Of a stretch of 64,000 bases of DNA, positions 1 to 64,000 are shown piece by piece; position 1 is the stretch's first letter; every line of letters begins with the position of its first letter. Under the pieces are notes generated by a model, which made no database searches, had not been told where the DNA came from, and worked only from the letters and a program-made list of their open reading frames with translations. The DNA is from Rhodoluna limnophila. Lineage in GTDB: Bacteria > Actinomycetota > Actinomycetes > Actinomycetales > Microbacteriaceae. The stretch covers positions 62,001-126,000 of the forward strand of contig CAMCXL010000001.1 of NCBI GenBank assembly GCA_945883505.1. Direction: 5' to 3'. The position numbers and the translations under genes were made by a program.

Positions 1-70
1 TCCCAACCGAGGTCGCGCTCGGCCGATTGATGGTTATGGCTTGGTTTTGAGCCAATGGCGTGGAGGTCAT
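1..70 (-). CDS. ctaE: Cytochrome c oxidase subunit III, N-terminal fragment
   Basis: Only the first 23 codons lie in the window; the gene runs off the left edge. From the ATG at 68-70 the translation begins MTSTPLAQNQ and continues AITINRPSATSVG, which resembles the start of actinobacterial CtaE, where a short polar leader and a 'NRPN..SVGT' motif precede the first membrane helix. The family is the third core subunit of the aa3 oxidase. In Actinobacteria ctaE is usually divergent from trpD, as it is here, which supports the call. There is no Shine-Dalgarno, but TATCAT sits 6 nt before the ATG. Confidence 0.8.
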   Translation of the reverse strand, partial: MTSTPLAQNQAITINRPSATSVG

Positions 71-76
71 GAATTA

Positions 77-82
77 ATGATA
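77..82 (-). promoter_or_regulatory. Putative -10 of leaderless ctaE
   Basis: TATCAT on the minus strand, 6 nt before the ctaE ATG, with no Shine-Dalgarno. It fits the TANNNT-N6/7-RTG pattern seen at many starts here. No clear -35. Confidence 0.45.
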
Positions 83-154
83 ACCCGAGAATCCGCGTCA
101 TTTAGGCAATTTGACCTCGGTTCACTCATTTATTCATCACTAAGCTTGATGTTT

Positions 155-1219
155 ATGAAACCGCAAGTCAGCTGGCCAAGTATCCTCGCAAAACTCATCG
201 CGAAACAGGACCTTGATCGCTCGGAAGCAAACTGGGCCATGACACAAATCATGGCCGGCGATTCCAGCGACGCTGAAATCGCAGCATTTATGTTGGCATT
301 GAGATCCAAAGGTGAGACGGTTTCTGAGCTTGCTGGATTGGTCGACGTGATGCTCAAGCAGGCAGTTTTGTTAGAAACCGGAAACGATGCTCTAGACATC
401 GTTGGAACCGGAGGAGATTTAGTTGGGACTGTCAACGTTTCGAGCATGGCTTCGATCTTGGCATCGGCTGCCGGGGTTCCAGTTCTCAAGCATGGCTCCA
501 GATCGGCTTCTGGCAAGACCGGCTCCTCGGAGATGCTCGAGGTGCTCGGAATCAAATTAGATCTCTCGCCACAGCGAGTTGCCGAGGTGTTTCAAGAGAC
601 AGGAATTACGTTCTTTTTCGCACCGGTCTTTCATCCGGCCATGAGACACGTTGCTCCAATCAGAAAACAGCTCGGGGTCCCAACAACTTTTAACTTTTTG
701 GGACCGCTGGCAAACCCAGCCCAGCCGATCGCGACCGCGCTAGGGGTAGCAAACCCCCAAATTGCCCCTCTAATGGCAAAGGAGTTGGCCGAAAGGGGCC
801 GTTTCGGACTAGTTTTCCGAGGTGATGATGGCTTGGATGAGCTAACCACCACCACAACCAGTTCGACCTGGATGGTGACCCCGGAAGGGGTTCAGCAACA
901 ACAGCTCAATCCAGCTGATTTTGGCATCAAAACAGCCTCCAAGGAAGCCCTGCTGGGCGGAGATGCGAAGCAAAATGCACAAGTTGCAAGGGATCTATTC
1001 GCCGGAAACACCCAGAACCAGCTTGGTGCGGTCCGCGATATTGTAATTTTGAACGCCGCAGGGGGAGTGGTGGCCTATCGGGTGGCCAAGAACCCCCAGC
1101 TAAGCGGTTCCAGCCTCAAATCGCTCTTTGGCGCTGCCATCGAGCAGGTCACATCAGCTCTTGATTCCGGCGCTGCAGCCAGCAAGCTCGAGCAGTGGGT
1201 TAGCGCCTCTCAGAAATAG
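155..1219 (+). CDS. trpD: Anthranilate phosphoribosyltransferase
   Basis: Joins anthranilate to PRPP to give N-phosphoribosylanthranilate, the second step of tryptophan synthesis. The 354-residue product has the helical N-terminal domain, the phosphate-binding GTGGD motif in 'DIVGTGGDLVGTVNVSS', the 'KHGSRSASGKTGSSE' loop (KHGNR in most relatives) and a C-terminal 'EEL..T' type segment. The open frame extends upstream to 41, but that would overlap ctaE, and those residues do not look like TrpD. I chose ATG 155 (MKPQVSWPSI), with ATG 149 as the alternative. TAAGCT lies 8 nt before ATG 155. No other trp gene is nearby. Confidence 0.93.
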   Translation: MKPQVSWPSILAKLIAKQDLDRSEANWAMTQIMAGDSSDAEIAAFMLALRSKGETVSELAGLVDVMLKQAVLLETGNDALDIVGTGGDLVGTVNVSSMASILASAAGVPVLKHGSRSASGKTGSSEMLEVLGIKLDLSPQRVAEVFQETGITFFFAPVFHPAMRHVAPIRKQLGVPTTFNFLGPLANPAQPIATALGVANPQIAPLMAKELAERGRFGLVFRGDDGLDELTTTTTSSTWMVTPEGVQQQQLNPADFGIKTASKEALLGGDAKQNAQVARDLFAGNTQNQLGAVRDIVILNAAGGVVAYRVAKNPQLSGSSLKSLFGAAIEQVTSALDSGAAASKLEQWVSASQK

Positions 1220-1243
1220 CAAACTGCCAGCCCGAAGGGGAAG

Positions 1244-1258
1244 TGGGCGTAAAGCCCA
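1244..1258 (+). terminator. Weak hairpin after trpD
   Basis: TGGGC-GTAAA-GCCCA, a 5-bp perfect stem 24 nt after the trpD stop, followed by GAAATTT rather than a clean T tract. A marginal intrinsic terminator at best. Confidence 0.3.
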
Positions 1259-1306
1259 GAAATTTACAACTTGACATAATGCAAATTATCGGCACAAGGA
1301 ACTTGG

Positions 1307-1702
1307 CTAACCCAGGCCAACCAGAAGTTCAGCAAGCCCCGGCGGCCCCACGGTCTCCCCAGAATCAATTAGCTTGCATGGGTTCCACCATTGAACATCC
1401 AAGATGTCTCGATGTTCTTCGGGAGTCCAGAGCGATCTGCTGATCACAAATTCCTCTCGAACTTGTAGTTTGAAAATATGAGCCACCCCGGTCTCGTAAT
1501 CACCGGATCTCCATTCCTGACGAAATTCAATTTCGGCAATCTTGACCCCAAAATCAGCCGACTGCACAACCAACCCAGTCTCCTCAAGCAGTTCTCTCGC
1601 AGCTGCTACCGCCAGGTCCTCACCTGGCTCAATACCGCCTCCAGGGCTTACCCAGCGCGGCTCTAGGCCGCTTTCTGGGCTCCAGTGGGAAAACATCAGC
1701 AA
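1307..1702 (-). CDS. NUDIX hydrolase, start uncertain
   Basis: The NUDIX box is intact: GGGIEPGEDLAVAAARELLEETG follows the G-x5-E-x7-REUxEExGU pattern, split here as 'GGGIEPGEDLAVAAAR' and 'ELLEETGL'. Family members hydrolyse nucleoside diphosphates linked to another moiety; the substrate cannot be read. The start is a problem. Family-like sequence (ARIALQADSGRFLLMFSHW) continues upstream of the only usable codons, TTG 1702 and ATG 1696, as far as an in-frame TGA at 1757-1759, with no ATG, GTG or TTG between. TTG 1702 removes the first beta strand. It lies downstream of yczE on the same strand, so it may be cotranscribed. A non-canonical start or a damaged 5' end are both possible. Confidence 0.7.
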   Translation of the reverse strand: MLMFSHWSPESGLEPRWVSPGGGIEPGEDLAVAAARELLEETGLVVQSADFGVKIAEIEFRQEWRSGDYETGVAHIFKLQVREEFVISRSLWTPEEHRDILDVQWWNPCKLIDSGETVGPPGLAELLVGLG

Positions 1703-1771
1703 GAAGCGTCCCGAGTCAGCCTGGAGGGCGATTCGGGCGGTTTCGCGGTGTCTCTCTCAGGCCCAAAACCG

Positions 1772-2374
1772 CTAATCCTTAGGGATTTTGAAGAACTTCA
1801 GGGACAGTTGGACCAGATAGCCAATACTCAGGGCAAAAATGAGGGTTCCTTCCCGCACCTGTCCACCCATGAGCCATCCAACAGTCAAAACCGTTCCCTC
1901 GTAGCCGGTTCGAACCAGCCAAAAAGGCTTATCTAAGGCGTTAGCCGTCCCCTGCATCAAGCCATCCCTTGGGCCAGAACCAAGCTGAGAGCTGATGTAT
2001 AGGCCGGTGGCAATGGCAACGATTACTACCCCGATTAGGAACATTAGAAGCTGCTGCCAATAAATCGTGAGATCCGGAAGAAGAAGGAGCCAAAAGTCAG
2101 CAAAAAGACCAATCAAGATTGCATTGGCTACCGTTCCAATGCCGGGCTTCACCTTCAGAGGTATCCAGGCCAGCAAAACCAAGGCGCTAACCACAACCGT
2201 TGAGACTCCAAAGCTCAGGCCGGTCTGAATCGAGATTCCTTGAGCAAAGACATCCCAGGGAGCAATTCCGAGGCTGGCCTGAACGGTTAGTGCAACGCCA
2301 AGTCCGTAGATGAACAGTCCGAAAACCAGAATTACAAGTCGAATTGGCAGACTACGGTTGGTTTCAGGGAGCAC
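1772..2374 (-). CDS. YczE/YitT-type integral membrane protein
   Basis: A 200-residue hydrophobic protein with about five or six membrane segments and the pattern 'FGLFIYGLGVALTVQASLGIAPWDVFAQGIS' (shown in parts: GLGVALTVQ, ASLGIAPWDV) and 'SQLGSGPRDGLMQG', both typical of the YczE/YyaS family. Function in the family is not established; transport has been suggested. TTG 2377 and GTG 2374 are the only start options. I prefer GTG 2374 because TAGTCT lies 6 nt before it. The gene begins inside or against the divergent glycerophosphodiesterase gene, so its promoter must lie in that coding sequence. Confidence 0.75.
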   Translation of the reverse strand: MLPETNRSLPIRLVILVFGLFIYGLGVALTVQASLGIAPWDVFAQGISIQTGLSFGVSTVVVSALVLLAWIPLKVKPGIGTVANAILIGLFADFWLLLLPDLTIYWQQLLMFLIGVVIVAIATGLYISSQLGSGPRDGLMQGTANALDKPFWLVRTGYEGTVLTVGWLMGGQVREGTLIFALSIGYLVQLSLKFFKIPKD

Positions 2375-2376
2375 CA

Positions 2377-3153
2377 ATGAAGACTACTGGCTATTTAGGC
2401 AATCACCCTGAGTCCAGGCCGCGCATTTTCGCTCACCGAGGACTTACCTTCTCTGGCAACACCGAAGTTGCTGACGAGAACACCCTGAAAGCTTTTGAGC
2501 TTGCCCTAGCGGCGGGCGCCGACTACTTAGAATCCGACATTCAGGTCACATCTGATCAGGTACCGGTGTTGTTTCACGATCGAGACCTAAAGAGACTGCT
2601 TGGCCGAAAGACGAAAATTTCTGAACTTTCTTGGGCTGAGGTTCAAAGCATCAGACTCCCCCTGCAAGGACAAATTCCAACCCTGAAGCGGGCGCTTGAG
2701 CTTTTTCCGCAGGCAAAGTTCAACTTAGACATCAAAACTCCGCAAGCAGAAACAGTAGGGATAAAAACCATCTCGGAATTGGGTGCTTCGGACCGAGTTC
2801 TGGTATCAAGTTTTAGTGAGCGTTCTAGGAAAAGGGCGCTCGCAAACAGCAGCACTTCGCTAGCCACCTCGGCTGGAAGCTCAAAAGTTTTGGCAAGTTA
2901 TCTGCTGGCTAGAGCAAAAAGCATCAGAAACTTGCAAAACCAACTAATCGGTATTGATGCTCTGCAAATCCCAACCGAGCGTTATGGCATTGACTTCACT
3001 CACCCAAAATTTCTCGAGCAGATCCTGCCGCTCGGGGTTGAGATTCACTATTGGACCATAAACGACCCAATTCAAATGCAGGAGCTCTTTGGACTTGGGG
3101 CTCACGGGATTGTGACCGATCGAACCGATCTGGCAATAAAAGCTTTTAGCTGA
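2377..3153 (+). CDS. Glycerophosphodiester phosphodiesterase
   Basis: Cleaves glycerophosphodiesters to glycerol-3-phosphate and an alcohol. The 258-residue product has the GDPD signature: HRG at residues 20-22, E34-N-T, E52-x-D54 (metal ligands) in 'GADYLESDIQ', and H67-D after 'PVLFH'. The C-terminal 'WTINDPIQMQELFGLGAHGIVTDRTDL' segment closes the TIM barrel. ATG 2377 was chosen over an upstream in-frame start at 2344 because AGGGAG lies 5 nt before it. No signal peptide is visible, so it is probably cytoplasmic. Confidence 0.9.
   Translation: MKTTGYLGNHPESRPRIFAHRGLTFSGNTEVADENTLKAFELALAAGADYLESDIQVTSDQVPVLFHDRDLKRLLGRKTKISELSWAEVQSIRLPLQGQIPTLKRALELFPQAKFNLDIKTPQAETVGIKTISELGASDRVLVSSFSERSRKRALANSSTSLATSAGSSKVLASYLLARAKSIRNLQNQLIGIDALQIPTERYGIDFTHPKFLEQILPLGVEIHYWTINDPIQMQELFGLGAHGIVTDRTDLAIKAFS
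2381..2386 (-). promoter_or_regulatory. Putative -10 of leaderless yczE-like gene
   Basis: TAGTCT on the minus strand, 6 nt before GTG 2374. It lies inside the second and third codons of the opposing phosphodiesterase gene. Confidence 0.45.
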
Positions 3154-3255
3154 GACTTTTCTGTGAAACACGCTCCAGCAGGATGATTCACTGTTCCGTA
3201 CTGGTTCTATTCAGTGTTGGCAAGTAGCCACCAAAAACTTGAACCAGGAGAAATC

Positions 3256-3618
3256 ATGGCCCAGCAAACAATGCGCGGTATCAGGCTTGGAGCACAATCT
3301 CTCGAATCCGAAGTGGGAGTTAGCTACTCCCCCAGGACCAAGCACAGCTACCAGTGCCCAAACGGACACGTCAGTGAAATAGTTTTTGCCCAAGATGCCG
3401 AGCTTCCAAATTCCTGGCAGTGCAAGTCCTGCAAACAGCAGGCTCAGCTGCTAACCGATGGAAAGCTAATCAAGCTGGACATCGAAGATCTAAAGACACC
3501 TCGCTCACATTGGGAGATGCTTCAGGAAAGACGCTCCAAAGAAGAGCTCGAAGAGATTCTCAAAGAGCGAATCTCTTATATCCGAGCACGGCGCAAGGCT
3601 GGAAAAGCCGACGTCTAA
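3256..3618 (+). CDS. rbpA: RNA polymerase-binding protein RbpA (canonical copy)
   Basis: Actinobacterial transcription activator that binds RNA polymerase and group 1/2 sigma factors and stabilises the open complex. The 120-residue product has the N-terminal 'RGIRLGAQS' tail, a core domain with possible zinc ligands C34, H38, C56 and C59, a basic linker, and the C-terminal sigma-interaction helices 'HWEMLQERRSKEELEEILKERISYIRARR'. ATG 3256 has AGGAG just upstream; a longer in-frame start at 3214 is not needed. It ends in a shared CTAA stop with ppm, matching the known rbpA/ppm1 neighbourhood. A second, tailed paralog lies at 47971. Confidence 0.93.
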   Translation: MAQQTMRGIRLGAQSLESEVGVSYSPRTKHSYQCPNGHVSEIVFAQDAELPNSWQCKSCKQQAQLLTDGKLIKLDIEDLKTPRSHWEMLQERRSKEELEEILKERISYIRARRKAGKADV

Positions 3619-4319
3619 CTAAAGATTCTTTTTAGTCCCCAGAAAGTGACCTTGGTCAGTGCCTCCAGCACTATGCCCAGGGTCATTTTTGATTTGCCAT
3701 TAATTCGCTCGACGAAGGTAATTGGCCGCTCTGAAACTACTCCGAGTTCAGATGCCCGAAAAGCAAGTTCAACTTGAAACGAATAGCCGTGTGAAGAAAC
3801 TTGTTTGGCGACCAATTGTTTTAGGAAACTTGCCCGATAGACCCGGAATCCAGAAGTCATGTCAAAAATCTTGGTGCCCAACAGAAACCTTGCGTAGCTA
3901 TTTCCAAACCTGGAAACAAATCTTCGAAGCGCAGGCCAGTTTTGCACCTGTCCCCCAGCTATCCACCTAGAGCCGATCACTAAATCCGCATTCTTCGAAG
4001 CCTCCAGTAAAGCCCCTAGGTCGCTGGCCAGATGTGAGCCGTCGGCATCCATCTCAACAATAAGCTCGAAACCTTTTTCAAAGCCCCATTCGAATCCGGC
4101 TAGGTAGGCAAGTCCTAGCCCCTTCTTTTGATCACGATGCAGCAGTGAGACCCGAGGTTCACGCGCTACTATTTCTGAAACTATGCGGTGAGTTCCGTCC
4201 GGTGAATTGTCATCGACTACGAGAATTGAAACAGCTGGCTGTTCGCCACGCACTGCTTGAATCGTCGAAGCTATCTGCTGAGCCTCGTTATAGGTCGGGA
4301 TAACAATTAAGGTCTTCAA
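3615..4319 (-). CDS. ppm1: Polyprenol monophosphomannose synthase
   Basis: A GT2 glycosyltransferase that moves mannose from GDP-mannose to polyprenyl phosphate for envelope lipoglycans. The 234-residue product shows 'VIPTYNEAQQI', 'VVDDNSPDGT', the metal-binding 'EMDADGSH' and 'MTSGFRVYRA', the DPM-synthase pattern without C-terminal membrane anchors. TTG start at 4319 overlaps the lnt stop (TTGA), so the two are translationally coupled. In Mycobacterium tuberculosis these two domains are one fused protein; here they are separate frames in the same order. Confidence 0.9.
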   Translation of the reverse strand: MKTLIVIPTYNEAQQIASTIQAVRGEQPAVSILVVDDNSPDGTHRIVSEIVAREPRVSLLHRDQKKGLGLAYLAGFEWGFEKGFELIVEMDADGSHLASDLGALLEASKNADLVIGSRWIAGGQVQNWPALRRFVSRFGNSYARFLLGTKIFDMTSGFRVYRASFLKQLVAKQVSSHGYSFQVELAFRASELGVVSERPITFVERINGKSKMTLGIVLEALTKVTFWGLKRIFS

Positions 4320-5869
4320 ATAAGGTCTTGCTTCTTCAAGGTTCTTGAGCGGCCAAAACTAAGAGCTGCAGCCAGCAGTGCGAGGGCGAGAATGTTCACG
4401 CTTAGGTCAAAGGCCTCACCAATGGCCATGGCTGGTGTTATGGAGGTTCTAAGGGGCAGAGTTTTCACCATGACACCTGGCTCAAAAATCGGCAACTCAT
4501 CAACGATTTGCCCGTTAGGCAAAAAGATCAGTGAAACTCCAACCGTTGAGATATTTACGATTGTGCGGCCAGTCTCAATCGCCCTAAGCCTTGCAAGGGC
4601 TGCCTGCTGAAAGGTTTCGTCGCTTCTTCCAAAATCGGCGTTGTTGGTCTGAGACAAGATGATCTCGGCACCGTCTGCAACTAGCTCTCGACCGATGTCA
4701 TCGATGGCAATTTCGAAGCAGATCAATACACCGAGATTCTTACCCGCAAACTCAAAAATCCCGTCTCTGGTTCCAAAGGCGTAGCCTCTTGAAATCAGGC
4801 CAATTAAATCCGGTGCTAACGGATACCAGAAATCTCGGTCGGGAACGTACTCCGCGAATGGCACAGGACGCTTCTTGTCGTACTGGTCAACTTGGCCCAC
4901 GCCGGGCGCGAAGTAAAGCGAACTGTTGAATACCTCATCGCCGGATTCAGTAATGGCTCCAAAAATCAGCGGCACTTGGTACTTCTCAACAACTGCATCA
5001 ACTTGGAGTTTGGCCAGGCTGTTGGTTTGTGGGTTTAGGTCTGAGGCATTCTCCGGCCAAACAATGAAGTCAATTTCTTGTCTTTTAGGGTGATCAGAAA
5101 GCAGTTCGGTTGCTTCCAAATGATTGCGAAGGAAAGTGCCGCGCTCGGCATTGGAAAAAAGACCGGCGTTAGCGTTGCCCTGAACTGCCGCTACCGTCAC
5201 CTCACCACTTTGAGCTTGACTTGGGACAACGAACAGGGCGGCCAGAGCCAAAATCGCCAAAGTAGCAGCCAGGGATGGTATGTGTGTACCAAAACTGGCA
5301 AGACCAGATCTAGAGTATTCAAGCAAAGCCACGGTCATGAAAACCGAAAGAAAAGTCAGGCCCGAGATACCCACGAAGTAAACCAGCTGAGACAAGAAAC
5401 TGTCAGAAAGAGCCTGCGACACTCTCGACCAAGGAAAACCCCCATATGGAATGTTGATCGATACCCATTCCCTTGCGGTCCAAATTATTGCAATCGATAA
5501 AGCAATCAAGAAAGAACCAAAGCGGCCTCCAAGTTTTTGCTCCAGAAAACTCCAAACCAGAGCAATAACTCCAGCGCCCACTGCAAAGATCAACGACTCC
5601 AGAACCGAAAGTGCAATCAGTGGGACCGGTCCCAGATACTGACTTATCCAATCCACCTGACTGACGTATAGCGACATGCCCGATAGAAAGCCAACGCCGG
5701 TTGCAGCAAAGAACCTAAGCCCGCGAACAGCAAGCAATATCATCGCAACCGCAACAAAGATTAGCGGCCAGATATTTTCTCTTGGCATGGCAAGTGATGA
5801 AACGAACCCACCACCGACTCCTAGCGGAATACGCCAGAGTAATCCCACGGAGGCCCTGGTTGTTGTCAT
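4316..5869 (-). CDS. lnt: Apolipoprotein N-acyltransferase
   Basis: Adds the third acyl chain to the N-terminal cysteine of lipoproteins at the membrane. The 517-residue product has several N-terminal membrane helices, a nitrilase-like domain and a last C-terminal helix. The catalytic triad is visible: E273 in 'IVWPEN', K332 (or K333) in 'YDKKRPVPFAEY', C384 in 'GVLICFE'. No Shine-Dalgarno; TAGGCT lies 6 nt before the ATG, overlapping the helY stop. A lipoprotein substrate is encoded nearby (FKBP at 11566). Coupled to ppm1 downstream. Confidence 0.92.
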   Translation of the reverse strand: MTTTRASVGLLWRIPLGVGGGFVSSLAMPRENIWPLIFVAVAMILLAVRGLRFFAATGVGFLSGMSLYVSQVDWISQYLGPVPLIALSVLESLIFAVGAGVIALVWSFLEQKLGGRFGSFLIALSIAIIWTAREWVSINIPYGGFPWSRVSQALSDSFLSQLVYFVGISGLTFLSVFMTVALLEYSRSGLASFGTHIPSLAATLAILALAALFVVPSQAQSGEVTVAAVQGNANAGLFSNAERGTFLRNHLEATELLSDHPKRQEIDFIVWPENASDLNPQTNSLAKLQVDAVVEKYQVPLIFGAITESGDEVFNSSLYFAPGVGQVDQYDKKRPVPFAEYVPDRDFWYPLAPDLIGLISRGYAFGTRDGIFEFAGKNLGVLICFEIAIDDIGRELVADGAEIILSQTNNADFGRSDETFQQAALARLRAIETGRTIVNISTVGVSLIFLPNGQIVDELPIFEPGVMVKTLPLRTSITPAMAIGEAFDLSVNILALALLAAALSFGRSRTLKKQDLI

Positions 5870-5875
5870 AGTTCT

Positions 5876-5881
5876 AGCCTA
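5876..5881 (-). promoter_or_regulatory. Putative -10 of leaderless lnt
   Basis: TAGGCT, 6 nt before the lnt ATG; its TAG is also the helY stop codon. Confidence 0.45.
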
Positions 5882-8329
5882 GGCATAGTAAGAGTAGGCG
5901 ACGATGCCGTGCTTGACCTTGTCTACTGCATCTCGAGCCTTTGAAGCCATCAGTCCATCGCTTGCCTTAGCCAGTTGCTCAAGGAGGTCAATAATCTGTT
6001 TGCACCAACGAATAAAGTCCCCAGGCAATAAATCAGCCGAGTCCAAAACCAGATCCAGCTTTGCTCCAGTGGCCCATCGATATATTGGATAGCTAAGGTC
6101 GAGCTCTAACTTTGAAGAGCGCTGAAGTTTGTGTTTTTTCGATAACGCCTCCAAATCCTCCCAAAGCTCTTGAGTCTTGGCAAAGCTCTGCTGGAAATTA
6201 CCCTTCGGGGTTCTAGGCTCGAAGTTCTCATCATCTCGTCTTGGTTCATAAACAAGTGCTGCGGCCATAGCAGCAAGCCCTGGTGCGTCGAGGTTCTCCC
6301 AAATCTTTAGACGAAGCGCTTCAGCTACCAACAGGTCTCGTTCACCATAAATGCGTGCCAGCATCTTTCCAGAATCGGTGACATGCAAATCTTCATCTTC
6401 TTGATCGGTTAGGTAGTCCAGCTCGATAAGAAGCGAACAGATCTTGTCGAAGGTTGAGGCCACCAGGTTCGTTCTACCCTCAATCTGATCAATGATTGCC
6501 TGAGTCTCCCGATGCAGCTGCCACCAGCGTTCTGCCCATCTGGAATGCGCTTCACGGTGTGAGCAGAGGTGACACGGGTGAGTTTTCATTCTCACCTTGA
6601 GCTCTGCGAGCTTTCGCTCATGCTCGCTCCTACCCTTGGTCTGTCTTATGTCCTTACCGCGCTCTTGCCTAGTTCGTCCCGAAGACAGCAACTTCTCGGT
6701 GTCCGATAGCTCTCTTCTGATACTGGAGTAGGCAAAAAAGTCCCCAAGGTGACACTCCATCGATTTGGCATATCCATCCAGCGAGATCTGCTTCTCCCGG
6801 ATTCCCTTTGCAAGACCAACTACCGAACGATCGGCCTGGAACTGCGCGAAGGAAGTTTCGAGTACCTCTCTAGCGCGCCTTCTTCCAAAGGCTTCGATCA
6901 AGTTCACCGCCATGTTGGCGGTTGGTTTGAATGGACTAATCAATGGATAACTTCTCTTGCTCGCAAGCCCTGCAACGCTAGCCGGGTCTAGGTTTCCTGA
7001 CCACTGAATAACCGAGTGCCCGAGGGTATCGATGCCGCGCCTTCCGGCACGGCCGGTTAGCTGGGTGTACTCCCCTGGGGTTATCTGAACCCTGGATTCA
7101 CCGTTGAACTTATCCAGCCGCTCCAAAACAACCGTTCGAGCCGGCATGTTGATTCCAAGAGCTAGGGTTTCGGTTGCAAACACCACGCGAACCAGTTTTC
7201 TAAGAAAAAGCTCCTCGACTACCTCTTTGAAGGCTGGAAGCATTCCAGCGTGGTGGGCAGCTACCCCTCGCTCCAATCCACTTAGCCATTCAAAATAGCC
7301 GAGGGTTGCAAGATCTTCGTCGGCAATTGAGGCCGTCTTTTCTTCCACGAAGTAGCGAATCTCGGCCTGTTCTTCTTTGGTTGTGAGGCGAACCCCCCAC
7401 TGATGACATGCTCTAACGGCTGCGTCACAGCCCACTCTCGAGAATATGAAGAAGATTGCTGGCAAAAGATCGTTATCTTCCAAGATCTCAACAACTTCGG
7501 GTTTTGAAACCTTTGGAATCCTAGAAAATCGCTTGTCAAGTTCACCACGTGGCTTCTTCCCCTTGGTGTATTTACCAAGAGGAATTCGAAGCTTGGCCGA
7601 GTGCTTCTGAACAAGGTCTGCATTTACTCTTTGGTTTTTAGAACCGGGGGCGAATAGCTCCATGAGCTCATCTCCAAATAGCACGTGCTGATCCAGTGGA
7701 ACCGGCCGTATTTCTGACACCACAATCTCAGTGTCACCGCGAACCTCCTCGAGCCAGGCACCAAACTCCTCCGCGTTGGAGACAGTTGCACTAAGCGAAA
7801 CTAGCTTCACGTCCTTTGGTAGGTGGAGAATCACTTCTTCCCAAACTGCTCCTCGGAATCGGTCGGCTAGGTAGTGAACCTCGTCCATCACCACGTAACC
7901 CAGTTCGATAAGCGAGTCGGAGTTGGCGTAGATCATATTGCGTAAAACTTCGGTGGTCATAACAACAATCTGAGCATCCGAGTTTGTGTTGGTATCCCCG
8001 GTTAGAAGCCCCACCCGCTCGGCTCCGTATCTTGACACCAGCTCAGCAAACTTTTGATTGCTCAGGGCCTTAATTGGAGTTGTGTAGAAAACTTTTTGGT
8101 TTTTCTCCAGGGCAAGATGGATGGCAAATTCACCAACTATTGTCTTTCCAGCACCGGTAGGAGCTGCAACCAGAACACCCTTACCCTTGGCTAGCGCGTG
8201 ACAGGCCTGCTCTTGAAATGGGTCGAGAGAGAACTCCAGCAGCTCAAGAAACGAGTTGTAGCTTGGTGCAGTCTGCTTGATCTTGGCTCTGGCGTACTTC
8301 TCAGCCGCGCTGAGCTGCTCTTGTTCCAC
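5879..8329 (-). CDS. helY: Ski2-like DEAD/DEAH-box helicase HelY
   Basis: A superfamily 2 helicase of the actinobacterial HelY group, 816 residues, somewhat shorter than mycobacterial HelY. Walker A 'APTGAGKT' at about residues 55-62, DEVH box in 'VVMDEVHYLADRF', 'SATVSNAEEF' motif III, and the C-terminal helicase half with 'ATETLALGINMPARTVV' and 'QLTGRAGRRGID'. An HCxxC-like cluster (CHLCSH) sits mid-protein, followed by the DSHCT-type C-terminal domain. RNA unwinding or turnover is the likely role. GTG start 7 bp after tatC, so cotranscribed with tat and pafBC as in other Actinobacteria. Confidence 0.92.
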   Translation of the reverse strand: MEQEQLSAAEKYARAKIKQTAPSYNSFLELLEFSLDPFQEQACHALAKGKGVLVAAPTGAGKTIVGEFAIHLALEKNQKVFYTTPIKALSNQKFAELVSRYGAERVGLLTGDTNTNSDAQIVVMTTEVLRNMIYANSDSLIELGYVVMDEVHYLADRFRGAVWEEVILHLPKDVKLVSLSATVSNAEEFGAWLEEVRGDTEIVVSEIRPVPLDQHVLFGDELMELFAPGSKNQRVNADLVQKHSAKLRIPLGKYTKGKKPRGELDKRFSRIPKVSKPEVVEILEDNDLLPAIFFIFSRVGCDAAVRACHQWGVRLTTKEEQAEIRYFVEEKTASIADEDLATLGYFEWLSGLERGVAAHHAGMLPAFKEVVEELFLRKLVRVVFATETLALGINMPARTVVLERLDKFNGESRVQITPGEYTQLTGRAGRRGIDTLGHSVIQWSGNLDPASVAGLASKRSYPLISPFKPTANMAVNLIEAFGRRRAREVLETSFAQFQADRSVVGLAKGIREKQISLDGYAKSMECHLGDFFAYSSIRRELSDTEKLLSSGRTRQERGKDIRQTKGRSEHERKLAELKVRMKTHPCHLCSHREAHSRWAERWWQLHRETQAIIDQIEGRTNLVASTFDKICSLLIELDYLTDQEDEDLHVTDSGKMLARIYGERDLLVAEALRLKIWENLDAPGLAAMAAALVYEPRRDDENFEPRTPKGNFQQSFAKTQELWEDLEALSKKHKLQRSSKLELDLSYPIYRWATGAKLDLVLDSADLLPGDFIRWCKQIIDLLEQLAKASDGLMASKARDAVDKVKHGIVAYSYYA

Positions 8330-8336
8330 TTTCTGG

Positions 8337-9128
8337 CTACTCGGTTACTTGCGGTTGGTCTTGCTCGAGGGAGGCAAGCTTCTTTGCGATTCGTCTATCG
8401 TGCAGCTGCGCGATACCCGCTGCCAGGAAGTAAAGCAAAAGCAGTGGAATCATGAGTAAAAACATTGCCATTGGCTCAGCCACCGGAGTCGCAATAGCGC
8501 CCACCACGGCAGAAACAAATATTGCCAGTCGCCAGGACTTAATAATGTTCTTTGCAGTGATCACTCCCGCAAAGTTCAACATCACAAGAACCACCGGCAG
8601 CACAAAGGCCAGACCAAAGACCAGCAGAATTCTGGTGGTAAACAAAATGTATTCACTGGCATTAATAACGTTTGCACCGCCGTCTGGGGTAAAACCAACT
8701 AGCACCACCACGAAAGCCGGAAGCGAAGACCACGCCAGAAAGGTTCCGGCGGCAAATAGCGGAACTGCGGTCAGCACAAACCCGATGGTGTATCGCTTCT
8801 CGCGCTGCTTTAGACCTGGAGTGATAAAAGCCCAGAGATTAAAAAGCCAAACCGGCGACGCCATTAAAACGCCCAGAAATATTGAGACCTGGAGCCTCAC
8901 GTCAAATGCAGATACCACGGTTGGAAAGTTGATGGTTGCATTGCTACCTGGCTTGTCGGCCAGCTCAATTATTGGTCGTTGAAGTTCGTCGAAGACAAAG
9001 TCGAACATAAACCAGCCCGCAATAGAGCCAGCCAAAATAAATAGCGCTGACCAGAACAGTCGATTGCGTAGCTCTTTTAGATGCCCCGAAAGGCTCATTT
9101 TGGCGTCGGGGTTTTTCTTCCTGGCCAC
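8337..9128 (-). CDS. tatC: Sec-independent translocase subunit TatC
   Basis: Membrane receptor of the twin-arginine translocase, which recognises Tat signal peptides. The 263-residue product has the N-terminal 'MSLSGHLKELRNRLFWSA' motif, 'VWLFNLWAFITPGLKQREKR' and six hydrophobic segments. Starts with GTG directly after the tatA stop. No tatB is visible in the window. Confidence 0.94.
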   Translation of the reverse strand: MARKKNPDAKMSLSGHLKELRNRLFWSALFILAGSIAGWFMFDFVFDELQRPIIELADKPGSNATINFPTVVSAFDVRLQVSIFLGVLMASPVWLFNLWAFITPGLKQREKRYTIGFVLTAVPLFAAGTFLAWSSLPAFVVVLVGFTPDGGANVINASEYILFTTRILLVFGLAFVLPVVLVMLNFAGVITAKNIIKSWRLAIFVSAVVGAIATPVAEPMAMFLLMIPLLLLYFLAAGIAQLHDRRIAKKLASLEQDQPQVTE

Positions 9129-9320
9129 TTACTTGTCGTTGGGGGTTTCACCCTCAGCTGGCTTGTCGGCCGGCTTAGCGTCTTCGGTGCTCTTAATTTC
9201 CTTGCGGAAAACACGCATTGATTGAGCAAGTGACTTGGCAAGGCCAGGAAGCTTTGGTCCTCCCCAAAGCAACAGCACAATCGCCAGAATAATGATCCAT
9301 TCCCAGCCCTGAAGACGCAT
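9129..9320 (-). CDS. tatA: Sec-independent translocase subunit TatA
   Basis: Forms the Tat pore. A 63-residue protein with a single N-terminal helix 'WIIILAIVLLLWGGPKLPGLAKSL' (hinge GPKLP), an amphipathic helix and a charged tail. An AAAAGGAA-type Shine-Dalgarno precedes the ATG. The stop abuts tatC. Confidence 0.94.
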   Translation of the reverse strand: MRLQGWEWIIILAIVLLLWGGPKLPGLAKSLAQSMRVFRKEIKSTEDAKPADKPAEGETPNDK

Positions 9321-9336
9321 CTGATTTCCTTTTCTC

Positions 9337-9621
9337 TTACCTAAAACTTCTAGAACTAAGCCTACGGCTTCGCTCGCGCTTTAGCCTCCTGGCCTTGCGC
9401 TGAAGCTCTAGGCGCCTAGCCTGGTGGATTACAGGGTCATCCCCTAATGCACTGGCAGCTTTGACAAGCTCCGGGGCTTGGGCCTTGGCCTTGGCTAGTT
9501 GCTCAAGCTGCTTAACAAATGGAGCAACCAGCGGCCTTAGCCTAAGCATCTTTCGAACCAAGAAGACAACTGACCAAATAAGCATTGATAGCGCAAAGGT
9601 TCCTGCAAATAGCCATTCCAT
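9337..9621 (-). CDS. Small membrane-anchored protein, function unknown
   Basis: A 94-residue protein with one N-terminal membrane helix (MEWLFAGTFALSMLIWSVVF), then a very basic cytoplasmic part ending in 'RRLKRERSRRLSSRSFR'. I do not recognise a family. It sits between pafC and tatA, 10 bp after pafC. I chose ATG 9621 because TAGGTT is 7 nt upstream and a longer start would overlap pafC. The pafC-tatA spacer holds no such gene in mycobacteria as far as I recall. Confidence 0.65.
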   Translation of the reverse strand: MEWLFAGTFALSMLIWSVVFLVRKMLRLRPLVAPFVKQLEQLAKAKAQAPELVKAASALGDDPVIHQARRLELQRKARRLKRERSRRLSSRSFR

Positions 9622-9628
9622 AGAAATA

Positions 9629-9634
9629 AACCTA
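9629..9634 (-). promoter_or_regulatory. Putative internal -10 before small membrane gene and tatA
   Basis: TAGGTT, 7 nt before ATG 9621, overlapping the end of pafC. It could give leaderless transcripts of the membrane gene and tatAC-helY. Confidence 0.35.
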
Positions 9635-10600
9635 CTCGGCCTCTTCAGCCGGTGGGAACTCCCCAAGAGCTTTAGCCACGAACTCTCTAACGGCCGCTCT
9701 GGCATTTTCCGGTGCCAGTACCCGAACCTTCCCGCTGTAGCGAGCCACGATTCGTCCTAGGTTTTCTAGCTGCCCGATCGGAATCTTCACCTGAATACTT
9801 TTATTGCCCCTAATCTCAAAGTCCGGTTTGTAATCCGCAATGAGCGAGAAAGCTTCCGGGTCAACTTCAAAAAGCACCTCGGTGTCGGTTGCTCTAGCCT
9901 CGTAGATCTCCTCAGTCTCACCGGAAGAATCTGATCGATGCGTGAAAGTATCGAGCAACACAATCTCCCGCATCCGATCGAGCCGGAAGATTCGATCTTC
10001 GTTGTTGGTTCGGCAAAAACCCCTGAGGTACCAAGTTGCTTCTCGAGATTCAAGCCTCACAGGTTCAATCTCTCGGTTCATCACTTCACCACTCGAATTT
10101 CGATATGAGCAACTTATTGCTCGAGACTCGGCAACTGCCTGCCTGGCTTTTTCCAGGTCAGCATCCTTGGTAAAGGGTTGAACCATGAACGGAAGACTCT
10201 GTTGACCGCTAGCTCCCTTACTCAAAATGGAAAGCAGCTCAGAGATAGCAACTTGATCTGTTGGGTCAACAAGCTGAGCCAGGTACGCGAGGCCGCTTGC
10301 TATGGCTGCAGCTTGCCTAGTGGATAACCTGGGAACAGATTCCAAAGTGGGAGCAAAACTTAGGTCAATGATTCCTTCTTCGAGCAGGTCATAGTCCAAA
10401 AAGAAAAGCTCATCTGGTCGATACAAACCAACGCCCGAAAGCGAGATTGTCACTACCGCCGAACGGATCTCTTTCTCGGTGACCGCGAAGTGGCTGGCAA
10501 GGTCTTCAATTCTTTTCTGACGATTGGAAATCAGATAGCCAGTTAGCGCAAGCATGAAGTTGTAGCGGTCTGTGCCGCTAAGACTTGAACTCTTAGGCAT
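9632..10600 (-). CDS. pafC: WYL-domain transcriptional regulator PafC
   Basis: One half of the PafBC activator, which controls the LexA-independent DNA damage response in Actinobacteria. The 322-residue product has an N-terminal winged HTH, a WYL domain with the literal 'TWYLRGFCR' motif, and a C-terminal WCX-type extension. Overlaps pafB by 8 bp. The name comes from the accessory role beside the proteasome ligase pafA, which is absent here. Confidence 0.9.
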   Translation of the reverse strand: MPKSSSLSGTDRYNFMLALTGYLISNRQKRIEDLASHFAVTEKEIRSAVVTISLSGVGLYRPDELFFLDYDLLEEGIIDLSFAPTLESVPRLSTRQAAAIASGLAYLAQLVDPTDQVAISELLSILSKGASGQQSLPFMVQPFTKDADLEKARQAVAESRAISCSYRNSSGEVMNREIEPVRLESREATWYLRGFCRTNNEDRIFRLDRMREIVLLDTFTHRSDSSGETEEIYEARATDTEVLFEVDPEAFSLIADYKPDFEIRGNKSIQVKIPIGQLENLGRIVARYSGKVRVLAPENARAAVREFVAKALGEFPPAEEAE

Positions 10601-11561
10601 GAGCCACCCGCACCTTTAGCAGATTGGCGCGGACAAGGTCGGCTAGCTCGGTAGGGCTCACTACCTCAATCTCGTCGACAAACTCCATCAGCTCCTCGGC
10701 AAAAAGGGAAAGGTCCAAGAAACTTGTTTCGAACTCGGTTTGGCTTTGGCCTAGGTCAAAATGAAACCACGCGGCGCTGTTGGGCTTAACACGAATCTTT
10801 GCCAGCTGCGAATCCTTGTGCTGTTGCAGCTGCTCTAAGGCAAGCGCGACCTCACCGTTTTGAGGTGGGTCGAAGCTAACGTCCTGAATGTCAACGTCTG
10901 AGACAATTCTTCGAAGTAGAAAATTCCTTGGCTGGTCTCGATCCAAATCGAATGCAATCAGCATCCACTGACCGGCTATGTTCTGAAGCGACCAGGGCTC
11001 CAAGTTTCTCACCGTTGGTTCTAAATCCCCTGGCTTCAGATAATCAAATGAAACCCGAGAGTTAGTCTCGATAGCAGTTGAAAGAGGCAAAAACGCCGGA
11101 TCGTGAGTTCTGATTCGCGGAGCTATTCCGATCCAAGAACTGGAATCCGCACTTTCCCCCATGGCCCGGATTCGATGCAGAGCCCGGTTGGCATCGGCCG
11201 AAAGTGAAGCCTTCGCCCACACTTGAGCCGCCAGATTCAAAAGCGCGACCTGCTTGGCAGTTAGGCTCACACCCTTGGGCCAGACAAAGTCCTCGTTGGC
11301 GATTAGATAGCGAAACTCTTGGTTGTCATCCATTGCTTCTTTAGGGATGAATGAACGCCAGGCAACTCCTACCTCCGTGAGCTGAACCTTGTCACGCTCA
11401 AACATGCGATTCAGTGCTCCGTTATCGCCAGCTGGATCGTAGTTCTCCTTATAACCCTGAACGGTTGCAAAGATCTCGGCTTTGGATAACCCATTGCCAG
11501 CTGTCAGTAGCGCGCAGGTGAGATTGAACAGTCGCTCCGAAAGATCGATCCGTTCCGGCAT
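10593..11561 (-). CDS. pafB: WYL-domain transcriptional regulator PafB
   Basis: Partner of PafC; in mycobacteria the two act as a complex. Also 322 residues: N-terminal HTH ('LTAGNGLSKAEIFATVQGY'), a linker, then a WYL domain in which the signature reads 'GQWMLIAFDLDRDQPRNFLLRRI'. Follows the FKBP lipoprotein gene by 4 bp. The neighbouring uvr and photolyase genes in this window are the type of function PafBC controls, but I did not find a confident PafBC site. Confidence 0.9.
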   Translation of the reverse strand: MPERIDLSERLFNLTCALLTAGNGLSKAEIFATVQGYKENYDPAGDNGALNRMFERDKVQLTEVGVAWRSFIPKEAMDDNQEFRYLIANEDFVWPKGVSLTAKQVALLNLAAQVWAKASLSADANRALHRIRAMGESADSSSWIGIAPRIRTHDPAFLPLSTAIETNSRVSFDYLKPGDLEPTVRNLEPWSLQNIAGQWMLIAFDLDRDQPRNFLLRRIVSDVDIQDVSFDPPQNGEVALALEQLQQHKDSQLAKIRVKPNSAAWFHFDLGQSQTEFETSFLDLSLFAEELMEFVDEIEVVSPTELADLVRANLLKVRVAHA

Positions 11562-11565
11562 CTTG

Positions 11566-12543
11566 CTAGTTGCTGGTTCCCAGAATATCGATCACGAACA
11601 CAAGGGTTGCTCCAGGCGGGATACTTCCTGCCCCAGCTTCTCCATAACCTTGGGCCGGTGGAATGATTGCGATTACCTGCGAACCAACCGGCTGTCCAAC
11701 TACCGCTTCTAGGAATCCGTCGATTAGTCCTCCTTCTTGCAACCTAAACTGCGTTGCCTGACCGGAGTCCCAACTTGAGTCGAACTTTTCAGAGTCTGCC
11801 CACAAGAACCCGCTGTAGTGCATGGTGACAAGTTGTCCCAGCTCTACTACTTCGCCAGAACCGCGAATAAGTTGTGCAATCCTTAGCTCTTCCGGTGGAG
11901 CAGTATTTGGAATTGTGACTCCAGGAACACCTTCTGGTGTTGTCACTACAGCAGGAAAGCCTGCTTCTGGTGCAACTGCAGTACCGGTAGCTTTTTCTAG
12001 GAACACCCTTCTTAGGTCGAAGACAAAAACCAATGCGTCGGTTGGGCCAACACCTAGAGCAGGGATTCCTTCTCCACCGTGGGCATCAGCGGCTGGAATT
12101 ATCGAAACCACTCGCGAACCTTCTTTTGCACCAGCAAGTGCCTCGCAAAAGTTTGGAACTTGGTTAGGTCCAAAAAAGGCTGTTGGCGATTCGCTGCCAT
12201 CGAATGCTGTCTGCTGGATCAATTGACCACTGCCGCCGTTGTAGCCGGAGAACTCAAACTCGACAAGACTTCGACCGGTGAACACCGGGCCATCTCCCTC
12301 AACTATCACTTTGGTCTGAACAGTCTCTGCAGAAAGTGGAGAGGGAAAACTCACAACCGGAGTCTTACCGAAGTCGGCGGATACCTGTATGGATTCAGCC
12401 TGTACTCCGGACTTGATTGCCTCGCAGGCATAGTTGTCACTTGTCGTTGTGCAGGCTGTAAGTGTGCCCACAAGAAGCAGAGCAGATAGCGATAGGGCGG
12501 TTTTTCTCAAAAGAGCAACTTTCTTGGGCCGGATGAATCTCAA
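11566..12543 (-). CDS. FKBP-type peptidyl-prolyl isomerase lipoprotein, tandem domains
   Basis: A 325-residue predicted lipoprotein: basic N-terminus, hydrophobic stretch, lipobox L28-T-A-C31. Two FKBP-like domains follow. The first (about 65-180, 'VEFEFSGYNG', 'FCEALAGAKEGSRV') is degenerate. The second (about 210-325) is canonical, with 'LVTMHYSGFLW', 'GLIDGFLEAVVGQPVGSQVI' and 'IPPAQGYGEAG'. Likely folds proteins outside the membrane. TTG 12543 is the apparent start, without a clear Shine-Dalgarno. It occupies the place between trmI and pafB where proteasome genes lie in many Actinobacteria. Confidence 0.88.
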   Translation of the reverse strand: MRFIRPKKVALLRKTALSLSALLLVGTLTACTTTSDNYACEAIKSGVQAESIQVSADFGKTPVVSFPSPLSAETVQTKVIVEGDGPVFTGRSLVEFEFSGYNGGSGQLIQQTAFDGSESPTAFFGPNQVPNFCEALAGAKEGSRVVSIIPAADAHGGEGIPALGVGPTDALVFVFDLRRVFLEKATGTAVAPEAGFPAVVTTPEGVPGVTIPNTAPPEELRIAQLIRGSGEVVELGQLVTMHYSGFLWADSEKFDSSWDSGQATQFRLQEGGLIDGFLEAVVGQPVGSQVIAIIPPAQGYGEAGAGSIPPGATLVFVIDILGTSN

Positions 12544-12574
12544 GTTTACTTGGGCGAAGCTGCATTAGCTTCTC

Positions 12575-13522
12575 CTAGGAGTTGGCTTTGCGGACGGTTT
12601 TTCGAAGCTTCTTCTCCGAAACCTTCCGCTCCCCCAATCCGTCTGGGTTCCAGGCCCTTACATCAGCCTCGGAATACTCGGTTGATTTCACCTTGGTCTT
12701 GAACTGAGGCAGAATCGCGCCAGGTGCCAGCCTTCTGGCGGTGAGTAAGAATCCGGTGTGAGCAATCATTCGGTGCTCTGGACGAACCGCCAATCCCTGA
12801 AGGTGCCATGGTCGAACCAGCGACTCGAAGGCGTTTGGCTCGGTGAATAATCTGGTCGACCTCAAATCCTCGGCAACTCTTGAGAGCTGGGTTACTGTAG
12901 CAACGTAAATGACAATCAGTCCGCCTGGAACGAGTACCTCAGAGCAAGCTTCAATGCACTCCCAGGGAGCGAGCATGTCTAGAACGACGCGGTCAACGCT
13001 TTGAGGCTTGAGCTTTTTAGGAAGCTCCTGCTGCAGATCCCCCAGGTGAATTTTCCAGTTCTTTGGATTAGAACCAAATTGACTCTTTACGTTGCCGGCA
13101 GCAATTTCAGCAAACTCTGATCTTCGCTCAAAGGAATGCAGGGTTCCCTCTGGTCCGATGGCCCTAAGTAAATACATACTTAGCGCTCCGGAGCCAACTC
13201 CGGCTTCAACAACTTGGGCTCCCGGAAAAATATCTCCCTCAACCAGAATCTGTGCGGCGTCTTTGGGATAGACAATCGCGGCTCCGCGCGGCATGGAGAG
13301 CACAAAGTCATTCAATAAAGGCTTCAGAGCCAGAAACTCAATGCCGTTCTGATTAGCAACTATCGAGCCATCTGGCTGTCCAATAATGCTGTCGTGCTTG
13401 AGGTCACCGCGGTGAGTTCCAAAGGCGCCACCTTTAATCAGGGTTATGGTGTTCAGTCGTCCCTTGGGTCCAGTGAGCTGGACCTTGTCGCCGACTTTGA
13501 ACAGGTTAGCTTTCTTGCTCAC
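12575..13522 (-). CDS. trmI: tRNA (adenine-58-N1)-methyltransferase TrmI
   Basis: Methylates A58 in the T loop of tRNAs. The 315-residue product has an N-terminal beta domain, then the SAM fold with 'VVEAGVGSGALSMYLLRAIG' (motif I) and 'DRVVLDMLAPWE' (motif IV). A longer frame starts at 13573, but GTG 13522 overlaps the upstream HAD stop as GTGA and gives the family-like start 'SKKANLFKVGDKVQLTG'. The C-terminal tail is basic. Confidence 0.92.
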   Translation of the reverse strand: MSKKANLFKVGDKVQLTGPKGRLNTITLIKGGAFGTHRGDLKHDSIIGQPDGSIVANQNGIEFLALKPLLNDFVLSMPRGAAIVYPKDAAQILVEGDIFPGAQVVEAGVGSGALSMYLLRAIGPEGTLHSFERRSEFAEIAAGNVKSQFGSNPKNWKIHLGDLQQELPKKLKPQSVDRVVLDMLAPWECIEACSEVLVPGGLIVIYVATVTQLSRVAEDLRSTRLFTEPNAFESLVRPWHLQGLAVRPEHRMIAHTGFLLTARRLAPGAILPQFKTKVKSTEYSEADVRAWNPDGLGERKVSEKKLRKTVRKANS

Positions 13523-14178
13523 TTGAATAAGCCTCGAAGATCGGAGAGCGAAACTCCCTCCAGAGTGTCCCAAACAATGCGTCCAGGTTCAGCTGGAAGC
13601 TCAACAATGTTCTTGATTCCAACCGCCCGGGTTCCTGCAGCCTCAGCTGATTTGAGACCAGAAATTGAATCCTCGAAGGCAACGCAGTCTTCGGGTCTGA
13701 CTCCAAGAAGCGATGCTGCCTTTAGGTAGGCCTCGGGATGAGGTTTGCCGTGCAGGACATCGTCGCCGGCGACAATGACGTCGAAAGCATCAAAACCGAT
13801 AGCGTCGGCCACTTGTTTTGCCATGCGATGCATCGACATAGTGACCAGGGCAGTTTTCATCTTCTTTTTTCGAAGTAGCAGTAAAAGCTCCCTCGCCCCA
13901 GGACGCCAAAGTATCTCTTGTTTGAGTTGCGCGGTGACCTCATCGGTGAGCTGAGCAATGATTTGCTCCGGCTCGAGGTCCGAACCAACCTTGGCCTTGA
14001 TAATTTTGGACGAGTCATACAAGGACATACCAACTAGGCTCAGTCCATCTTGCTCTGTCCAGGTGCTGTTGTTGGCCTTCGCGAAAGCGCCCTCGCTTTT
14101 CATCCAGTAAGGTTCGGAATCAATTAGGGTGCCATCCATGTCCCACAAAACCGCGGACGGAAGCTGCTTAAAAATCAT
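13519..14178 (-). CDS. HAD-superfamily phosphatase, beta-phosphoglucomutase-like
   Basis: A 219-residue HAD subfamily IA enzyme: motif I 'WDMDGTLIDSE', helical cap, motif II 'ALVTMS', motif III Lys in 'GKPHPEAYLKAA', motif IV 'EDSISGLKSA'. Family members hydrolyse small phosphorylated metabolites or act as phosphoglucomutases; the substrate cannot be read. The association with trmI is common in Microbacteriaceae as far as I recall. TAGACT lies 9 nt before the ATG. Confidence 0.85.
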   Translation of the reverse strand: MIFKQLPSAVLWDMDGTLIDSEPYWMKSEGAFAKANNSTWTEQDGLSLVGMSLYDSSKIIKAKVGSDLEPEQIIAQLTDEVTAQLKQEILWRPGARELLLLLRKKKMKTALVTMSMHRMAKQVADAIGFDAFDVIVAGDDVLHGKPHPEAYLKAASLLGVRPEDCVAFEDSISGLKSAEAAGTRAVGIKNIVELPAEPGRIVWDTLEGVSLSDLRGLFK

Positions 14179-14261
14179 GATGGTTGAAGTCTAGCTTTGG
14201 GTTTTGGGCCTACAGTTAAGTGTCAGCTAATTCCTAGTGCAAAGGGCAAGATTTCAACAAA

Positions 14262-15113
14262 GTGACCAGTGAAGACAGCTTATTCGGCGGGCGGGTGCTC
14301 ATTTGTGCATTCGAGGGCTGGAACGACGCAGCCGAATCAGCTAGCCAGGTAGCCAAGCTAATAGCCGAATCCTTGAAGTGCGAAATAGCCGCCGAGGTTG
14401 ATTCCGAGGATTACTACGATTTTCAGTTCACCAGACCATCGGTTTCTTTCAACGACTCAGGTGACCGTGAGCTAGAGTGGCCGGGCACGTCGTTCATGAT
14501 TTCCACCGATAAGGATCCGAATCTATCAAGGTTCAGCATTCTGGTTGGAACCGAGCCGGCCAGGCGCTGGAAGTCCTTCACTGCTGAGATTCTCGAAATG
14601 ATTGAAGACCGCGAGATTGAAGCGGTGATTTTCTTGGGCGGGATGCTTGCTGATACCCCGCACACCAGGCCAATTACTGTAAACGCCACCAGTCAAAATG
14701 AACGTGTTCGAGCCGAGATGAATATCGAGCGAAGCAGCTACGAAGGTCCGGTCGGCATCTTGTCCACAATTGGGATTGCTCTTGAAGATATTGGCGTGCC
14801 AACCATGGCGCTGTGGGCCGCTGTTCCGCACTACGTCCACAATGCTCCTTCCCCAAAGGCAGCACTTGCTCTACTGGCTGAACTCGAGAAGATGCTTTCA
14901 GTTAGCTTCGGGCAGGGCGATTTGGCAGACCAGGCCTCTGAATGGGAGCGCGGAATTGACGAGATTGCCGAGAACGATGACGAGATGGCTGGATATATTC
15001 AACAGCTTGAGAAAAACCGTGACGAGTTTGAATCTGAAGCGGCCTCTGGAGAAGCCATCGCACGTGAGCTAGAAAAGTTCTTGCAGTCGGAAGAAAAACC
15101 GCCTGAGGCTTAA
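14262..15113 (+). CDS. PAC2-family protein
   Basis: A 283-residue protein of the PAC2 family, named for the eukaryotic proteasome assembly chaperone. Visible features: 'LICAFEGWNDAAESAS' near the N-terminus, 'FLGGMLADTPHTRP', 'IGIALEDIGVPTMALWAAVPHYV', and an acidic C-terminal helix of about 60 residues. Its bacterial role is unclear, and no proteasome gene is present here. GTG start; no clear ribosome site. Shares a TTAA double stop with uppP. Confidence 0.8.
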   Translation: MTSEDSLFGGRVLICAFEGWNDAAESASQVAKLIAESLKCEIAAEVDSEDYYDFQFTRPSVSFNDSGDRELEWPGTSFMISTDKDPNLSRFSILVGTEPARRWKSFTAEILEMIEDREIEAVIFLGGMLADTPHTRPITVNATSQNERVRAEMNIERSSYEGPVGILSTIGIALEDIGVPTMALWAAVPHYVHNAPSPKAALALLAELEKMLSVSFGQGDLADQASEWERGIDEIAENDDEMAGYIQQLEKNRDEFESEAASGEAIARELEKFLQSEEKPPEA

Positions 15114-15943
15114 GCGGTAAGAGCGCCGGTTGAAAGCATAAACAAAAGCCATCCGCCAACCACCAGACGCCAGATCACAAATGGCAAGAACGAACCCTTT
15201 TGAAGGTATTTGAGCAAGAAGTGAATCACACTCAGGCCTACCACTGCCGATACCAAGGTTGCAACAACTGTCGCGCTCAAAAGCTCGGATGTCAGATCCT
15301 GAAAGCTGGCAAAGAATTGAAGCAGTCCGGAGGCTAAAACGGCTGGAATCGCGAGCAAGAAACTATACCGAGCTGCCGCTTCGCGACTGTATCCAAGGAA
15401 TAGACCAACGGTAATGGTTCCACCAGATCTTGAAACTCCAGGGACCAAAGCCAAGGCCTGACCTAGCCCGAACAAGATTCCGTGTCTGTAATTCAGATCC
15501 TTAATCTCTCTGGTCTTTTTACCAACCAGGTCTGAGACCCCTAGCAAAATACCAAAGCCGATTAGCATCCAAGCAATTACCCAGAGGTTTCGAACGTCAT
15601 TTTCAATAAAGTCTCTGAACAAGAGACCGAGAATCACAACCGGCAAGGTTCCAATGATTATCAACCAGCCAAGTACCGTGTCACTAGACATAGGTGTTTT
15701 TGGCTTAACCGACCAACTTAGCCAGCTTGATGAGATGCGCAGGATGTCCTTGGCGAAGTATCCAACTACTGCAAGTTCGGTTCCTAGTTGAATGGTTGCA
15801 ATAAAGGCTGTGAGCTGCGGTCGCGAAAGATCTGACAAATTCATCAGCTGTTGGGCAATTTGCACATGCGCCGAAGATGAAACGGGTAAGAACTCGGTGA
15901 GGCCTTGAACCAACCCTAGGATTATGGCTTCAAAAAAACTCAC
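15110..15943 (-). CDS. uppP: Undecaprenyl-diphosphatase
   Basis: Recycles the C55 lipid carrier for peptidoglycan synthesis by removing a phosphate; confers bacitracin tolerance when overexpressed. The 277-residue product has the BacA signature 'EAIILGLVQGLTEFLPVSSSAH' (E17/E21-type catalytic glutamates) and 'ALVPGVSRSGGTITVGLFLG', with about eight membrane segments. GTG start overlaps the upstream small gene as GTGA. Confidence 0.94.
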   Translation of the reverse strand: MSFFEAIILGLVQGLTEFLPVSSSAHVQIAQQLMNLSDLSRPQLTAFIATIQLGTELAVVGYFAKDILRISSSWLSWSVKPKTPMSSDTVLGWLIIIGTLPVVILGLLFRDFIENDVRNLWVIAWMLIGFGILLGVSDLVGKKTREIKDLNYRHGILFGLGQALALVPGVSRSGGTITVGLFLGYSREAAARYSFLLAIPAVLASGLLQFFASFQDLTSELLSATVVATLVSAVVGLSVIHFLLKYLQKGSFLPFVIWRLVVGGWLLFMLSTGALTA

Positions 15944-16149
15944 TGATCGTCTTCAGCCAATGTGAAGGGTAAAAACTCACCGTGCTCAGTCCCGAGCGCC
16001 TCTTCGTAATTTAGAAAAGCATCCTCAAGCTGGTAGTAGGCCTGCTCGGCACTGGAGTCTTCGTCACCGCGCTTGGCGGTGACCGCTTCGAAGTGTCTTT
16101 CGAACGCTGCGATGAGCTGAGAAAGTGCGGTTCTTGGATCAGTAGCCAT
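15940..16149 (-). CDS. Small acidic conserved protein, function unknown
   Basis: A 69-residue acidic, mostly helical protein (MATDPRTALSQLIAAFERHF, then 'YYQLEDAFLNYEEALGTEHGEFLPF'). I do not recognise it with confidence. It is coupled to uppP by a GTGA overlap, so a link to envelope or carrier recycling is possible. ATG 16149 is preferred over TTG 16209 because TAGTTT lies 7 nt before it. Confidence 0.7.
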   Translation of the reverse strand: MATDPRTALSQLIAAFERHFEAVTAKRGDEDSSAEQAYYQLEDAFLNYEEALGTEHGEFLPFTLAEDDQ

Positions 16150-16156
16150 AAGGTAA

Positions 16157-16162
16157 AAACTA
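16157..16162 (-). promoter_or_regulatory. Putative -10 of leaderless small gene-uppP operon
   Basis: TAGTTT, 7 nt before ATG 16149. Confidence 0.4.
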
Positions 16163-16198
16163 CCCTCATTCGCGAATTGTTCCAAGCTTCTCAAGGTT

Positions 16199-16227
16199 TT
16201 AACAAACAATCACCGTGATACCATAAG
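16199..16227 (+). promoter_or_regulatory. Putative tRNA-Leu promoter
   Basis: TTAACA (16199-16204), 17 bp, then CATAAG (16222-16227). This would start transcription about 12 nt before the mature tRNA. It overlaps the region upstream of the minus-strand small gene. Confidence 0.4.
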
Positions 16228-16245
16228 GGCCGTAATAAAAGTCAC

Positions 16246-16328
16246 GTCCGGGTGGCGGAATGGTAGACGCGCTAGCTTGAGGTGTTAGTCCTCGCAAGGG
16301 GGTAGGGGTTCAAGTCCCCTCTCGGACA
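16246..16328 (+). tRNA. tRNA-Leu (anticodon GAG)
   Basis: An 83-nt class II tRNA. Acceptor GTCCGGG pairs with CTCGGAC, allowing one G-T. The anticodon stem CTAGC/GTTAG encloses TTGAGGT, giving anticodon GAG for CTC/CTT codons. A long variable arm (CCTCGCAAGGGGG) and T arm GGGG-TTCAAGT-CCCC follow. CCA is not encoded. Confidence 0.95.
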
Positions 16329-16342
16329 CAAAACCAAAGGGT

Positions 16343-17701
16343 TTAGATACCCAGCACGGCCTTGGCAATCAGGAAGTAAATAATCAAACCAGTTGCGTCC
16401 ACAAAGGTTGTAATAAAAGGGTTAGAAAATACCGCCGGGTCCGCCCGCAGCGCCAGTCCAACAAGTGGCATAACTCCCCCAACCGTTGCTGCAACGGTGC
16501 TGATGGCAAATAGCGTTAGCCCAATAACAAGGCCAATCTCGAATCCAAAAATGAGTGTCGTCAGGCCAAATCCAATTAGTCCAAGCAACAACCCAAGCAA
16601 TAATCCAACTCGAAGCTCTCTATAGAGCACCGACCATATGTCTTTGGCCCTGACATCCTGCAGGGCTAGGGCTCGAGTCACGGTTGTTGCGGCCTGGTTT
16701 CCGGTATTTCCGCCCAGACCGATCAGCAACGGGATAAACAAGGTAAGAACAACCAGATCCTCGATCGCTGCCTCAAATGCTCCAAGCACCGAAACTGTGA
16801 AAGTTGCTCCAAGAGCCAACACCAGTAGCCAGACAACTCTGGATCTAACAATCGAGAAAACCGGCGTTGATAGATATGGCCTACGAAGTGGTTCAGCACC
16901 TCCAGCTCGAGCGGCATCCTCTGATTCTTCCTCTTCGAGGATTCTCAGCGCATCGTCAACGGTGAGGATTCCAACCAGACGTTGTTCATTATCTACTACA
17001 GGTAGTGCAAGAACTTTTAGATCCGAGCAAGTTCTGGCCGCCAACTCTTCATCGTCACTGGCTTTGACCATGTGTGGCTCCTGCATGATCTTGCCAACCT
17101 TGGTTCTGGTTGGAGCTCTCATAAGATCCCGCAGGCTTACTACGCCAATCAGTTGCCTTGCGGCGTCAACTACTGGAAGGGTATAAATAGTCTCGGCGTT
17201 TTGAAGTTTTCCCTTAACCTTGGTGATCGCCTGAGCTACCGAGTCAGAGGCCTTCACCGCTATGTACTCGGGACTCATTCGCCTCCCGATTGAACCTTGC
17301 GCATAACCTAAAACTTCCCCGGTTAGATTTCTTTCTTTTGCTGATAGACCTGTCAGTAATAGCTGCGCAACGCTGGATGGAAGCTCATCGAGCAAACCAA
17401 CTCGGTCATCTGGGTCAAGTTTGGAGAAGATTACGGAAACCTCTTCGGAGCTGAGCTCCTCTATGAGCTCACTCTGCAGAGTTGGTGCCAGAGATTCAAA
17501 TACTTCGAGCGCAAGTGCTTTGGGTAGCACACGGAATACGATCGCGCGTTCGGTGTCGTTAAGTCGCTCGATCACCGAAACAAGTTGGGAAGCCTTAAGT
17601 CTTTTGACCTGCTTCGCAAGTGCGGCCAAGTCGGCAGAATCTAGGGCTTGTTCGATGAGGTAAATCAGCTCACCTAGCTCTAATTTGTCATCACTTGCCA
17701 T
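16343..17701 (-). CDS. mgtE: Magnesium transporter MgtE
   Basis: A Mg2+ channel gated by cytoplasmic Mg2+. The 452-residue product has an N-terminal superhelical MgtE_N domain (about 1-130), a CBS pair (about 135-260, 'TIYTLPVVDAARQLIGVVSL', 'VLALPVVDNEQRLVGILTVDDAL') and a five-helix membrane domain with 'LIGLGGNTGNQAATTVTRAL', the selectivity region. Shine-Dalgarno GGGAAG upstream of the ATG. No Mg riboswitch is evident in the 70 bp upstream. Confidence 0.95.
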   Translation of the reverse strand: MASDDKLELGELIYLIEQALDSADLAALAKQVKRLKASQLVSVIERLNDTERAIVFRVLPKALALEVFESLAPTLQSELIEELSSEEVSVIFSKLDPDDRVGLLDELPSSVAQLLLTGLSAKERNLTGEVLGYAQGSIGRRMSPEYIAVKASDSVAQAITKVKGKLQNAETIYTLPVVDAARQLIGVVSLRDLMRAPTRTKVGKIMQEPHMVKASDDEELAARTCSDLKVLALPVVDNEQRLVGILTVDDALRILEEEESEDAARAGGAEPLRRPYLSTPVFSIVRSRVVWLLVLALGATFTVSVLGAFEAAIEDLVVLTLFIPLLIGLGGNTGNQAATTVTRALALQDVRAKDIWSVLYRELRVGLLLGLLLGLIGFGLTTLIFGFEIGLVIGLTLFAISTVAATVGGVMPLVGLALRADPAVFSNPFITTFVDATGLIIYFLIAKAVLGI

Positions 17702-17771
17702 GATAAAAACTTCCCTTGCCTAGTTTTCGGCTTTACCTCAACCAATAGGCTAAGCCAAGATGGTGCCTGAC

Positions 17772-18815
17772 TTACTTTAGGCCAGCCAGCATTATTTCAA
17801 TACTTGGGCCAGAACCTGCCAAGACTATGTGCTCCAAGTTTCGTTTGGCGCCTGGTCTACCAACAAGTTCCCCCGATTGGTTATAGCCGCCAATTTGAGA
17901 GCCGACATATCTCTTGAAGTCAAAATCCAGAATCTCAACTCGTTCATACCTTGAACACATGTCAGTTAGCTCCTTGCGGGAAAGCCAAGATTCATTGTTA
18001 TAGCTAAGAACCAGAGTCTTTGCCCGCAATCTCGAAATCAACTTCTCCAGGGCCTTTGGCATGGTGAGCTTAGAGTTGAACTCGCTTTTGTTTACAGGAT
18101 CTCGATTGTCGATTCTCTTATTTGCCACCCCGTAGTATTCGGGACTATCCCATCGAACTAGAGTCTCCCAGATGTGATAGTTCCCAAAGTATCGATGCTG
18201 GTTGTATGGCGGGTCAAGGTAGGCAATGTCCACCTCGGGTAGATTCCCGGCCACCTCGTTTGCCTCGGCTCTCAGTGAGAGTCCATCACCTGGCAAGAGT
18301 TCAGGAATCTTTAGCTCAAGTTCAAGAGCACTTCTTCTGGACCAGGTTTTGAGATAGGCCATTTGAACCCCGGTGGTGGAATCAACCTTGTCGGCTGCAA
18401 TCAGGAGGCTCGCAAGCAAGGGAAAGTAGAGCCAACTTCCCTTGTAGTCGATTTCGATTGCCTCACGAATTGCATCAACCCGCTGGCCATTTTTGGGATG
18501 GAAAAATCGCGCTTGTTCACAAAACGTTGTCGTGAAATACCCTTTCCTGCCCGGAACAGCATTGAGATTCTCAATGGCCGAGGAAAGCTCGGTCAGATCT
18601 CTGGTTGAGGCATCGAGCTCAATGTAGGTTTTGGCCAAAACCTCGGAGTAGCTTGCGGTATCAACTGCGGTGACATGCATACCGAGCTGTTTCATGGTCA
18701 TAGCGACCCTGGTTGTGCCAGTAAACAGGTCTAGGCCGGATTGAGCCCCGGATGCAGCGAATATTCTTTCGAGGGTTGGAAGTAGTGCACGCTTGGAACC
18801 CAGGTATTTAATCAC
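17772..18815 (-). CDS. D12-class DNA adenine methyltransferase, orphan
   Basis: A 347-residue N6-adenine DNA methyltransferase. The order of motifs is Dam-like: 'MIKYLGSKRALLP' (motif X), 'GLDLFTGTTRVAMTMK' (SAM-binding motif I) and catalytic 'IAYLDPPYNQHRY' (motif IV, DPPY). Recognition sequence unknown. GTG start has GGGGAG 5 nt before it. No endonuclease or specificity gene adjoins it, so it is likely a solitary methylase for regulation or protection. Confidence 0.87.
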   Translation of the reverse strand: MIKYLGSKRALLPTLERIFAASGAQSGLDLFTGTTRVAMTMKQLGMHVTAVDTASYSEVLAKTYIELDASTRDLTELSSAIENLNAVPGRKGYFTTTFCEQARFFHPKNGQRVDAIREAIEIDYKGSWLYFPLLASLLIAADKVDSTTGVQMAYLKTWSRRSALELELKIPELLPGDGLSLRAEANEVAGNLPEVDIAYLDPPYNQHRYFGNYHIWETLVRWDSPEYYGVANKRIDNRDPVNKSEFNSKLTMPKALEKLISRLRAKTLVLSYNNESWLSRKELTDMCSRYERVEILDFDFKRYVGSQIGGYNQSGELVGRPGAKRNLEHIVLAGSGPSIEIMLAGLK

Positions 18816-18831
18816 CGCGGCTCCCCTAACT

Positions 18832-18837
18832 TAGACT
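18832..18837 (+). promoter_or_regulatory. Putative -10 of cobB
   Basis: TAGACT, 10 nt before the cobB ATG, predicting a leader of only a few nucleotides. Confidence 0.3.
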
Positions 18838-18847
18838 TGAGATAATC

Positions 18848-19696
18848 ATGACTACCATCGACCCCAACCCACCGACTTTATCGGAGGCGGCTCGCTTTGG
18901 CTTGGATTACGCCAGGCAGCAGCTCGCCGGCAAGTCCATTCTGGTTCTAACTGGGGCTGGCGTGTCAACCGAATCGGGAATTCCGGATTATCGAGGCGAG
19001 GGGAAGACCGAACGTCACCCGATGACCTTTGATGTCTTTATGGGAAGCGTAGACGCCAGAAGACGCTACTGGGCAAGAAGCTACGTAGGTTGGTCTGTAA
19101 TCGCCAATGCCAAACCCAACGGCAGTCACTTCGCTTTAGCTCAAGCAGAAAGTCTTGGTCGCATCGCGCACATCGTGACACAGAATGTTGATTCGCTACA
19201 TCAGCAGGCAGGGTCTAAAAAAGTCACTGATCTGCACGGCCGCTTGGATCAGGTCATTTGCATGTCCTGTCAACTGGTCCTACCACGACTTCAAATGGAT
19301 CACTTGATCGAGGAACTAAACATAGGAATCAGAAAAGACTTGAACGTCGAATTCACCCCGGACGGAGATGCTGAGGTCGAGGCATCCTCAAACTTCCAAA
19401 TTCCCGACTGCCCCAGTTGCTCCGGGGTACTAAAACCCGACGTTGTGTTCTTTGGTGAAAGTGTTCCAAGCTCAAGGGTTCTTGCCACCATGGCAGAGCT
19501 TGAAAGACTAGATGCACTCGTTGTTGCGGGCAGTTCCCTAACGGTCAACAGCGGGATGAGATTTGCAAGAGCTGCAAGCAAACAGGGAAAGCCGATTGTG
19601 ATTGTCAACATTGGTCCAACCAGAGCAGATGACATTGCAGTTGCAAAAATCGAAGCACCGACTTCGCTTGCCCTAGAGGAGCTCTTGATTGCCTGA
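18848..19696 (+). CDS. cobB: Sir2-family NAD-dependent deacylase
   Basis: Removes acyl groups from protein lysines using NAD. The 282-residue product has 'VLTGAGVSTESGIPDYRGEG', 'HIVTQNVDSLHQQAGS', catalytic His in 'DLHGRLDQV', a zinc site with two CxxC pairs (CMSC and CPSC) separated by about 50 residues, and 'GSSLTVNSGMRFA'. The long insert between the cysteine pairs resembles class II sirtuins. Followed by an overlapping histidine-phosphatase gene. Confidence 0.9.
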   Translation: MTTIDPNPPTLSEAARFGLDYARQQLAGKSILVLTGAGVSTESGIPDYRGEGKTERHPMTFDVFMGSVDARRRYWARSYVGWSVIANAKPNGSHFALAQAESLGRIAHIVTQNVDSLHQQAGSKKVTDLHGRLDQVICMSCQLVLPRLQMDHLIEELNIGIRKDLNVEFTPDGDAEVEASSNFQIPDCPSCSGVLKPDVVFFGESVPSSRVLATMAELERLDALVVAGSSLTVNSGMRFARAASKQGKPIVIVNIGPTRADDIAVAKIEAPTSLALEELLIA

Positions 19697-20270
19697 AACT
19701 CAGTTTGGTTTACTTAGGCACGGTCAAACCGAATGGAACATCAACTTCCTACTTCAGGGAGTCACTGACATCCCCATGAACCAAACCGGAATAGAACAGG
19801 TGCGTCTGGCTGCTTCCGCAATCCGCAGACAGGATTGGGACTTAGTTCTAACCTCTCCGCTAGGGCGAGCCCGTCAAACAGCAGAGATACTTCTTGAAGA
19901 GGTGGGTTTCGACTCGATCATCGAGGAACAGCTTCTGATCGAGCGATCATTTGGTGAAGCCGAAGGCCTTTCGCACGAGCAGTGGCGCGCGAAGTATTCA
20001 AATCTCGATGAGATTCCAGGCGGCGAATCTAGAACCGAGCTTGCTGCAAGATCCCAGCTGCTACTTGATACCGTGGCTCAGCAGTTTGCCGGACAAAGAG
20101 TGCTGGCGGTTTCGCACGGTGCATTGATTAGAACCCTGATTGCTATTGCTAGTAAGAATCAGCTTCCGCGAGATGGAGAACGATTGGGTAATGCTTCTTT
20201 GAACATCGTCGGTCACGAGCAGGATAATTGGCGAGTAATTGACTACCGGCTTGAGCCGCTAACTCCCTAG
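19689..20270 (+). CDS. Histidine phosphatase family protein
   Basis: A 193-residue phosphoglycerate-mutase-like phosphatase. The RHG catalytic motif is 'GLLRHGQTEWN', with 'SPLGRARQTAEI' and the second catalytic His in 'VLAVSHGALIRTL'. Substrate unknown; members include broad phosphatases and alpha-ribazole phosphatase. TTG start overlaps the cobB stop by 8 bp, so the two are coupled. Confidence 0.85.
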   Translation: MPETQFGLLRHGQTEWNINFLLQGVTDIPMNQTGIEQVRLAASAIRRQDWDLVLTSPLGRARQTAEILLEEVGFDSIIEEQLLIERSFGEAEGLSHEQWRAKYSNLDEIPGGESRTELAARSQLLLDTVAQQFAGQRVLAVSHGALIRTLIAIASKNQLPRDGERLGNASLNIVGHEQDNWRVIDYRLEPLTP

Positions 20271-20273
20271 CAA

Positions 20274-21347
20274 TTATTCGAGTGCTATCAAAAGAGCTTT
20301 TGCCGAGTCATCCCAACTGAAAAAGCCAGCTCTGCTATACGACTGCTCACTCGCAGCTGCCCACACCTTCGGGTCCTGTAGTTCTCGAATCAACGACACC
20401 AACTGAGCTGCGCTACTTGGATCAAAGTACTTGCCGGCTTCCTTGGCCACCTCTTGGAAGATTGGGATATCAGAAACCACAACCGGGATTGACCTGCTCA
20501 TTGCCTCGACTAGCGGAATACCGAAACCTTCATCTCTAGAGGCGGAAACAAGTGCGAAGGAGCCATCGAGAATATCAAGGTATTGCTGATCTGAAACCCC
20601 GTTTAGAAACCGAACCCGTTGGCTGGCAACGCCAGCCAACGTCGAAAGCTGCTGCTTGCGCTTTGGTGAGATTTTACTGAGCAGCACCAGCTCAAGATCA
20701 TAAAGATCCTTGATAGCACCGATAAGAACCTCGACGTTCTTGTATTGCATGAAGCTACCCATGTACACAAGTTGTTTTCTGCCATTCACGCTCTTCGGCT
20801 CCGCGGCGGTGTGTACAGAAGAGTTTGAGGCGGGTGCGTTATAGATCACATGCACGGGCCTAACTGTGAGCTTGCTTGATTCGATTAGCTTCTTGCTGGT
20901 GTTTGACACGGTGACCACCGCATCTGCTCGATTCAACAGCAGCCTTACTGCCCAGAAATTGAGATGGTACAGCCGCCAGGCAATTCGAACATGCAGCGGG
21001 AGTGCTGGCGGAGCCGTTTTGTGCTTGTAGTAGATCAGATCGTGCAGGGTGAGAACTAGCTTGTAGTTTTTGCCCCATGAGCCCATGGTTTGCATGGGTG
21101 AGAACACATGGGTCGGCTGAGACTTGTTTAACACTCTGGCAATAAAGAGCTCCTTTAGTCCATTGGTTGGGTTGTTGCCGAGTATGTAGTTAACGCCCTC
21201 CGGTAGAAAACGAAGCTGCCTCATATCAGACACGAGCGCGGTAGTTGGAACCAGCTTTGAAACCGCTTGGAACAACTCACTCGAGAATCTTGAGATTCCG
21301 TCGTGGTGGTCAGGTCTTATGAACCGACAGTCAAAGATCAGATTCAT
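20274..21347 (-). CDS. GT4-family glycosyltransferase
   Basis: A 357-residue retaining glycosyltransferase, GT-B fold. N-terminal 'DCRFIRPDHHDGISRFS' resembles WbaZ/mannosyltransferase types. The C-terminal half has 'LVYMGSFMQYKNVEVLI' and the E-x7-E motif in 'SRDEGFGIPLVEAMSRSIPVVVS'. It likely transfers a sugar to an envelope glycan. ATG abuts the stop of the alpha/beta hydrolase upstream, so the two form an operon. Confidence 0.87.
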   Translation of the reverse strand: MNLIFDCRFIRPDHHDGISRFSSELFQAVSKLVPTTALVSDMRQLRFLPEGVNYILGNNPTNGLKELFIARVLNKSQPTHVFSPMQTMGSWGKNYKLVLTLHDLIYYKHKTAPPALPLHVRIAWRLYHLNFWAVRLLLNRADAVVTVSNTSKKLIESSKLTVRPVHVIYNAPASNSSVHTAAEPKSVNGRKQLVYMGSFMQYKNVEVLIGAIKDLYDLELVLLSKISPKRKQQLSTLAGVASQRVRFLNGVSDQQYLDILDGSFALVSASRDEGFGIPLVEAMSRSIPVVVSDIPIFQEVAKEAGKYFDPSSAAQLVSLIRELQDPKVWAAASEQSYSRAGFFSWDDSAKALLIALE

Positions 21348-22229
21348 CTAGAGCTCCTGAAGAAAGCTGTTGATAAATGAAGCTGCTTGATCTGGAGCTT
21401 CGTAATGGACTAGATGACCAACCCCAGGAATCTCCCTCAGGATTGCTCTTGGGTAGGCCTTGGAAACCTTCCGCTGGGAATCGATGTCCGTGATGTCATC
21501 CAGCTGCGCTGCCACAATCAACACCGGAGCGCTAATCCGGGGAGCAAGTTTAGACAGGTCAGTAGAAATTGAAGCGTAGTATCCCTCAACGGCAACCTGA
21601 ACGGACGCGAAGTCACTGAAATTGTCTAGGTGCTGAGTATGGATCCAGCTCCGCAGCTTCTTGTTTGTAGTCTTCGCCATCACGACACTCATCACCATCA
21701 CAGCAATCTTGCTTCTAAGAAGCCACTGTCCAACAAATCCTGGAGCAGCCGAGGCCAATCGATAGTAGATTCTGGTGAGCTTGGTCAATGACGCTCTTGG
21801 GCCCTCAAGGGCCGGGGATGAAACTGGATTGACGAGAGACGCTGATCGAAGCTGATGCTTAGTTGCGTAGTGCCCAACTACTAAGGTCCCAAAGCTGTGA
21901 CCCATCAGATGAAGTTCTTCAGAAAGACCAAGCTTTGAGACGAAATCGTGCAGCCAAGAAGAGTAGTTCTCCACGGAGTGATCTTGTTCAAGAGGATCTG
22001 ATTCCCCAAAACCTGGAAGATCCGGAATCAAAATGCGAAAGTTGGGTAATCCCCCTGCTATTGCCTCAAGGCCTCGGTGATTGCCTCGGTAGCCATGAAT
22101 CATGATCAAGGTAAGGGCATTGTCAACTGAGGCTGGATACTCAAAATAGACCGCAAGCCGGTTGTTAATTTCCATGGTGTGTCGGATTGCTCGAGCGCTA
22201 GCAGCTTCGGAGAGTTCAATTGGGTTCAC
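21348..22229 (-). CDS. Alpha/beta hydrolase
   Basis: A 293-residue alpha/beta-fold hydrolase. Oxyanion region 'IMIHGYRGNHRG', nucleophile elbow 'LMGHSFGTLV', acid in 'AAQLDDITD' and His in 'GVGHLVHYEAP'. Substrate not inferable. I chose GTG 22229 because TAGACT lies 7 nt upstream; ATG 22175 is an alternative that would trim 18 residues. Confidence 0.85.
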   Translation of the reverse strand: MNPIELSEAASARAIRHTMEINNRLAVYFEYPASVDNALTLIMIHGYRGNHRGLEAIAGGLPNFRILIPDLPGFGESDPLEQDHSVENYSSWLHDFVSKLGLSEELHLMGHSFGTLVVGHYATKHQLRSASLVNPVSSPALEGPRASLTKLTRIYYRLASAAPGFVGQWLLRSKIAVMVMSVVMAKTTNKKLRSWIHTQHLDNFSDFASVQVAVEGYYASISTDLSKLAPRISAPVLIVAAQLDDITDIDSQRKVSKAYPRAILREIPGVGHLVHYEAPDQAASFINSFLQEL

Positions 22230-22236
22230 AATCCTA

Positions 22237-22242
22237 AGTCTA
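22237..22242 (-). promoter_or_regulatory. Putative -10 of leaderless hydrolase gene
   Basis: TAGACT on the minus strand, 7 nt before GTG 22229. The divergent gene's matching element is 59 bp away. Confidence 0.5.
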
Positions 22243-22300
22243 GATTGGAAGCTTTCAACAACGCCCAGGCTTTGCTACCAGAAAGGTCGGCAGCCTGGCC

Positions 22301-22306
22301 TAGTCT
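22301..22306 (+). promoter_or_regulatory. Putative -10 of leaderless DnaQ-like gene
   Basis: TAGTCT, 7 nt before GTG 22314. No Shine-Dalgarno lies between. Confidence 0.5.
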
Positions 22307-22313
22307 TTGAACT

Positions 22314-23036
22314 GTGAATGAACAGATGAGTTTTGAGTTTACCGAAAGGCCCGACTGGTCAAGACGGCTTGCCGTTTTCGATCTTGAGACAACCGGCCTC
22401 GATTTGCGCGAAGCGAGAATAGTCACCGCTTGCGCTGTTGAAATCGACGAGAACGGTCAAGTTGTTGGACCGAATCTTGAGTGGCTGGCGGACCCGGGTA
22501 TCGAGATACCTGAAGCAGCTTCCAATGTTCATGGAGTCACAACTGAAATAGCGAGGGCTAACGGAAGGCCGGCCAAAGAGGTTGTCTCGGAATTACTAGA
22601 AGCCCTAAATGGTTTCTTCTCCCAAGGGATACCGGTTGTCGCCTATAACGCACCCTACGATTTCACTATCCTGCATTTCGAGGCACTGCGTCATGGACTA
22701 GACCCTATTGCGGAGCCTAAACCGGTTATTGACCCATTGGTGCTGGATAAGTTTGTTGACACCTATCGATCTGGAAAGAGAACACTCGAGGCTGCTAGTA
22801 AAACCTACGGCGTTTTGCTAGATGATGCTCACAATGCAACTGCTGACGCGGTTGCTGCTGGAAGGGTAGCCCAGGCAATAGCTACAAAGTACGCGGAAAA
22901 GTTGCCGGATGATGTAAATGTGCTGCACAACTCACAAATTGAGTGGAGTGCGAGCCAAGATGCCTCTTACGAGAAATTTAGAAGAGGAAGCGCTCCTGAT
23001 TTCACCGTGCAGCGAGGCTGGCCGGTAAAGCTCTAG
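22314..23036 (+). CDS. DnaQ-like DEDDh 3'-5' exonuclease
   Basis: A 240-residue exonuclease of the DNA polymerase III epsilon type. ExoI '[11 protein letters not shown]' (D and E), ExoII '[15 protein letters not shown]' and ExoIIIh '[14 protein letters not shown]' (H and D) are complete. It may proofread or act in repair; several paralogs are common in Actinobacteria, so I do not name it dnaQ. GTG start. Shares a CTAG double stop with rpmE2. Confidence 0.88.
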
Positions 23037-23284
23037 GAGCCGAAGTTTTTGTAGCGAGCGTTGAATCGCTCAACGCGTCCAGCAGCATCCATGATTCTTT
23101 GCTTACCGGTGTAAAAAGGGTGTGAAGCGGAGGAAATTTCAACGTCGAATACTGGGTACTCTTGGCCATCTTCCCACTTGACTGTCTTGGTGCTGGTCAA
23201 AGTAGAACGAGTAAGGAAGCTCTCCCCTGATGCAAGGTCGCGAAACACAACGGTCTGGTAGTTCGGGTGAATTTCTGACTTCAT
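23033..23284 (-). CDS. rpmE2: Ribosomal protein bL31, type B
   Basis: An 83-residue L31 of the type B class. '[16 protein letters not shown]' and '[15 protein letters not shown]' are typical. It lacks the CxxC zinc ligands of type A L31, and such copies are often made under zinc limitation. A longer frame from 23353 is ignored because the family starts at MKSEIHP. An extended -10 lies upstream. Confidence 0.94.
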
Positions 23285-23338
23285 ATTCGAATACTTTCTC
23301 GCAATAGACTTTTTGCCACCTGAATCGGCAACTTCCCT

Positions 23339-23344
23339 ACTATA
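23339..23344 (-). promoter_or_regulatory. Putative extended -10 of rpmE2
   Basis: TGG-TATAGT on the minus strand (TGn extension plus TATAGT), giving a leader near 48 nt. No clear -35. No evident zinc-regulator site. Confidence 0.4.
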
Positions 23345-23370
23345 CCAGAGCAAAATGGCAAAAAACTAGG

Positions 23371-24156
23371 CTAGTTTTTGGCCTTCACGCGGAATCTATC
23401 GCCTTCTCTGGTCACTTCTAAGCCAAACCCAAAGGCCCCAGTAATCTTCTCGGTGGTCAAGGTTGTACCGATTTCCCCAGCTGCATAGACCTGCCCGCGG
23501 GACAAAATCAGTGCGTGTGTGAAACCTTTCGGGATCTCCTCGATGTGATGGGTGACCATGACTATGGCAGGGGCGGCAGGGGCGGAGGCGTAGTTTCCAA
23601 GCACTGAGATAGTGTGCTCTCTAGCGGCCATGTCAAGGCTTGCAACTGGCTCATCAAGAAGCAACAACTCAGGGTCCGGCATTACCGATCTGGCGATCTG
23701 AGCACGCTTTTTCTCCCCGTCGCTCAGGGTTCCGAAGGGCCGCTCCGCTAGTTCATCGAGCTGCCATTCGGCAAGCACTCTCCTGGCTCGTCGCTCATCG
23801 ACGTCCTCATACTTCTCGTTCCAGCGTCCGGTGATACCGTAGCTGGCCGTCATCACCATGTCCAGAACTGTTTCTGAGTTTGGGATGTGAGAGCTAAGAG
23901 CATTTGAGGCAAAACCAATCCGGGTTCGGAGATCGAAGACATTAACTTCCCCAAGTGTTGAGCCGAGAAGTTTGGCAGTTCCGGTTGAAGGATGAATCTG
24001 CGCGGCTGCGACTCTAAGTAAGGTCGTCTTGCCCGCCCCATTGGGGCCAACAATCACCCAACGCTGACTAGAGCTGACTTGCCAGTTGACGTTGTTCAGA
24101 ATTGGCTTTTGGTCTCTTTGGACGGTGATGTTGTTGAAATCTAAAACGAGGCTCAT
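23371..24156 (-). CDS. ABC transporter ATP-binding protein, soluble type
   Basis: A 261-residue ATPase. Walker A 'VGPNGAGKTTLL', signature 'TLSDGEKKRAQIARS', Walker B 'LLLLDEPVASLD', His switch 'MVTHHIEEI'. It resembles the ModF/YlmA group rather than a standard importer. No permease gene adjoins it, so the partner is unknown. ATG 24156 ('MSLVLDFNNITV') is chosen over a longer frame. It follows glgA on the same strand by 20 bp; TAGGCT lies 8 nt before the ATG. Confidence 0.85.
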   Translation of the reverse strand: MSLVLDFNNITVQRDQKPILNNVNWQVSSSQRWVIVGPNGAGKTTLLRVAAAQIHPSTGTAKLLGSTLGEVNVFDLRTRIGFASNALSSHIPNSETVLDMVMTASYGITGRWNEKYEDVDERRARRVLAEWQLDELAERPFGTLSDGEKKRAQIARSVMPDPELLLLDEPVASLDMAAREHTISVLGNYASAPAAPAIVMVTHHIEEIPKGFTHALILSRGQVYAAGEIGTTLTTEKITGAFGFGLEVTREGDRFRVKAKN

Positions 24157-24176
24157 AATTAAAAAGCCTAGAGGGT

Positions 24177-25358
24177 CTAGGCCAATGCGCCCTTGTAGAG
24201 GGCTATGGTTTCGGCCGCTATTTTGTCCCACGCGAAATTCTGCTCTACTCGTGCTCGTCCGGCAGCGGCGAACTTGGCAAGATCAGGGCTCGCAAGAAGC
24301 TTATTCAGACCGGCGGCGAAATCGGCGACGAACTTTGCCTCATCGAGCGGAGTTCCGGAGCCGTCGGAGAGCTGTTCAATCGGAATCAGTAATCCGGTTT
24401 CGTTATGTGACACAACCTCTGGTATTCCACCGGTTGAAGTTGCCACCACAGGTGTTCCGCAGGCCATCGCTTCAAGGTTAACAATTCCCAGGGGCTCGTA
24501 AATCGACGGGCACGCAAAAACGGTCGCTGATGAAACAAGAGCAACCAGTTGCTCGCGAGATAGCTGTTGATTTAGCCAAATCACTCCCTGGCGCTTTGTT
24601 TTGAGTTGTTCGACAAGATCGGTCACCTCTGCAAGTATCTCCGGGGTGTCAGGAGCTCCCGCTGCTAGAACAAGTTGGCAACCGGCCGGTAGATCAGCCG
24701 CGGCTTTAAGAAGGTAGGGCAAGCCCTTCTGTTTGGTTATGCGGCCAACAAACAAGACACTTGGCTTGTCTGGGTCAACTCCAAGGGACCGGACAAGATC
24801 TGGATTTGATTTCGCCTGGAAAGCTTTGAGATCTATCCCGTTATGAATGGTCACAATCTTTGCAGGATCCAGTTGCGGATAGCAGCGCAGTATGTCTTCC
24901 CGCATTCCATTGCTAACTGCGATGATCCTGCTGGCGCTCTCGTAGGCGCTTTCCTCAATCCAGGAGGAGACACGGTATCCCCCGCCTAGCTGTTCGAGTT
25001 TCCAAGGCCTAAGTGGTTCAAGGCTGTGCGCGGTGACGATGTGTGGAATTCCATGAAGCTTAGAAGCCACTTGTCCTGCAAAGTTGGCGTACCAGGTGTG
25101 AGAGTGCACCAAATCAGCTCCCGCGACATCCGGCACCATCGCCAGGTCAACCGCGAGAGTCTGAAGAGCTGGATTCGATCCTTCAAAATCATGGGGGAAA
25201 GAGTATGAGAAGGTATCGGTCTCAGATCGTTCGGACCCAAAGGTTCTAACCATCACTTGGATGTTTTGACGCAGCACTCGGACTAGTTCAGAAACGTGGA
25301 CTCCTGCGCCACCGTAGATGTGGGGCGGGTACTCTCTGCTTAGAACATCCACTCTCAT
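24177..25358 (-). CDS. glgA: Actinobacterial glycogen synthase / maltose-1-phosphate synthase
   Basis: A 393-residue GT4 enzyme with 'SREYPPHIYGGAGVHVSEL' at the N-terminus, 'VHSHTWYANFAGQV', 'FVGRITKQKGLPYLL' and the E-x7-E motif in 'PSIYEPLGIVNLEAMACGTPVVA'. Its length and sequence match the actinobacterial group that includes GlgM, which makes maltose-1-phosphate from ADP-glucose for the GlgE route; whether this one is synthase or GlgM cannot be read. Divergent from glgC across 57 bp. TAACAT lies 6 nt before the ATG and overlaps an inverted repeat. Confidence 0.9.
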   Translation of the reverse strand: MRVDVLSREYPPHIYGGAGVHVSELVRVLRQNIQVMVRTFGSERSETDTFSYSFPHDFEGSNPALQTLAVDLAMVPDVAGADLVHSHTWYANFAGQVASKLHGIPHIVTAHSLEPLRPWKLEQLGGGYRVSSWIEESAYESASRIIAVSNGMREDILRCYPQLDPAKIVTIHNGIDLKAFQAKSNPDLVRSLGVDPDKPSVLFVGRITKQKGLPYLLKAAADLPAGCQLVLAAGAPDTPEILAEVTDLVEQLKTKRQGVIWLNQQLSREQLVALVSSATVFACPSIYEPLGIVNLEAMACGTPVVATSTGGIPEVVSHNETGLLIPIEQLSDGSGTPLDEAKFVADFAAGLNKLLASPDLAKFAAAGRARVEQNFAWDKIAAETIALYKGALA

Positions 25359-25371
25359 ATAACGATGTTAT
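25359..25371. promoter_or_regulatory. Inverted repeat at the glgA promoter
   Basis: ATAAC-GAT-GTTAT, a perfect 5-bp inverted repeat directly before the glgA start and overlapping its putative -10. A candidate operator; no regulator is identified. Confidence 0.35.
25365..25370 (-). promoter_or_regulatory. Putative -10 of leaderless glgA
   Basis: TAACAT on the minus strand, 6 nt before ATG 25358. Confidence 0.45.
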
Positions 25372-25402
25372 CGCCACGGCACACAGATTCTTGAAACTGC
25401 CC

Positions 25403-25408
25403 TAACAT
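25403..25408 (+). promoter_or_regulatory. Putative -10 of leaderless glgC
   Basis: TAACAT, 7 nt before ATG 25416; the same hexamer as on the glgA side. Confidence 0.45.
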
Positions 25409-25415
25409 CTTGATT

Positions 25416-26657
25416 ATGAACGCTTTGCGCATATTTGGGATGGTGTTAGCTGGCGGTGAAGGCAAGCGCCTGATGCCCCTGAGTGCCGATCGCGCCAAGC
25501 CTGCTGTTCCTTTTGGAGGCAGCTACCGATTGATTGATTTCGCATTGTCCAATCTTGTGAACTCAGGTCTGCGGCGCATCGTGGTTTTGACCCAGTACAA
25601 ATCACACAGCCTAGATCGCCACATCTCTCAGATGTGGCGAATGTCGCCGCTACTTGGCTCATACGTTGCATCCGTTCCAGCGCAGCAGAGATTGGGAAAG
25701 CGATGGTTTTCTGGTAGTGCCGATGCGATTTTGCAGAGTATGAATCTACTAAGTGATGAGACTCCAGACATCGTTGTTGTGGTTGGAGCAGACCACGTTT
25801 ATCGAATGGATTTCTCGCAAATGATGGAAGCTCACGTCAAATCTGGTAGAGGTGTGACGGTTGCGGCTATCAGGCAGCCAATTGAACTAGCAAAATCTTT
25901 TGGCGTCATCGAGACCAGCGAGGCCGACCCAACTGCGATCTCTGCTTTTCGGGAGAAACCCTCTGATCCAAAGCCGCTATCGGAATCCCCCGCTGAGGTT
26001 CTGGCTTCAATGGGTAACTACGTTTTCTCGGCTCAAGCTCTAATCGACGCCATCGAGCACGATGGCACGCTGGAAGATTCCAACCACGACATGGGTGGGG
26101 ACATAATCCCCTACTTTGTATCAAGGCAAGACGCTGGCGTGTATGACTTTACCTACAATGAAATCCCTGGTTCGACCGAAAGAGACAAGTCGTACTGGCG
26201 AGATGTTGGAAGCATTGACTCGTACTATGAAGCTCACATGGACCTGATCTCTGTAATGCCGGTGTTCAACCTGTACAACGACCAGTGGCCAATCTTTACT
26301 CAGCAGGTGAATCTGCCGCCGGCAAAATTCGTCCACGATGGCGAAGGAAATCAAGGTCGAACCACTGATTCCATAGTGTCGCTTGGGACAGTGGTATCCG
26401 GTGGAATTGTTGAACGAAGCGTTCTTTCTCCAAATGTCCGGGTGCACTCTAGGGCACTGATTACCGATTCGGTACTACTTGATGGCGTCCAGGTAGGACG
26501 CGACTGCACTATTCGTCGAGCAATTTTGGATAAGTCAGTCGTAGTTGCCGACGGAGCCTCAATCGGAGTCGACAGAACGCGAGATCTTGACCGCGGCTTT
26601 ACTATTTCTGACAGCGGAATCACTGTGGTTGGCAAGGGAGTATTGGTTACTCCTTGA
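25416..26657 (+). CDS. glgC: Glucose-1-phosphate adenylyltransferase
   Basis: Makes ADP-glucose from glucose-1-phosphate and ATP, the committed step of glycogen synthesis. The 413-residue product shows '[26 protein letters not shown]', '[11 protein letters not shown]', '[12 protein letters not shown]', 'AFREKPSDP' and a C-terminal left-handed beta helix. ATG 25416 is chosen over TTG 25410. Its stop overlaps the serB start (TTGA). Confidence 0.95.
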
Positions 26658-27292
26658 GTGTTCTGGTAGTGCTGGACGTTGACTCAACGCTCATCCAGCA
26701 AGAGGTAATTGAGCTTTTGGCAGATCATGTTGGCATCATGCCGGAAGTTAAGAAGATCACTGATCTGGCTATGGCCGGTGAGCTTGATTTCAAGCAGTCG
26801 CTAGAGCAGCGAGTGGCCTTACTTGCGGGGCTCTCAACCGATGCTTTTCTCAAAGTGCGCCGGGAGATTCAATTCACTCCGGGCGCCAAAGAACTAGTTG
26901 CCGCAGTACACGCTCTTGGCGGAAAGGTCGGAGCTGTAAGTGGTGGCTTTAGCCATATCCTTGACGGGCTGGCGGAGGAAATTGGCCTTGACTACTGGCT
27001 CGCGAACGAGCTCGAAGTGACTAACGGAGTTCTCACCGGGTCGGTAGTTGGAGAGGTTGTTGATGCTGAGTCAAAGTCAGATGCCCTAAAGCAATGGGCC
27101 TTTGATTCAGGGATTTCGCTCTCGCAAACAATTGCAATCGGAGATGGGGCAAATGATATTCAGATGCTTCAGGCGGCAGGTCTGGCAATTGGCTTTAGAC
27201 CAAAACCGGTGCTACGAGAGTTTGCCGACTTTGTAATTGAGGAAAACTCATTACTGCCGGCAATTGAGAAGCTTTCTCTAAGCTCCAGTTGA
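26654..27292 (+). CDS. serB: Phosphoserine phosphatase
   Basis: Last step of serine synthesis, O-phosphoserine to serine. A 212-residue HAD enzyme without an ACT domain: motif I '[17 protein letters not shown]', motif II '[10 protein letters not shown]', Lys in 'ESKSDALK', and motif IV '[12 protein letters not shown]'. TTG start overlaps the glgC stop. The 3' end overlaps fabI by 15 bp on the other strand. Confidence 0.92.
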
Positions 27293-28045
27293 GTGCATGC
27301 CGCCATCGACGTGGATCATTTCACCGGTGGTTGCAGGGAACCAATCAGAGAGCAGCGCAATGATTCCGCGCGCTGCAGTTTCGGTATTGGTAAGGTCCCA
27401 ACCAAGCGGTGCTCGATCGGTCCAAAGCTCCTCCATGGTTGCAAACCCGGGAATTCCCTTTGCAGCGGTGGTACGAAGTGGTCCGGCCGATATCAGATTC
27501 ACACGGATGCCGTCCTTGCCGAGGTAGCGAGCTAAGTATCTTGAGGTTGACTCGAAGGCTGCTTTCGCTACACCCATCCAGTCGTAAACCGGCCATGAGA
27601 CTGTCGCATCGAAGGTCAGGCCAACAATCGAAGATGGATTGTTGAGTACTGGCTTGGCTGCCACTGTAATTGATTTGAGTGAGTAAGCCGAGACTTCAAC
27701 CGCGGTTGAAACGTCCGACCAGGGAGTTTCCAGAAAGTTTCCACCAAGGGCAGTTTGTGGAGCAAAAGCAATTGCGTGGACAATCCCGTCGATGGAATCG
27801 AAGTGCTGCTTGATGCGACCAGAGAGTGCATCAAGATCATCCTGGCTCGTGGCATCAAGTTCAATAACCGGAGCCGTCTTTGGAAGCCGTTCGGAAATCT
27901 TGGTGGTGATTGGAAGCATGCGACCAAAAGAGGACAAGATTACCTCTGCGCCTTGCTCTTGAGCTAGCTTGGCAACCGAAAAGGCAATTGACGCTTCGGT
28001 AAGCACACCGGTAATCAGAATCTTCTTACCTTCTAGAATTCCCAT
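27278..28045 (-). CDS. fabI: Enoyl-[acyl-carrier-protein] reductase (NADH)
   Basis: Final reduction of fatty-acid elongation; InhA/FabI family, the isoniazid and triclosan target. 255 residues, with 'KILITGVLTEASIAFSVAKLAQEQG' at the cofactor site, the Y-x6-K active site in 'PVYDWMGVAKAAFES' and 'LISAGPLRTTAAKGIPGF'. Downstream of fabG on the same strand, the mabA-inhA order of mycobacteria. GAAGGA-type ribosome site. Confidence 0.94.
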   Translation of the reverse strand: MGILEGKKILITGVLTEASIAFSVAKLAQEQGAEVILSSFGRMLPITTKISERLPKTAPVIELDATSQDDLDALSGRIKQHFDSIDGIVHAIAFAPQTALGGNFLETPWSDVSTAVEVSAYSLKSITVAAKPVLNNPSSIVGLTFDATVSWPVYDWMGVAKAAFESTSRYLARYLGKDGIRVNLISAGPLRTTAAKGIPGFATMEELWTDRAPLGWDLTNTETAARGIIALLSDWFPATTGEMIHVDGGMHSTGA

Positions 28046-28102
28046 TTGGTTTCGCTTCCTTCTGTTTGTTTGGCTTGCTTAGATGATGGCCTACTTGCCA
28101 AT

Positions 28103-28813
28103 CTAGTGACCCATTCCTAGGCCACCATCAACTGGAATAACTGCCCCGGTTATGTATCCGGCGTCGTCGCTGGCGAGCCAACTCACAACCTTCGCAACCT
28201 CTGCTGGGGTGGCGAACCGGCCCGCAGGGATGCGGGACAGATAATCCTTCTGTGCTTCGGCCGATAGCTCTGCCGTCATGTCGGTGTCAATGAATCCCGG
28301 TGCCACTACGTTTGCAGTTATACCCCTACCACCGAGCTCGCGACTTAGTGATCTCGCCATACCAATAAGCGCTGACTTGGAGGCGGAATAGTTAATCTGG
28401 CCAGGTGAACCCAAAAGTCCAACCACCGATCCGATAAGTAAAACTCTGCCCCAGCGCTGCTTAATCATGGACTTGGTGGCGCGTTTTACGACTCGGAAGA
28501 CGCCGTTTAGATTCGTGTCGATGACCGACTCGAAGTCCTCATCACTCATTCGAAGAATAAGCGTATCCCTGGTGATTCCTGCGTTAGCGACCAGAATTTC
28601 AATTGGACCTAGAGATCTCTCGACCTCTGCAATGGCCGCATCCAACGAACCCGCGTCAAGAACGTCAGCCTTCACGGATAGAGACCCCTCAGGTCCTGTT
28701 CCAGAGCGAACAGTCACGGCCACTTTGTGCCCAGCGCTGATGAAATCTTGGGCTATGGCGTAGCCAATCCCCCTGTTTCCACCGGTGATAAGGACAACTC
28801 GTGGCTGGTTCAT
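28103..28813 (-). CDS. fabG: 3-oxoacyl-[acyl-carrier-protein] reductase
   Basis: NADPH-dependent reduction of 3-ketoacyl-ACP. A 236-residue short-chain dehydrogenase: 'LITGGNRGIGYAIAQDF', 'LVANAGITRDTLILRM', catalytic S-Y-K in 'IGSVVGLLGSPGQINYSASKSAL' and 'VAPGFIDTDMTAEL'. AAGG lies 6 nt before the ATG. First gene of a two-gene operon with fabI. Confidence 0.94.
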   Translation of the reverse strand: MNQPRVVLITGGNRGIGYAIAQDFISAGHKVAVTVRSGTGPEGSLSVKADVLDAGSLDAAIAEVERSLGPIEILVANAGITRDTLILRMSDEDFESVIDTNLNGVFRVVKRATKSMIKQRWGRVLLIGSVVGLLGSPGQINYSASKSALIGMARSLSRELGGRGITANVVAPGFIDTDMTAELSAEAQKDYLSRIPAGRFATPAEVAKVVSWLASDDAGYITGAVIPVDGGLGMGH

Positions 28814-28869
28814 CTATTGCCTTGACCTTTCGGGAATAGGGTGCGCTTAGTCTGGTTTGAACTTATTGA

Positions 28870-28879
28870 AGTCTAGTCT
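28870..28879. promoter_or_regulatory. Overlapping divergent -10 elements of fabG and the DUF3099 gene
   Basis: TAGACT on the minus strand (28870-28875) toward fabG and TAGTCT on the plus strand (28874-28879) toward 28910, sharing two bases. The two promoters would compete for polymerase. Confidence 0.35.
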
Positions 28880-28909
28880 TAGCCTTGAATCAAGCCAGCG
28901 AACTAGAAA

Positions 28910-29206
28910 GTGACCTTGGATAAAGCCCAAAGCATCACCTCCGTAGGAAAATCGCCCGAACTAGAGCGAAAGTCACGAATGGTGAAGTACCTGATTGCAA
29001 TGACGATCCGTGTCATCTGCATTGTGGCGGCCATTTTTGTCGAGGGCTGGCTAATGTGGCTTTGCTTTGCTGGAGCTATCTTTCTTCCCTACTTTGCCGT
29101 GGTCATTGCCAACGCTCAAGTCTCTCGTGGCGAGAGCCTTGACAAGGTGACCGTTGTTGCCAAGCCAATTTCAGTGGATCTTGGCGCCAACTTCCAGAAG
29201 CCTTAG
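28910..29206 (+). CDS. DUF3099-type small membrane protein
   Basis: A 98-residue protein with two membrane helices ('LIAMTIRVICIVAAIFVEGW' and 'WLCFAGAIFLPYFAVVIANA') and a charged 'SPELERKSRMVKY' N-terminal part, matching DUF3099 of Actinobacteria. Function unknown. GTG start. Leads a three-gene run with the small zinc-type protein and SURF1. Confidence 0.75.
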   Translation: MTLDKAQSITSVGKSPELERKSRMVKYLIAMTIRVICIVAAIFVEGWLMWLCFAGAIFLPYFAVVIANAQVSRGESLDKVTVVAKPISVDLGANFQKP

Positions 29207-29209
29207 ATT

Positions 29210-29413
29210 GTGCTCGGCGTAAACTCAACTTCGGTGAAGTGTTCGCGCGCAGGCTGCAGTGCAACTGCCACTAAAGAACTAGTGTGGGCCAACCCAAAAA
29301 TCCACAAAGCAAGCCGGACCAAGACCTGGCTTTCTTGCGAAGAGCACTCTGAGTTTCTCAAGAGTTACCTGACCGAGCGCAACTTCTTACTTGAGGTAAG
29401 GCCACACTCTTGA
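29210..29413 (+). CDS. Small cysteine-containing conserved protein, unknown
   Basis: A 67-residue protein with 'KCSRAGCSATATKELVWANP' and 'WLSCEEHSEFLKSYL', suggesting a Cys4/Cys3-His zinc site. Actinobacterial relatives exist but their function is unknown to me. GTG start 3 bp after the DUF3099 gene; its TGA overlaps the SURF1 TTG start. Confidence 0.7.
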   Translation: MLGVNSTSVKCSRAGCSATATKELVWANPKIHKASRTKTWLSCEEHSEFLKSYLTERNFLLEVRPHS

Positions 29414-30228
29414 AACTGCTTGCAACCTCCTGGCTCAGATGGACAGCCTGGTTTGTTTTGGCTGTGATGTTTGCGGCTGCTTGCGTTGTGCTTGCAAACT
29501 GGCAACTTGACCGCAGGGATCAAGCAGTTTCAAAAATTGAGCGGATGATAAAAAACTATGACAAGCCGGCAATTGACCTTGCGCAGCTCGAGAGCCTTAC
29601 TGTCGAGGAAGTGACTCCCTTTGAATGGACTCCGGTACAAATCACGGGCTCATACCTAGTAGATCAAGAGTTGTTGATCAGAAACCGTCCTATCGCGGGA
29701 GCGCCAGGATTCTTGCAGATTGTTCCTTTCAAAGTTACAACCGGTGAGGTTGTCCTTATTGAACGCGGTTGGATACCGGCTGATTCAGACCTTGCGCCTG
29801 CATCGATAATGACACCGGGAGTGAACGAGAAGACGGTGACGGCAAGAGTGCGGCTCGGGGAACAAACCCCAAACCGGGATTCACCAGAAGGATTTGCAAC
29901 CAGCCTTCACCTAGCAAGCCTTGACGAGTTAGTGCCCAGCGATTTAGAGCAAAGTTTCTATCTAAGACTAATTTCTGAAAGTCCAGGCGAGACATCCCTA
30001 CCGCAGCCACTAGGAAAGCCCTTACTAGATGAGGGAAACCACTTAAGCTACGCAGTTCAGTGGATATTGTTTGCCCTCATGGGCTTTTTCGCATTGTTCT
30101 GGGCAATTCGGCAAGAGCGCGAGTATCGTCGGATGGAAAAAGACCCAAATTACGTTCCGAGATCAGCCAGAACAAGGAAACTCAACGATGGAGATATTGA
30201 GGACAAACTTCTCGATTCCAGGAACTAA
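29410..30228 (+). CDS. SURF1-family cytochrome oxidase assembly protein
   Basis: Helps assemble cytochrome c oxidase, probably at heme a insertion. 272 residues with an N-terminal helix (residues about 10-30), 'ANWQLDRRDQ', 'GSYLVDQELLIRNRPIAGAPGFLQIVPF', 'LIERGWIPAD' and a second helix near 220 in 'HLSYAVQWILFALMGFFALFW'. TTG start coupled to the upstream gene; shares a CTAA double stop with the ABC-F gene. Confidence 0.9.
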   Translation: MKLLATSWLRWTAWFVLAVMFAAACVVLANWQLDRRDQAVSKIERMIKNYDKPAIDLAQLESLTVEEVTPFEWTPVQITGSYLVDQELLIRNRPIAGAPGFLQIVPFKVTTGEVVLIERGWIPADSDLAPASIMTPGVNEKTVTARVRLGEQTPNRDSPEGFATSLHLASLDELVPSDLEQSFYLRLISESPGETSLPQPLGKPLLDEGNHLSYAVQWILFALMGFFALFWAIRQEREYRRMEKDPNYVPRSARTRKLNDGDIEDKLLDSRN

Positions 30229-31823
30229 CTCAGGGCTATGAGGTCGGCATACTCGTCCGACCAGTGATCTTCTGTTCCATCTGGAAGAATCAGCACCCGC
30301 TCTGGATTCAGTGCCAGCACTGCTCCCTCATCGTGCGATACCAGCACAACAGCCCCGGTGAAGCTAGCCAGAGCATTCAAGATCTCGGTTCTAGAGGCCG
30401 GATCGAGGTTGTTGGTGGGCTCATCCAGCAATAGAACATTTGCGGAAGAAACAACCAGGGCGGCAAGTGCGAGTCGAGTCTTTTCGCCGCCACTTAGAAC
30501 AGCGGCTTTTTTGTTTACATCATCGCCAGTAAACAAAAAGGAGCCAAGTACCTTTCTCGTATCGACATCGCCCAAATGCGGAGCAGCTCGCTGCATGTTC
30601 TCCAGAACACTGCGGTTAACATCCAGAGTCTCGTGCTCCTGCGCGTAGTAGCCAATTTTGAGCCCATGACCTGGCTCGATTTGGCCAGTGTCCGGCTTAT
30701 CAATTCCTGCCAGGATGCGAAGCAAAGTAGTCTTACCCGCACCGTTCAAACCGATGATGACAACTTTGGAACCTTTATCAATTGCTAGATCCACAGCCGC
30801 AAAAATTTCAAGAGATCCGTAGCTTTTGCTAAGACCCGAAGCCATAAGCGGAGTCTTACCGCAAGGAGCAGGATCAGGGAAACGGATCTTGGCAACCCGA
30901 TCGGTTTGACCGATGTCTTCAAGGTTATCCAGCAGCCGCTGAGCTCTGCGAGCCATTTGCTGGGCAGCAACTGCCTTGGTTGCCTTGGCGCCGAACTTGG
31001 CAGCCTGAAGGCTAAGGGACGCTGCCTTCTTCTCAGCGTTCGCGCGCTCTCGTTTTCGTCGCTCTTCGTCGGCTTCTCTCTGTTTCTGATATGCCTTCCA
31101 GCCCATGTTGTAGATATCGATCATCTGGCGATTGGCATCAAGATAGAAAACCCGATTCACAGTTGTCTCGACCAAGTCGATGTCGTGACTGATGACAATC
31201 AATCCGCCTTGGTAGCTCTTTAGGAAATCCCTTAGCCATACCACCGAGTCGGCATCTAAGTGGTTGGTCGGTTCATCAAGCAACATGGTTTGCGCGCTCG
31301 AGAATAGAATTCTGGCCAACTCAATTCTTCTGCGCTGTCCACCCGATAGGGTCTTCAGTGGCTGACTAAGAATTCTCTCCTCGATACCGAGGTTGCTAGC
31401 AATAGCGGCACCCTGAGCCTCGGCCGCATACCCACCGGCCACTTGAAAACGCTCCTCGATCTTCGAGTACTTTGCCATGGCGGCTTCTGTTGCAGTACCC
31501 TTTGCGGTGGCCATCGCATCTGTGGCGGCAGATAATTGCGCAAGCAGGTCTCCCAGCCCCCGAGCATTCAGTATTCGATCACGGGCTAGTTCCTCTGGGT
31601 CACCAGACCTGGGGTCCTGCGGAAGGTAGCCAATCTCTCCTGATCTCTCTACCTTTCCATTGGAAGGTTGTCCATCGCCGGCCAGAATCTTTGTAAGAGT
31701 AGTCTTACCGGCTCCGTTTCTGCCAACTAGACCGATCTTGTCTCCGGGTGCAACCCTGAAGTTGACCTCGCTCATCAAGGTTCGAGCTCCAATGGTTATC
31801 TCGAGGTCCCGAACGCTAAGCAA
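30225..31823 (-). CDS. ABC-F family ATPase
   Basis: A 532-residue protein with two ABC domains and no membrane part: Walker A 'GRNGAGKTTL' and 'GLNGAGKTTL', signatures 'LSGGQRRRIELA' and 'LSGGEKTRLALA', and 'DEPTNHLD'/'DEPTNNLD'. The linker between domains is long and charged. ABC-F proteins act at the ribosomal E site in translation or antibiotic protection; the exact subtype (EttA-like, Uup-like) is not clear. TTG start with AAGGA upstream. Confidence 0.88.
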   Translation of the reverse strand: MLSVRDLEITIGARTLMSEVNFRVAPGDKIGLVGRNGAGKTTLTKILAGDGQPSNGKVERSGEIGYLPQDPRSGDPEELARDRILNARGLGDLLAQLSAATDAMATAKGTATEAAMAKYSKIEERFQVAGGYAAEAQGAAIASNLGIEERILSQPLKTLSGGQRRRIELARILFSSAQTMLLDEPTNHLDADSVVWLRDFLKSYQGGLIVISHDIDLVETTVNRVFYLDANRQMIDIYNMGWKAYQKQREADEERRKRERANAEKKAASLSLQAAKFGAKATKAVAAQQMARRAQRLLDNLEDIGQTDRVAKIRFPDPAPCGKTPLMASGLSKSYGSLEIFAAVDLAIDKGSKVVIIGLNGAGKTTLLRILAGIDKPDTGQIEPGHGLKIGYYAQEHETLDVNRSVLENMQRAAPHLGDVDTRKVLGSFLFTGDDVNKKAAVLSGGEKTRLALAALVVSSANVLLLDEPTNNLDPASRTEILNALASFTGAVVLVSHDEGAVLALNPERVLILPDGTEDHWSDEYADLIALS

Positions 31824-31861
31824 TGGTCTTGGTCCTTTGATGGATGTGTTGGCAAAAGCTT

Positions 31862-31867
31862 TAGTCT
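31862..31867 (+). promoter_or_regulatory. Putative -10 of bioY
   Basis: TAGTCT with a leader near 40 nt; overlapping TACAAT (31867-31872) is an alternative. TTGATG lies 19 bp upstream. Confidence 0.35.
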
Positions 31868-31914
31868 ACAATCGTCAATAGCGACAGGCGCAGTCTAAGA
31901 AGAAGGTAGATCTA

Positions 31915-32502
31915 ATGTCAGTACAGCTATCGGCCCGCACCAACCTAATCGACCGTGTAATCCCGCGGAGTATAGGTGCGGATGTCGCTCTAATCCTTGG
32001 TGGAGCGGTATTAACAGCAGTCGCTGCTCAGATCGCGATTCCGATGTGGCCAGTGCCAATCACGGGTCAAACCTTCGCCGTGCTTCTAGTTGGAGCGGTA
32101 CTCGGTGCTTCACGCGCAGCACTTTCGATGATCGCGTACTTCTCGATGGGAGCTATCGGGCTTCCCGTGTTCACCGGAGCAGTTGCAGGTGTGACCTTCG
32201 GAACAACTTTTGGCTATCAGGTAGGTTTCATCGCAGCTGCGGCAGTTGTTGGCTGGTTGGCTCAGCTGAACTGGCAGAAGAAGGTTTCTGGAGTGTTGGC
32301 AAGCTTTTTGATTGGTAACGCTGTTATCTATTTATTCGGCTTACCCTGGCTTGCCTTTGCGCTATCCAATTTGGGTATGGCGGCAAACGCTACAGCAGTA
32401 CTAGCTGCTGGATTGATCCCGTTTCTAGTTGGAGACGCGATCAAGATGGCGCTAGCAGCAGCTGCGCTGCCGCTGGCTTGGAAGTACCTAGGCTCTAAAT
32501 AG
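31915..32502 (+). CDS. bioY: Biotin transporter BioY
   Basis: The substrate-binding membrane subunit of ECF biotin uptake. 195 residues, about six helices, with 'IPMWPVPITGQTFAVLLVGAVLG' and 'GAIGLPVFTGAVAGVTFGTTFGYQVGF', typical of BioY. No bioM/bioN is nearby, so it may work alone or with shared ECF modules elsewhere. GAAGG ribosome site. Its end overlaps sufT by 8 bp. Confidence 0.93.
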   Translation: MSVQLSARTNLIDRVIPRSIGADVALILGGAVLTAVAAQIAIPMWPVPITGQTFAVLLVGAVLGASRAALSMIAYFSMGAIGLPVFTGAVAGVTFGTTFGYQVGFIAAAAVVGWLAQLNWQKKVSGVLASFLIGNAVIYLFGLPWLAFALSNLGMAANATAVLAAGLIPFLVGDAIKMALAAAALPLAWKYLGSK

Positions 32503-32824
32503 AAAAGCCGATGGCGCGCATTTGTTCGCGGCCATCTTCAGTGATTCGCTCTGGACCCCAGGGCGGCATCCAAACCCAGTTGATTCGAAACGCGTCAACC
32601 ACTCCATCAAGCGCCTCTGCGGTTTGCTCCTCTAATACATCCGTTAGTGGACATCCTGCAGAAGTTAGGGTCATGTTGATCAGCAACGACTCGTCTTCAT
32701 CGGCTTTCTCGAGTCCGTAGATTAAACCCAGATCCACAATGTTGACCCCTATCTCAGGGTCGATTACTTCTTTCAAAGCCTCTTCGACTTTGTCGTAAAG
32801 TACCGGTTCGAGTTCTCTTGGCAT
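32495..32824 (-). CDS. sufT: SufT/PaaD-like Fe-S assembly factor (MIP18 family)
   Basis: A 109-residue DUF59 protein: 'EVIDPEIGVNIVDLGLIY', conserved Cys in 'LTSAGCPLTDVL' and 'VWMPPWGPERITEDGR'. The family assists Fe-S maturation. A longer frame from 32911 would overlap sufC; ATG 32824 is 1 bp after the sufC stop. Last gene of the suf operon. Confidence 0.9.
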   Translation of the reverse strand: MPRELEPVLYDKVEEALKEVIDPEIGVNIVDLGLIYGLEKADEDESLLINMTLTSAGCPLTDVLEEQTAEALDGVVDAFRINWVWMPPWGPERITEDGREQMRAIGFSI

Positions 32825-32825
32825 G

Positions 32826-33578
32826 TTATGCGTTAACGTATCGGTCGTAGCCCTCAGACTCAAGTCTGTCCGCAAGCTCAGGCCCACCTTGCTCGGCAAT
32901 CTTTCCAGCAACGAATACGTGGACGAAATCTGGCTTGATGTAATTAAGAATTCGGGTGTAGTGGGTAATCAGTAATAGCCCCATTTGGTTCTCAGACTTG
33001 ATACGGTTTACGCCTTCAGCTACCACACGTAGAGCATCCACATCCAAACCGGAATCGGTCTCGTCAAGGACGGCCATCTTGGGCTTTAGTAGCTCCATCT
33101 GAAGAATCTCGTGGCGCTTTTTCTCTCCTCCAGAGAAACCTTCATTCACATTTCTCTCAGTAAAAGCCGGGTCCATTTTTAGGCTCTCCATTGCTTGGCG
33201 AACATCGGCAACCCAGCCGCGAAGAGCTGGCGCCTTGCCATCAACTGCGGTTTTGGCGGTTCGAAGAAAGTTCGAAACACTTACTCCTGGGATTTCCACC
33301 GGATACTGCATGGCCAAGAAAAGTCCAGCTCTAGCTCTCTCGTCTACTGACATCTCGAGGACGTTCTCACCGTCAAGGAGAATTTCACCCTGGGTGACTT
33401 CGTACTTGGGGTGACCGGCTATGGAATAGGCCAGTGTCGACTTACCGGAACCGTTTGGTCCCATCACAGCGTGAGTCTCTCCGCTTTTGATGACTAGGTC
33501 AACTCCGCGAAGAATCTCAATCTTTCCCTGGTCGGTTTCTACCGATACGTGTAGGTTCTTGATTTCTAGTGTTGCCAT
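32826..33578 (-). CDS. sufC: Fe-S assembly ATPase SufC
   Basis: ATPase of the SufBCD scaffold. 250 residues: Walker A 'GPNGSGKSTLAYSI', 'GFSGGEKKRHEILQM', Walker B 'MAVLDETDSGLDVDAL' and 'LLITHYTRIL'. These are the SufC-specific variants of the ABC motifs. Confidence 0.95.
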   Translation of the reverse strand: MATLEIKNLHVSVETDQGKIEILRGVDLVIKSGETHAVMGPNGSGKSTLAYSIAGHPKYEVTQGEILLDGENVLEMSVDERARAGLFLAMQYPVEIPGVSVSNFLRTAKTAVDGKAPALRGWVADVRQAMESLKMDPAFTERNVNEGFSGGEKKRHEILQMELLKPKMAVLDETDSGLDVDALRVVAEGVNRIKSENQMGLLLITHYTRILNYIKPDFVHVFVAGKIAEQGGPELADRLESEGYDRYVNA

Positions 33579-33583
33579 TTTGA

Positions 33584-33904
33584 TTACTCCGTGTCCTTGT
33601 CATACTCGATAAATACTTCGCCATTTTCAATAAGCACTTCATATACAGCAACTGGTTCGTAGGCCGGCAGGCTAAGCGGTGCACCGGTGTCTAGTGAAAA
33701 TTTTGCCCCGTGAGCCCAGCACTCAATTGTTTCGTCGTCAACAAATCCTTCACTCAGGGAGATCTCACCGTGCGAGCATTTATCGGCTAGGGCCTTGAAC
33801 TTACCTGACTTAGTGTGAACCAACGCAATCGCGTCATCACCAATTTTTATCCGAAGAGCCTTACCAGGTGCAATGTCCTCAACTTTGCAAATCTTCAGCG
33901 CCAT
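33584..33904 (-). CDS. Rieske-type [2Fe-2S] ferredoxin in suf operon
   Basis: A 106-residue protein with ligands in 'ADKCSHGEISL' and 'IECWAHGAKF', i.e. CxH then CxxH, as in soluble Rieske proteins. Likely a small electron carrier for cluster assembly. Its ATG overlaps the sufD stop by one base. Confidence 0.88.
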   Translation of the reverse strand: MALKICKVEDIAPGKALRIKIGDDAIALVHTKSGKFKALADKCSHGEISLSEGFVDDETIECWAHGAKFSLDTGAPLSLPAYEPVAVYEVLIENGEVFIEYDKDTE

Positions 33905-35079
33905 TAGCTCGCACTCCTTTCGAGCTCATCCTCGATCGAAGCTGCCAGCCGCTCTTCAAGTTCAGGAACACCGATCTGCTGAACGACCTCCATTAGAAAG
34001 CCTCGAACCACTAGTCTTCTGGCCTCTAGTTCGGGAAGTCCGCGAGCTTGTAGGTAGAACAACTGCTCATCGTCGAAGCGTCCAGAGGCGCTGGCGTGTC
34101 CGGCTCCTTGAATTTGACCGGTTTCGATTTCGAGGTTTGGTACCGAGTCAGCCCTGGCTCCATCAGTAAGAAGTAGGTTCCTGTTTAGTTCGTAGGTGTC
34201 GGTGCCTTCGGCCGCGGCTCGGATGAGAACATCGCCAACCCAAACTGTGTGGGCCTTAGCACCCTGTAGCGCGCCCTTATAGGTCACTCGCGACTTGCAG
34301 TTCGGGGTCGCGTGATCAACGAAGATTCTGTGCTCCAAGTACTGACCAGCATCTGCAAAGTACAACCCGTAAAGAGCAGCATCTCCACCGGCTGCGCCGA
34401 AGTATGCAGAAGGTGTCATCCGAACAACTGAGCCGCCAAGTGTCACCATCACGTGCTTAAAAGTTGAGTCTTTGCCCAACATTGCGTATTGAGCTCCATT
34501 ATGGATCGAACCGTGGTTCCAGTCCTGGATGCTAACTACCGTTAGCTTTGCCTGGTCCTCAAGAACAAATTCGATGTTCTCGGACAATATTGCATCGCCG
34601 CGGTGATCAATAACTACTACCGAGTCAGATCCGCGTTTTGCTTCGACGATGATGTGCAGAGCTGCTGGGTCTTTGCTTGACGAGGTAATAGTTAGCGTGC
34701 TCTGGGCCGAATCGGTCACACTGACTGGAATTGAAACTAGGTAGGCAGCCTTGGCTGCTTCCCAACCGGCTGCGGCTACCCGATCCTCTGGGATTCCAGC
34801 GCTTCCAAAAAGCTTGTGGTCGGCGTCGACCCAGGAGGTTTCGACACCCTCTGCGAGGGTTGTCTCGATGTCGCCTAGAAATTCTTCGAGATCGGCTTGG
34901 TCAAGGCCACCTAAGCGGTCAGCTCCGATGTATCGCCACTGTTCTTCGCGGGTTGAGATCTCATCAAAGTCATCAAGTTTTTGGGACTTGAGTCTTTCAG
35001 AGCGGGTCTGGATCGGGACGCCGAAGCCATGACTGTGCTCCGACAGCCCGTGTTGAGCCGTCTTGGTAGTTTCCCCCAC
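33904..35079 (-). CDS. sufD: Fe-S assembly protein SufD
   Basis: A 391-residue scaffold subunit with the beta-helix core ('DWNHGSIHNGAQYAMLGKDS') and C-terminal 'QLFYLQARGLPELEARRLVVRGFL'. Forms SufBC2D with the neighbours. GTG start overlaps the sufB TAG by one base. Confidence 0.93.
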   Translation of the reverse strand: MGETTKTAQHGLSEHSHGFGVPIQTRSERLKSQKLDDFDEISTREEQWRYIGADRLGGLDQADLEEFLGDIETTLAEGVETSWVDADHKLFGSAGIPEDRVAAAGWEAAKAAYLVSIPVSVTDSAQSTLTITSSSKDPAALHIIVEAKRGSDSVVVIDHRGDAILSENIEFVLEDQAKLTVVSIQDWNHGSIHNGAQYAMLGKDSTFKHVMVTLGGSVVRMTPSAYFGAAGGDAALYGLYFADAGQYLEHRIFVDHATPNCKSRVTYKGALQGAKAHTVWVGDVLIRAAAEGTDTYELNRNLLLTDGARADSVPNLEIETGQIQGAGHASASGRFDDEQLFYLQARGLPELEARRLVVRGFLMEVVQQIGVPELEERLAASIEDELERSAS

Positions 35080-36497
35080 TAGCCGACGGCCCCTTCCATC
35101 TGCATCTCAATAAGCTTGTTCAGCTCAAGGGCATACTCCATAGGTAGTTCTTTTGCAATTGGTTCGATGAATCCGCGAACAATCATCGCCATCGCTTCGT
35201 CTTCTGGCATGCCTCGAGACTGAAGGTAGAACAGCTGCTCTTCGCTCACTCTAGAAACGGTCGCCTCGTGGCCCATCGACACGTCGTCTTCGCGAACGTC
35301 GACCGCTGGGTAGGTGTCAGATCTTGAGATTGTGTCAACAAGTAGCGCATCACATCGAACGGTATTAGCGCTGTGGTGGGCTCCAGGGTTTACACGAATC
35401 TCTCCGCGGTAGGAAGTTCTTCCACCGCCTCGAGCAATTGACTTAGAAACAATTGAAGAAGACGTGTAAGGGGCTAAGTGAATCATCTTGGCACCGGCAT
35501 CTTGGTGCTGACCCTCACCTGCGAAGGCAACTGAAAGAGTCTCTCCTCTGGCGTGCTCCCCAGCCAAGATGACAGATGGGTACTTCATGGTGACCTTGGA
35601 TCCAATGTTTCCATCAATCCACTCCATGGTTGCACCTTCGTGTGCAATGGCACGCTTGGTGACAAGGTTGTAGACGTTGTTCGACCAGTTTTGAATTGTG
35701 GTGTATCGAACTCGCGCACCTTTTTTAACGATGATCTCAACAACAGCCGAATGCAAAGAGTCCGACTTGTATACCGGAGCAGTGCAACCTTCGATGTAGT
35801 GAACGTAGGAGTCCTCGTCGGCAATAATTAAAGTTCTTTCGAACTGTCCCATGTTCTCGGTGTTGATTCGGAAGTATGCCTGAAGTGGGATCTCGACCTG
35901 GACGCCCTTAGGAACGTAGACGAACGATCCCCCTGACCATACCGATGTGTTTAGAGCAGCAAACTTGTTGTCTCCGGCTGGGATGACGGTACCGAAGTAC
36001 TCCTTGAAAATCTCAGGGTGCTCTTTGAGGGCTGTGTCGGTGTCTAGGAAAATGACTCCCTTTTTCTCGAGCTCCTCATTGATCTGGTGGTAGACAACCT
36101 CTGACTCATACTGAGCTGCAACTCCCGCAACCAATCGCTGACGCTCAGCTTCTGGAATACCCAGCTTCTCGTAGGTATTTTTGATTTCCTCCGGAAGATC
36201 TTCCCAGGTCTGAGCCTGACGCTCAGTGGATCGCACAAAGTACTTGATATTGTCGAAATCAATTCCCGATAGGTCCGCGCCCCAAGCCGGCATTGGCTTT
36301 TTTAGGAAGTATTCATAGCCTTTGAGTCTGCGGTCAAGCATCCACTGCGGTTCTGATTTCAGGCCAGAGATGTCGCGAACTACCTCTTCGCTGATTCCAC
36401 GTTTCGCGGTGGCCCCAGCATCATTTCCATCAGACCAGCCGTACTCGTAGGTACCGAGGCTGTCCAGTTCGGGACGTTCGATGATGTTCTCGGTCAT
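35079..36497 (-). CDS. sufB: Fe-S assembly protein SufB
   Basis: Scaffold subunit that holds the nascent cluster. 472 residues, with '[27 protein letters not shown]', '[20 protein letters not shown]' and 'NTVRCDALL' (conserved cysteines) and a C-terminal '[14 protein letters not shown]'. ATG 36497 has GAGGGG 6 nt upstream; the longer frame to 36539 is not supported. First gene of the operon; no sufR is adjacent. Confidence 0.95.
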
Positions 36498-36543
36498 TTG
36501 GAACCCCTCTATAGGTAGTTTGCTTAGCTCTAGATACAACCCG

Positions 36544-36557
36544 CCTCATCCATGAGG
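36544..36557. promoter_or_regulatory. Inverted repeat between sufB and ctaA
   Basis: CCTCAT-CC-ATGAGG, a perfect 6-bp inverted repeat 47 bp before sufB and 95 bp before ctaA. A candidate operator for either promoter. It does not match the SufR sites I know. Confidence 0.3.
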
Positions 36558-36651
36558 AATTCCCACCGAAAAACCGTGAGAAACTTAAAGTCGTACCAAG
36601 AGTTTACCAACAATGCTCGCCAACGGGCCCAAGAAGGGTTTTTCCTCGTAA

Positions 36652-37563
36652 ATGAAGCTATTCAAGGCAATTTTTTCGCCAAGTCGGTTGAAAGTTTATG
36701 CCTGGGCGTCCTTGGTAAGCCAGATACTGATCGTGGTCACTGGAGGTTTGGTTCGATTAACCGGTTCTGGCTTGGGCTGCCCAACCTGGCCTAGATGCAC
36801 AGAGGACTCCTTTGTGACCGTGCCGGAAATGGGCTGGCATGGGGTTATTGAGTTTGGAAACCGCTTACTGACTTTTGTTCTGATCATTATTGCCCTGCTG
36901 ACTTTCATCGTGGTTAGGCGAACTGCGCAGAAACTTCGTTATGGTCTCACCTGGCCAGCACTTCTACTTGGCCTTGGCATCATTGCTCAGGCGCTGCTTG
37001 GCGGCCTTACGGTTCTCACCGGCTTAAACTCCTGGGTGGTCGGAGCTCACTTTCTAGTCTCAGGGGTTCTTATCTCCGTTGCGGCTGTGCTGGTTTGGAG
37101 GGTTTACTCCCCCGAGCATGTTCCCCTTAGTTACACAGCTGTGCGACTAGCTTGGCCCATCTTCGTGGTTGGTTGGATAACGGTGATTGTTGGTGTTGTT
37201 GTCACCGGTGCTGGACCTCACGCCGGAGATGCTTTCACTCCAAGAAACGGGTTTGATTTAGAGATCTGGCAGCATTACCACTCCTACCCTGCCTACCTAA
37301 TGACGTTTCTTATCGCCTGGGCTTTTCCAGTTACCTGGTTATCCCTTAGAGGCAAAGCCAGCTCGAATCCCGCGGTCAAGGCACTGGGCATCCTGTTTCT
37401 AGTATCTGTTTCCCAAGCACTTCTGGGAGTTATTCAATCAAACCTCGGTGTTCCAGCATTGATGGCGGGGGCTCACGTAGCGGGAGCCGCAGTAATTATT
37501 TCTCTGCTGAGTTTTCAGTTGCTTGCACTTCGCTCCAAGTTCACAAGATTTGGTCGTGGCTAG
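36652..37563 (+). CDS. ctaA: Heme A synthase
   Basis: Converts heme O to heme A for cytochrome oxidase. 303 residues, about eight helices, with 'TGGLVRLTGSGLGCPTWPRC' , 'WHGVIEFGNRLLTF', 'VVGAHFLVSG', 'WQHYHSYPAYLM' and 'GAHVAGAAVI', supplying the paired histidines. No strong ribosome site before the ATG. The stop abuts the photolyase ATG. Confidence 0.94.
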   Translation: MKLFKAIFSPSRLKVYAWASLVSQILIVVTGGLVRLTGSGLGCPTWPRCTEDSFVTVPEMGWHGVIEFGNRLLTFVLIIIALLTFIVVRRTAQKLRYGLTWPALLLGLGIIAQALLGGLTVLTGLNSWVVGAHFLVSGVLISVAAVLVWRVYSPEHVPLSYTAVRLAWPIFVVGWITVIVGVVVTGAGPHAGDAFTPRNGFDLEIWQHYHSYPAYLMTFLIAWAFPVTWLSLRGKASSNPAVKALGILFLVSVSQALLGVIQSNLGVPALMAGAHVAGAAVIISLLSFQLLALRSKFTRFGRG

Positions 37564-38931
37564 ATGGCTAGAATCTTTTGGTTTAGAAGAGACCGAAGAC
37601 TTGGGGACAACCTCGCACTCAACGGCTGTGCCAACCAGGCAATCAAAGATGGCGACAAGGAAGTTTTGGGAGTCTTTTGGTACTCAAGCAACGACTTCGA
37701 ATCGCAATCTGGCATGCGGCAGCACTCGCTGACTGAATCACTCAAGGCCCTGGATAAGTCGATGGGAAACACGCTGTCTGTCATTTCATCCGAGGACACC
37801 GCTGGTCTAGTCGAATTCGCCAAAGAAAGGAAGGTCAGCTTCATTCACGCCACCGAAAGCTTTGATCCGGAAGGTATTGCCGAGCAAAGACAGCTTGCCT
37901 CAAAGCTCAAAGCAAACGGTATCCAATTGGTGCTTGAGGATTCTTACTACGCCGTTAAGCCAGGGACCGTGTCGAAGCCAACGGATGGCTCGGCTTACCG
38001 GGTCTACACACCATTTTTCAAAGCCTGGTTCCAGATTGGTTGGTCCGCTCCCGCAAAGCTGACCAAGGGATTTGTCTGGGCAGCTAGAAAAGGTGTTTCA
38101 GCAATTCCTGTCCCCACCAAGCCAGCTCAGTTTCCCGTAAGAGCCGGTGAAGATTTTGCGCTAGAAACTTTCAAGAAGTTCCAAAAGCGTGCGCTTTTTG
38201 ATTACTCCGAGAACAGAAACCGACCGGACATGTCCGGGACTTCCCACCTATCCCACGCTTTAGCCCACGGTGAGATTCATCCAAGAACTTTACTTGCAGA
38301 ACTTCGTGACACAGAAGGTCATAACGTGTTTCGCAAGGAGATCGCCTGGCGCGAGTTCTATGCGGACGTGCTCTATAGAAACCAGCACACCCTCGATGAC
38401 TACTACGAACCAAGATTTAAGAACATGCGGTATGACAAAGGGGCTAAAGCCAAAGCCAAGTTAGAGCGCTGGCAACAAGGCACAACAGGTTTCCCAATGG
38501 TGGACGCAGGCATGCGTCAGCTACTTGCAACCGGTTGGATGCATAATCGGGTTCGAATGATTGTGGCTTCCTTTCTCATCAAAGATCTGCACCTTGAGTG
38601 GCAAGAGGGAGCTAGCTGGTTTGAGAAGCATCTATCGGATTTCGATCCAGCTTCAAACTCTCACGGTTGGCAGTGGACTGCAGGATGTGGAACCGATGCA
38701 TCACCGTACTACCGAGTTTTCAATCCAATCCTGCAAGGCTACAAATTCGATCCCGATGGGAACTACGTTCGCAAGTTCATTCCAGAACTAAGACATATTG
38801 CAGGAAGCGAAGTGCACGAGCCTTGGCTTTTAGTTGATGGTCTAACGAATGGCTATCCAGAGCCAATGCTTGATCACAGCGTTGAGCGGGATGAGTCCCT
38901 AGCTCGCCTAAAGGAAATTAAAGTAGATTAG
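37564..38931 (+). CDS. phrB: Deoxyribodipyrimidine photolyase
   Basis: Light-driven repair of pyrimidine dimers. 455 residues: N-terminal chromophore domain ('[16 protein letters not shown]') and C-terminal FAD domain with '[19 protein letters not shown]', '[14 protein letters not shown]', '[15 protein letters not shown]' and '[20 protein letters not shown]', typical of class I CPD photolyase/cryptochrome. Cotranscribed with ctaA; its end overlaps ctaB by 24 bp antisense. Confidence 0.92.
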
Positions 38932-39834
38932 CGGGTCGATTGCTATGGCAATAAACAGCAAAGTCAAATAGCTAATCGAACCATGAAAAAGCCGCATCGG
39001 GTTCGATATTTCTCCGACCGAGGCCTCTCGATAAAGACGGTACGACTCGACAATGAACCAGATGCCGGTCACTACTGCCGTTGCTGCATAGATCAATCCC
39101 ATGGATGCAACTGGAATCAGGATCAGCGTTGAAGCAACTAGGGCCCAGGCGTATAGGATGATCTGCACACCAACGGTTCTATTGTTTCTAACTACCGGCA
39201 GCATCGGAACTCCAGCGTCTGTGTAGTCCTTCTTATAGCGAAGTGACAGCGGCCAATAGTGCGGCGGAGTCCACAAGAAGATGATCAGAAAAAGTACCCA
39301 GGCAGTTGCCGAGACTCCATTGGTGACAGCGGCCCAACCGATCAACACCGGCATGGACCCGGCTGCTCCACCCCAGACAATGTTCTGGGGAGTTCTTCTC
39401 TTCAGTAGCAGCGTGTACACAAATACGTAGAACAAAATAGCTGCAAGAGACAACGTGGCAGCAAGTAGATTGACCAATAGACCAAGCCACAGCACCGAGA
39501 GCACTCCTAGTCCCCAGGCAAATATGTAAGCCTCGCGTTTGGACAGCTCTCCAGTGACAAGCGGGCGAGATTTGGTGCGACCCATAATCTTGTCGATGTC
39601 GGCATCGATGTAGCAGTTAAATGCGTTGGCGCTTCCGGCACTAAAGGCTCCACCAAGGACCGTTGCCGCTATCAGCCAGAGATCTGGAATACCGCGCTGG
39701 GCCAAGATCATGGTTGGAACTGTCGAAACCAGCAAAAGTTCTACGACTCTGGGCTTGGTTAGCTCAAAATAGGCCTTCGCTTTGCGCCCAAAGCTCATGC
39801 GCTTGGGCGAGGATTTAAGGGCCTGTGTGGTCAT
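38908..39834 (-). CDS. ctaB: Protoheme IX farnesyltransferase (heme O synthase)
   Basis: Adds farnesyl to heme B. A 308-residue UbiA-family protein with the two Asp motifs in '[23 protein letters not shown]' and '[15 protein letters not shown]', and about eight helices. TAGACT lies 11 nt before the ATG, predicting a very short leader. Works with ctaA across the photolyase gene. Confidence 0.95.
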
Positions 39835-39845
39835 GATTTACTCCA

Positions 39846-39851
39846 AGTCTA
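39846..39851 (-). promoter_or_regulatory. Putative -10 of ctaB
   Basis: TAGACT on the minus strand, 11 nt before the ctaB ATG. Confidence 0.35.
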
Positions 39852-40026
39852 AGCGGAAAAAATCGGCTGTTCGGCTCAGAGACCTGCCATCGCCGAGGTG
39901 TGTAAAGTGGTAGAAAAGCGGTCGAACCGGTCCAATCAGAACCAGACTGCTTAGCTTGGCAAAGTCGCGGGCGCTTTACCCCTGGGACTTCGGTCTCACG
40001 ATGAGAATAAAAGGACGTATTAGCTA

Positions 40027-42114
40027 GTGAGCGAATTTTCTTGGACAGAGCTTGATAAGAAAGCTGTTGATACCGCAAGAGTTCTAGCCGCCGACGCCGT
40101 TGAGAAAGTTGGAAACGGGCACCCAGGAACCGCCATCAGCTTGGCCCCGGTGGCACATCTTCTATTTCAGAAGGTTATGCGCCACGATCCGAAGGACCCA
40201 GACTGGGTTGGACGAGACCGTTTCATTCTTAGTGTTGGCCACTCCTCGCTCACTCTCTACAATCAACTGTTCCTCACCGGCTATGGACTCGAACTTGAGG
40301 ACATAAAGGCACTTCGCACCTGGGGTTCGCAAACCCCCGGTCACCCCGAGTATGGTCACACCAAGGGTGTTGAGATAACCACCGGTCCCCTGGGCCAAGG
40401 CTTGGCCTCAGCTGTTGGATTTGCATACTCGGCTCGATTCGAGCGTGGTCTTTTTGACCCGGACGCAGAACCTGGTGCTAGTTGTTTCGACCACTTCATT
40501 TATTGCGTCGCAGGAGATGGCGACATGCAAGAAGGCGTGACAGCGGAAGCCTCGTCTCTTGCCGGACATCAAAAGCTCGGGAACTTGATTGTGTTGTATG
40601 ACTCCAACCAGATCTCCATTGAAGATGACACCAATATCGCCTTTACTGAAAACCTTGAGGATCGCTATCGTGCCTACGGTTGGCACGTTCAAGTCGTCGA
40701 CTGGAAAAAGGGCGGAGACTACCAAGAAGACATCGCTGAACTTTACTCTGCAATCGAACAAGCAAAGACTGTCACCGATAAGCCATCGCTGATTACAATC
40801 CGCACAATCATCGGCTGGCCATCTCCGGGTAAGCAAAACACTGGAAAGATTCACGGTTCAGCCCTGGGAGAAGCCGAGCTTAAAGGCCTAAAGACAGCGC
40901 TTGGGTTTGATCCAGAGAAGACATTTGTCGTTGCGCCAGAAGTTCTTGAGTACACCCGCAGCATTGGGCAGCGAGGCGCTGCGGTAAGAAGAGCTTGGCA
41001 AAACGATTTCGATACCTGGGCAAAGCAAAACTCCGATGGGAAGAAGCTATTCGACAGGCTTCAAACCGGAAAGACTCCTAGCGAGCTAGGAAGCGCTCTA
41101 CCGTCATTCGATTTTGACACTGAAGTTTCCACCAGAGCGGCCAGCGGGAAAGTTCTAAACGCAATAGCATCGGTAATGCCCGAGCTTTGGGGTGGCTCGG
41201 CTGACCTTGCCGAGTCAAACAACACCACCATCGCAGGTGCTAAGTCGTTTGTCCCGGCGGAGCACTCCACCCACGAATTCTCTGGAGACCGCTACGGTCG
41301 GGTTCTGCACTTTGGTATCCGCGAGCACGCGATGGGGTCAATCCTCAATGGAATTGCCCTGCACGGAAAGACCCGATCCTACGGTGGAACGTTTCTTATC
41401 TTTAGCGACTACATGAGACCTGCAATCCGACTTGCCGCGCTGATGAAGGTACCATCGATTTTTGTTTGGACTCACGACTCGGTAGCACTCGGGGAAGATG
41501 GTCCTACCCATCAACCGATTGAACAGCTTGCCACTCTTCGGGCCATTCCAGGACTAGACGTTGTCCGTCCAGCCGATGCCAATGAGGTCGCTTACAGCTG
41601 GAAGAAGATTCTTGAAAGGCGCATCGGCCCAGCTGGTATCGCTCTGACCAGGCAGAACATTCCTGTTCTAAACCGCAAGGACAAAGACGCCACCGGCGTA
41701 ATCTACGCCTCAGCCGATAACACCGAAAAGGGCGCCTACGTCCTAGCGGAGGCCTCCAATGGTTTACCAGAACTTATCCTGATTGCAACCGGTTCAGAAG
41801 TTCAACTGGCTGTTGCTGCAAGGCTTGAACTTGAAGCGCATGGGATTCCAACCAGAGTTGTATCCGCGCCTTGTCTCGAGTGGTTCGAAGAGCAATCCGA
41901 GAGCTACCGCTCGTCTGTTCTGCCGCCCGCTGTGACAGCAAGGGTGTCTGTTGAGGCAGGACTAAGCCTTGGGTGGAGCAAATATGTAGGGCTTGGCGAA
42001 AGCGTATCAATTGAACATTTCGGTGCCTCGGCTGACTACAAGACACTGTTCACCAAATTTGGTATCACAACAGCTGCGGTCGTTGCGGCAGCTAAGAAAG
42101 TTCTTGGAGAATAA
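40027..42114 (+). CDS. tkt: Transketolase
   Basis: Thiamine-diphosphate enzyme of the pentose-phosphate path. 695 residues with 'NGHPGTAISLAP', 'GPLGQGLASAVG', the ThDP motif 'GDGDMQEGVTAEASSLAGH', 'IWTHDSVALGEDGPTHQPIEQL'-type Pyr domain (read in parts: DSVALGEDGPTHQP) and a C-terminal domain. GTG start without an obvious ribosome site. The 192 bp upstream, shared with ctaB, holds no convincing plus-strand promoter that I could name. First gene of a six-gene run. Confidence 0.95.
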   Translation: MSEFSWTELDKKAVDTARVLAADAVEKVGNGHPGTAISLAPVAHLLFQKVMRHDPKDPDWVGRDRFILSVGHSSLTLYNQLFLTGYGLELEDIKALRTWGSQTPGHPEYGHTKGVEITTGPLGQGLASAVGFAYSARFERGLFDPDAEPGASCFDHFIYCVAGDGDMQEGVTAEASSLAGHQKLGNLIVLYDSNQISIEDDTNIAFTENLEDRYRAYGWHVQVVDWKKGGDYQEDIAELYSAIEQAKTVTDKPSLITIRTIIGWPSPGKQNTGKIHGSALGEAELKGLKTALGFDPEKTFVVAPEVLEYTRSIGQRGAAVRRAWQNDFDTWAKQNSDGKKLFDRLQTGKTPSELGSALPSFDFDTEVSTRAASGKVLNAIASVMPELWGGSADLAESNNTTIAGAKSFVPAEHSTHEFSGDRYGRVLHFGIREHAMGSILNGIALHGKTRSYGGTFLIFSDYMRPAIRLAALMKVPSIFVWTHDSVALGEDGPTHQPIEQLATLRAIPGLDVVRPADANEVAYSWKKILERRIGPAGIALTRQNIPVLNRKDKDATGVIYASADNTEKGAYVLAEASNGLPELILIATGSEVQLAVAARLELEAHGIPTRVVSAPCLEWFEEQSESYRSSVLPPAVTARVSVEAGLSLGWSKYVGLGESVSIEHFGASADYKTLFTKFGITTAAVVAAAKKVLGE

Positions 42115-42117
42115 ACA

Positions 42118-43224
42118 ATGAGCTCACCACTTCACCGCCTGAAAAGTACCGGCGTAAGCATTTGGCTAGATGATCTTTCGAGAGATCGAATTGAATCAGG
42201 TTCGCTGAAGGAACTAATCTCCACGCGGGCTGTTTCCGGTGTGACAACAAACCCAACCATCTTTGCCGGAGCCTTTTCTAAGGGAGCCGCCTACGCATCA
42301 CAATTGGCAAAGCTTGCTGCTAGTGGTGCAACCGCTGATGAGGCGATCTTTGAGGCAACAACTGACGACGTTAGGGCAGCATGTGATGTCTTCGCCGATG
42401 TCTACCGGGACACCAATGGTGTTGATGGTCGAGTATCCATTGAGGTCGAGCCGGCCTTCGCTATGGAAACCGACAAAACCGTCACACAGGCAAAAGCTCT
42501 CTACGAGGCCGTCAACCGCAAGAACGTGATGATAAAGATCCCTGCAACGATCCCTGGGCTTTCCGCAATCACTCAGGTTATCGCTTCTGGAATCTCCGTC
42601 AACGTCACCCTCATTTTCTCGCTGGCAAGATATCGCGCCGTTATCGCGGCCTTCAAAGCTGGTATCACTCAAGCCAAGGCAAACGGTCATGATCTTTCAA
42701 CCATCCACTCCGTGGCCTCCTTCTTCGTTTCAAGAGTGGACACTGAAATCGACAAACGTCTTGATGCAATCGGCGGCGAGCACGCAATCAACCTAAAGTC
42801 AAAAGCAGCTTTGGCGAACGCCCGCTTGGCTTACGAGCTTTTTGAACAAGAGTTCGGCAAAGAAGACTGGAAGCTACTTGAAGCACTGGGGGCGAATCGT
42901 CAGCGCCCGCTTATGGCCTCAACCGGTGTCAAAGACCCCGCTCTTCCAGACACTCTTTACGTGACAGAGCTAGTTGCTCCTTCAGTTGTGAACACGATGC
43001 CGGAAAAGACCATGGAGGCTGTGTTTGACCACGGAGAGATTACCGGGGACACCATCACGGCGAACTATGACATCTCTCGTGCAATCCTTGCCGAGCTTGA
43101 AGCGGTGGGAATTTCCTACGACGAGGTCGTGAGTCTTCTAGAGAAAGAGGGTGTGGAAAAGTTCGTTGTTTCATGGAATGAACTTGTTGAAACGGTCTCG
43201 ACTGCACTTGAAAGTTCTCGATGA
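42118..43224 (+). CDS. tal: Transaldolase
   Basis: Moves a dihydroxyacetone unit between sugar phosphates. 368 residues, the actinobacterial/cyanobacterial long type: '[12 protein letters not shown]', '[17 protein letters not shown]', Schiff-base Lys in '[13 protein letters not shown]', and '[14 protein letters not shown]'. Starts 3 bp after tkt and overlaps pgi as ATGA. Confidence 0.95.
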
Positions 43225-44813
43225 CCATACGGGTCGTGGTTTCCGGCAGTGCGGCAAAAGCTATCGAAGATTTTGTCCCACAACTGGTGACCGACAAAGT
43301 TGCCTCGAGACTTTTTGATGGAGACCACACCCTTTGGGGGAAAGAGGCTGAGTCTGAATCCGCAATTCGTCTTGGCTGGGTAAACGCCGCTAGCGAATCC
43401 TTCAAGCTCATCCCAGAGGTTCTGGAACTTAGAGCCAATCTTCTTTCAAAGGGCCTCACTCGAGTTGTACTTTGTGGAATGGGCGGATCATCATTAGCGC
43501 CAGAGGTAATAACAAAGACTTTTGGCAAAGAGCTTGTTGTACTTGACTCAACTTATCCCTCGCAGGTGCGTCTTGCCCTTGAAGCTGACCTAGCAAAAAC
43601 CGTCGTTGTGGTTTCTTCCAAGTCCGGCTCAACAGTGGAAACCGATTCGCAGAAGAGAAGTTTCGAACAGGCCTTTGACGAGGCAGGTATCGATAAGACC
43701 GAGCGCATCTTTATAGTCACCGACCCGAATTCACCAATGCACAATCAAGCAACCAAAGACGGCTATCGAGTCTTCCTTGCCGATCCCATGGTGGGTGGGA
43801 GGTACTCTGCCCTAACCGCCTTTGGGGTTGTTCCTTCGGCGTTGGCCGGTGTGGACATGCGCTCAGTACTCGAAGACGCAGTCATAGCCAGTGCTGTGCT
43901 GAATCAAGATAGCCCTTCAAACCCAGGGCTTGTTCTAGGATCCGCCATGGCTCGCTCGCGCTCCAGCTCCGGATTCAAGGACAAGATCGGAATTGTTTCA
44001 AATCAAAGCAAGATCATCGGCTTCGGTGAGTGGGCTGAACAGCTTATTGCCGAATCAACTGGAAAGATCGGCCGCGGTGTACTGCCCGTCGTACTCGACC
44101 AAGCCTCTTTCGAACTAGCCAACAAAAGTCAAGACCTTATGGTTATTGAGCTGTCGGCAGCTGAAGCGGAATCTAGCGAGGATGTCTCGGTGTCAGCCAG
44201 TCTGGGTGAGCAATTGATTTTGTGGGAAGTTGCAACGGTTGTTGCCTCAAGGCTGATTGGTGTGAACCCGTTTGACCAGCCGGATGTAGAATCGGCAAAA
44301 ATTGCCGCAAGGGCAATGCTTGACTCCCCTGCCGGCCAGAGTGTCTTTGCATTTGAAGAAGACTCAATCTCGGTTGCAACTCTGGGCTTTTCTTCAACAG
44401 CCACAGATACCAATTCCTCACTTGCTCAGTTGTTTGAGCAAATTGGTCCAGATGGCTATGTCTCGATTCACTGCTACCTACACCGTGAATCAATGGGTGA
44501 AGCGGAGACTCTTCGAAACCTAATTGCGGCCAGAACAAAGCGACCCACAACATTTGGCTGGGGTCCAAGATTTCTTCACTCCACCGGGCAGTACCACAAG
44601 GGAGGACCGAAGCAAGGCGTATTCCTTCAGATAGTGTCAGGCTCCGGCGAAGATCTGCCAATACCTGGAAGAGGTTTTGGATATCGCCAGCTAATTGATT
44701 CCCAAGCTAGCGGGGACGCGAAGGTACTGGCTGATAATGGCTCCCCCGTGCTAGTTCTGCAGCTCAGAAATCCGGAAGAAGGAATAAAGCGACTGATCGG
44801 GATGCTGAGCTAG
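43221..44813 (+). CDS. pgi: Glucose-6-phosphate isomerase, divergent type
   Basis: A 530-residue SIS-domain isomerase. '[15 protein letters not shown]' and '[15 protein letters not shown]' bind phosphate; '[19 protein letters not shown]' and C-terminal '[18 protein letters not shown]' follow. It lacks several classic PGI signatures and resembles the isomerase part of bifunctional transaldolase-Pgi proteins known elsewhere. Here it overlaps tal by 4 bp instead of being fused. Confidence 0.88.
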
Positions 44814-44815
44814 AG

Positions 44816-46351
44816 ATGTCACCATCGAGAACTTTTGTGAATCCGCTCCGCGATCTTGATGATAATCGCCTGAATCGGATTGCTGGTCCTTCGGGGTTAG
44901 TAATCTTCGGAGTCACAGGTGATCTTTCAAGAAAAAAGCTCATGCCAGCTGTTTACGATCTGGCCAATAGAGGGCTACTGCCTCCAGGCTTTGGGTTGGT
45001 TGGTTTTGCGAGACGAGAATGGAAGGACCAGGACTTTGAAGCCCTGGTTCACGAGTCGATTCAAAAGTATGCAAGAACGCCCTGGTCGGAGGATGTTTGG
45101 AAACAGCTTTCTAGTGGCATCCGTTTCGTCTCCGGTGATTTCGACGATGACGACGCATTCGACCGTCTAAAGCAGACCATCTCGGAACTTGACGAACAGC
45201 GTGGGACAAATGGTAATCACGCCTTCTACCTCTCAATTCCCCCAAAGGCTTTCCCGATTGTTACCAAACAACTTTCTAGATCTGGGTTAGCCGATCCGAA
45301 GCCAGACACTTTTCGCAGGGTTGTAATCGAAAAGCCTTTCGGGTCCGATCTGAAATCGGCTCGGGAACTCAACGAGGTAGTCGAGAGTGTTTTTCCGCCG
45401 GACTCCGTTTTCCGAATTGATCACTATCTGGGTAAAGAGACAGTTCAAAATATTCTGGCGCTTCGGTTCGCGAATTTGCTCTACGAACCAATTTGGAATG
45501 CCAACTACATTGACCACGTTCAGATAACCATGGCCGAGGACATTGGGGTTGGCGGAAGGGCTGGCTACTACGACGGTATTGGAGCGGCAAGGGACGTTAT
45601 TCAAAACCATCTGCTGCAATTGCTTGCCCTGACCGCAATGGAGGAACCAGCTACCTTCGATGCAGCTGATCTTCGAGCCGAGAAGGAGAAGGTTCTGGCT
45701 GCCGTGATGATCCCAGCCGACCTAGCGAGCCACACCGCGCGAGGTCAGTATCGCGGCGGTTGGCAGGGTGGTGAACAGGTTTCCGGATACCTAGACAAAG
45801 AAGGAATCAGCCCTGATTCAAAGACTGAAACCTTTGCGGCCATGCGCTTGGACATTAATACACCGCGCTGGCAAGGGGTGCCCTTCTACCTTCGCGCAGG
45901 CAAAAGACTAGGTCGTCGCGTCACTGAAATCGCTGTTGTGTTCAAAGATGCTCCTCAGCAGCTATTTGGTGAACGTCAGATTTCGACTCTCGGGCCCAAC
46001 GCAATCGTAATTCGGGTTCAGCCAGATGAGGGAGTCACTATTCGGTTCGGATCTAAAGTCCCCGGGCCAGGAATGCAGGTAAGAGATGTAACAATGGATT
46101 TCGGCTATGGCCACTCCTTCACTGAAGACTCACCAGAGGCATACGAGAGACTGATTCTGGATGTCTTACTCGGCGACCCACCGCTTTTCCCAAGGCACCA
46201 AGAGGTCGAGCTGTCTTGGAAAATTCTCGATCCGATCGTGAAGTTCTGGTCTGAGAGCGGAATGCCAGATAGCTACCTTCCTGGTTCTTGGGGCCCGAAA
46301 TCCTCTGAAGCAATGATGGCCATCGATGGCAGGAGCTGGAGGCGCCCTTGA
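44816..46351 (+). CDS. zwf: Glucose-6-phosphate 1-dehydrogenase
   Basis: NADP-dependent entry step of the oxidative pentose-phosphate path. 511 residues with 'GVTGDLSRKKLMPAVYDL', the active-site signature 'RIDHYLGKETVQNIL', and 'PRWQGVPFYLRAGKRL'. Usually functions with OpcA, encoded next; zwf and opcA overlap as TTGA. Confidence 0.96.
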   Translation: MSPSRTFVNPLRDLDDNRLNRIAGPSGLVIFGVTGDLSRKKLMPAVYDLANRGLLPPGFGLVGFARREWKDQDFEALVHESIQKYARTPWSEDVWKQLSSGIRFVSGDFDDDDAFDRLKQTISELDEQRGTNGNHAFYLSIPPKAFPIVTKQLSRSGLADPKPDTFRRVVIEKPFGSDLKSARELNEVVESVFPPDSVFRIDHYLGKETVQNILALRFANLLYEPIWNANYIDHVQITMAEDIGVGGRAGYYDGIGAARDVIQNHLLQLLALTAMEEPATFDAADLRAEKEKVLAAVMIPADLASHTARGQYRGGWQGGEQVSGYLDKEGISPDSKTETFAAMRLDINTPRWQGVPFYLRAGKRLGRRVTEIAVVFKDAPQQLFGERQISTLGPNAIVIRVQPDEGVTIRFGSKVPGPGMQVRDVTMDFGYGHSFTEDSPEAYERLILDVLLGDPPLFPRHQEVELSWKILDPIVKFWSESGMPDSYLPGSWGPKSSEAMMAIDGRSWRRP

Positions 46352-47283
46352 TAGTCGATCTACCTGAAACCACAGTAAGCAAAATCTCAAGGTCTCTGGT
46401 TCAAATGCGGGAGCAGGGCGGAGCCGTTGCGCTTGGTCGCGTTCTGACTTTGATTATCCAAACTGATGCCAAATCCGCAGAGGCAGCGATTGAAGCTGCC
46501 AACGCCGCTTCGAGGGAGCACCCCTCCAGGATCATCGTCCTGGTAGATACAGATACGGGCACAGACCCAAGACTTGACGCTGAAATCCGGGTGGGTGGGG
46601 ACGCAGGAGCCTCTGAGGTCATTATTCTTCGTGCCTATGGTGAAGCTGCAACCCATCCGCAGTCATTGGTTTTGGGTCTATTGCTTCCCGATGCGCCGGT
46701 AGTTGCCTGGTGGCCAAACGCTGCGCCAGCGGTAGTGTCCGAATCAGCCATTGGCAAGATTGCAACCAGACGCATCACCGACGCACTGAGCCAGAAGGAT
46801 CCAGCTGAATTTCTTGAGCAGCTCTCAGAAAGCTATTCACCAGGTGATAGCGATTTTGCTTGGACCCGATTGACGCTCTGGCGTGCTCAGCTTGCAGCAC
46901 TTTTAGATCAGCCACCTTACGAACCGGTTGAGTCTGTAGAGATAATCGGGGACCTGAATAATCCAAGCGTGCTGCTATTGGCCGCTTGGCTCAAAGTTCA
47001 ACTGGACTGTCCTGTAAGAACGGAGCACCGCGAGGATACCGCCGGCGTCAAGGGCGTGTACTTGGTCCGCTTGTTTCGAAATGGCAGTGACATCGAGATC
47101 CTAAGAGATCAGTCAAACGTTGCCACCTTGTCTCAAACAAACCACCCGCCGAAGGACCTTTCCCTTCCGGTTAGATCACTTCGCGACTGCTTAGCTGAAG
47201 ACCTAAGGCGGTTAGGCCCCGATCTAGCATTTGAGAAGGTCATAACATCCGGTCTTCCGCTAGTGACAGGTTTGCCAAAGTGA
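46348..47283 (+). CDS. opcA: Glucose-6-phosphate dehydrogenase assembly protein OpcA
   Basis: Redox-responsive activator of Zwf in Actinobacteria and cyanobacteria. 311 residues, with 'RVLTLIIQTDAKSAEAAIEAAN', 'LLLPDAPVVAWWPNAAP' and 'DFAWTRLTLWRAQLAALLDQPPYEPV' characteristic of OpcA. TTG start overlaps zwf. Confidence 0.93.
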   Translation: MIVDLPETTVSKISRSLVQMREQGGAVALGRVLTLIIQTDAKSAEAAIEAANAASREHPSRIIVLVDTDTGTDPRLDAEIRVGGDAGASEVIILRAYGEAATHPQSLVLGLLLPDAPVVAWWPNAAPAVVSESAIGKIATRRITDALSQKDPAEFLEQLSESYSPGDSDFAWTRLTLWRAQLAALLDQPPYEPVESVEIIGDLNNPSVLLLAAWLKVQLDCPVRTEHREDTAGVKGVYLVRLFRNGSDIEILRDQSNVATLSQTNHPPKDLSLPVRSLRDCLAEDLRRLGPDLAFEKVITSGLPLVTGLPK

Positions 47284-47984
47284 AGCTCGAGGTCCTGCAC
47301 CACTTCGAATCCGGTGATCAGCTAGCAGAGCAAGCCGCTACCGACCTAGCCGAAGCAATAACATCGCTCTTGCCAAGCCAGAGAGTTCACATTGTCCTAA
47401 CCGGTGGAACAGTTGGAATCAAAACACTCGCAGCGCTTGCACCACTTCTAAAGTCAGTTGATCTAAAAAAGATTGAACTTTGGTGGGGCGATGAAAGATT
47501 CGTCGATGCCTCCAGTCACGAGCGGAATTTTGTGCAGGCCTCAGAGGCACTACTTTCAAAGGTTTCTATCCCGGCGACGAATCTGCATCAGATGCCAGCA
47601 GCGGGAGATCTCTCGCTAGCTGAAGCAGCTTCGAAGTTCTCGACCCATATCGATAAAGTCGCTCCTAGGTTCGACATAGTGCTACTCGGTATGGGGTCCG
47701 ATGGCCACGTTGCATCACTTTTTCCAAACTCGGCTGCAACAAGTTCTGGCGAGCTGGTGGTAGCCGAGGCAAACTCCCCTAAGCCGCCCTCCGAGAGAAT
47801 CTCTCTGAGCTATTCGGCTCTGTGCAGTGCGCGAGAGGTTTGGTTCCTGGTTTCAGGCCCGGATAAGGCCGATGCGGTGAATCAAGTATTTTCAGGGAGA
47901 GATCTTCCAGCCACCAAAGTGTCTGGACAACAACTAACCCGCTGGTATTTAGATACCCAGGCAGCAGCTGCTACTTCTTTTTAG
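47280..47984 (+). CDS. pgl: 6-phosphogluconolactonase
   Basis: Hydrolyses 6-phosphogluconolactone. 234 residues: 'VLTGGTVGIKTLAAL', 'WWGDERFVDASSHERNF', 'DIVLLGMGSDGHVASLFPN' and 'RISLSYSALCSAREVWFLVSG'. GTG start coupled to opcA. The next enzyme, 6-phosphogluconate dehydrogenase, is not in the window. The 3' end overlaps the RbpA paralog tail by 14 bp. Confidence 0.95.
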   Translation: MKLEVLHHFESGDQLAEQAATDLAEAITSLLPSQRVHIVLTGGTVGIKTLAALAPLLKSVDLKKIELWWGDERFVDASSHERNFVQASEALLSKVSIPATNLHQMPAAGDLSLAEAASKFSTHIDKVAPRFDIVLLGMGSDGHVASLFPNSAATSSGELVVAEANSPKPPSERISLSYSALCSAREVWFLVSGPDKADAVNQVFSGRDLPATKVSGQQLTRWYLDTQAAAATSF

Positions 47985-48666
47985 TTGCCTTTTTTGCAGT
48001 TGGCTTTGAAGCAGCTTTGGACTTGGTCTTGGCAGCTGCCGGCTTAGCTTTTCCTTTGGCAAGCTTCTTGGCTGCTGGCTTGGTTTTTGGTTTCGAGGCT
48101 GGCTTTGCTGAAAGTTTCTTGCTGGCAGGTTTGCCAGCTGGCTTAGCAGTAGTTTTCTTTGCGCTAGTTTTCGAGGCGACCTTCACTGCCTTGACTGGCT
48201 TGGCTGGCTTAACTGGCTTGACCGCCTTGGCTGCCGCAGCCTTCGCTGCAGCTACCTTTGCTGCCTGTGCCCTGGCAACTGCAAGCTTGGCTTGTTTTGT
48301 TGCTTCCTGGGCTAGCTTGACCCTGCGTTCGCGAATAGAAGCAAGTGCTTCATCCAACAATGCTTTTGCCTCGTCCGAGGTTCTTCTTTCCTTAACGTAG
48401 GCAAGGTGGGTCTTATAAGGCTCGTGCTTGGCGATCTCGGGAGGATTCTTCTTGTCTTGGCCTGCCTGCATTCCGCAGTTTGGGCAGTCGATCATGTCTG
48501 GGATTTCGGCCGGGTCGATGTGGGCGGCGAACATCGGCTCCTGAACGTGGCCGTTTATGCAAAAGTAGCTGCGCTGTACTCTTTCGGACTTGAATCCGCG
48601 GTACTGCTCACCCATCGGCCCCGCACCAACACGAGACCCTCTGATTGCTGAACCGCCGTTAGCCAA
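47971..48666 (-). CDS. RbpA paralog with histone H1-like Lys/Ala/Pro tail
   Basis: 231 residues in two parts. Residues 1-115 are a complete RbpA: 'RGSRVGAGPMGEQYRG' tail, core with C36, H40, C61 and C64 as possible zinc ligands, basic linker, and sigma-interaction helices 'THLAYVKERRTSDEAKALLDEALASIRERR'. Residues 116-231 are almost only K, A, P, S, T, with no acidic residue after about 121, in AKP/KPA/AAK repeats like histone H1 or mycobacterial HU. Such tails bind DNA nonspecifically. TTG start with AGGGG 6 nt upstream, 9 bp after secG. Canonical rbpA is at 3256. Tail function is inference. Confidence 0.87.
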   Translation of the reverse strand: MANGGSAIRGSRVGAGPMGEQYRGFKSERVQRSYFCINGHVQEPMFAAHIDPAEIPDMIDCPNCGMQAGQDKKNPPEIAKHEPYKTHLAYVKERRTSDEAKALLDEALASIRERRVKLAQEATKQAKLAVARAQAAKVAAAKAAAAKAVKPVKPAKPVKAVKVASKTSAKKTTAKPAGKPASKKLSAKPASKPKTKPAAKKLAKGKAKPAAAKTKSKAASKPTAKKATKKK

Positions 48667-48675
48667 TGACTACCC

Positions 48676-48921
48676 CTAGAATCCGAATCTAGTGAAAAGG
48701 CCTAGGCCCACAACTGTTGAAATCCAAACCAAGCCCAAAATAATGGTGATGCGGTTCAGGTTACGCTCAGCCACTCCCGAGGAGGAAACGTTTGAAGTCA
48801 CTCCACCACCAAACATGTCCGAGAGTCCTCCACCTCGACCCTTGTGTAGCAGAATCATCAGGATTAGCAACAAGCTAGTGATAGCAAGAAGCACCTGGAG
48901 GGCGATTTGAATGGCGGCCAT
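48676..48921 (-). CDS. secG: Preprotein translocase subunit SecG
   Basis: Small SecYEG channel subunit. 81 residues, two helices ('IALQVLLAITSLLLILMILLH' in parts and 'ITIILGLVWISTVVGLGLF') around 'KGRGGGLSDMFGG', the typical loop. ATG start. Third in the gap-pgk-tpiA-secG order common in Actinobacteria. Confidence 0.94.
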   Translation of the reverse strand: MAAIQIALQVLLAITSLLLILMILLHKGRGGGLSDMFGGGVTSNVSSSGVAERNLNRITIILGLVWISTVVGLGLFTRFGF

Positions 48922-48954
48922 TTGTTTACCTGTTCTGTTTTTGGTACTAGACGA

Positions 48955-49740
48955 TTATAAGGTGACATGCTTCTGGAAGCGGCAGATACCAGTGAATTCC
49001 TCGACATCCAGGCTTGCACCACCCACCAGGACCCCGTCTACCTCGTCAGAAACCAAGAATCCAGCGACGTTTGCGCTCTTTACGCTCCCGCCATACAAAA
49101 TGCGGGTGGCGGCAGCTACCTCTTCAGAAACAAGCTCCCGGATGGTCTCCCTGAGCTTTTTGGCAACATCTGCGGCCTGCTCTGAAGTGGCAACCTTTCC
49201 GGTTCCGATTGCCCAAACTGGCTCGTAAGCCACCACGAACTCGCCGATCTCTTTGTGCTCCGCTAATGCCTTGCTCAGCTGACGGATTGGAACAGCTGCA
49301 GCGCCCTCTGATTCAAGCTCCTCCAGGGTCTCTCCAACACAAATAACTGGAATCAGGTTGTGCTTAAAAGCTGAGGCCACCTTGGCTTGGATAAGTTCAT
49401 CATCCTCGTGGTGGTGCTGACGTCTTTCGGAATGCCCGACAAGCACGTACCTAACGTCAAGCTTTTTCAAGAAGGCACCGGAGATCTCACCGGTGTAGGC
49501 GCCGGAGTCGTATTTCGAAAGGTCTTGAGCGCCTAGCACCAACGGGAGTTTGTCCGCGTCAATCAGTGTCTGCACACTTCGAAGGTCGGTAAACGGTGGA
49601 AAAACAGCAACCTCCACTAGATCAAAGTCGTGGTTTACATCCTTTAGGGTCCAAGCCAGCTTCTGAACTAGGGCAATACCCTGTTGGTGGTCTAGGTTCA
49701 TCTTCCAGTTACCTGCGATTAGCGGTTTACGATCGCTCAA
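48955..49740 (-). CDS. tpiA: Triosephosphate isomerase
   Basis: Interconverts the triose phosphates. 261 residues: 'AGNWKMNLDHQQGIALVQKL', catalytic His in 'YVLVGHSERRQ', catalytic Glu in 'VVAYEPVWAIGTGKVAT' and 'ILYGGSVKSANVAGFL'. TTG start overlaps the pgk stop (TTGA). Confidence 0.96.
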   Translation of the reverse strand: MSDRKPLIAGNWKMNLDHQQGIALVQKLAWTLKDVNHDFDLVEVAVFPPFTDLRSVQTLIDADKLPLVLGAQDLSKYDSGAYTGEISGAFLKKLDVRYVLVGHSERRQHHHEDDELIQAKVASAFKHNLIPVICVGETLEELESEGAAAVPIRQLSKALAEHKEIGEFVVAYEPVWAIGTGKVATSEQAADVAKKLRETIRELVSEEVAAATRILYGGSVKSANVAGFLVSDEVDGVLVGGASLDVEEFTGICRFQKHVTL

Positions 49741-50939
49741 TTCAGAACCTCCAGGCCCGGTAGTGATTTTCCTTCTAGATATTCAAGACTAGCTCCGCCA
49801 CCTGTGGAGATGTGGCCAAACTCGCTGTCTAAAAAGCCAAGCGTACGGACTGCTGCTGCGGAATCTCCGCCCCCAACGACACTTAACCCCTGCACCTTGG
49901 TTAGAGCCTTAGCTATCGCTTTGGTGCCAGAGGCAAACGCCTCAAACTCGAATACCCCCATCGGTCCGTTCCAGAAGCAGATGTTAGAGCTGGCTATTAC
50001 CTCAGCGAGGCGTTTTTCGGAGTCGGGACCAATGTCTAATCCGATTCCCGAAGATCCGAATCTGGTCTGATCCAAAGTCTCAGCGCTTGCAATCTCAACC
50101 TCCGCATCGGATGCGAACTTACTTGCCATCCGGATGTCGGTTGGCAAAATGATGTTGACCCCGAGCTCAGCTGCGTGCCTCAAATAGTCTTGAACAACCG
50201 GGATCTGATCTTGTTCCAAAAGCGATGAAGCCACCTGGTATCCCTTTGCGGCAAGAAATGTGAACAGCATTCCCCCGCCAATAATCAAGTTGTCGACCTT
50301 TGGAAGCAAGGAACCAATTACACCGAGCTTGTCAGAAACCTTGGAGCCACCAAGCACAACGGTGTACGGCTTTTCATCGGATGAAGTGAGCTCTCGAAGC
50401 ACTTGGACCTCACGCTCAATAAGTAATCCAGCAGCTGATGGAAGTGCCTGTGCAAGCTCAAAAACGCTGGCTTGCTTGCGGTGTACAACGCCAAAGCCGT
50501 CACTGACAAACACATCGGCCAGCGCCGCGAGCTTCTGAGCAAATGCTTGCCTTACCGCTTCGTCTTTACTGGTTTCGGCATCCGAGAATCGAAGATTCTC
50601 TAAAACTGCAACACCGCCGGGAACCAGTGCTTTGGCAACGCCCTTGGCGTCGCTACCGACGGTATCTGATGCAAAAAACACCTCTTGGTTCAATAGCTCT
50701 GCAAGAGCCTTAGCAACCGGAGCAAGAGAGTAAATATCGTTGACCTGACCATCTGGTCTTCCAAGGTGAGAGCAGATCAATACGCTGGCTCCGGCTTCTT
50801 GAAGCCTTGCAATAGTAGGTAGCGCAGCCCGAATGCGACCGTCGTCGGTAATAACGCCATCTTGCATGGGTACGTTAAAGTCACAACGTAAAAGCACACG
50901 CTTGCCGGCTAGATCGCCTAAATCAGATATTGTTCTCAA
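49737..50939 (-). CDS. pgk: Phosphoglycerate kinase
   Basis: ATP-forming step from 1,3-bisphosphoglycerate. 400 residues: 'LLRCDFNVPMQDGVITDDGRI', 'HLGRPDG', 'VLGGSKVSDKLGVI' and 'GGGDSAAAVRTLG'. Two TTG starts are possible. TTG 50939 gives MRTISDL, as usual in the family; TTG 50960 would add seven residues and overlap gap by 17 bp. Neither has a ribosome site, so coupling to gap is likely. Confidence 0.94.
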   Translation of the reverse strand: MRTISDLGDLAGKRVLLRCDFNVPMQDGVITDDGRIRAALPTIARLQEAGASVLICSHLGRPDGQVNDIYSLAPVAKALAELLNQEVFFASDTVGSDAKGVAKALVPGGVAVLENLRFSDAETSKDEAVRQAFAQKLAALADVFVSDGFGVVHRKQASVFELAQALPSAAGLLIEREVQVLRELTSSDEKPYTVVLGGSKVSDKLGVIGSLLPKVDNLIIGGGMLFTFLAAKGYQVASSLLEQDQIPVVQDYLRHAAELGVNIILPTDIRMASKFASDAEVEIASAETLDQTRFGSSGIGLDIGPDSEKRLAEVIASSNICFWNGPMGVFEFEAFASGTKAIAKALTKVQGLSVVGGGDSAAAVRTLGFLDSEFGHISTGGGASLEYLEGKSLPGLEVLN

Positions 50940-50943
50940 GTTT

Positions 50944-51984
<1,041 letters not shown>

Positions 51985-52027
51985 CTAGAAAAATAGACCC
52001 ACGCGCCCTTGAGTGGAATAGCCTTGC

Positions 52028-52651
52028 TCAGACTAGCAGTAAGCCCTTAGTTTGGCCCCTGGCGGCCTCAAAACGGGCCTGGACGTCGCTCCAGGACACC
52101 AGATTCCAGAAGGCAGCGACGTAGTCGGCCTTTACGTTCTGATAGTCAAGGTAAAACGCGTGCTCCCACATATCGAGCATCAAAAGCGGTACCGAGGCGG
52201 CAACAAGGTTTCCCTGCTGATCGTAGAGCTGCTCAATAATCAGACGCTGTCCAATAACATCCCAGGCCAGGATTGACCAGCCAGATCCCTGGATCCCCAT
52301 TGCAGTTGCGGTGAAGTGAGCACGGAATCCGTCGTAGCTTCCAAAGTACTCGTCAATAGCGCTAGCCAGCTCTCCGGTTGGCTTATCGCCACCTGCCGGA
52401 CTTAGGTTCTTCCAAAAGATCGAGTGATTAACGTGACCACCAAGATTAAAAGCTAGGTCCTTCTGAAGCTTATTTATCCAGTTTAGGTCGTTCTTGTCTC
52501 GAGCCTCGGCCATTAGGTCAAGAGTTGCGTTTGCGCCAGCCACGTACGCCGCGTGGTGCTTATCGTGATGAAGCTGCATGATTCTTCCGGAGATATGTGG
52601 CTCAAGTGCTGCGTAGTCGTATTCCAGATCTGGAAGTGAGTAGGTTGCCAT
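52028..52651 (-). CDS. sodA: Superoxide dismutase (Fe/Mn type)
   Basis: Cytoplasmic superoxide removal. 207 residues: metal ligands in '[13 protein letters not shown]' (near residue 28), '[13 protein letters not shown]' (His near 76) and '[15 protein letters not shown]' (Asp and His), plus '[13 protein letters not shown]'. Mn versus Fe use cannot be told for sure. AGGA upstream of the ATG; CATAAT further up may be the -10. No secretion signal. Confidence 0.95.
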
Positions 52652-52711
52652 TTGATTGATTCCTATTCTTTAGTGGTCTAGTTCTATTATGCGTTTGTTT
52701 GTTGCAGCGAT

Positions 52712-53692
52712 TTAGTCATTATCCAAATCATCTGGCAAGAAGGCATCGGTGCCTTCAATGCCTAAGTCTTCGGCTTTTTTGTCCGCCATAGACAATAAAC
52801 GCCTGATGCGGCCAGCAACTGCGTCCTTTGTCATGGGCGGGTTAGCCAAGCGTCCGAGCTCATCCAGGCTTGCCTGCTTGTGCTTTAGTCTTAGCTCGCC
52901 GGCATACTTTAGGTGATCTGGCACGTCATCGCCGAGAATCTCGATGGCCCTTGCAACCCTTGCACCCGCAGCCACAGCTGCCTGGGCTGATCGCCTTAGG
53001 TTCGCGTCGTCGAAATTGGCTAGTCGGTTGGCAGTAGCTCGAACCTCACGGCGGAGTCTCAACTCTTCCCACTTCAAAAGCTGTCCGTGAGCGCCCATCT
53101 GAGTCAGCATCGCACTTATTGCATCGCCGTCTCGAATCACCACTCGGAACACTCCGCGAACCTCTCTCGGTTTGGCAACGATTCCCAATCTTCTGGCCAC
53201 CCCAACAAGTGCCATCGCAACTTCGTTTCCCGGAGCCGTGACCTCAAGAGCCGCCGAGCGACCTGGGTCGGTAAGTGACCCGTGTGCTAAGAAGGCCCCA
53301 CGCCAAACAGCCTGTGCCTCTCCAATTGAACCGGTCACCAGAGCCGCTGGTAGGCCGCGGGCTGGTCTTCCACGACTATCAACCAATCCGGTCTGTCTGG
53401 CCAGAACCTCTCCTTGACCGAGCACTCGCACTTGGTAGCGATTGGTCTTTCGGATTCCCCCGGCTGAAATCACCGCGAGTTCGCTATCGCAACCAAAAAG
53501 TTCGGTTAGATCTTTGCGGACTCTTCTTGCAACCTGGGCAGAATCGAGTTCGACCTCAATGACAACCTTTCCGGACACTAGGTGCAGTCCTCCGGCTAGG
53601 CGCAAAATCGTTGCCAGTTCAGCTGCGCGAACCCCGTTTTTTGCAACTTCAATTCGTGCCAGCTCGTCCTTTATGTCGGCGGTTAGGGCCAA
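52712..53692 (-). CDS. whiA: DNA-binding regulator WhiA
   Basis: A DUF199 protein with a degenerate LAGLIDADG-like N-terminal domain and a C-terminal HTH; it controls sporulation in Streptomyces and division or envelope genes elsewhere. 326 residues, '[15 protein letters not shown]' at the start and '[23 protein letters not shown]' in the HTH. TTG 53692 is chosen because AAGGAG lies 7 nt before it, inside the last rapZ codons. GTG 53716 is the longer option. Confidence 0.94.
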
Positions 53693-53696
53693 GTTC

Positions 53697-54572
53697 TTAC
53701 TCCTTACCAAGGTCACGGTGTCTTACCGCAACGGTTATTTCGTCGTTTCCAGAAAGTAGTTCGGTGAGTTTCTGTGAAATTGCGACCGAGCGGTGCTTGC
53801 CACCGGTGCAACCAATAGCAATGGTCGCGTAGTGCTTATTCTCACGCAGGTATCCAGCTAGGACCGGTTCTAGTGCCTTCACATAGCCTTCAACAAAATC
53901 CATGGCACCTGGCTGGGCGAGCACATAGTCACTGACTTGAGCATCCAGGCCAGTGAATGGTCGAAGCTCTTCATTCCAGAAAGGATTGGGCAAAAATCTG
54001 GCATCGGCAACATTATCGGCATCGGCTGGTATTCCGTACTTGTAGCCAAAACTCATGACCGTCAATTGCAGCTTGATGGTTGAGTCAACGGAGAAATGCT
54101 CTGCGGTTTTGGTAGAGAGTTGGTGAACATTCAAATCAGAGGTATCGATCACTACATCGGCTGATTCCCTAAGTGCAAGGAGGCGTTTACGCTCCGCCGC
54201 GATGCCGTCAAGGATTGTTCCATCACCTTGAAGCGGATGAGGTCTCCTGACTGACTCAAACCTGCGCACCAGAGTTGAGTCGTTTGCTTCCAGATACAGA
54301 ACCTGGACCGCAACTGCCTTACCGCCCAGCAGCGAAAGATTCTCTTCAAGTTCACTAAAGAACTCTCCCCCGCGGACATCGATGATCACAGCAAGCCTTG
54401 GAACGGGGGTCTTAGTTATGGTGAAAAGATCGGCTATTGGGCCAAGCATCTGCGGGGGCAGGTTATCAACCACGTACCAGCCCAGGTCCTCCAGGGCGTT
54501 TCCTACGGTTGAGCGCCCAGCTCCGGACATACCGGTCACAATCAGCAGCTCATGGCCCAGATTCGCAGGCAT
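53697..54572 (-). CDS. rapZ: RNase adapter/nucleotide-binding protein RapZ (YvcJ)
   Basis: P-loop protein of the RapZ/YvcJ family. 291 residues, with Walker A '[20 protein letters not shown]', '[10 protein letters not shown]', '[14 protein letters not shown]' and C-terminal '[19 protein letters not shown]'. Between uvrC and whiA; the usual third partner yvcK is missing. ATG start with GAGGGG some way upstream. Confidence 0.94.
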
Positions 54573-54638
54573 TTATTGGTCCCCTCGTTCAAAATGAGTC
54601 TAACCAATTCGCGACACGCCCGAGTGCGTTCTGTCCAA

Positions 54639-56489
54639 CTAGTTCAGTTGCTCGAGTATTTCCTTTGCAAGGGCTGGGCCGATGCCAGCAACATCGGCAA
54701 TCTCATCAAGGGTCGCAGCCTTCAGGCGCTTGGCTGAGCCAAATCGTCGAAGTAAAGCCGTCACCCGCTTTTCGCCAAGACCCGGAATCTCTATGAGAAC
54801 GCTTGAGATTGCGCTGGAGCGCTTCTTACGTGAGGCAGTCAAGGCAAAGCGGTGAGATTCATCTCTTACTCGCTGCAGCAAAAATAACTCTTCAGAACCT
54901 CTTGGGAGAATCACTGGGAAATCAGAGCGTGGCAACCAAACCTCTTCGAGACGCTTTGCTAGCCCACAAACGGCAAGATCCGGAACCGGGCTCTGTGCAA
55001 TCGCTTTGGCCGCGGCCGCTACCTGTCCAGCACCACCATCCACAACAATTAGAGAAGGTAGGTAGCTAAAGCGGCCTTCGTCAAGACTCTCCGGGTCACG
55101 AAGATACTTCAGCCTTCGGGAGAGAACTTGAAAGATTGCGTCGGTGTCGTCAGCGGCAGCTTCTATGTTGAATTGACGATACTGAGACTTCTTGGGTAGG
55201 CCGTCCTCAAAAACAACCATCGAGGCAACAATGTTCGTTCCAGAAAGGTGAGAGACGTCGTAGCACTCAATTCGAAGCGGTGCTTCAGATAAGTTCAAGG
55301 ACTTCGCTAGTTGATTTAGAGCCTCCGAGCGCGATGTGAAGTCAGCTGTTCTCCTGGTCTTATACAAAGCAAGTGAGTGCTGAGCATTCTCTAGGGCCGT
55401 CTCGGCAAGAGCCGCCTTGTCACCTCTCTTGGGAACACGAAGCGACACAGCGCTACCTCTTGACTGCTCAAGAAACTTCTCTAGCTCACTGGCGTCCTCG
55501 GGTAGGGCTGGGACCAGAATCTCCTTTGGAACACTCGGCGGTTCCACTCCATCGGCTGCTGTATAGGCGTACAGGATTATCTGTCTGATCAGCTCTTCAA
55601 GCGGTTGTTCGACTTCTTTATCCACCACCCAGGCCCGCACTCCCCTGATGCGTCCGCCCCTGACTGAGAACAGCGACACCGCCGCAGCCAATTCGTCGTG
55701 AGCCACTCCAAACAGGTCAGCATCGGTTAGATCACTAAAAACCACAGTGCTTTTTTCGAGGACTGTTTCTAGAGCACCGATGTTGTCTCTCAGCCTCGCC
55801 GCTAGCTCGTAGTTTTGAGCCTCAGATGCCTTCTCCATTCGCTGCTGCAAAATCTGTACCTGCTTCGGGTCCATTCCGTTCATGAAGCCAACAAGATCTT
55901 TTGCAATCTCAAGGTGTTCGTTTTCCGATACTCGGGAAACACAAGGTGCCGAACACTTTCCAATGTCAGCTAGAAGACAAGGGCGATTGGCTCGCTTCGC
56001 AGCGTTATAGACCCCGGAGGAACAGGACCGGATTGGATATACGCGAAGCAAAGTGTCAAGGGTCTGCCTTATCGCCCAGGCCTGCGTGTATGGACCAAAG
56101 TAGCGAACGCCCTTTAGGTCACGGTTTCTTGTGACGAAGACCCTGGGCATCTTTTCCGACAAAGAAACAGCAAGGTATGGGTATGACTTATCGTCCTTGA
56201 ATCGAACATTGAATGGCGGGTTGAACTCCTTGATCCAGGTGTATTCAAGCTGCAGTGCCTCGAACTCAGTCTTAACAATGGTCCAATCCACATCTGCAGC
56301 AGACAGAACCATTCGCTTGGTTCGCTCGTGCAATGACTCAACGGGCACAAAGTAGCTTTGTAGCCTCGCCCTAAGGTTCTTGGCCTTGCCCACATACAGC
56401 ACGCGATTTTTTGCATCAAAGAACCGATAGACCCCAGGCCTCGTTGGAATCTCTGATGTCTTAGGGCGAAACGACAGATCGTTGGCCAT
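54639..56489 (-). CDS. uvrC: Excinuclease ABC subunit C
   Basis: Makes both incisions in nucleotide excision repair. 616 residues: GIY-YIG nuclease at the N-terminus ('[25 protein letters not shown]'), a UVR motif near residue 210 ('[20 protein letters not shown]'), RNase H-like domain with '[20 protein letters not shown]', and C-terminal helix-hairpin-helix ('[18 protein letters not shown]'). ATG abuts the uvrA stop. Confidence 0.96.
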
Positions 56490-59351
56490 TTACTTCAGTA
56501 TTTCCTTTAGGAACGCACCAGTAAAGCTCGCCTTGTTTTTGGCTACTTGCTCAGGTGTACCTTCGGCTACCAGCTGACCTCCCCGGAAACCGCCTTCTGG
56601 GCCCAGGTCAATTAACCAGTCTGCTGACTTGATTACATCGAGATTGTGCTCAATCACAATCACCGTGTTGCCTCTTTCAACAAGAGAATTTAGGACCAGC
56701 AGCAGCTTCCTTACGTCCTCGAAGTGCAAGCCAGTGGTTGGCTCATCGAGCACGTAAATGGTTCGTCCGGTTGAACGACGCTGGAGCTCGGTGGCAAGCT
56801 TCACGCGCTGGGCCTCACCACCGGAGAGCGTAGTTGCGGATTGCCCGAGGCGAACATAGCCAAGACCCACGTCTACCAAAGTTGATAGATAACGCGAGAT
56901 TGAGGAAATGGCTTCGAAGAAGACGGCAGCTTCCTCGATTGGCATCTCAAGAACATCCGAGATTGACTTGCCCTTGTATTTGACCTGAAGGGTCTCGCGG
57001 TTGTATCTGGCTCCGTGGCACACCTCACAGGAGACATAGACATCAGGAAGGAAGTTCATCTCGATTTTGAGAGTTCCATCACCGCTGCAGGCCTCACAGC
57101 GACCACCTTTCACGTTGAAGGAGAATCGGCCCTGTTGGTAGCCCCGAGCCTTTGATTCTGAGGTCTCAGCGAAGAGCTTTCTAATGTGATCGAAGACCCC
57201 TGTATAGGTTGCCGGATTTGACCTTGGCGTTCTACCAATCGGGTTCTGATCGACGTGCACAACCTTATCTAGCTGAGAAAGGCCCGTGATTCGCGTGTGC
57301 TTTCCAGCAACGAGCTTTGCTCCATTTAGTGAGTTGGCCAATACGTTATACAAGATGTCGTTTACCAGGGTTGACTTTCCGGATCCGCTCACTCCGGTGA
57401 CGGCTATAAAGGTGCCGAGAGGAAAACCAACCGTGACGTTCTTGAGGTTATTCGCTTTCGCGCCGACCACCGAAAGCATCTTCTTTGGATCTACTGGCCT
57501 TCGCGTCGATGGAGTCTCAATCTTCCGTCTACCCGATAGGTAATCTCCGGTTATGGATTCCTTGTTGAGAAGTAATTCCTTGTAAGGGCCTGAGTGCACA
57601 ACTTTTCCGCCATTGATGCCAGCGCCTGGGCCGATGTCAACAACCCAATCCGAAGTTCTTATGGTGTCCTCGTCGTGCTCGACGACTATCAGGGTGTTTC
57701 CGAGCTCCCTAAGTTTGATGAGAGTGTCGATAAGTCTGCGGTTATCCCTCTGGTGCAACCCGATAGAAGGCTCATCCAAGACGTACAACACCCCAGTCAG
57801 GCCAGAGCCAATTTGTGTTGCCAATCTGATGCGCTGAGCTTCTCCACCGGAAAGCGAGCCGGCTGCCCTTTCGAGAGAAAGATAGTCAAGCCCAACCGCC
57901 ATCAGAAAATCAAGCCGGGCTCTGATCTCTCGAAGCACCTGCGCCGCAATCTTCTCGTCTCTCTTATCAAGAGTCAGCTTGGCGAAAAACTCCACGCAGT
58001 CACCAAGGCTCAGGGCCGCGACATCGGAAATGGAAGTGTCTGCAACTTTGATGGCTAGCACCTCTGGTCGAAGCCTTGCTCCTTCGCAGGAAGGACAAGG
58101 AATCTCACGCAAGAATCCAGCCCATTTTCCGCGGGCGTAGTCGTTTTCTGACTCCAAGTACTTTCGCTCGATGTAGTTCAGAACCCCCTCGAACCCGGTT
58201 GTGTAGCGAAGTTCACGACCGTATCGATTCTTCCAACGAACCTGCACATCAAAGTCGTTGCCGTGCAAAACCGCGTACTGAACTTCCTCTGGCAGGTCCT
58301 GCCAAGCGCTCTTTAGTGAGAATCCAAGATCTTTCGCGAGACCCTGCAACATTCTCGAAAAGTAGTGAAATAGACCCTTGCCCTGGGTTGACCAAGGAAT
58401 AATCACTCCGTTAAGTATTGAAGCTTCCGGATCACCAATAACTAGGTCGGCATCAACTGCCATCTTGGTCCCTAGGCCAGAGCATTCCTGACAAGCACCG
58501 AAGGGCGCGTTGAAGGAAAAAGTGCGTGGCTCAATCTCCGTGATTGCTAGTGGGTGATCGTTCGGGCAAGACATCTGCTCCGAGAAACTTCTTCGCGCTT
58601 CTGATCCCTTCCGGTCTACGAAGTCAATCGTCACCTTACCTCCGGCAAGCTTTAGCGCGGTCTCGATTGAATCGGTAAGACGACCGATAACTCCTTGCTT
58701 GATGGCCAATCGGTCAACAACCACAGCGATGTCGTGCTTATAGGACTTCTTTAGAGGCTTAGCTTCTGCCAGGGCAATGGTCTCGCCATCGACCATGGCT
58801 CTTGCATAACCTTGAGCTATTAGATCTTTGAAAAGGTCGGCAAACTCGCCCTTTTTCTGATCCACTAGTTCGGCAAGTACCTGAAACTTTGTTCCCTCAG
58901 GATTGTCGAGAATCTGGTCGACAATCTGCTGCGGCGTTTGTTTTACGATTTTCTCGCCGCACTCTGCACAGTAGGGAACGCCAATTCTCGCCCAGAGCAG
59001 CCTTAGGTAATCGTGAATCTCGGTGATGGTTCCGACTGTGGATCTTGGGTTTCGGTTGGTTGATTTCTGGTCAATTGATACGGCTGGACTTAAGCCCTCA
59101 ATGAAGTCAACATCGGGCCGGTCGACCTGCCCAAGAAACTGCCTCGCGTAGGCCGAAAGAGATTCAACGTACCGACGCTGCCCTTCTGCAAATATCGTGT
59201 CAAAGGCCAGGGATGATTTTCCAGACCCAGATAGACCAGTGAATACAACCAAAGAATTTCTCGGCATCGTGACCGTGACGTTTTGAAGATTATGGACCCG
59301 GGCGCCCTTGACGACAAGGTTGTCTAGGGAAGTGTCTAGCTTGGGATTCAC
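56490..59351 (-). CDS. uvrA: Excinuclease ABC subunit A
   Basis: Damage-sensing ATPase of nucleotide excision repair. 953 residues: two ABC modules with Walker A '[10 protein letters not shown]' (about 39-48) and '[10 protein letters not shown]', signatures '[16 protein letters not shown]' and '[16 protein letters not shown]', and zinc sites with CxxC pairs ('CQEC', 'CEAC', 'CEVC'). GTG start with no Shine-Dalgarno; TAGGCT is 7 nt upstream. Forms an operon with uvrC. Confidence 0.96.
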
Positions 59352-59358
59352 GACTACC

Positions 59359-59364
59359 AGCCTA
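59359..59364 (-). promoter_or_regulatory. Putative -10 of leaderless uvrA
   Basis: TAGGCT on the minus strand, 7 nt before GTG 59351. No LexA-type palindrome is seen in the 29-bp spacer. Confidence 0.5.
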
Positions 59365-59380
59365 ATCGTCGGCTAATGCC

Positions 59381-61456
59381 TCACTTGATGTGGCCGGCGC
59401 GCTTCATTTGGCGCAATTCATGCTTTAGTTCGCCAATCTCATCGCGCAACCTGGCCGCAAGCTCAAACTGAAGTTCCTTGGCTGCATGCCTCATCTGGGC
59501 ATCTAGGTCTATGACAACTGCCATGATTTCATCCTCCGCCATAGCCGCAATACCCCGGCTTGATCGAAGTGGAACCGATTGTTTCTTCCGACCCTTACCT
59601 TGACCAAACTCAGCGATTAACTCAGCGGTATCGATCTCCTCACGCTCTAGTTGATCGGTGATGTCAACTATGCGCTTTTGCAACGGCTGTGGGTCCACCC
59701 CGCGCTCGAGGTTGTAAGCAACCTGCTTCTCCCTGCGCCGATTAGTTTCATCAATTGCCTTCTTCATTGAGTCGGTTAGGTTATCGCCGTACATATGCAC
59801 CTCGCCGTTAACATTTCTAGCGGCTCGACCAATGGTTTGAATCAACGAAGTTGAGGACCTTAGGAAACCCTCTTTGTCGGCATCCAAGATGGCCACCATC
59901 GACACTTCGGGGAGGTCCAGGCCTTCCCGCAGCAAGTTGATACCAACCAGTACGTCATATACTCCTTGACGCAACTGGCGCAGTAGTTCCACTCGCTTCA
60001 AGGTGTCAACGTCGGAATGAAGATAACGAACCTTGACTCCCGCCTCAGAGAGGTAATCAGTAAGTTCTTCAGCCATCTTCTTGGTCAGCGTTGTTACTAG
60101 AACCCTTTCTTGTTTGGCTGAGCGAATCCGGATCTCTTCCAAAAGGTCATCAATCTGACCCTTGGTGGGTTTTAAGATAATCGCCGGATCGACAAGTCCA
60201 GTTGGGCGAATTATCTGCTCGACAACACCGTCCGATGCGTTCATCTCGTACTTTCCAGGTGTTGCCGAAAGATAGACAGTCTGACCCACGCGTTCTTGAA
60301 ACTCTGACCACTTAAGCGGTCGGTTATCTAAAGCTGATGGCAATCTAAATCCGTGCTCCACGAGAGTTCTCTTTCTCGAAGAGTCCCCCTCATACATCGC
60401 ACCAATCTGAGGAACGGTGGCATGGGATTCGTCGATCACGGTCAGGAAGTCATCTGGAAAGTAGTCGAGTAGACAAGAGGGCGGTTCGCCCTGCTGTCGC
60501 CCATCGATGTGTCTTGAATAATTCTCAATACCGGAACAAAATCCAAGCTCCCGAATCATCTCTAGATCAAAGTTTGTCCTCATCTTGATGCGCTGCGCTT
60601 CGAGCAGTTTTCCCTGAGCTTCAAACTCCCTTAGTCTTTCCGCTAGCTCATTCTCGATAGCCTCGATAGCCCTTCCCATCTGCGTCGGCGACGCCACGTA
60701 GTGACTAGCCGGAAAGATTGCCACAGCATCAAGAGCTTTGATGACATCGCCGGTTAGTGGGTGTAGTGAATAGATTGCTTCAATCTCATCACCAAAGAAT
60801 TCAACCCTGGTTGCAAACTCGTCATAGACCGGAATGATCTCCAAGGTGTCGCCCTTGACTCGGAAGTTGCCCCTGGAGAAGTCGATGTCGTTTCGCTGAT
60901 ACTGCATCGATACAAACTTCCTTATAAGGTCATCTCGATCTATCGACTGCCCCACCTGTAGCGGAATCGACTGATCCAGGTACTCCTTCGGGGCTCCCAG
61001 ACCATAGATGCAGGAAACAGTAGCAACCACAATGACGTCTCTTCGGGATAGCAGGCTCATGGTCGCGGAGTATCTCAGCCGCTCCACTTCCTCGTTAATG
61101 CTCGAGTCCTTCTCGATGAAGGTGTCGGTCTGAGGAACGTAGGCCTCAGGCTGGTAGTAGTCGTAGTAGCTGACAAAGTATTCGACTGCATTATTTGGAA
61201 ACATCTCCCGAAACTCAGTAACCAGCTGGGCCGCAAGGGTCTTGTTGTGTGCCATCACAAGCGTCGGTCGCTGAAGAGATTCAATTAGCCAGGCAGTCGT
61301 CGCTGACTTACCGGTTCCGGTGGCTCCCATGAGAACAACGTCTTTTTCCCCCGCATTGATTCTCTTATGCAGCTCAGCAATGGCCTCTGGCTGATCTCCG
61401 GAAGGTTCGTAGTCACTTACTACCTTAAAAGGTGTGAAGGAACGAGTGCGCTCCAT
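59381..61456 (-). CDS. uvrB: Excinuclease ABC subunit B
   Basis: Helicase-like subunit that verifies damage and recruits UvrC. 691 residues: Walker A '[11 protein letters not shown]' (about 44-54), the beta-hairpin '[20 protein letters not shown]', '[16 protein letters not shown]', and C-terminal UVR motif '[20 protein letters not shown]'. Overlaps coaE by one base (TGATG). Confidence 0.97.
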
Positions 61457-62058
61457 CAGTTCTTCTTCTTTGCAGCTTGCTCAATCTTTGGCCACAACAA
61501 CTGCACCTGCGCTTCTAGTTGCAAAAGAGTACCTGAACTATCAACAACATAATCCGCCCGCTCAGCCCGCTGAGCCCTGCTGGCTTGAGCGCCAACCCGC
61601 GCAAGCGCTTCACTCATTGATAATCCTCGCGAACGAATGATTCGCTCTAGCTGGATTTGTTCACTGGCCTCAACCGTCAAGATCATGTCAAACGGGTAAT
61701 CCACGTTTGCTTCAACCAGCAATGGAACCGCGTAGACCACGATTGCGCTTTGACTTTCTGAAAACAACTTAGAAGTTCGGGCTTTGATCAGAGGATGCAA
61801 AATTGCCTCAAGCGCTATTCGCTTAGCAGGATCGGCAAAGACAATTCGTCCTAGCGCTTGTCTATCTAACTCCCCATCGGCGGTAAGAACACCGGCCCCA
61901 AAGGCAGCAACGACCGCTTTCAAGCCTTCGGAGCCTTTGACTACAACATCTCGTGCTACCTGATCGGCGTCTATGGTCTCTGCCCCGAAAGACGCGAGCA
62001 ACTTTGCAACGGTTGATTTACCCGATGCGATACCGCCGGTTAGGCCAATTAGGAACAC
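61456..62058 (-). CDS. coaE: Dephospho-CoA kinase
   Basis: Last step of coenzyme A synthesis. 200 residues with P-loop '[17 protein letters not shown]' (5-21), '[11 protein letters not shown]' and lid region '[20 protein letters not shown]'. GTG start; TAGGCT 6 nt upstream. Preceded by the rpsA terminator, so it has its own promoter, and it is coupled to uvrB. Confidence 0.95.
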
Positions 62059-62064
62059 CAGATA

Positions 62065-62070
62065 AGCCTA
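62065..62070 (-). promoter_or_regulatory. Putative -10 of leaderless coaE-uvrB operon
   Basis: TAGGCT on the minus strand, 6 nt before GTG 62058 and 10 bp past the rpsA terminator. Confidence 0.5.
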
Positions 62071-62079
62071 CAAACAAAG

Positions 62080-62112
62080 AAACGGAGACCAGCCAAAAGC
62101 CGGTCCCCGTTT
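62080..62112 (-). terminator. Intrinsic terminator of rpsA
   Basis: Minus strand: a 14-bp stem (AAACGGGGACCGGC with GGCTGGTCTCCGTTT region, two or three G-U pairs) around a TTTTG-type loop, followed by CTTTGTTTG. Starts 14 nt after the rpsA stop. The only strong intrinsic terminator I found. Confidence 0.85.
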
Positions 62113-62125
62113 CGACAATGCGAAA

Positions 62126-63604
62126 TTACTTTTCGTCTGTTAGCTTGTCACGCAGTGCACTAAGAGACTCATCCTCGGACAAGGTTCCAGCGCTTGCGGT
62201 ATCAGTTGACTCACTGGTGTGAGACTCAGCGGCTACGGCTTCAGAAGGGGCCGGAAGATCTGGAAGCGAAGCTGCCAGCTTGTTAGCAACGGCAACCTGC
62301 TTCTTGTGCTCTTCCCAGCGAACGTGAGCCTCGGAATATTCCTTCTCCCACTTGGATCTAGCTTCCTCGTGCCCGGGCTGCCATTCGCCTGTTGCGGCAT
62401 CAAAGCCGTCCGGGTACTTGTAGGCACCCTTGGCGTCGTACTCTGCGTACATTCCATATAGCGCCGGGTTGAAGTCGGTGCCGTCTGGGTTGACTTCTTC
62501 CAAAGCCTGCTTTAGAGATAGCGATATGCGACGACGATCTAGATCGATGTCGATTACCTTTACGAAGACATCCTGGTTGATTGTGACAACCTGCTCCGCT
62601 AGCTCGATGTGCTTTGTGGAAAGTTCTGAGATGTGAACTAGGCCCTCGATGCCGTCGGCAACTCGGACAAACGCACCGAAAGGAACAAGCTTGGTGACCT
62701 TGCCAGGTGCGTATTGACCAATTGAGTGAGTACGAGCGAATACCTGCCACGGATCTTCCTGAGTTGCCTTCAGGGAAAGCGAAACTCTCTCGCGGTCCTG
62801 ATCTACCTCAAGAACCTCTACGGTGACTTCTTGACCAATCTCAACAACCTCAGAGGCATGCTCGATGTGCTTCCATGACAGCTCGGAGACGTGAACCAAA
62901 CCATCAACGCCGCCAAGGTCGATAAATGCACCGAAGTTGACAATTGATGAAACAACACCGGTACGAATCTGACCCTTTGCAAGATCTGCCAAGAAAGTTG
63001 AGCGAGATGCCGACTGGCTCTGCTCGAGAAGGGCACGGCGAGAAAGAACCACGTTGTTGCGGTTCTTGTCTAACTCCAAAATCTTGGCTTCAACTTCTTG
63101 ACCAAGGTACGGACCTAGGTCGCGAACCCGGCGAAGCTCAATCAAGGATGCAGGAAGGAATCCGCGAAGTCCGATGTCGACAATAAGTCCACCCTTTACG
63201 ACTTCGATTACGGTTCCGGTGACGGTGCCGTCGGCTTCCTTCACCTTTTCAACATCGCCCCAAGCACGCTCATAAAGTGCACGCTTCTTGGAAAGAATTA
63301 GTCGGCCTTCTTTGTCTTCTTTCTGAAGAACAAGTGCCTCGATCTTGTCACCGACTGAGACGATATCCCCTGGATCGGCGTCGTGGCGAATTGAAAGCTC
63401 ACGGGAGGGAATAACACCCTCGGTCTTGTATCCAACGTCGAGTAGAACCTCGTCGCGGTCAATCTTTACAACAGTTCCCTCAATGAGGTCTCCGTCGTTG
63501 AAGAACTTTAGGGTCTTTTCGACCGCAGCTAGGAATTCTTCAGCGGTGCCAATGTCGTTTACAGCTACCTGCTTTGGTGCCTTTGCGGTCGTTTCGATGG
63601 TCAT
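62126..63604 (-). CDS. rpsA: 30S ribosomal protein S1
   Basis: RNA-binding protein that helps mRNA bind to the ribosome. 492 residues with four S1 domains (about 35-105, 120-190, 208-277, 294-364; e.g. 'LIEGTVVKIDRDEVLLDVGYKTEGVIP', 'VSSIVNFGAFIDLGGVDGLVHVSEL', shown in part) and an acidic, Ser/Thr-rich C-terminal tail ('SEDESLSALRDKL'). ATG start with GGAG about 12 nt upstream. Order polA-rpsA-coaE-uvrB matches other Actinobacteria. Confidence 0.95.
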   Translation of the reverse strand: MTIETTAKAPKQVAVNDIGTAEEFLAAVEKTLKFFNDGDLIEGTVVKIDRDEVLLDVGYKTEGVIPSRELSIRHDADPGDIVSVGDKIEALVLQKEDKEGRLILSKKRALYERAWGDVEKVKEADGTVTGTVIEVVKGGLIVDIGLRGFLPASLIELRRVRDLGPYLGQEVEAKILELDKNRNNVVLSRRALLEQSQSASRSTFLADLAKGQIRTGVVSSIVNFGAFIDLGGVDGLVHVSELSWKHIEHASEVVEIGQEVTVEVLEVDQDRERVSLSLKATQEDPWQVFARTHSIGQYAPGKVTKLVPFGAFVRVADGIEGLVHISELSTKHIELAEQVVTINQDVFVKVIDIDLDRRRISLSLKQALEEVNPDGTDFNPALYGMYAEYDAKGAYKYPDGFDAATGEWQPGHEEARSKWEKEYSEAHVRWEEHKKQVAVANKLAASLPDLPAPSEAVAAESHTSESTDTASAGTLSEDESLSALRDKLTDEK

Positions 63605-63723
63605 AGAGATAGTGACTCCATTATTTGTTTACTCAGGTCGCGACAGCTTTCAAGCCTTTTTACAAAAAAGAATTGAACTCCACCGCAACAGCGGATAAGG
63701 GTTATGCGCCAAGGCGCCCTATA

Positions 63724-63752
63724 AGCCTAGTGCCAATAATCCCGGGCTACAA
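63724..63752 (-). promoter_or_regulatory. Putative rpsA promoter
   Basis: TTGTAG (63747-63752), 17 bp, TAGGCT (63724-63729) on the minus strand, just past the polA stop. Predicts a leader of about 110 nt containing small hairpins (CCGC-TGTT-GCGG). Confidence 0.5.
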
Positions 63753-63755
63753 AGG

Positions 63756-64000
63756 CTAGTGCCCGGCCTCATCCCAGCTTCGGCCAGTGCCAATCTGAAC
63801 GTCTAAGGGGACCGAAAGCTTCACCACTGACTCCATCTTCTTGGTCACCAGCTCTCTGAGGGGCTCTAGTTCACCCTTGGCGACCTCAAAGACCAGTTCG
63901 TCGTGGACCTGCAGAAGCATTCTGGATTTCATCCCCTGAGCAGTCATCTGCTGATAGATGGCGTTCATGGCCAGTTTCATGATGTCCGCAGCGGTTCCCT
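63756..64000 (-). CDS. polA: DNA polymerase I, C-terminal fragment
   Basis: Only the last 81 codons are present; the gene continues past the right edge. The frame reads through 'GTAADIMKLAMNAIYQQM' and 'LLQVHDELVFEVAKGELEPL', the latter holding the catalytic HDE motif C of family A polymerases, to 'GTGRSWDEAGH'. Used in repair synthesis and Okazaki fragment processing. Confidence 0.93.
   Translation of the reverse strand, partial: GTAADIMKLAMNAIYQQMTAQGMKSRMLLQVHDELVFEVAKGELEPLRELVTKKMESVVKLSVPLDVQIGTGRSWDEAGH

Follow-up and report, generated by a model that had tools for sequence, protein, structure and literature searches.

The characterised RbpA proteins, those of Mycobacterium and Streptomyces, end soon after their SID helices. 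The canonical action of RbpA, as one study describes it, is through a basic linker that contacts DNA upstream of −10; in mycobacterial RbpA the linker residues K76 and R79 are absolutely conserved, and R79 touches the −13/−14 phosphate (PMC5302886). R88 of RbpA is required for sigma binding (PMC8956947). A second group of described systems consists of proteins with lysine repeats: TopA, HrdB, Ku and HupS bear such repeats, with a role in DNA binding; in actinobacterial TopA they keep the enzyme stably on DNA, and Ku and HupB require their Lys-rich C-termini to interact with DNA (PMC7398561). RbpA is not among the bearers of lysine repeats named in the available text of that paper.

Here we describe an RbpA paralog, RbpS, encoded in a stretch of Rhodoluna DNA of 64,000 nucleotides (the window). 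RbpS is like the characterised RbpA in its PF13397 match, its zinc ligands, its sigma-contact arginine and its top sequence and fold matches. It differs in that it belongs to a separate subfamily, has a changed linker and last helices, and continues for 116 basic residues where the characterised proteins end. Our literature search found no description of a tailed RbpA and no functional study of a secG-linked RbpA subfamily; the main text of an RNA-seq study of freshwater Actinobacteria (PMC8591293) makes no mention of RbpA.

An RbpA paralog with a basic tail is encoded next to secG

The ORF of interest (Table 1) encodes 231 amino acids from a TTG start codon, and residues 7–112 of its product match the Pfam family PF13397 (E 1.1e-30, 106.7 bits against a cut-off of 25). 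The last 116 residues contain 36 K, 36 A, 10 P, 1 E and 1 R and carry a net charge of +36. The RbpA paralog with a basic tail that the initial annotation had placed here is real, and the tail is conserved. The gene belongs to a run of the order gap-pgk-tpiA-secG-rbpS and converges with pgl; we presume the names of these neighbours from family knowledge. In a R. limnophila-like genome (G003; L074:4217-7289), genes resembling those for glucose-6-phosphate isomerase and transaldolase are convergent to rbpS instead of pgl.

A search of the whole genome found two RbpA copies. The second, rbpP, encodes 120 amino acids and ends 7 residues past the point from which the RbpS tail is counted; it is a canonical RbpA that stops soon after its sigma helices, as had been stated. 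No NCBIfam model matched either RbpS or RbpP.

Table 1. Features of the rbpS locus and the tailless comparison copy (positions in the window)
Feature	Position	Strand	Basis or remark
rbpS, secG-linked RbpA paralog with basic C-terminal tail	47971..48666	−	ORF, Pfam; start position conserved in relatives
RbpA domain, residues 1–115 (C36, H40, C61, C64; linker K80-H-E82-P-Y-K85; R94)	48322..48666	−	Pfam, alignment
Tail part 1, residues 116–147, K/A-rich and proline-free, predicted to prolong the last SID helix	48226..48321	−	AlphaFold2
Tail part 2, residues 148–231, predicted disordered K/A/P/S/T stretch	47974..48225	−	AlphaFold2
Shine-Dalgarno-like AGGGG, 6 nt upstream of TTG	48673..48677	−	read from sequence
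secG, immediately upstream of rbpS, 9 nt between	48676..48921	−	ORF; name presumed from family knowledge
tpiA, upstream of rbpS, same gene run	48955..49740	−	ORF; name presumed from family knowledge
pgk, precedes tpiA	49737-50960		same gene run
gap, precedes pgk	50944-51972		same gene run
pgl, convergent with rbpS, 3' ends overlap by 14 bp	47280..47984	+	name presumed from family knowledge
rbpP, canonical RbpA, ppm1-linked, tailless comparison copy	3256..3618	+	ORF, Pfam, neighbours

RbpS is a separate subfamily of RbpA with a changed linker

By their neighbours, RbpA loci split into two sets, one linked to ppm1, lnt or glpQ (RbpP) and the other linked to secG (RbpS). A SecG-like ORF stands beside rbpS at 136/136 loci outside the genus and at 57 of the 59 inside it, the remaining two being located where a contig stops. 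We built a tree of 72 rows, drawn from 203 RbpS and 63 RbpP rows together with two solved RbpA chains; in it, RbpS formed one side of a branch with an SH-aLRT of 99 and both solved chains lay opposite, although the alignment behind this tree is short. An RbpA cluster with glycolysis-linked synteny had been met earlier in Streptomyces without functional study (PMC13118837), and this cluster may well be RbpS. Likewise, the genes swept in Cryobacterium include rbpA with secG, tpiA, pgk and opcA (PMC12943682); this rbpA is the secG-linked copy, again met without functional study.

The RbpS core retains several marks of the family. The zinc ligands C36, H40, C61 and C64, which we take to be of the Streptomyces type, are all present, as the initial annotation had noted, and are invariant across 31 aligned sequences, the window's included. 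R88 of M. tuberculosis RbpA aligns with R94 of RbpS, which is invariant in the same 31 sequences (the mapping of M. tuberculosis residues to RbpS depends on one alignment). The top-ranked matches of RbpS were RbpA chains of initiation complexes both in phmmer and in Foldseek, where the fit was loose (E 3.2e-05, rmsd 6.2, TM 0.27/0.45). The linker, on the other hand, is different. At the R79 position we found K in 188/188 RbpS (59 from the genus, 129 from outside) and at the K76 position E in 186/188, and W82/M84/L85/L86 are replaced by L/Y/V/K in nearly all RbpS; these counts leave out the frame-broken locus L228 and six weak matches. RbpP linkers, in comparison, have R at 79 in 61/63 and K at 76 in 59/63. 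The sigma-binding helices, described at first as kept, are thus kept with respect to the arginine, but W82/M84/L85/L86 are replaced and the linker charges differ. Because K76 and R79 are replaced in RbpS, we file it as a separate RbpA subfamily and not as an ortholog of the characterised RbpA.

We also asked how widely the two kinds occur. Among the matches listed, strong ones to the RbpS model came from many family codes in the samples of the order and the class. In family f22 the best RbpS-model match among those listed had an E value of only 7e-10 to 1e-5; f22 is probably the mycobacterial family, because the RbpA of its genus g156 is 90–91% identical to M. tuberculosis RbpA in 5/5 genomes tried (this comparison covered 8 f22 genomes). 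The studies of RbpA mechanism cited here were carried out in mycobacteria. One mycobacterium-like f22 genome (G501) has a second canonical-type RbpA copy, 77% identical.

Within the family, we considered 137 genomes that are ≥90% complete and ≤5% contaminated and that were present in both searches (the 150 of the RbpS-model search, within the 249 of the PF13397 search). A single PF13397 match, of the RbpS type, was found in 11 of them, from six genera (G071, G153, G095, G168, G114, G183, G116, G185, G124, G192 and G137; the last is a 240-contig draft whose genus mate carries both kinds). Two genomes had the RbpP type only (G092, G164), and G080 gave one weak match. As RbpS is the sole RbpA in 11 genomes, it can stand alone, and this suggests that RbpS works as an RbpA. 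Four family genomes of genus g70 (G135, G197, G249, G295), listed as 100% complete, yielded a single weak match to RbpA apiece (E 2e-11 to 7e-10), and their RbpA is very divergent. In small-genome members of the class (f44; loci L408, L410-L412, L414-L416 and L419, with one RbpS-model match per genome), the C-terminus of RbpS is a short GDD/GED-like acidic stretch, whose charge is the reverse of that of the Rhodoluna tails.

The tail is predicted to continue the last SID helix and then to become disordered

The tail stands out in the window by its lysine density, with 22 K in 60 residues; the runner-up among the 114 stop-to-stop frames of ≥100 aa has 10. The far tail is not covered by any Pfam family; the only non-RbpA match up to E 1 was a sub-threshold glycosyl hydrolase match at residues 82–143 (E 0.19). 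AlphaFold2, given 31 sequences, predicted one unbroken helix over residues 97–147 and disorder after it. The prediction thus makes the first ~32 tail residues helical, as an extension of the last SID helix, rather than disordered. Block pLDDT was 88–90 over residues 111–140, 79 over 141–150 and 46–60 in tail part 2, within a model of low overall confidence (mean pLDDT 65.7, pTM 0.26). Alanine-rich helices are prone to over-prediction.

The tail had been called histone H1-like. It shares a K/A/P-rich, disordered composition with linker histone H1 and with H1-like bacterial proteins; however, Pfam found no linker-histone domain, RbpS is without the globular winged-helix H1/H5 domain, and the tail sits on a zinc-fold sigma-binding domain. 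The tail comes closest to the actinobacterial lysine-repeat extension. Like the repeats of TopA, HrdB, Ku, HupS and HupB, the tail is a Lys/Ala-rich extension of a host that, judging from RbpA, is associated with nucleic acid; unlike them, it is carried by a sigma-binding accessory protein, and a predicted helical spacer precedes the repeat. The N-terminal Lys/Ala/Pro arm of the principal sigma factor (HrdB, Rhodoluna σA) is similar in composition and belongs to the presumed binding partner of RbpS, although it is found on another protein and at the other terminus and is followed by an acidic block. The tail thus resembles the Lys-rich arm of σA and the actinobacterial lysine repeats rather than histone H1.

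Among the loci read, long tails are confined to a minority of RbpS in Rhodoluna

An RbpA match was present in 65 of the 67 genus genomes searched, and we read 59 RbpS ORFs from 57 of these genomes (two genomes have two loci each; two ORFs are 5'-cut). Long tails of 63–116 aa were found in 11/59 ORFs, from ten genomes including the window's, short tails of 19–25 aa with 4–6 K in 20/59, and 28/59 end within 15 aa. The closest named record, a R. limnophila MAG with 96% core identity, has a tail of 107 aa, and G001, which appears to be R. lacicola, one of 88 aa. Outside the genus, no intact tail longer than 15 aa was found at 136 RbpS loci (130 with a model score >100, six weaker), a non-random sample made up of top-ranked loci and, deliberately, of those with open frames >150 aa, so that long tails would not be missed. 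One family genome (L228) has an rbpS split by a frame break, which gives a spurious 146-residue run. RbpS without a long tail is therefore the norm, comprising 48/59 genus ORFs and all intact ones among the 136 outside loci. Furthermore, 17 class loci (one a repeat) had no tail >6 aa, and among 80 loci of named records a long tail was seen in one (R. limnophila) and a tail of 19–25 aa in four. RbpA with a long Lys-rich tail, which the initial annotation had proposed to seek across Microbacteriaceae, was thus found in Rhodoluna but not elsewhere among the loci read. The ppm1-linked RbpP of the genus was tailed in 0/33 cases, ending within about 20 residues (one is cut by a contig end), as read mostly by eye from the last 45 residues.

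A frameshift or a wrong start could in principle fuse unrelated sequence to RbpA. We found no point in support of such a reading or assembly artefact, the start position is conserved among relatives, and in-frame tails occur in separate assemblies, including the closed genome G001 and the R. limnophila MAG; we therefore give this explanation practically no weight.

The tail was probably added to RbpS and is constrained in its charge

To place the tails in the phylogeny, we used a tree of 63 rows, built from the neighbouring genes together with the RbpS core (58 rows from the genus, with one more excluded, and 5 from outgroups). On this tree the state 'tail ≥60 aa' needs 3 changes; the tree was made by a quick method and has long branches, and its five outgroup rows do not fall on one side of a branch. 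The tailed groups, separated by starred branches, are clade A, which contains the window (G000, G003, G009, G012), clade B (G001, G010, G021, G023, G061) and G036. The tree itself gives no direction, but because the outgroups are tailless we infer that tails were gained rather than lost, at least three times. Similar tails seem to have arisen independently in sister lineages. Where relatives lack a long tail, rbpS and pgl are −8 to 91 bp apart, which indicates that the tail is added coding sequence; an origin by reading into the intergenic gap was rejected, since the gaps in these relatives are too short.

We then compared the tails with each other. In clade A, tail length (107–116 aa) and K count (34–36) are constant, and the net charge per tail residue is 0.30–0.31 in all five tails (0.20–0.24 in the six other long tails), while tail identity is 0.44–0.64 in 9/10 pairs. 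The helical part is the better conserved, with a mean pairwise identity of 0.72 versus 0.49 for the remainder in the five clade A tails, and 0.76 versus 0.42 in the other long-tail clade. For 9/10 clade A pairs, tail pS was 0.76–0.85, near saturation, and pN 0.23–0.40; the closest pair had a tail dN/dS of 0.21. As pN of the RbpS core was far lower (0.00–0.12), the tail is looser in sequence than the core. Replacement of K by E was seen in 3/183 ordered-pair K replacements in clade A; for one-step replacements the count was 3/45 versus 2 in 9 expected from a simple transition-weighted model (P 0.005, from pairs that are not independent). Constraint acts on charge more than on sequence. The tail is not a product of chance, as pN is well below pS and dN/dS is low in the closest pair, and the divergence of the sequence at a fixed charge density indicates that it is translated and selected. 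Rather than being absent from all relatives and untranslated, it is present in ten Rhodoluna genomes and under purifying selection.

These data also bear on whether the tail could be a tolerated, functionless low-complexity expansion. The weak DNA repeats inside the tail (TRF scores 49–78), its fast divergence and its absence from most relatives agree with this idea. The constant charge density and K count, the few K-to-E changes, the low pN relative to pS and the conserved first third of the tail speak against it, and we consider it improbable.

Lysine-rich extensions are common in the genome and the genus

The KPAAK codon pattern occurs 28 times in the window's own genome versus 0 in the control. 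At 27 of these 28 places its bearers, named by our own reading of their sequences, are presumably RbpS, σA, L15, GyrB, ParB, FtsH, YajC and a pair of small basic proteins. ParB has the motif once, internally and not as a tail, and HU of the same genome is tailless. Lys/Ala/Pro extensions are N-terminal on L15 and GyrB and C-terminal on FtsH and YajC (L379, L386, L401, L375). One of the small proteins is H1-like, with 13 KPAAK motifs and near-regular DNA repeats of ~30–33 bp (L388, C6:78453-78884), and the other is encoded at C4:138614 (L383). The pattern is present in 67/67 genus genomes, with medians of 23.5 in tailed genomes, 16 in the others and 1 in the reversed-pattern control (57 genomes compared).

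The RbpS tail might be one case of a tendency, shared across the genus, to extend many proteins with Lys/Ala/Pro stretches that serve a generic purpose (binding of polyanions such as RNA or the ribosome, solubility, or partition into the nucleoid or a condensate) and have no special promoter effect. The spread of KPAAK within the genome and across the genus agrees with this, and the extensions on L15, GyrB, YajC, FtsH and the two stand-alone proteins indicate that promoter factors are not the only bearers of the trait. However, the abundance of the motif is no clear guide to which genomes are tailed, and we rejected it as the cause of the tail (Mann-Whitney P 0.20, 10 tailed versus 47 others); moreover, RbpP is tailless in all 33 cases, whereas RbpS changed state at least three times. 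We regard a purely generic tail as rather unlikely.

The N-terminal arm of σA is K/A/P-rich in the genus genomes read through that region (30 loci, a few of them cut short). In the window's own genome the K and A fractions are 0.31 and 0.31 in the RbpS tail and 0.25 and 0.20 in the σA arm. A trade-off between the σA arm and the RbpS tail was rejected, the trend being weakly positive instead (Spearman +0.37, P 0.07, 24 genomes). A match in composition between tail and σA arm within a genome was set aside as evidence (187/5000 permutations were as good, from 7 genomes only, which are mutually related), and the tail as a copy of another extension of its own genome was rejected, as the search returned the tail itself and a non-significant match (E 8.6) in a GyrB region.

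Discussion

We propose, tentatively and with somewhat less than even confidence, that the tail is a helix-plus-disordered arm that gives RNA polymerase a higher nonspecific affinity for DNA at promoters. We infer from the sequence that RbpS binds σA and DNA, and the same holds for any effect on transcription. The RbpS core, given its family and its kept sigma-contact arginine, would bind RNA polymerase and σA as RbpA does. The Rhodoluna lineage of the window would have its last sigma-interaction helix lengthened by ~30 residues and capped with ~84 disordered Lys/Ala/Pro residues, and this arm could extend from sigma domain 2 as far as nearby DNA. There it would hold DNA by nonspecific, charge-based contact and so lengthen the residence of RNA polymerase on promoter DNA. 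In doing so it may add to the Lys-rich N-terminal arm of σA and offset the changed linker contact, in which E and K replace K76 and R79. The tail is not required to compensate for the linker, though, because the changed linker is common to tailed and tailless RbpS.

An electrostatic arm is the most likely function, with its strongest support in the constant charge, the repeated appearance of the tail on RbpS and not on RbpP, and the similar arm of its partner. What speaks most strongly against it is that L15, FtsH and YajC carry similar arms and that many RbpS are tailless. Taken further, actinobacteria may have two ancient kinds of RbpA, of which RbpS had its linker rebuilt and, in Rhodoluna, gained a helix-mounted lysine arm at its C-terminus at least three times, forming together with the σA arm a sigma-tethered clamp on DNA; this larger scheme we hold to be possible but doubtful.

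The tail could instead be a switch, in which lysine acetylation or a similar modification toggles the grip on DNA and thereby sets the competition between RbpS and RbpP for σA. The genus has two RbpA paralogs, yet only one group 1/2 sigma factor (one PF00140 match in 58 of the 59 genomes having a match, 67 searched), and the lysine repeats of Streptomyces TopA are likely acetylation targets according to an unpublished remark (PMC7398561). A candidate switch fits these two points, but we give it little credence.

The proposed role of the arm in holding polymerase on DNA can be approached experimentally, since the apparent R. lacicola, which carries the 88-aa tail, is cultured, harmless and transformable; natural transformation and gene replacement have been published for R. 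lacicola (PMC11577799). If the electrostatic arm is real, the nonspecific grip of RNA polymerase on DNA would be tunable via charged arms on accessory factors, and the repeated change at one site of one paralog would mark where such an arm is useful. Beyond the tail, our data indicate a widespread second RbpA subfamily with a different DNA-contact chemistry.
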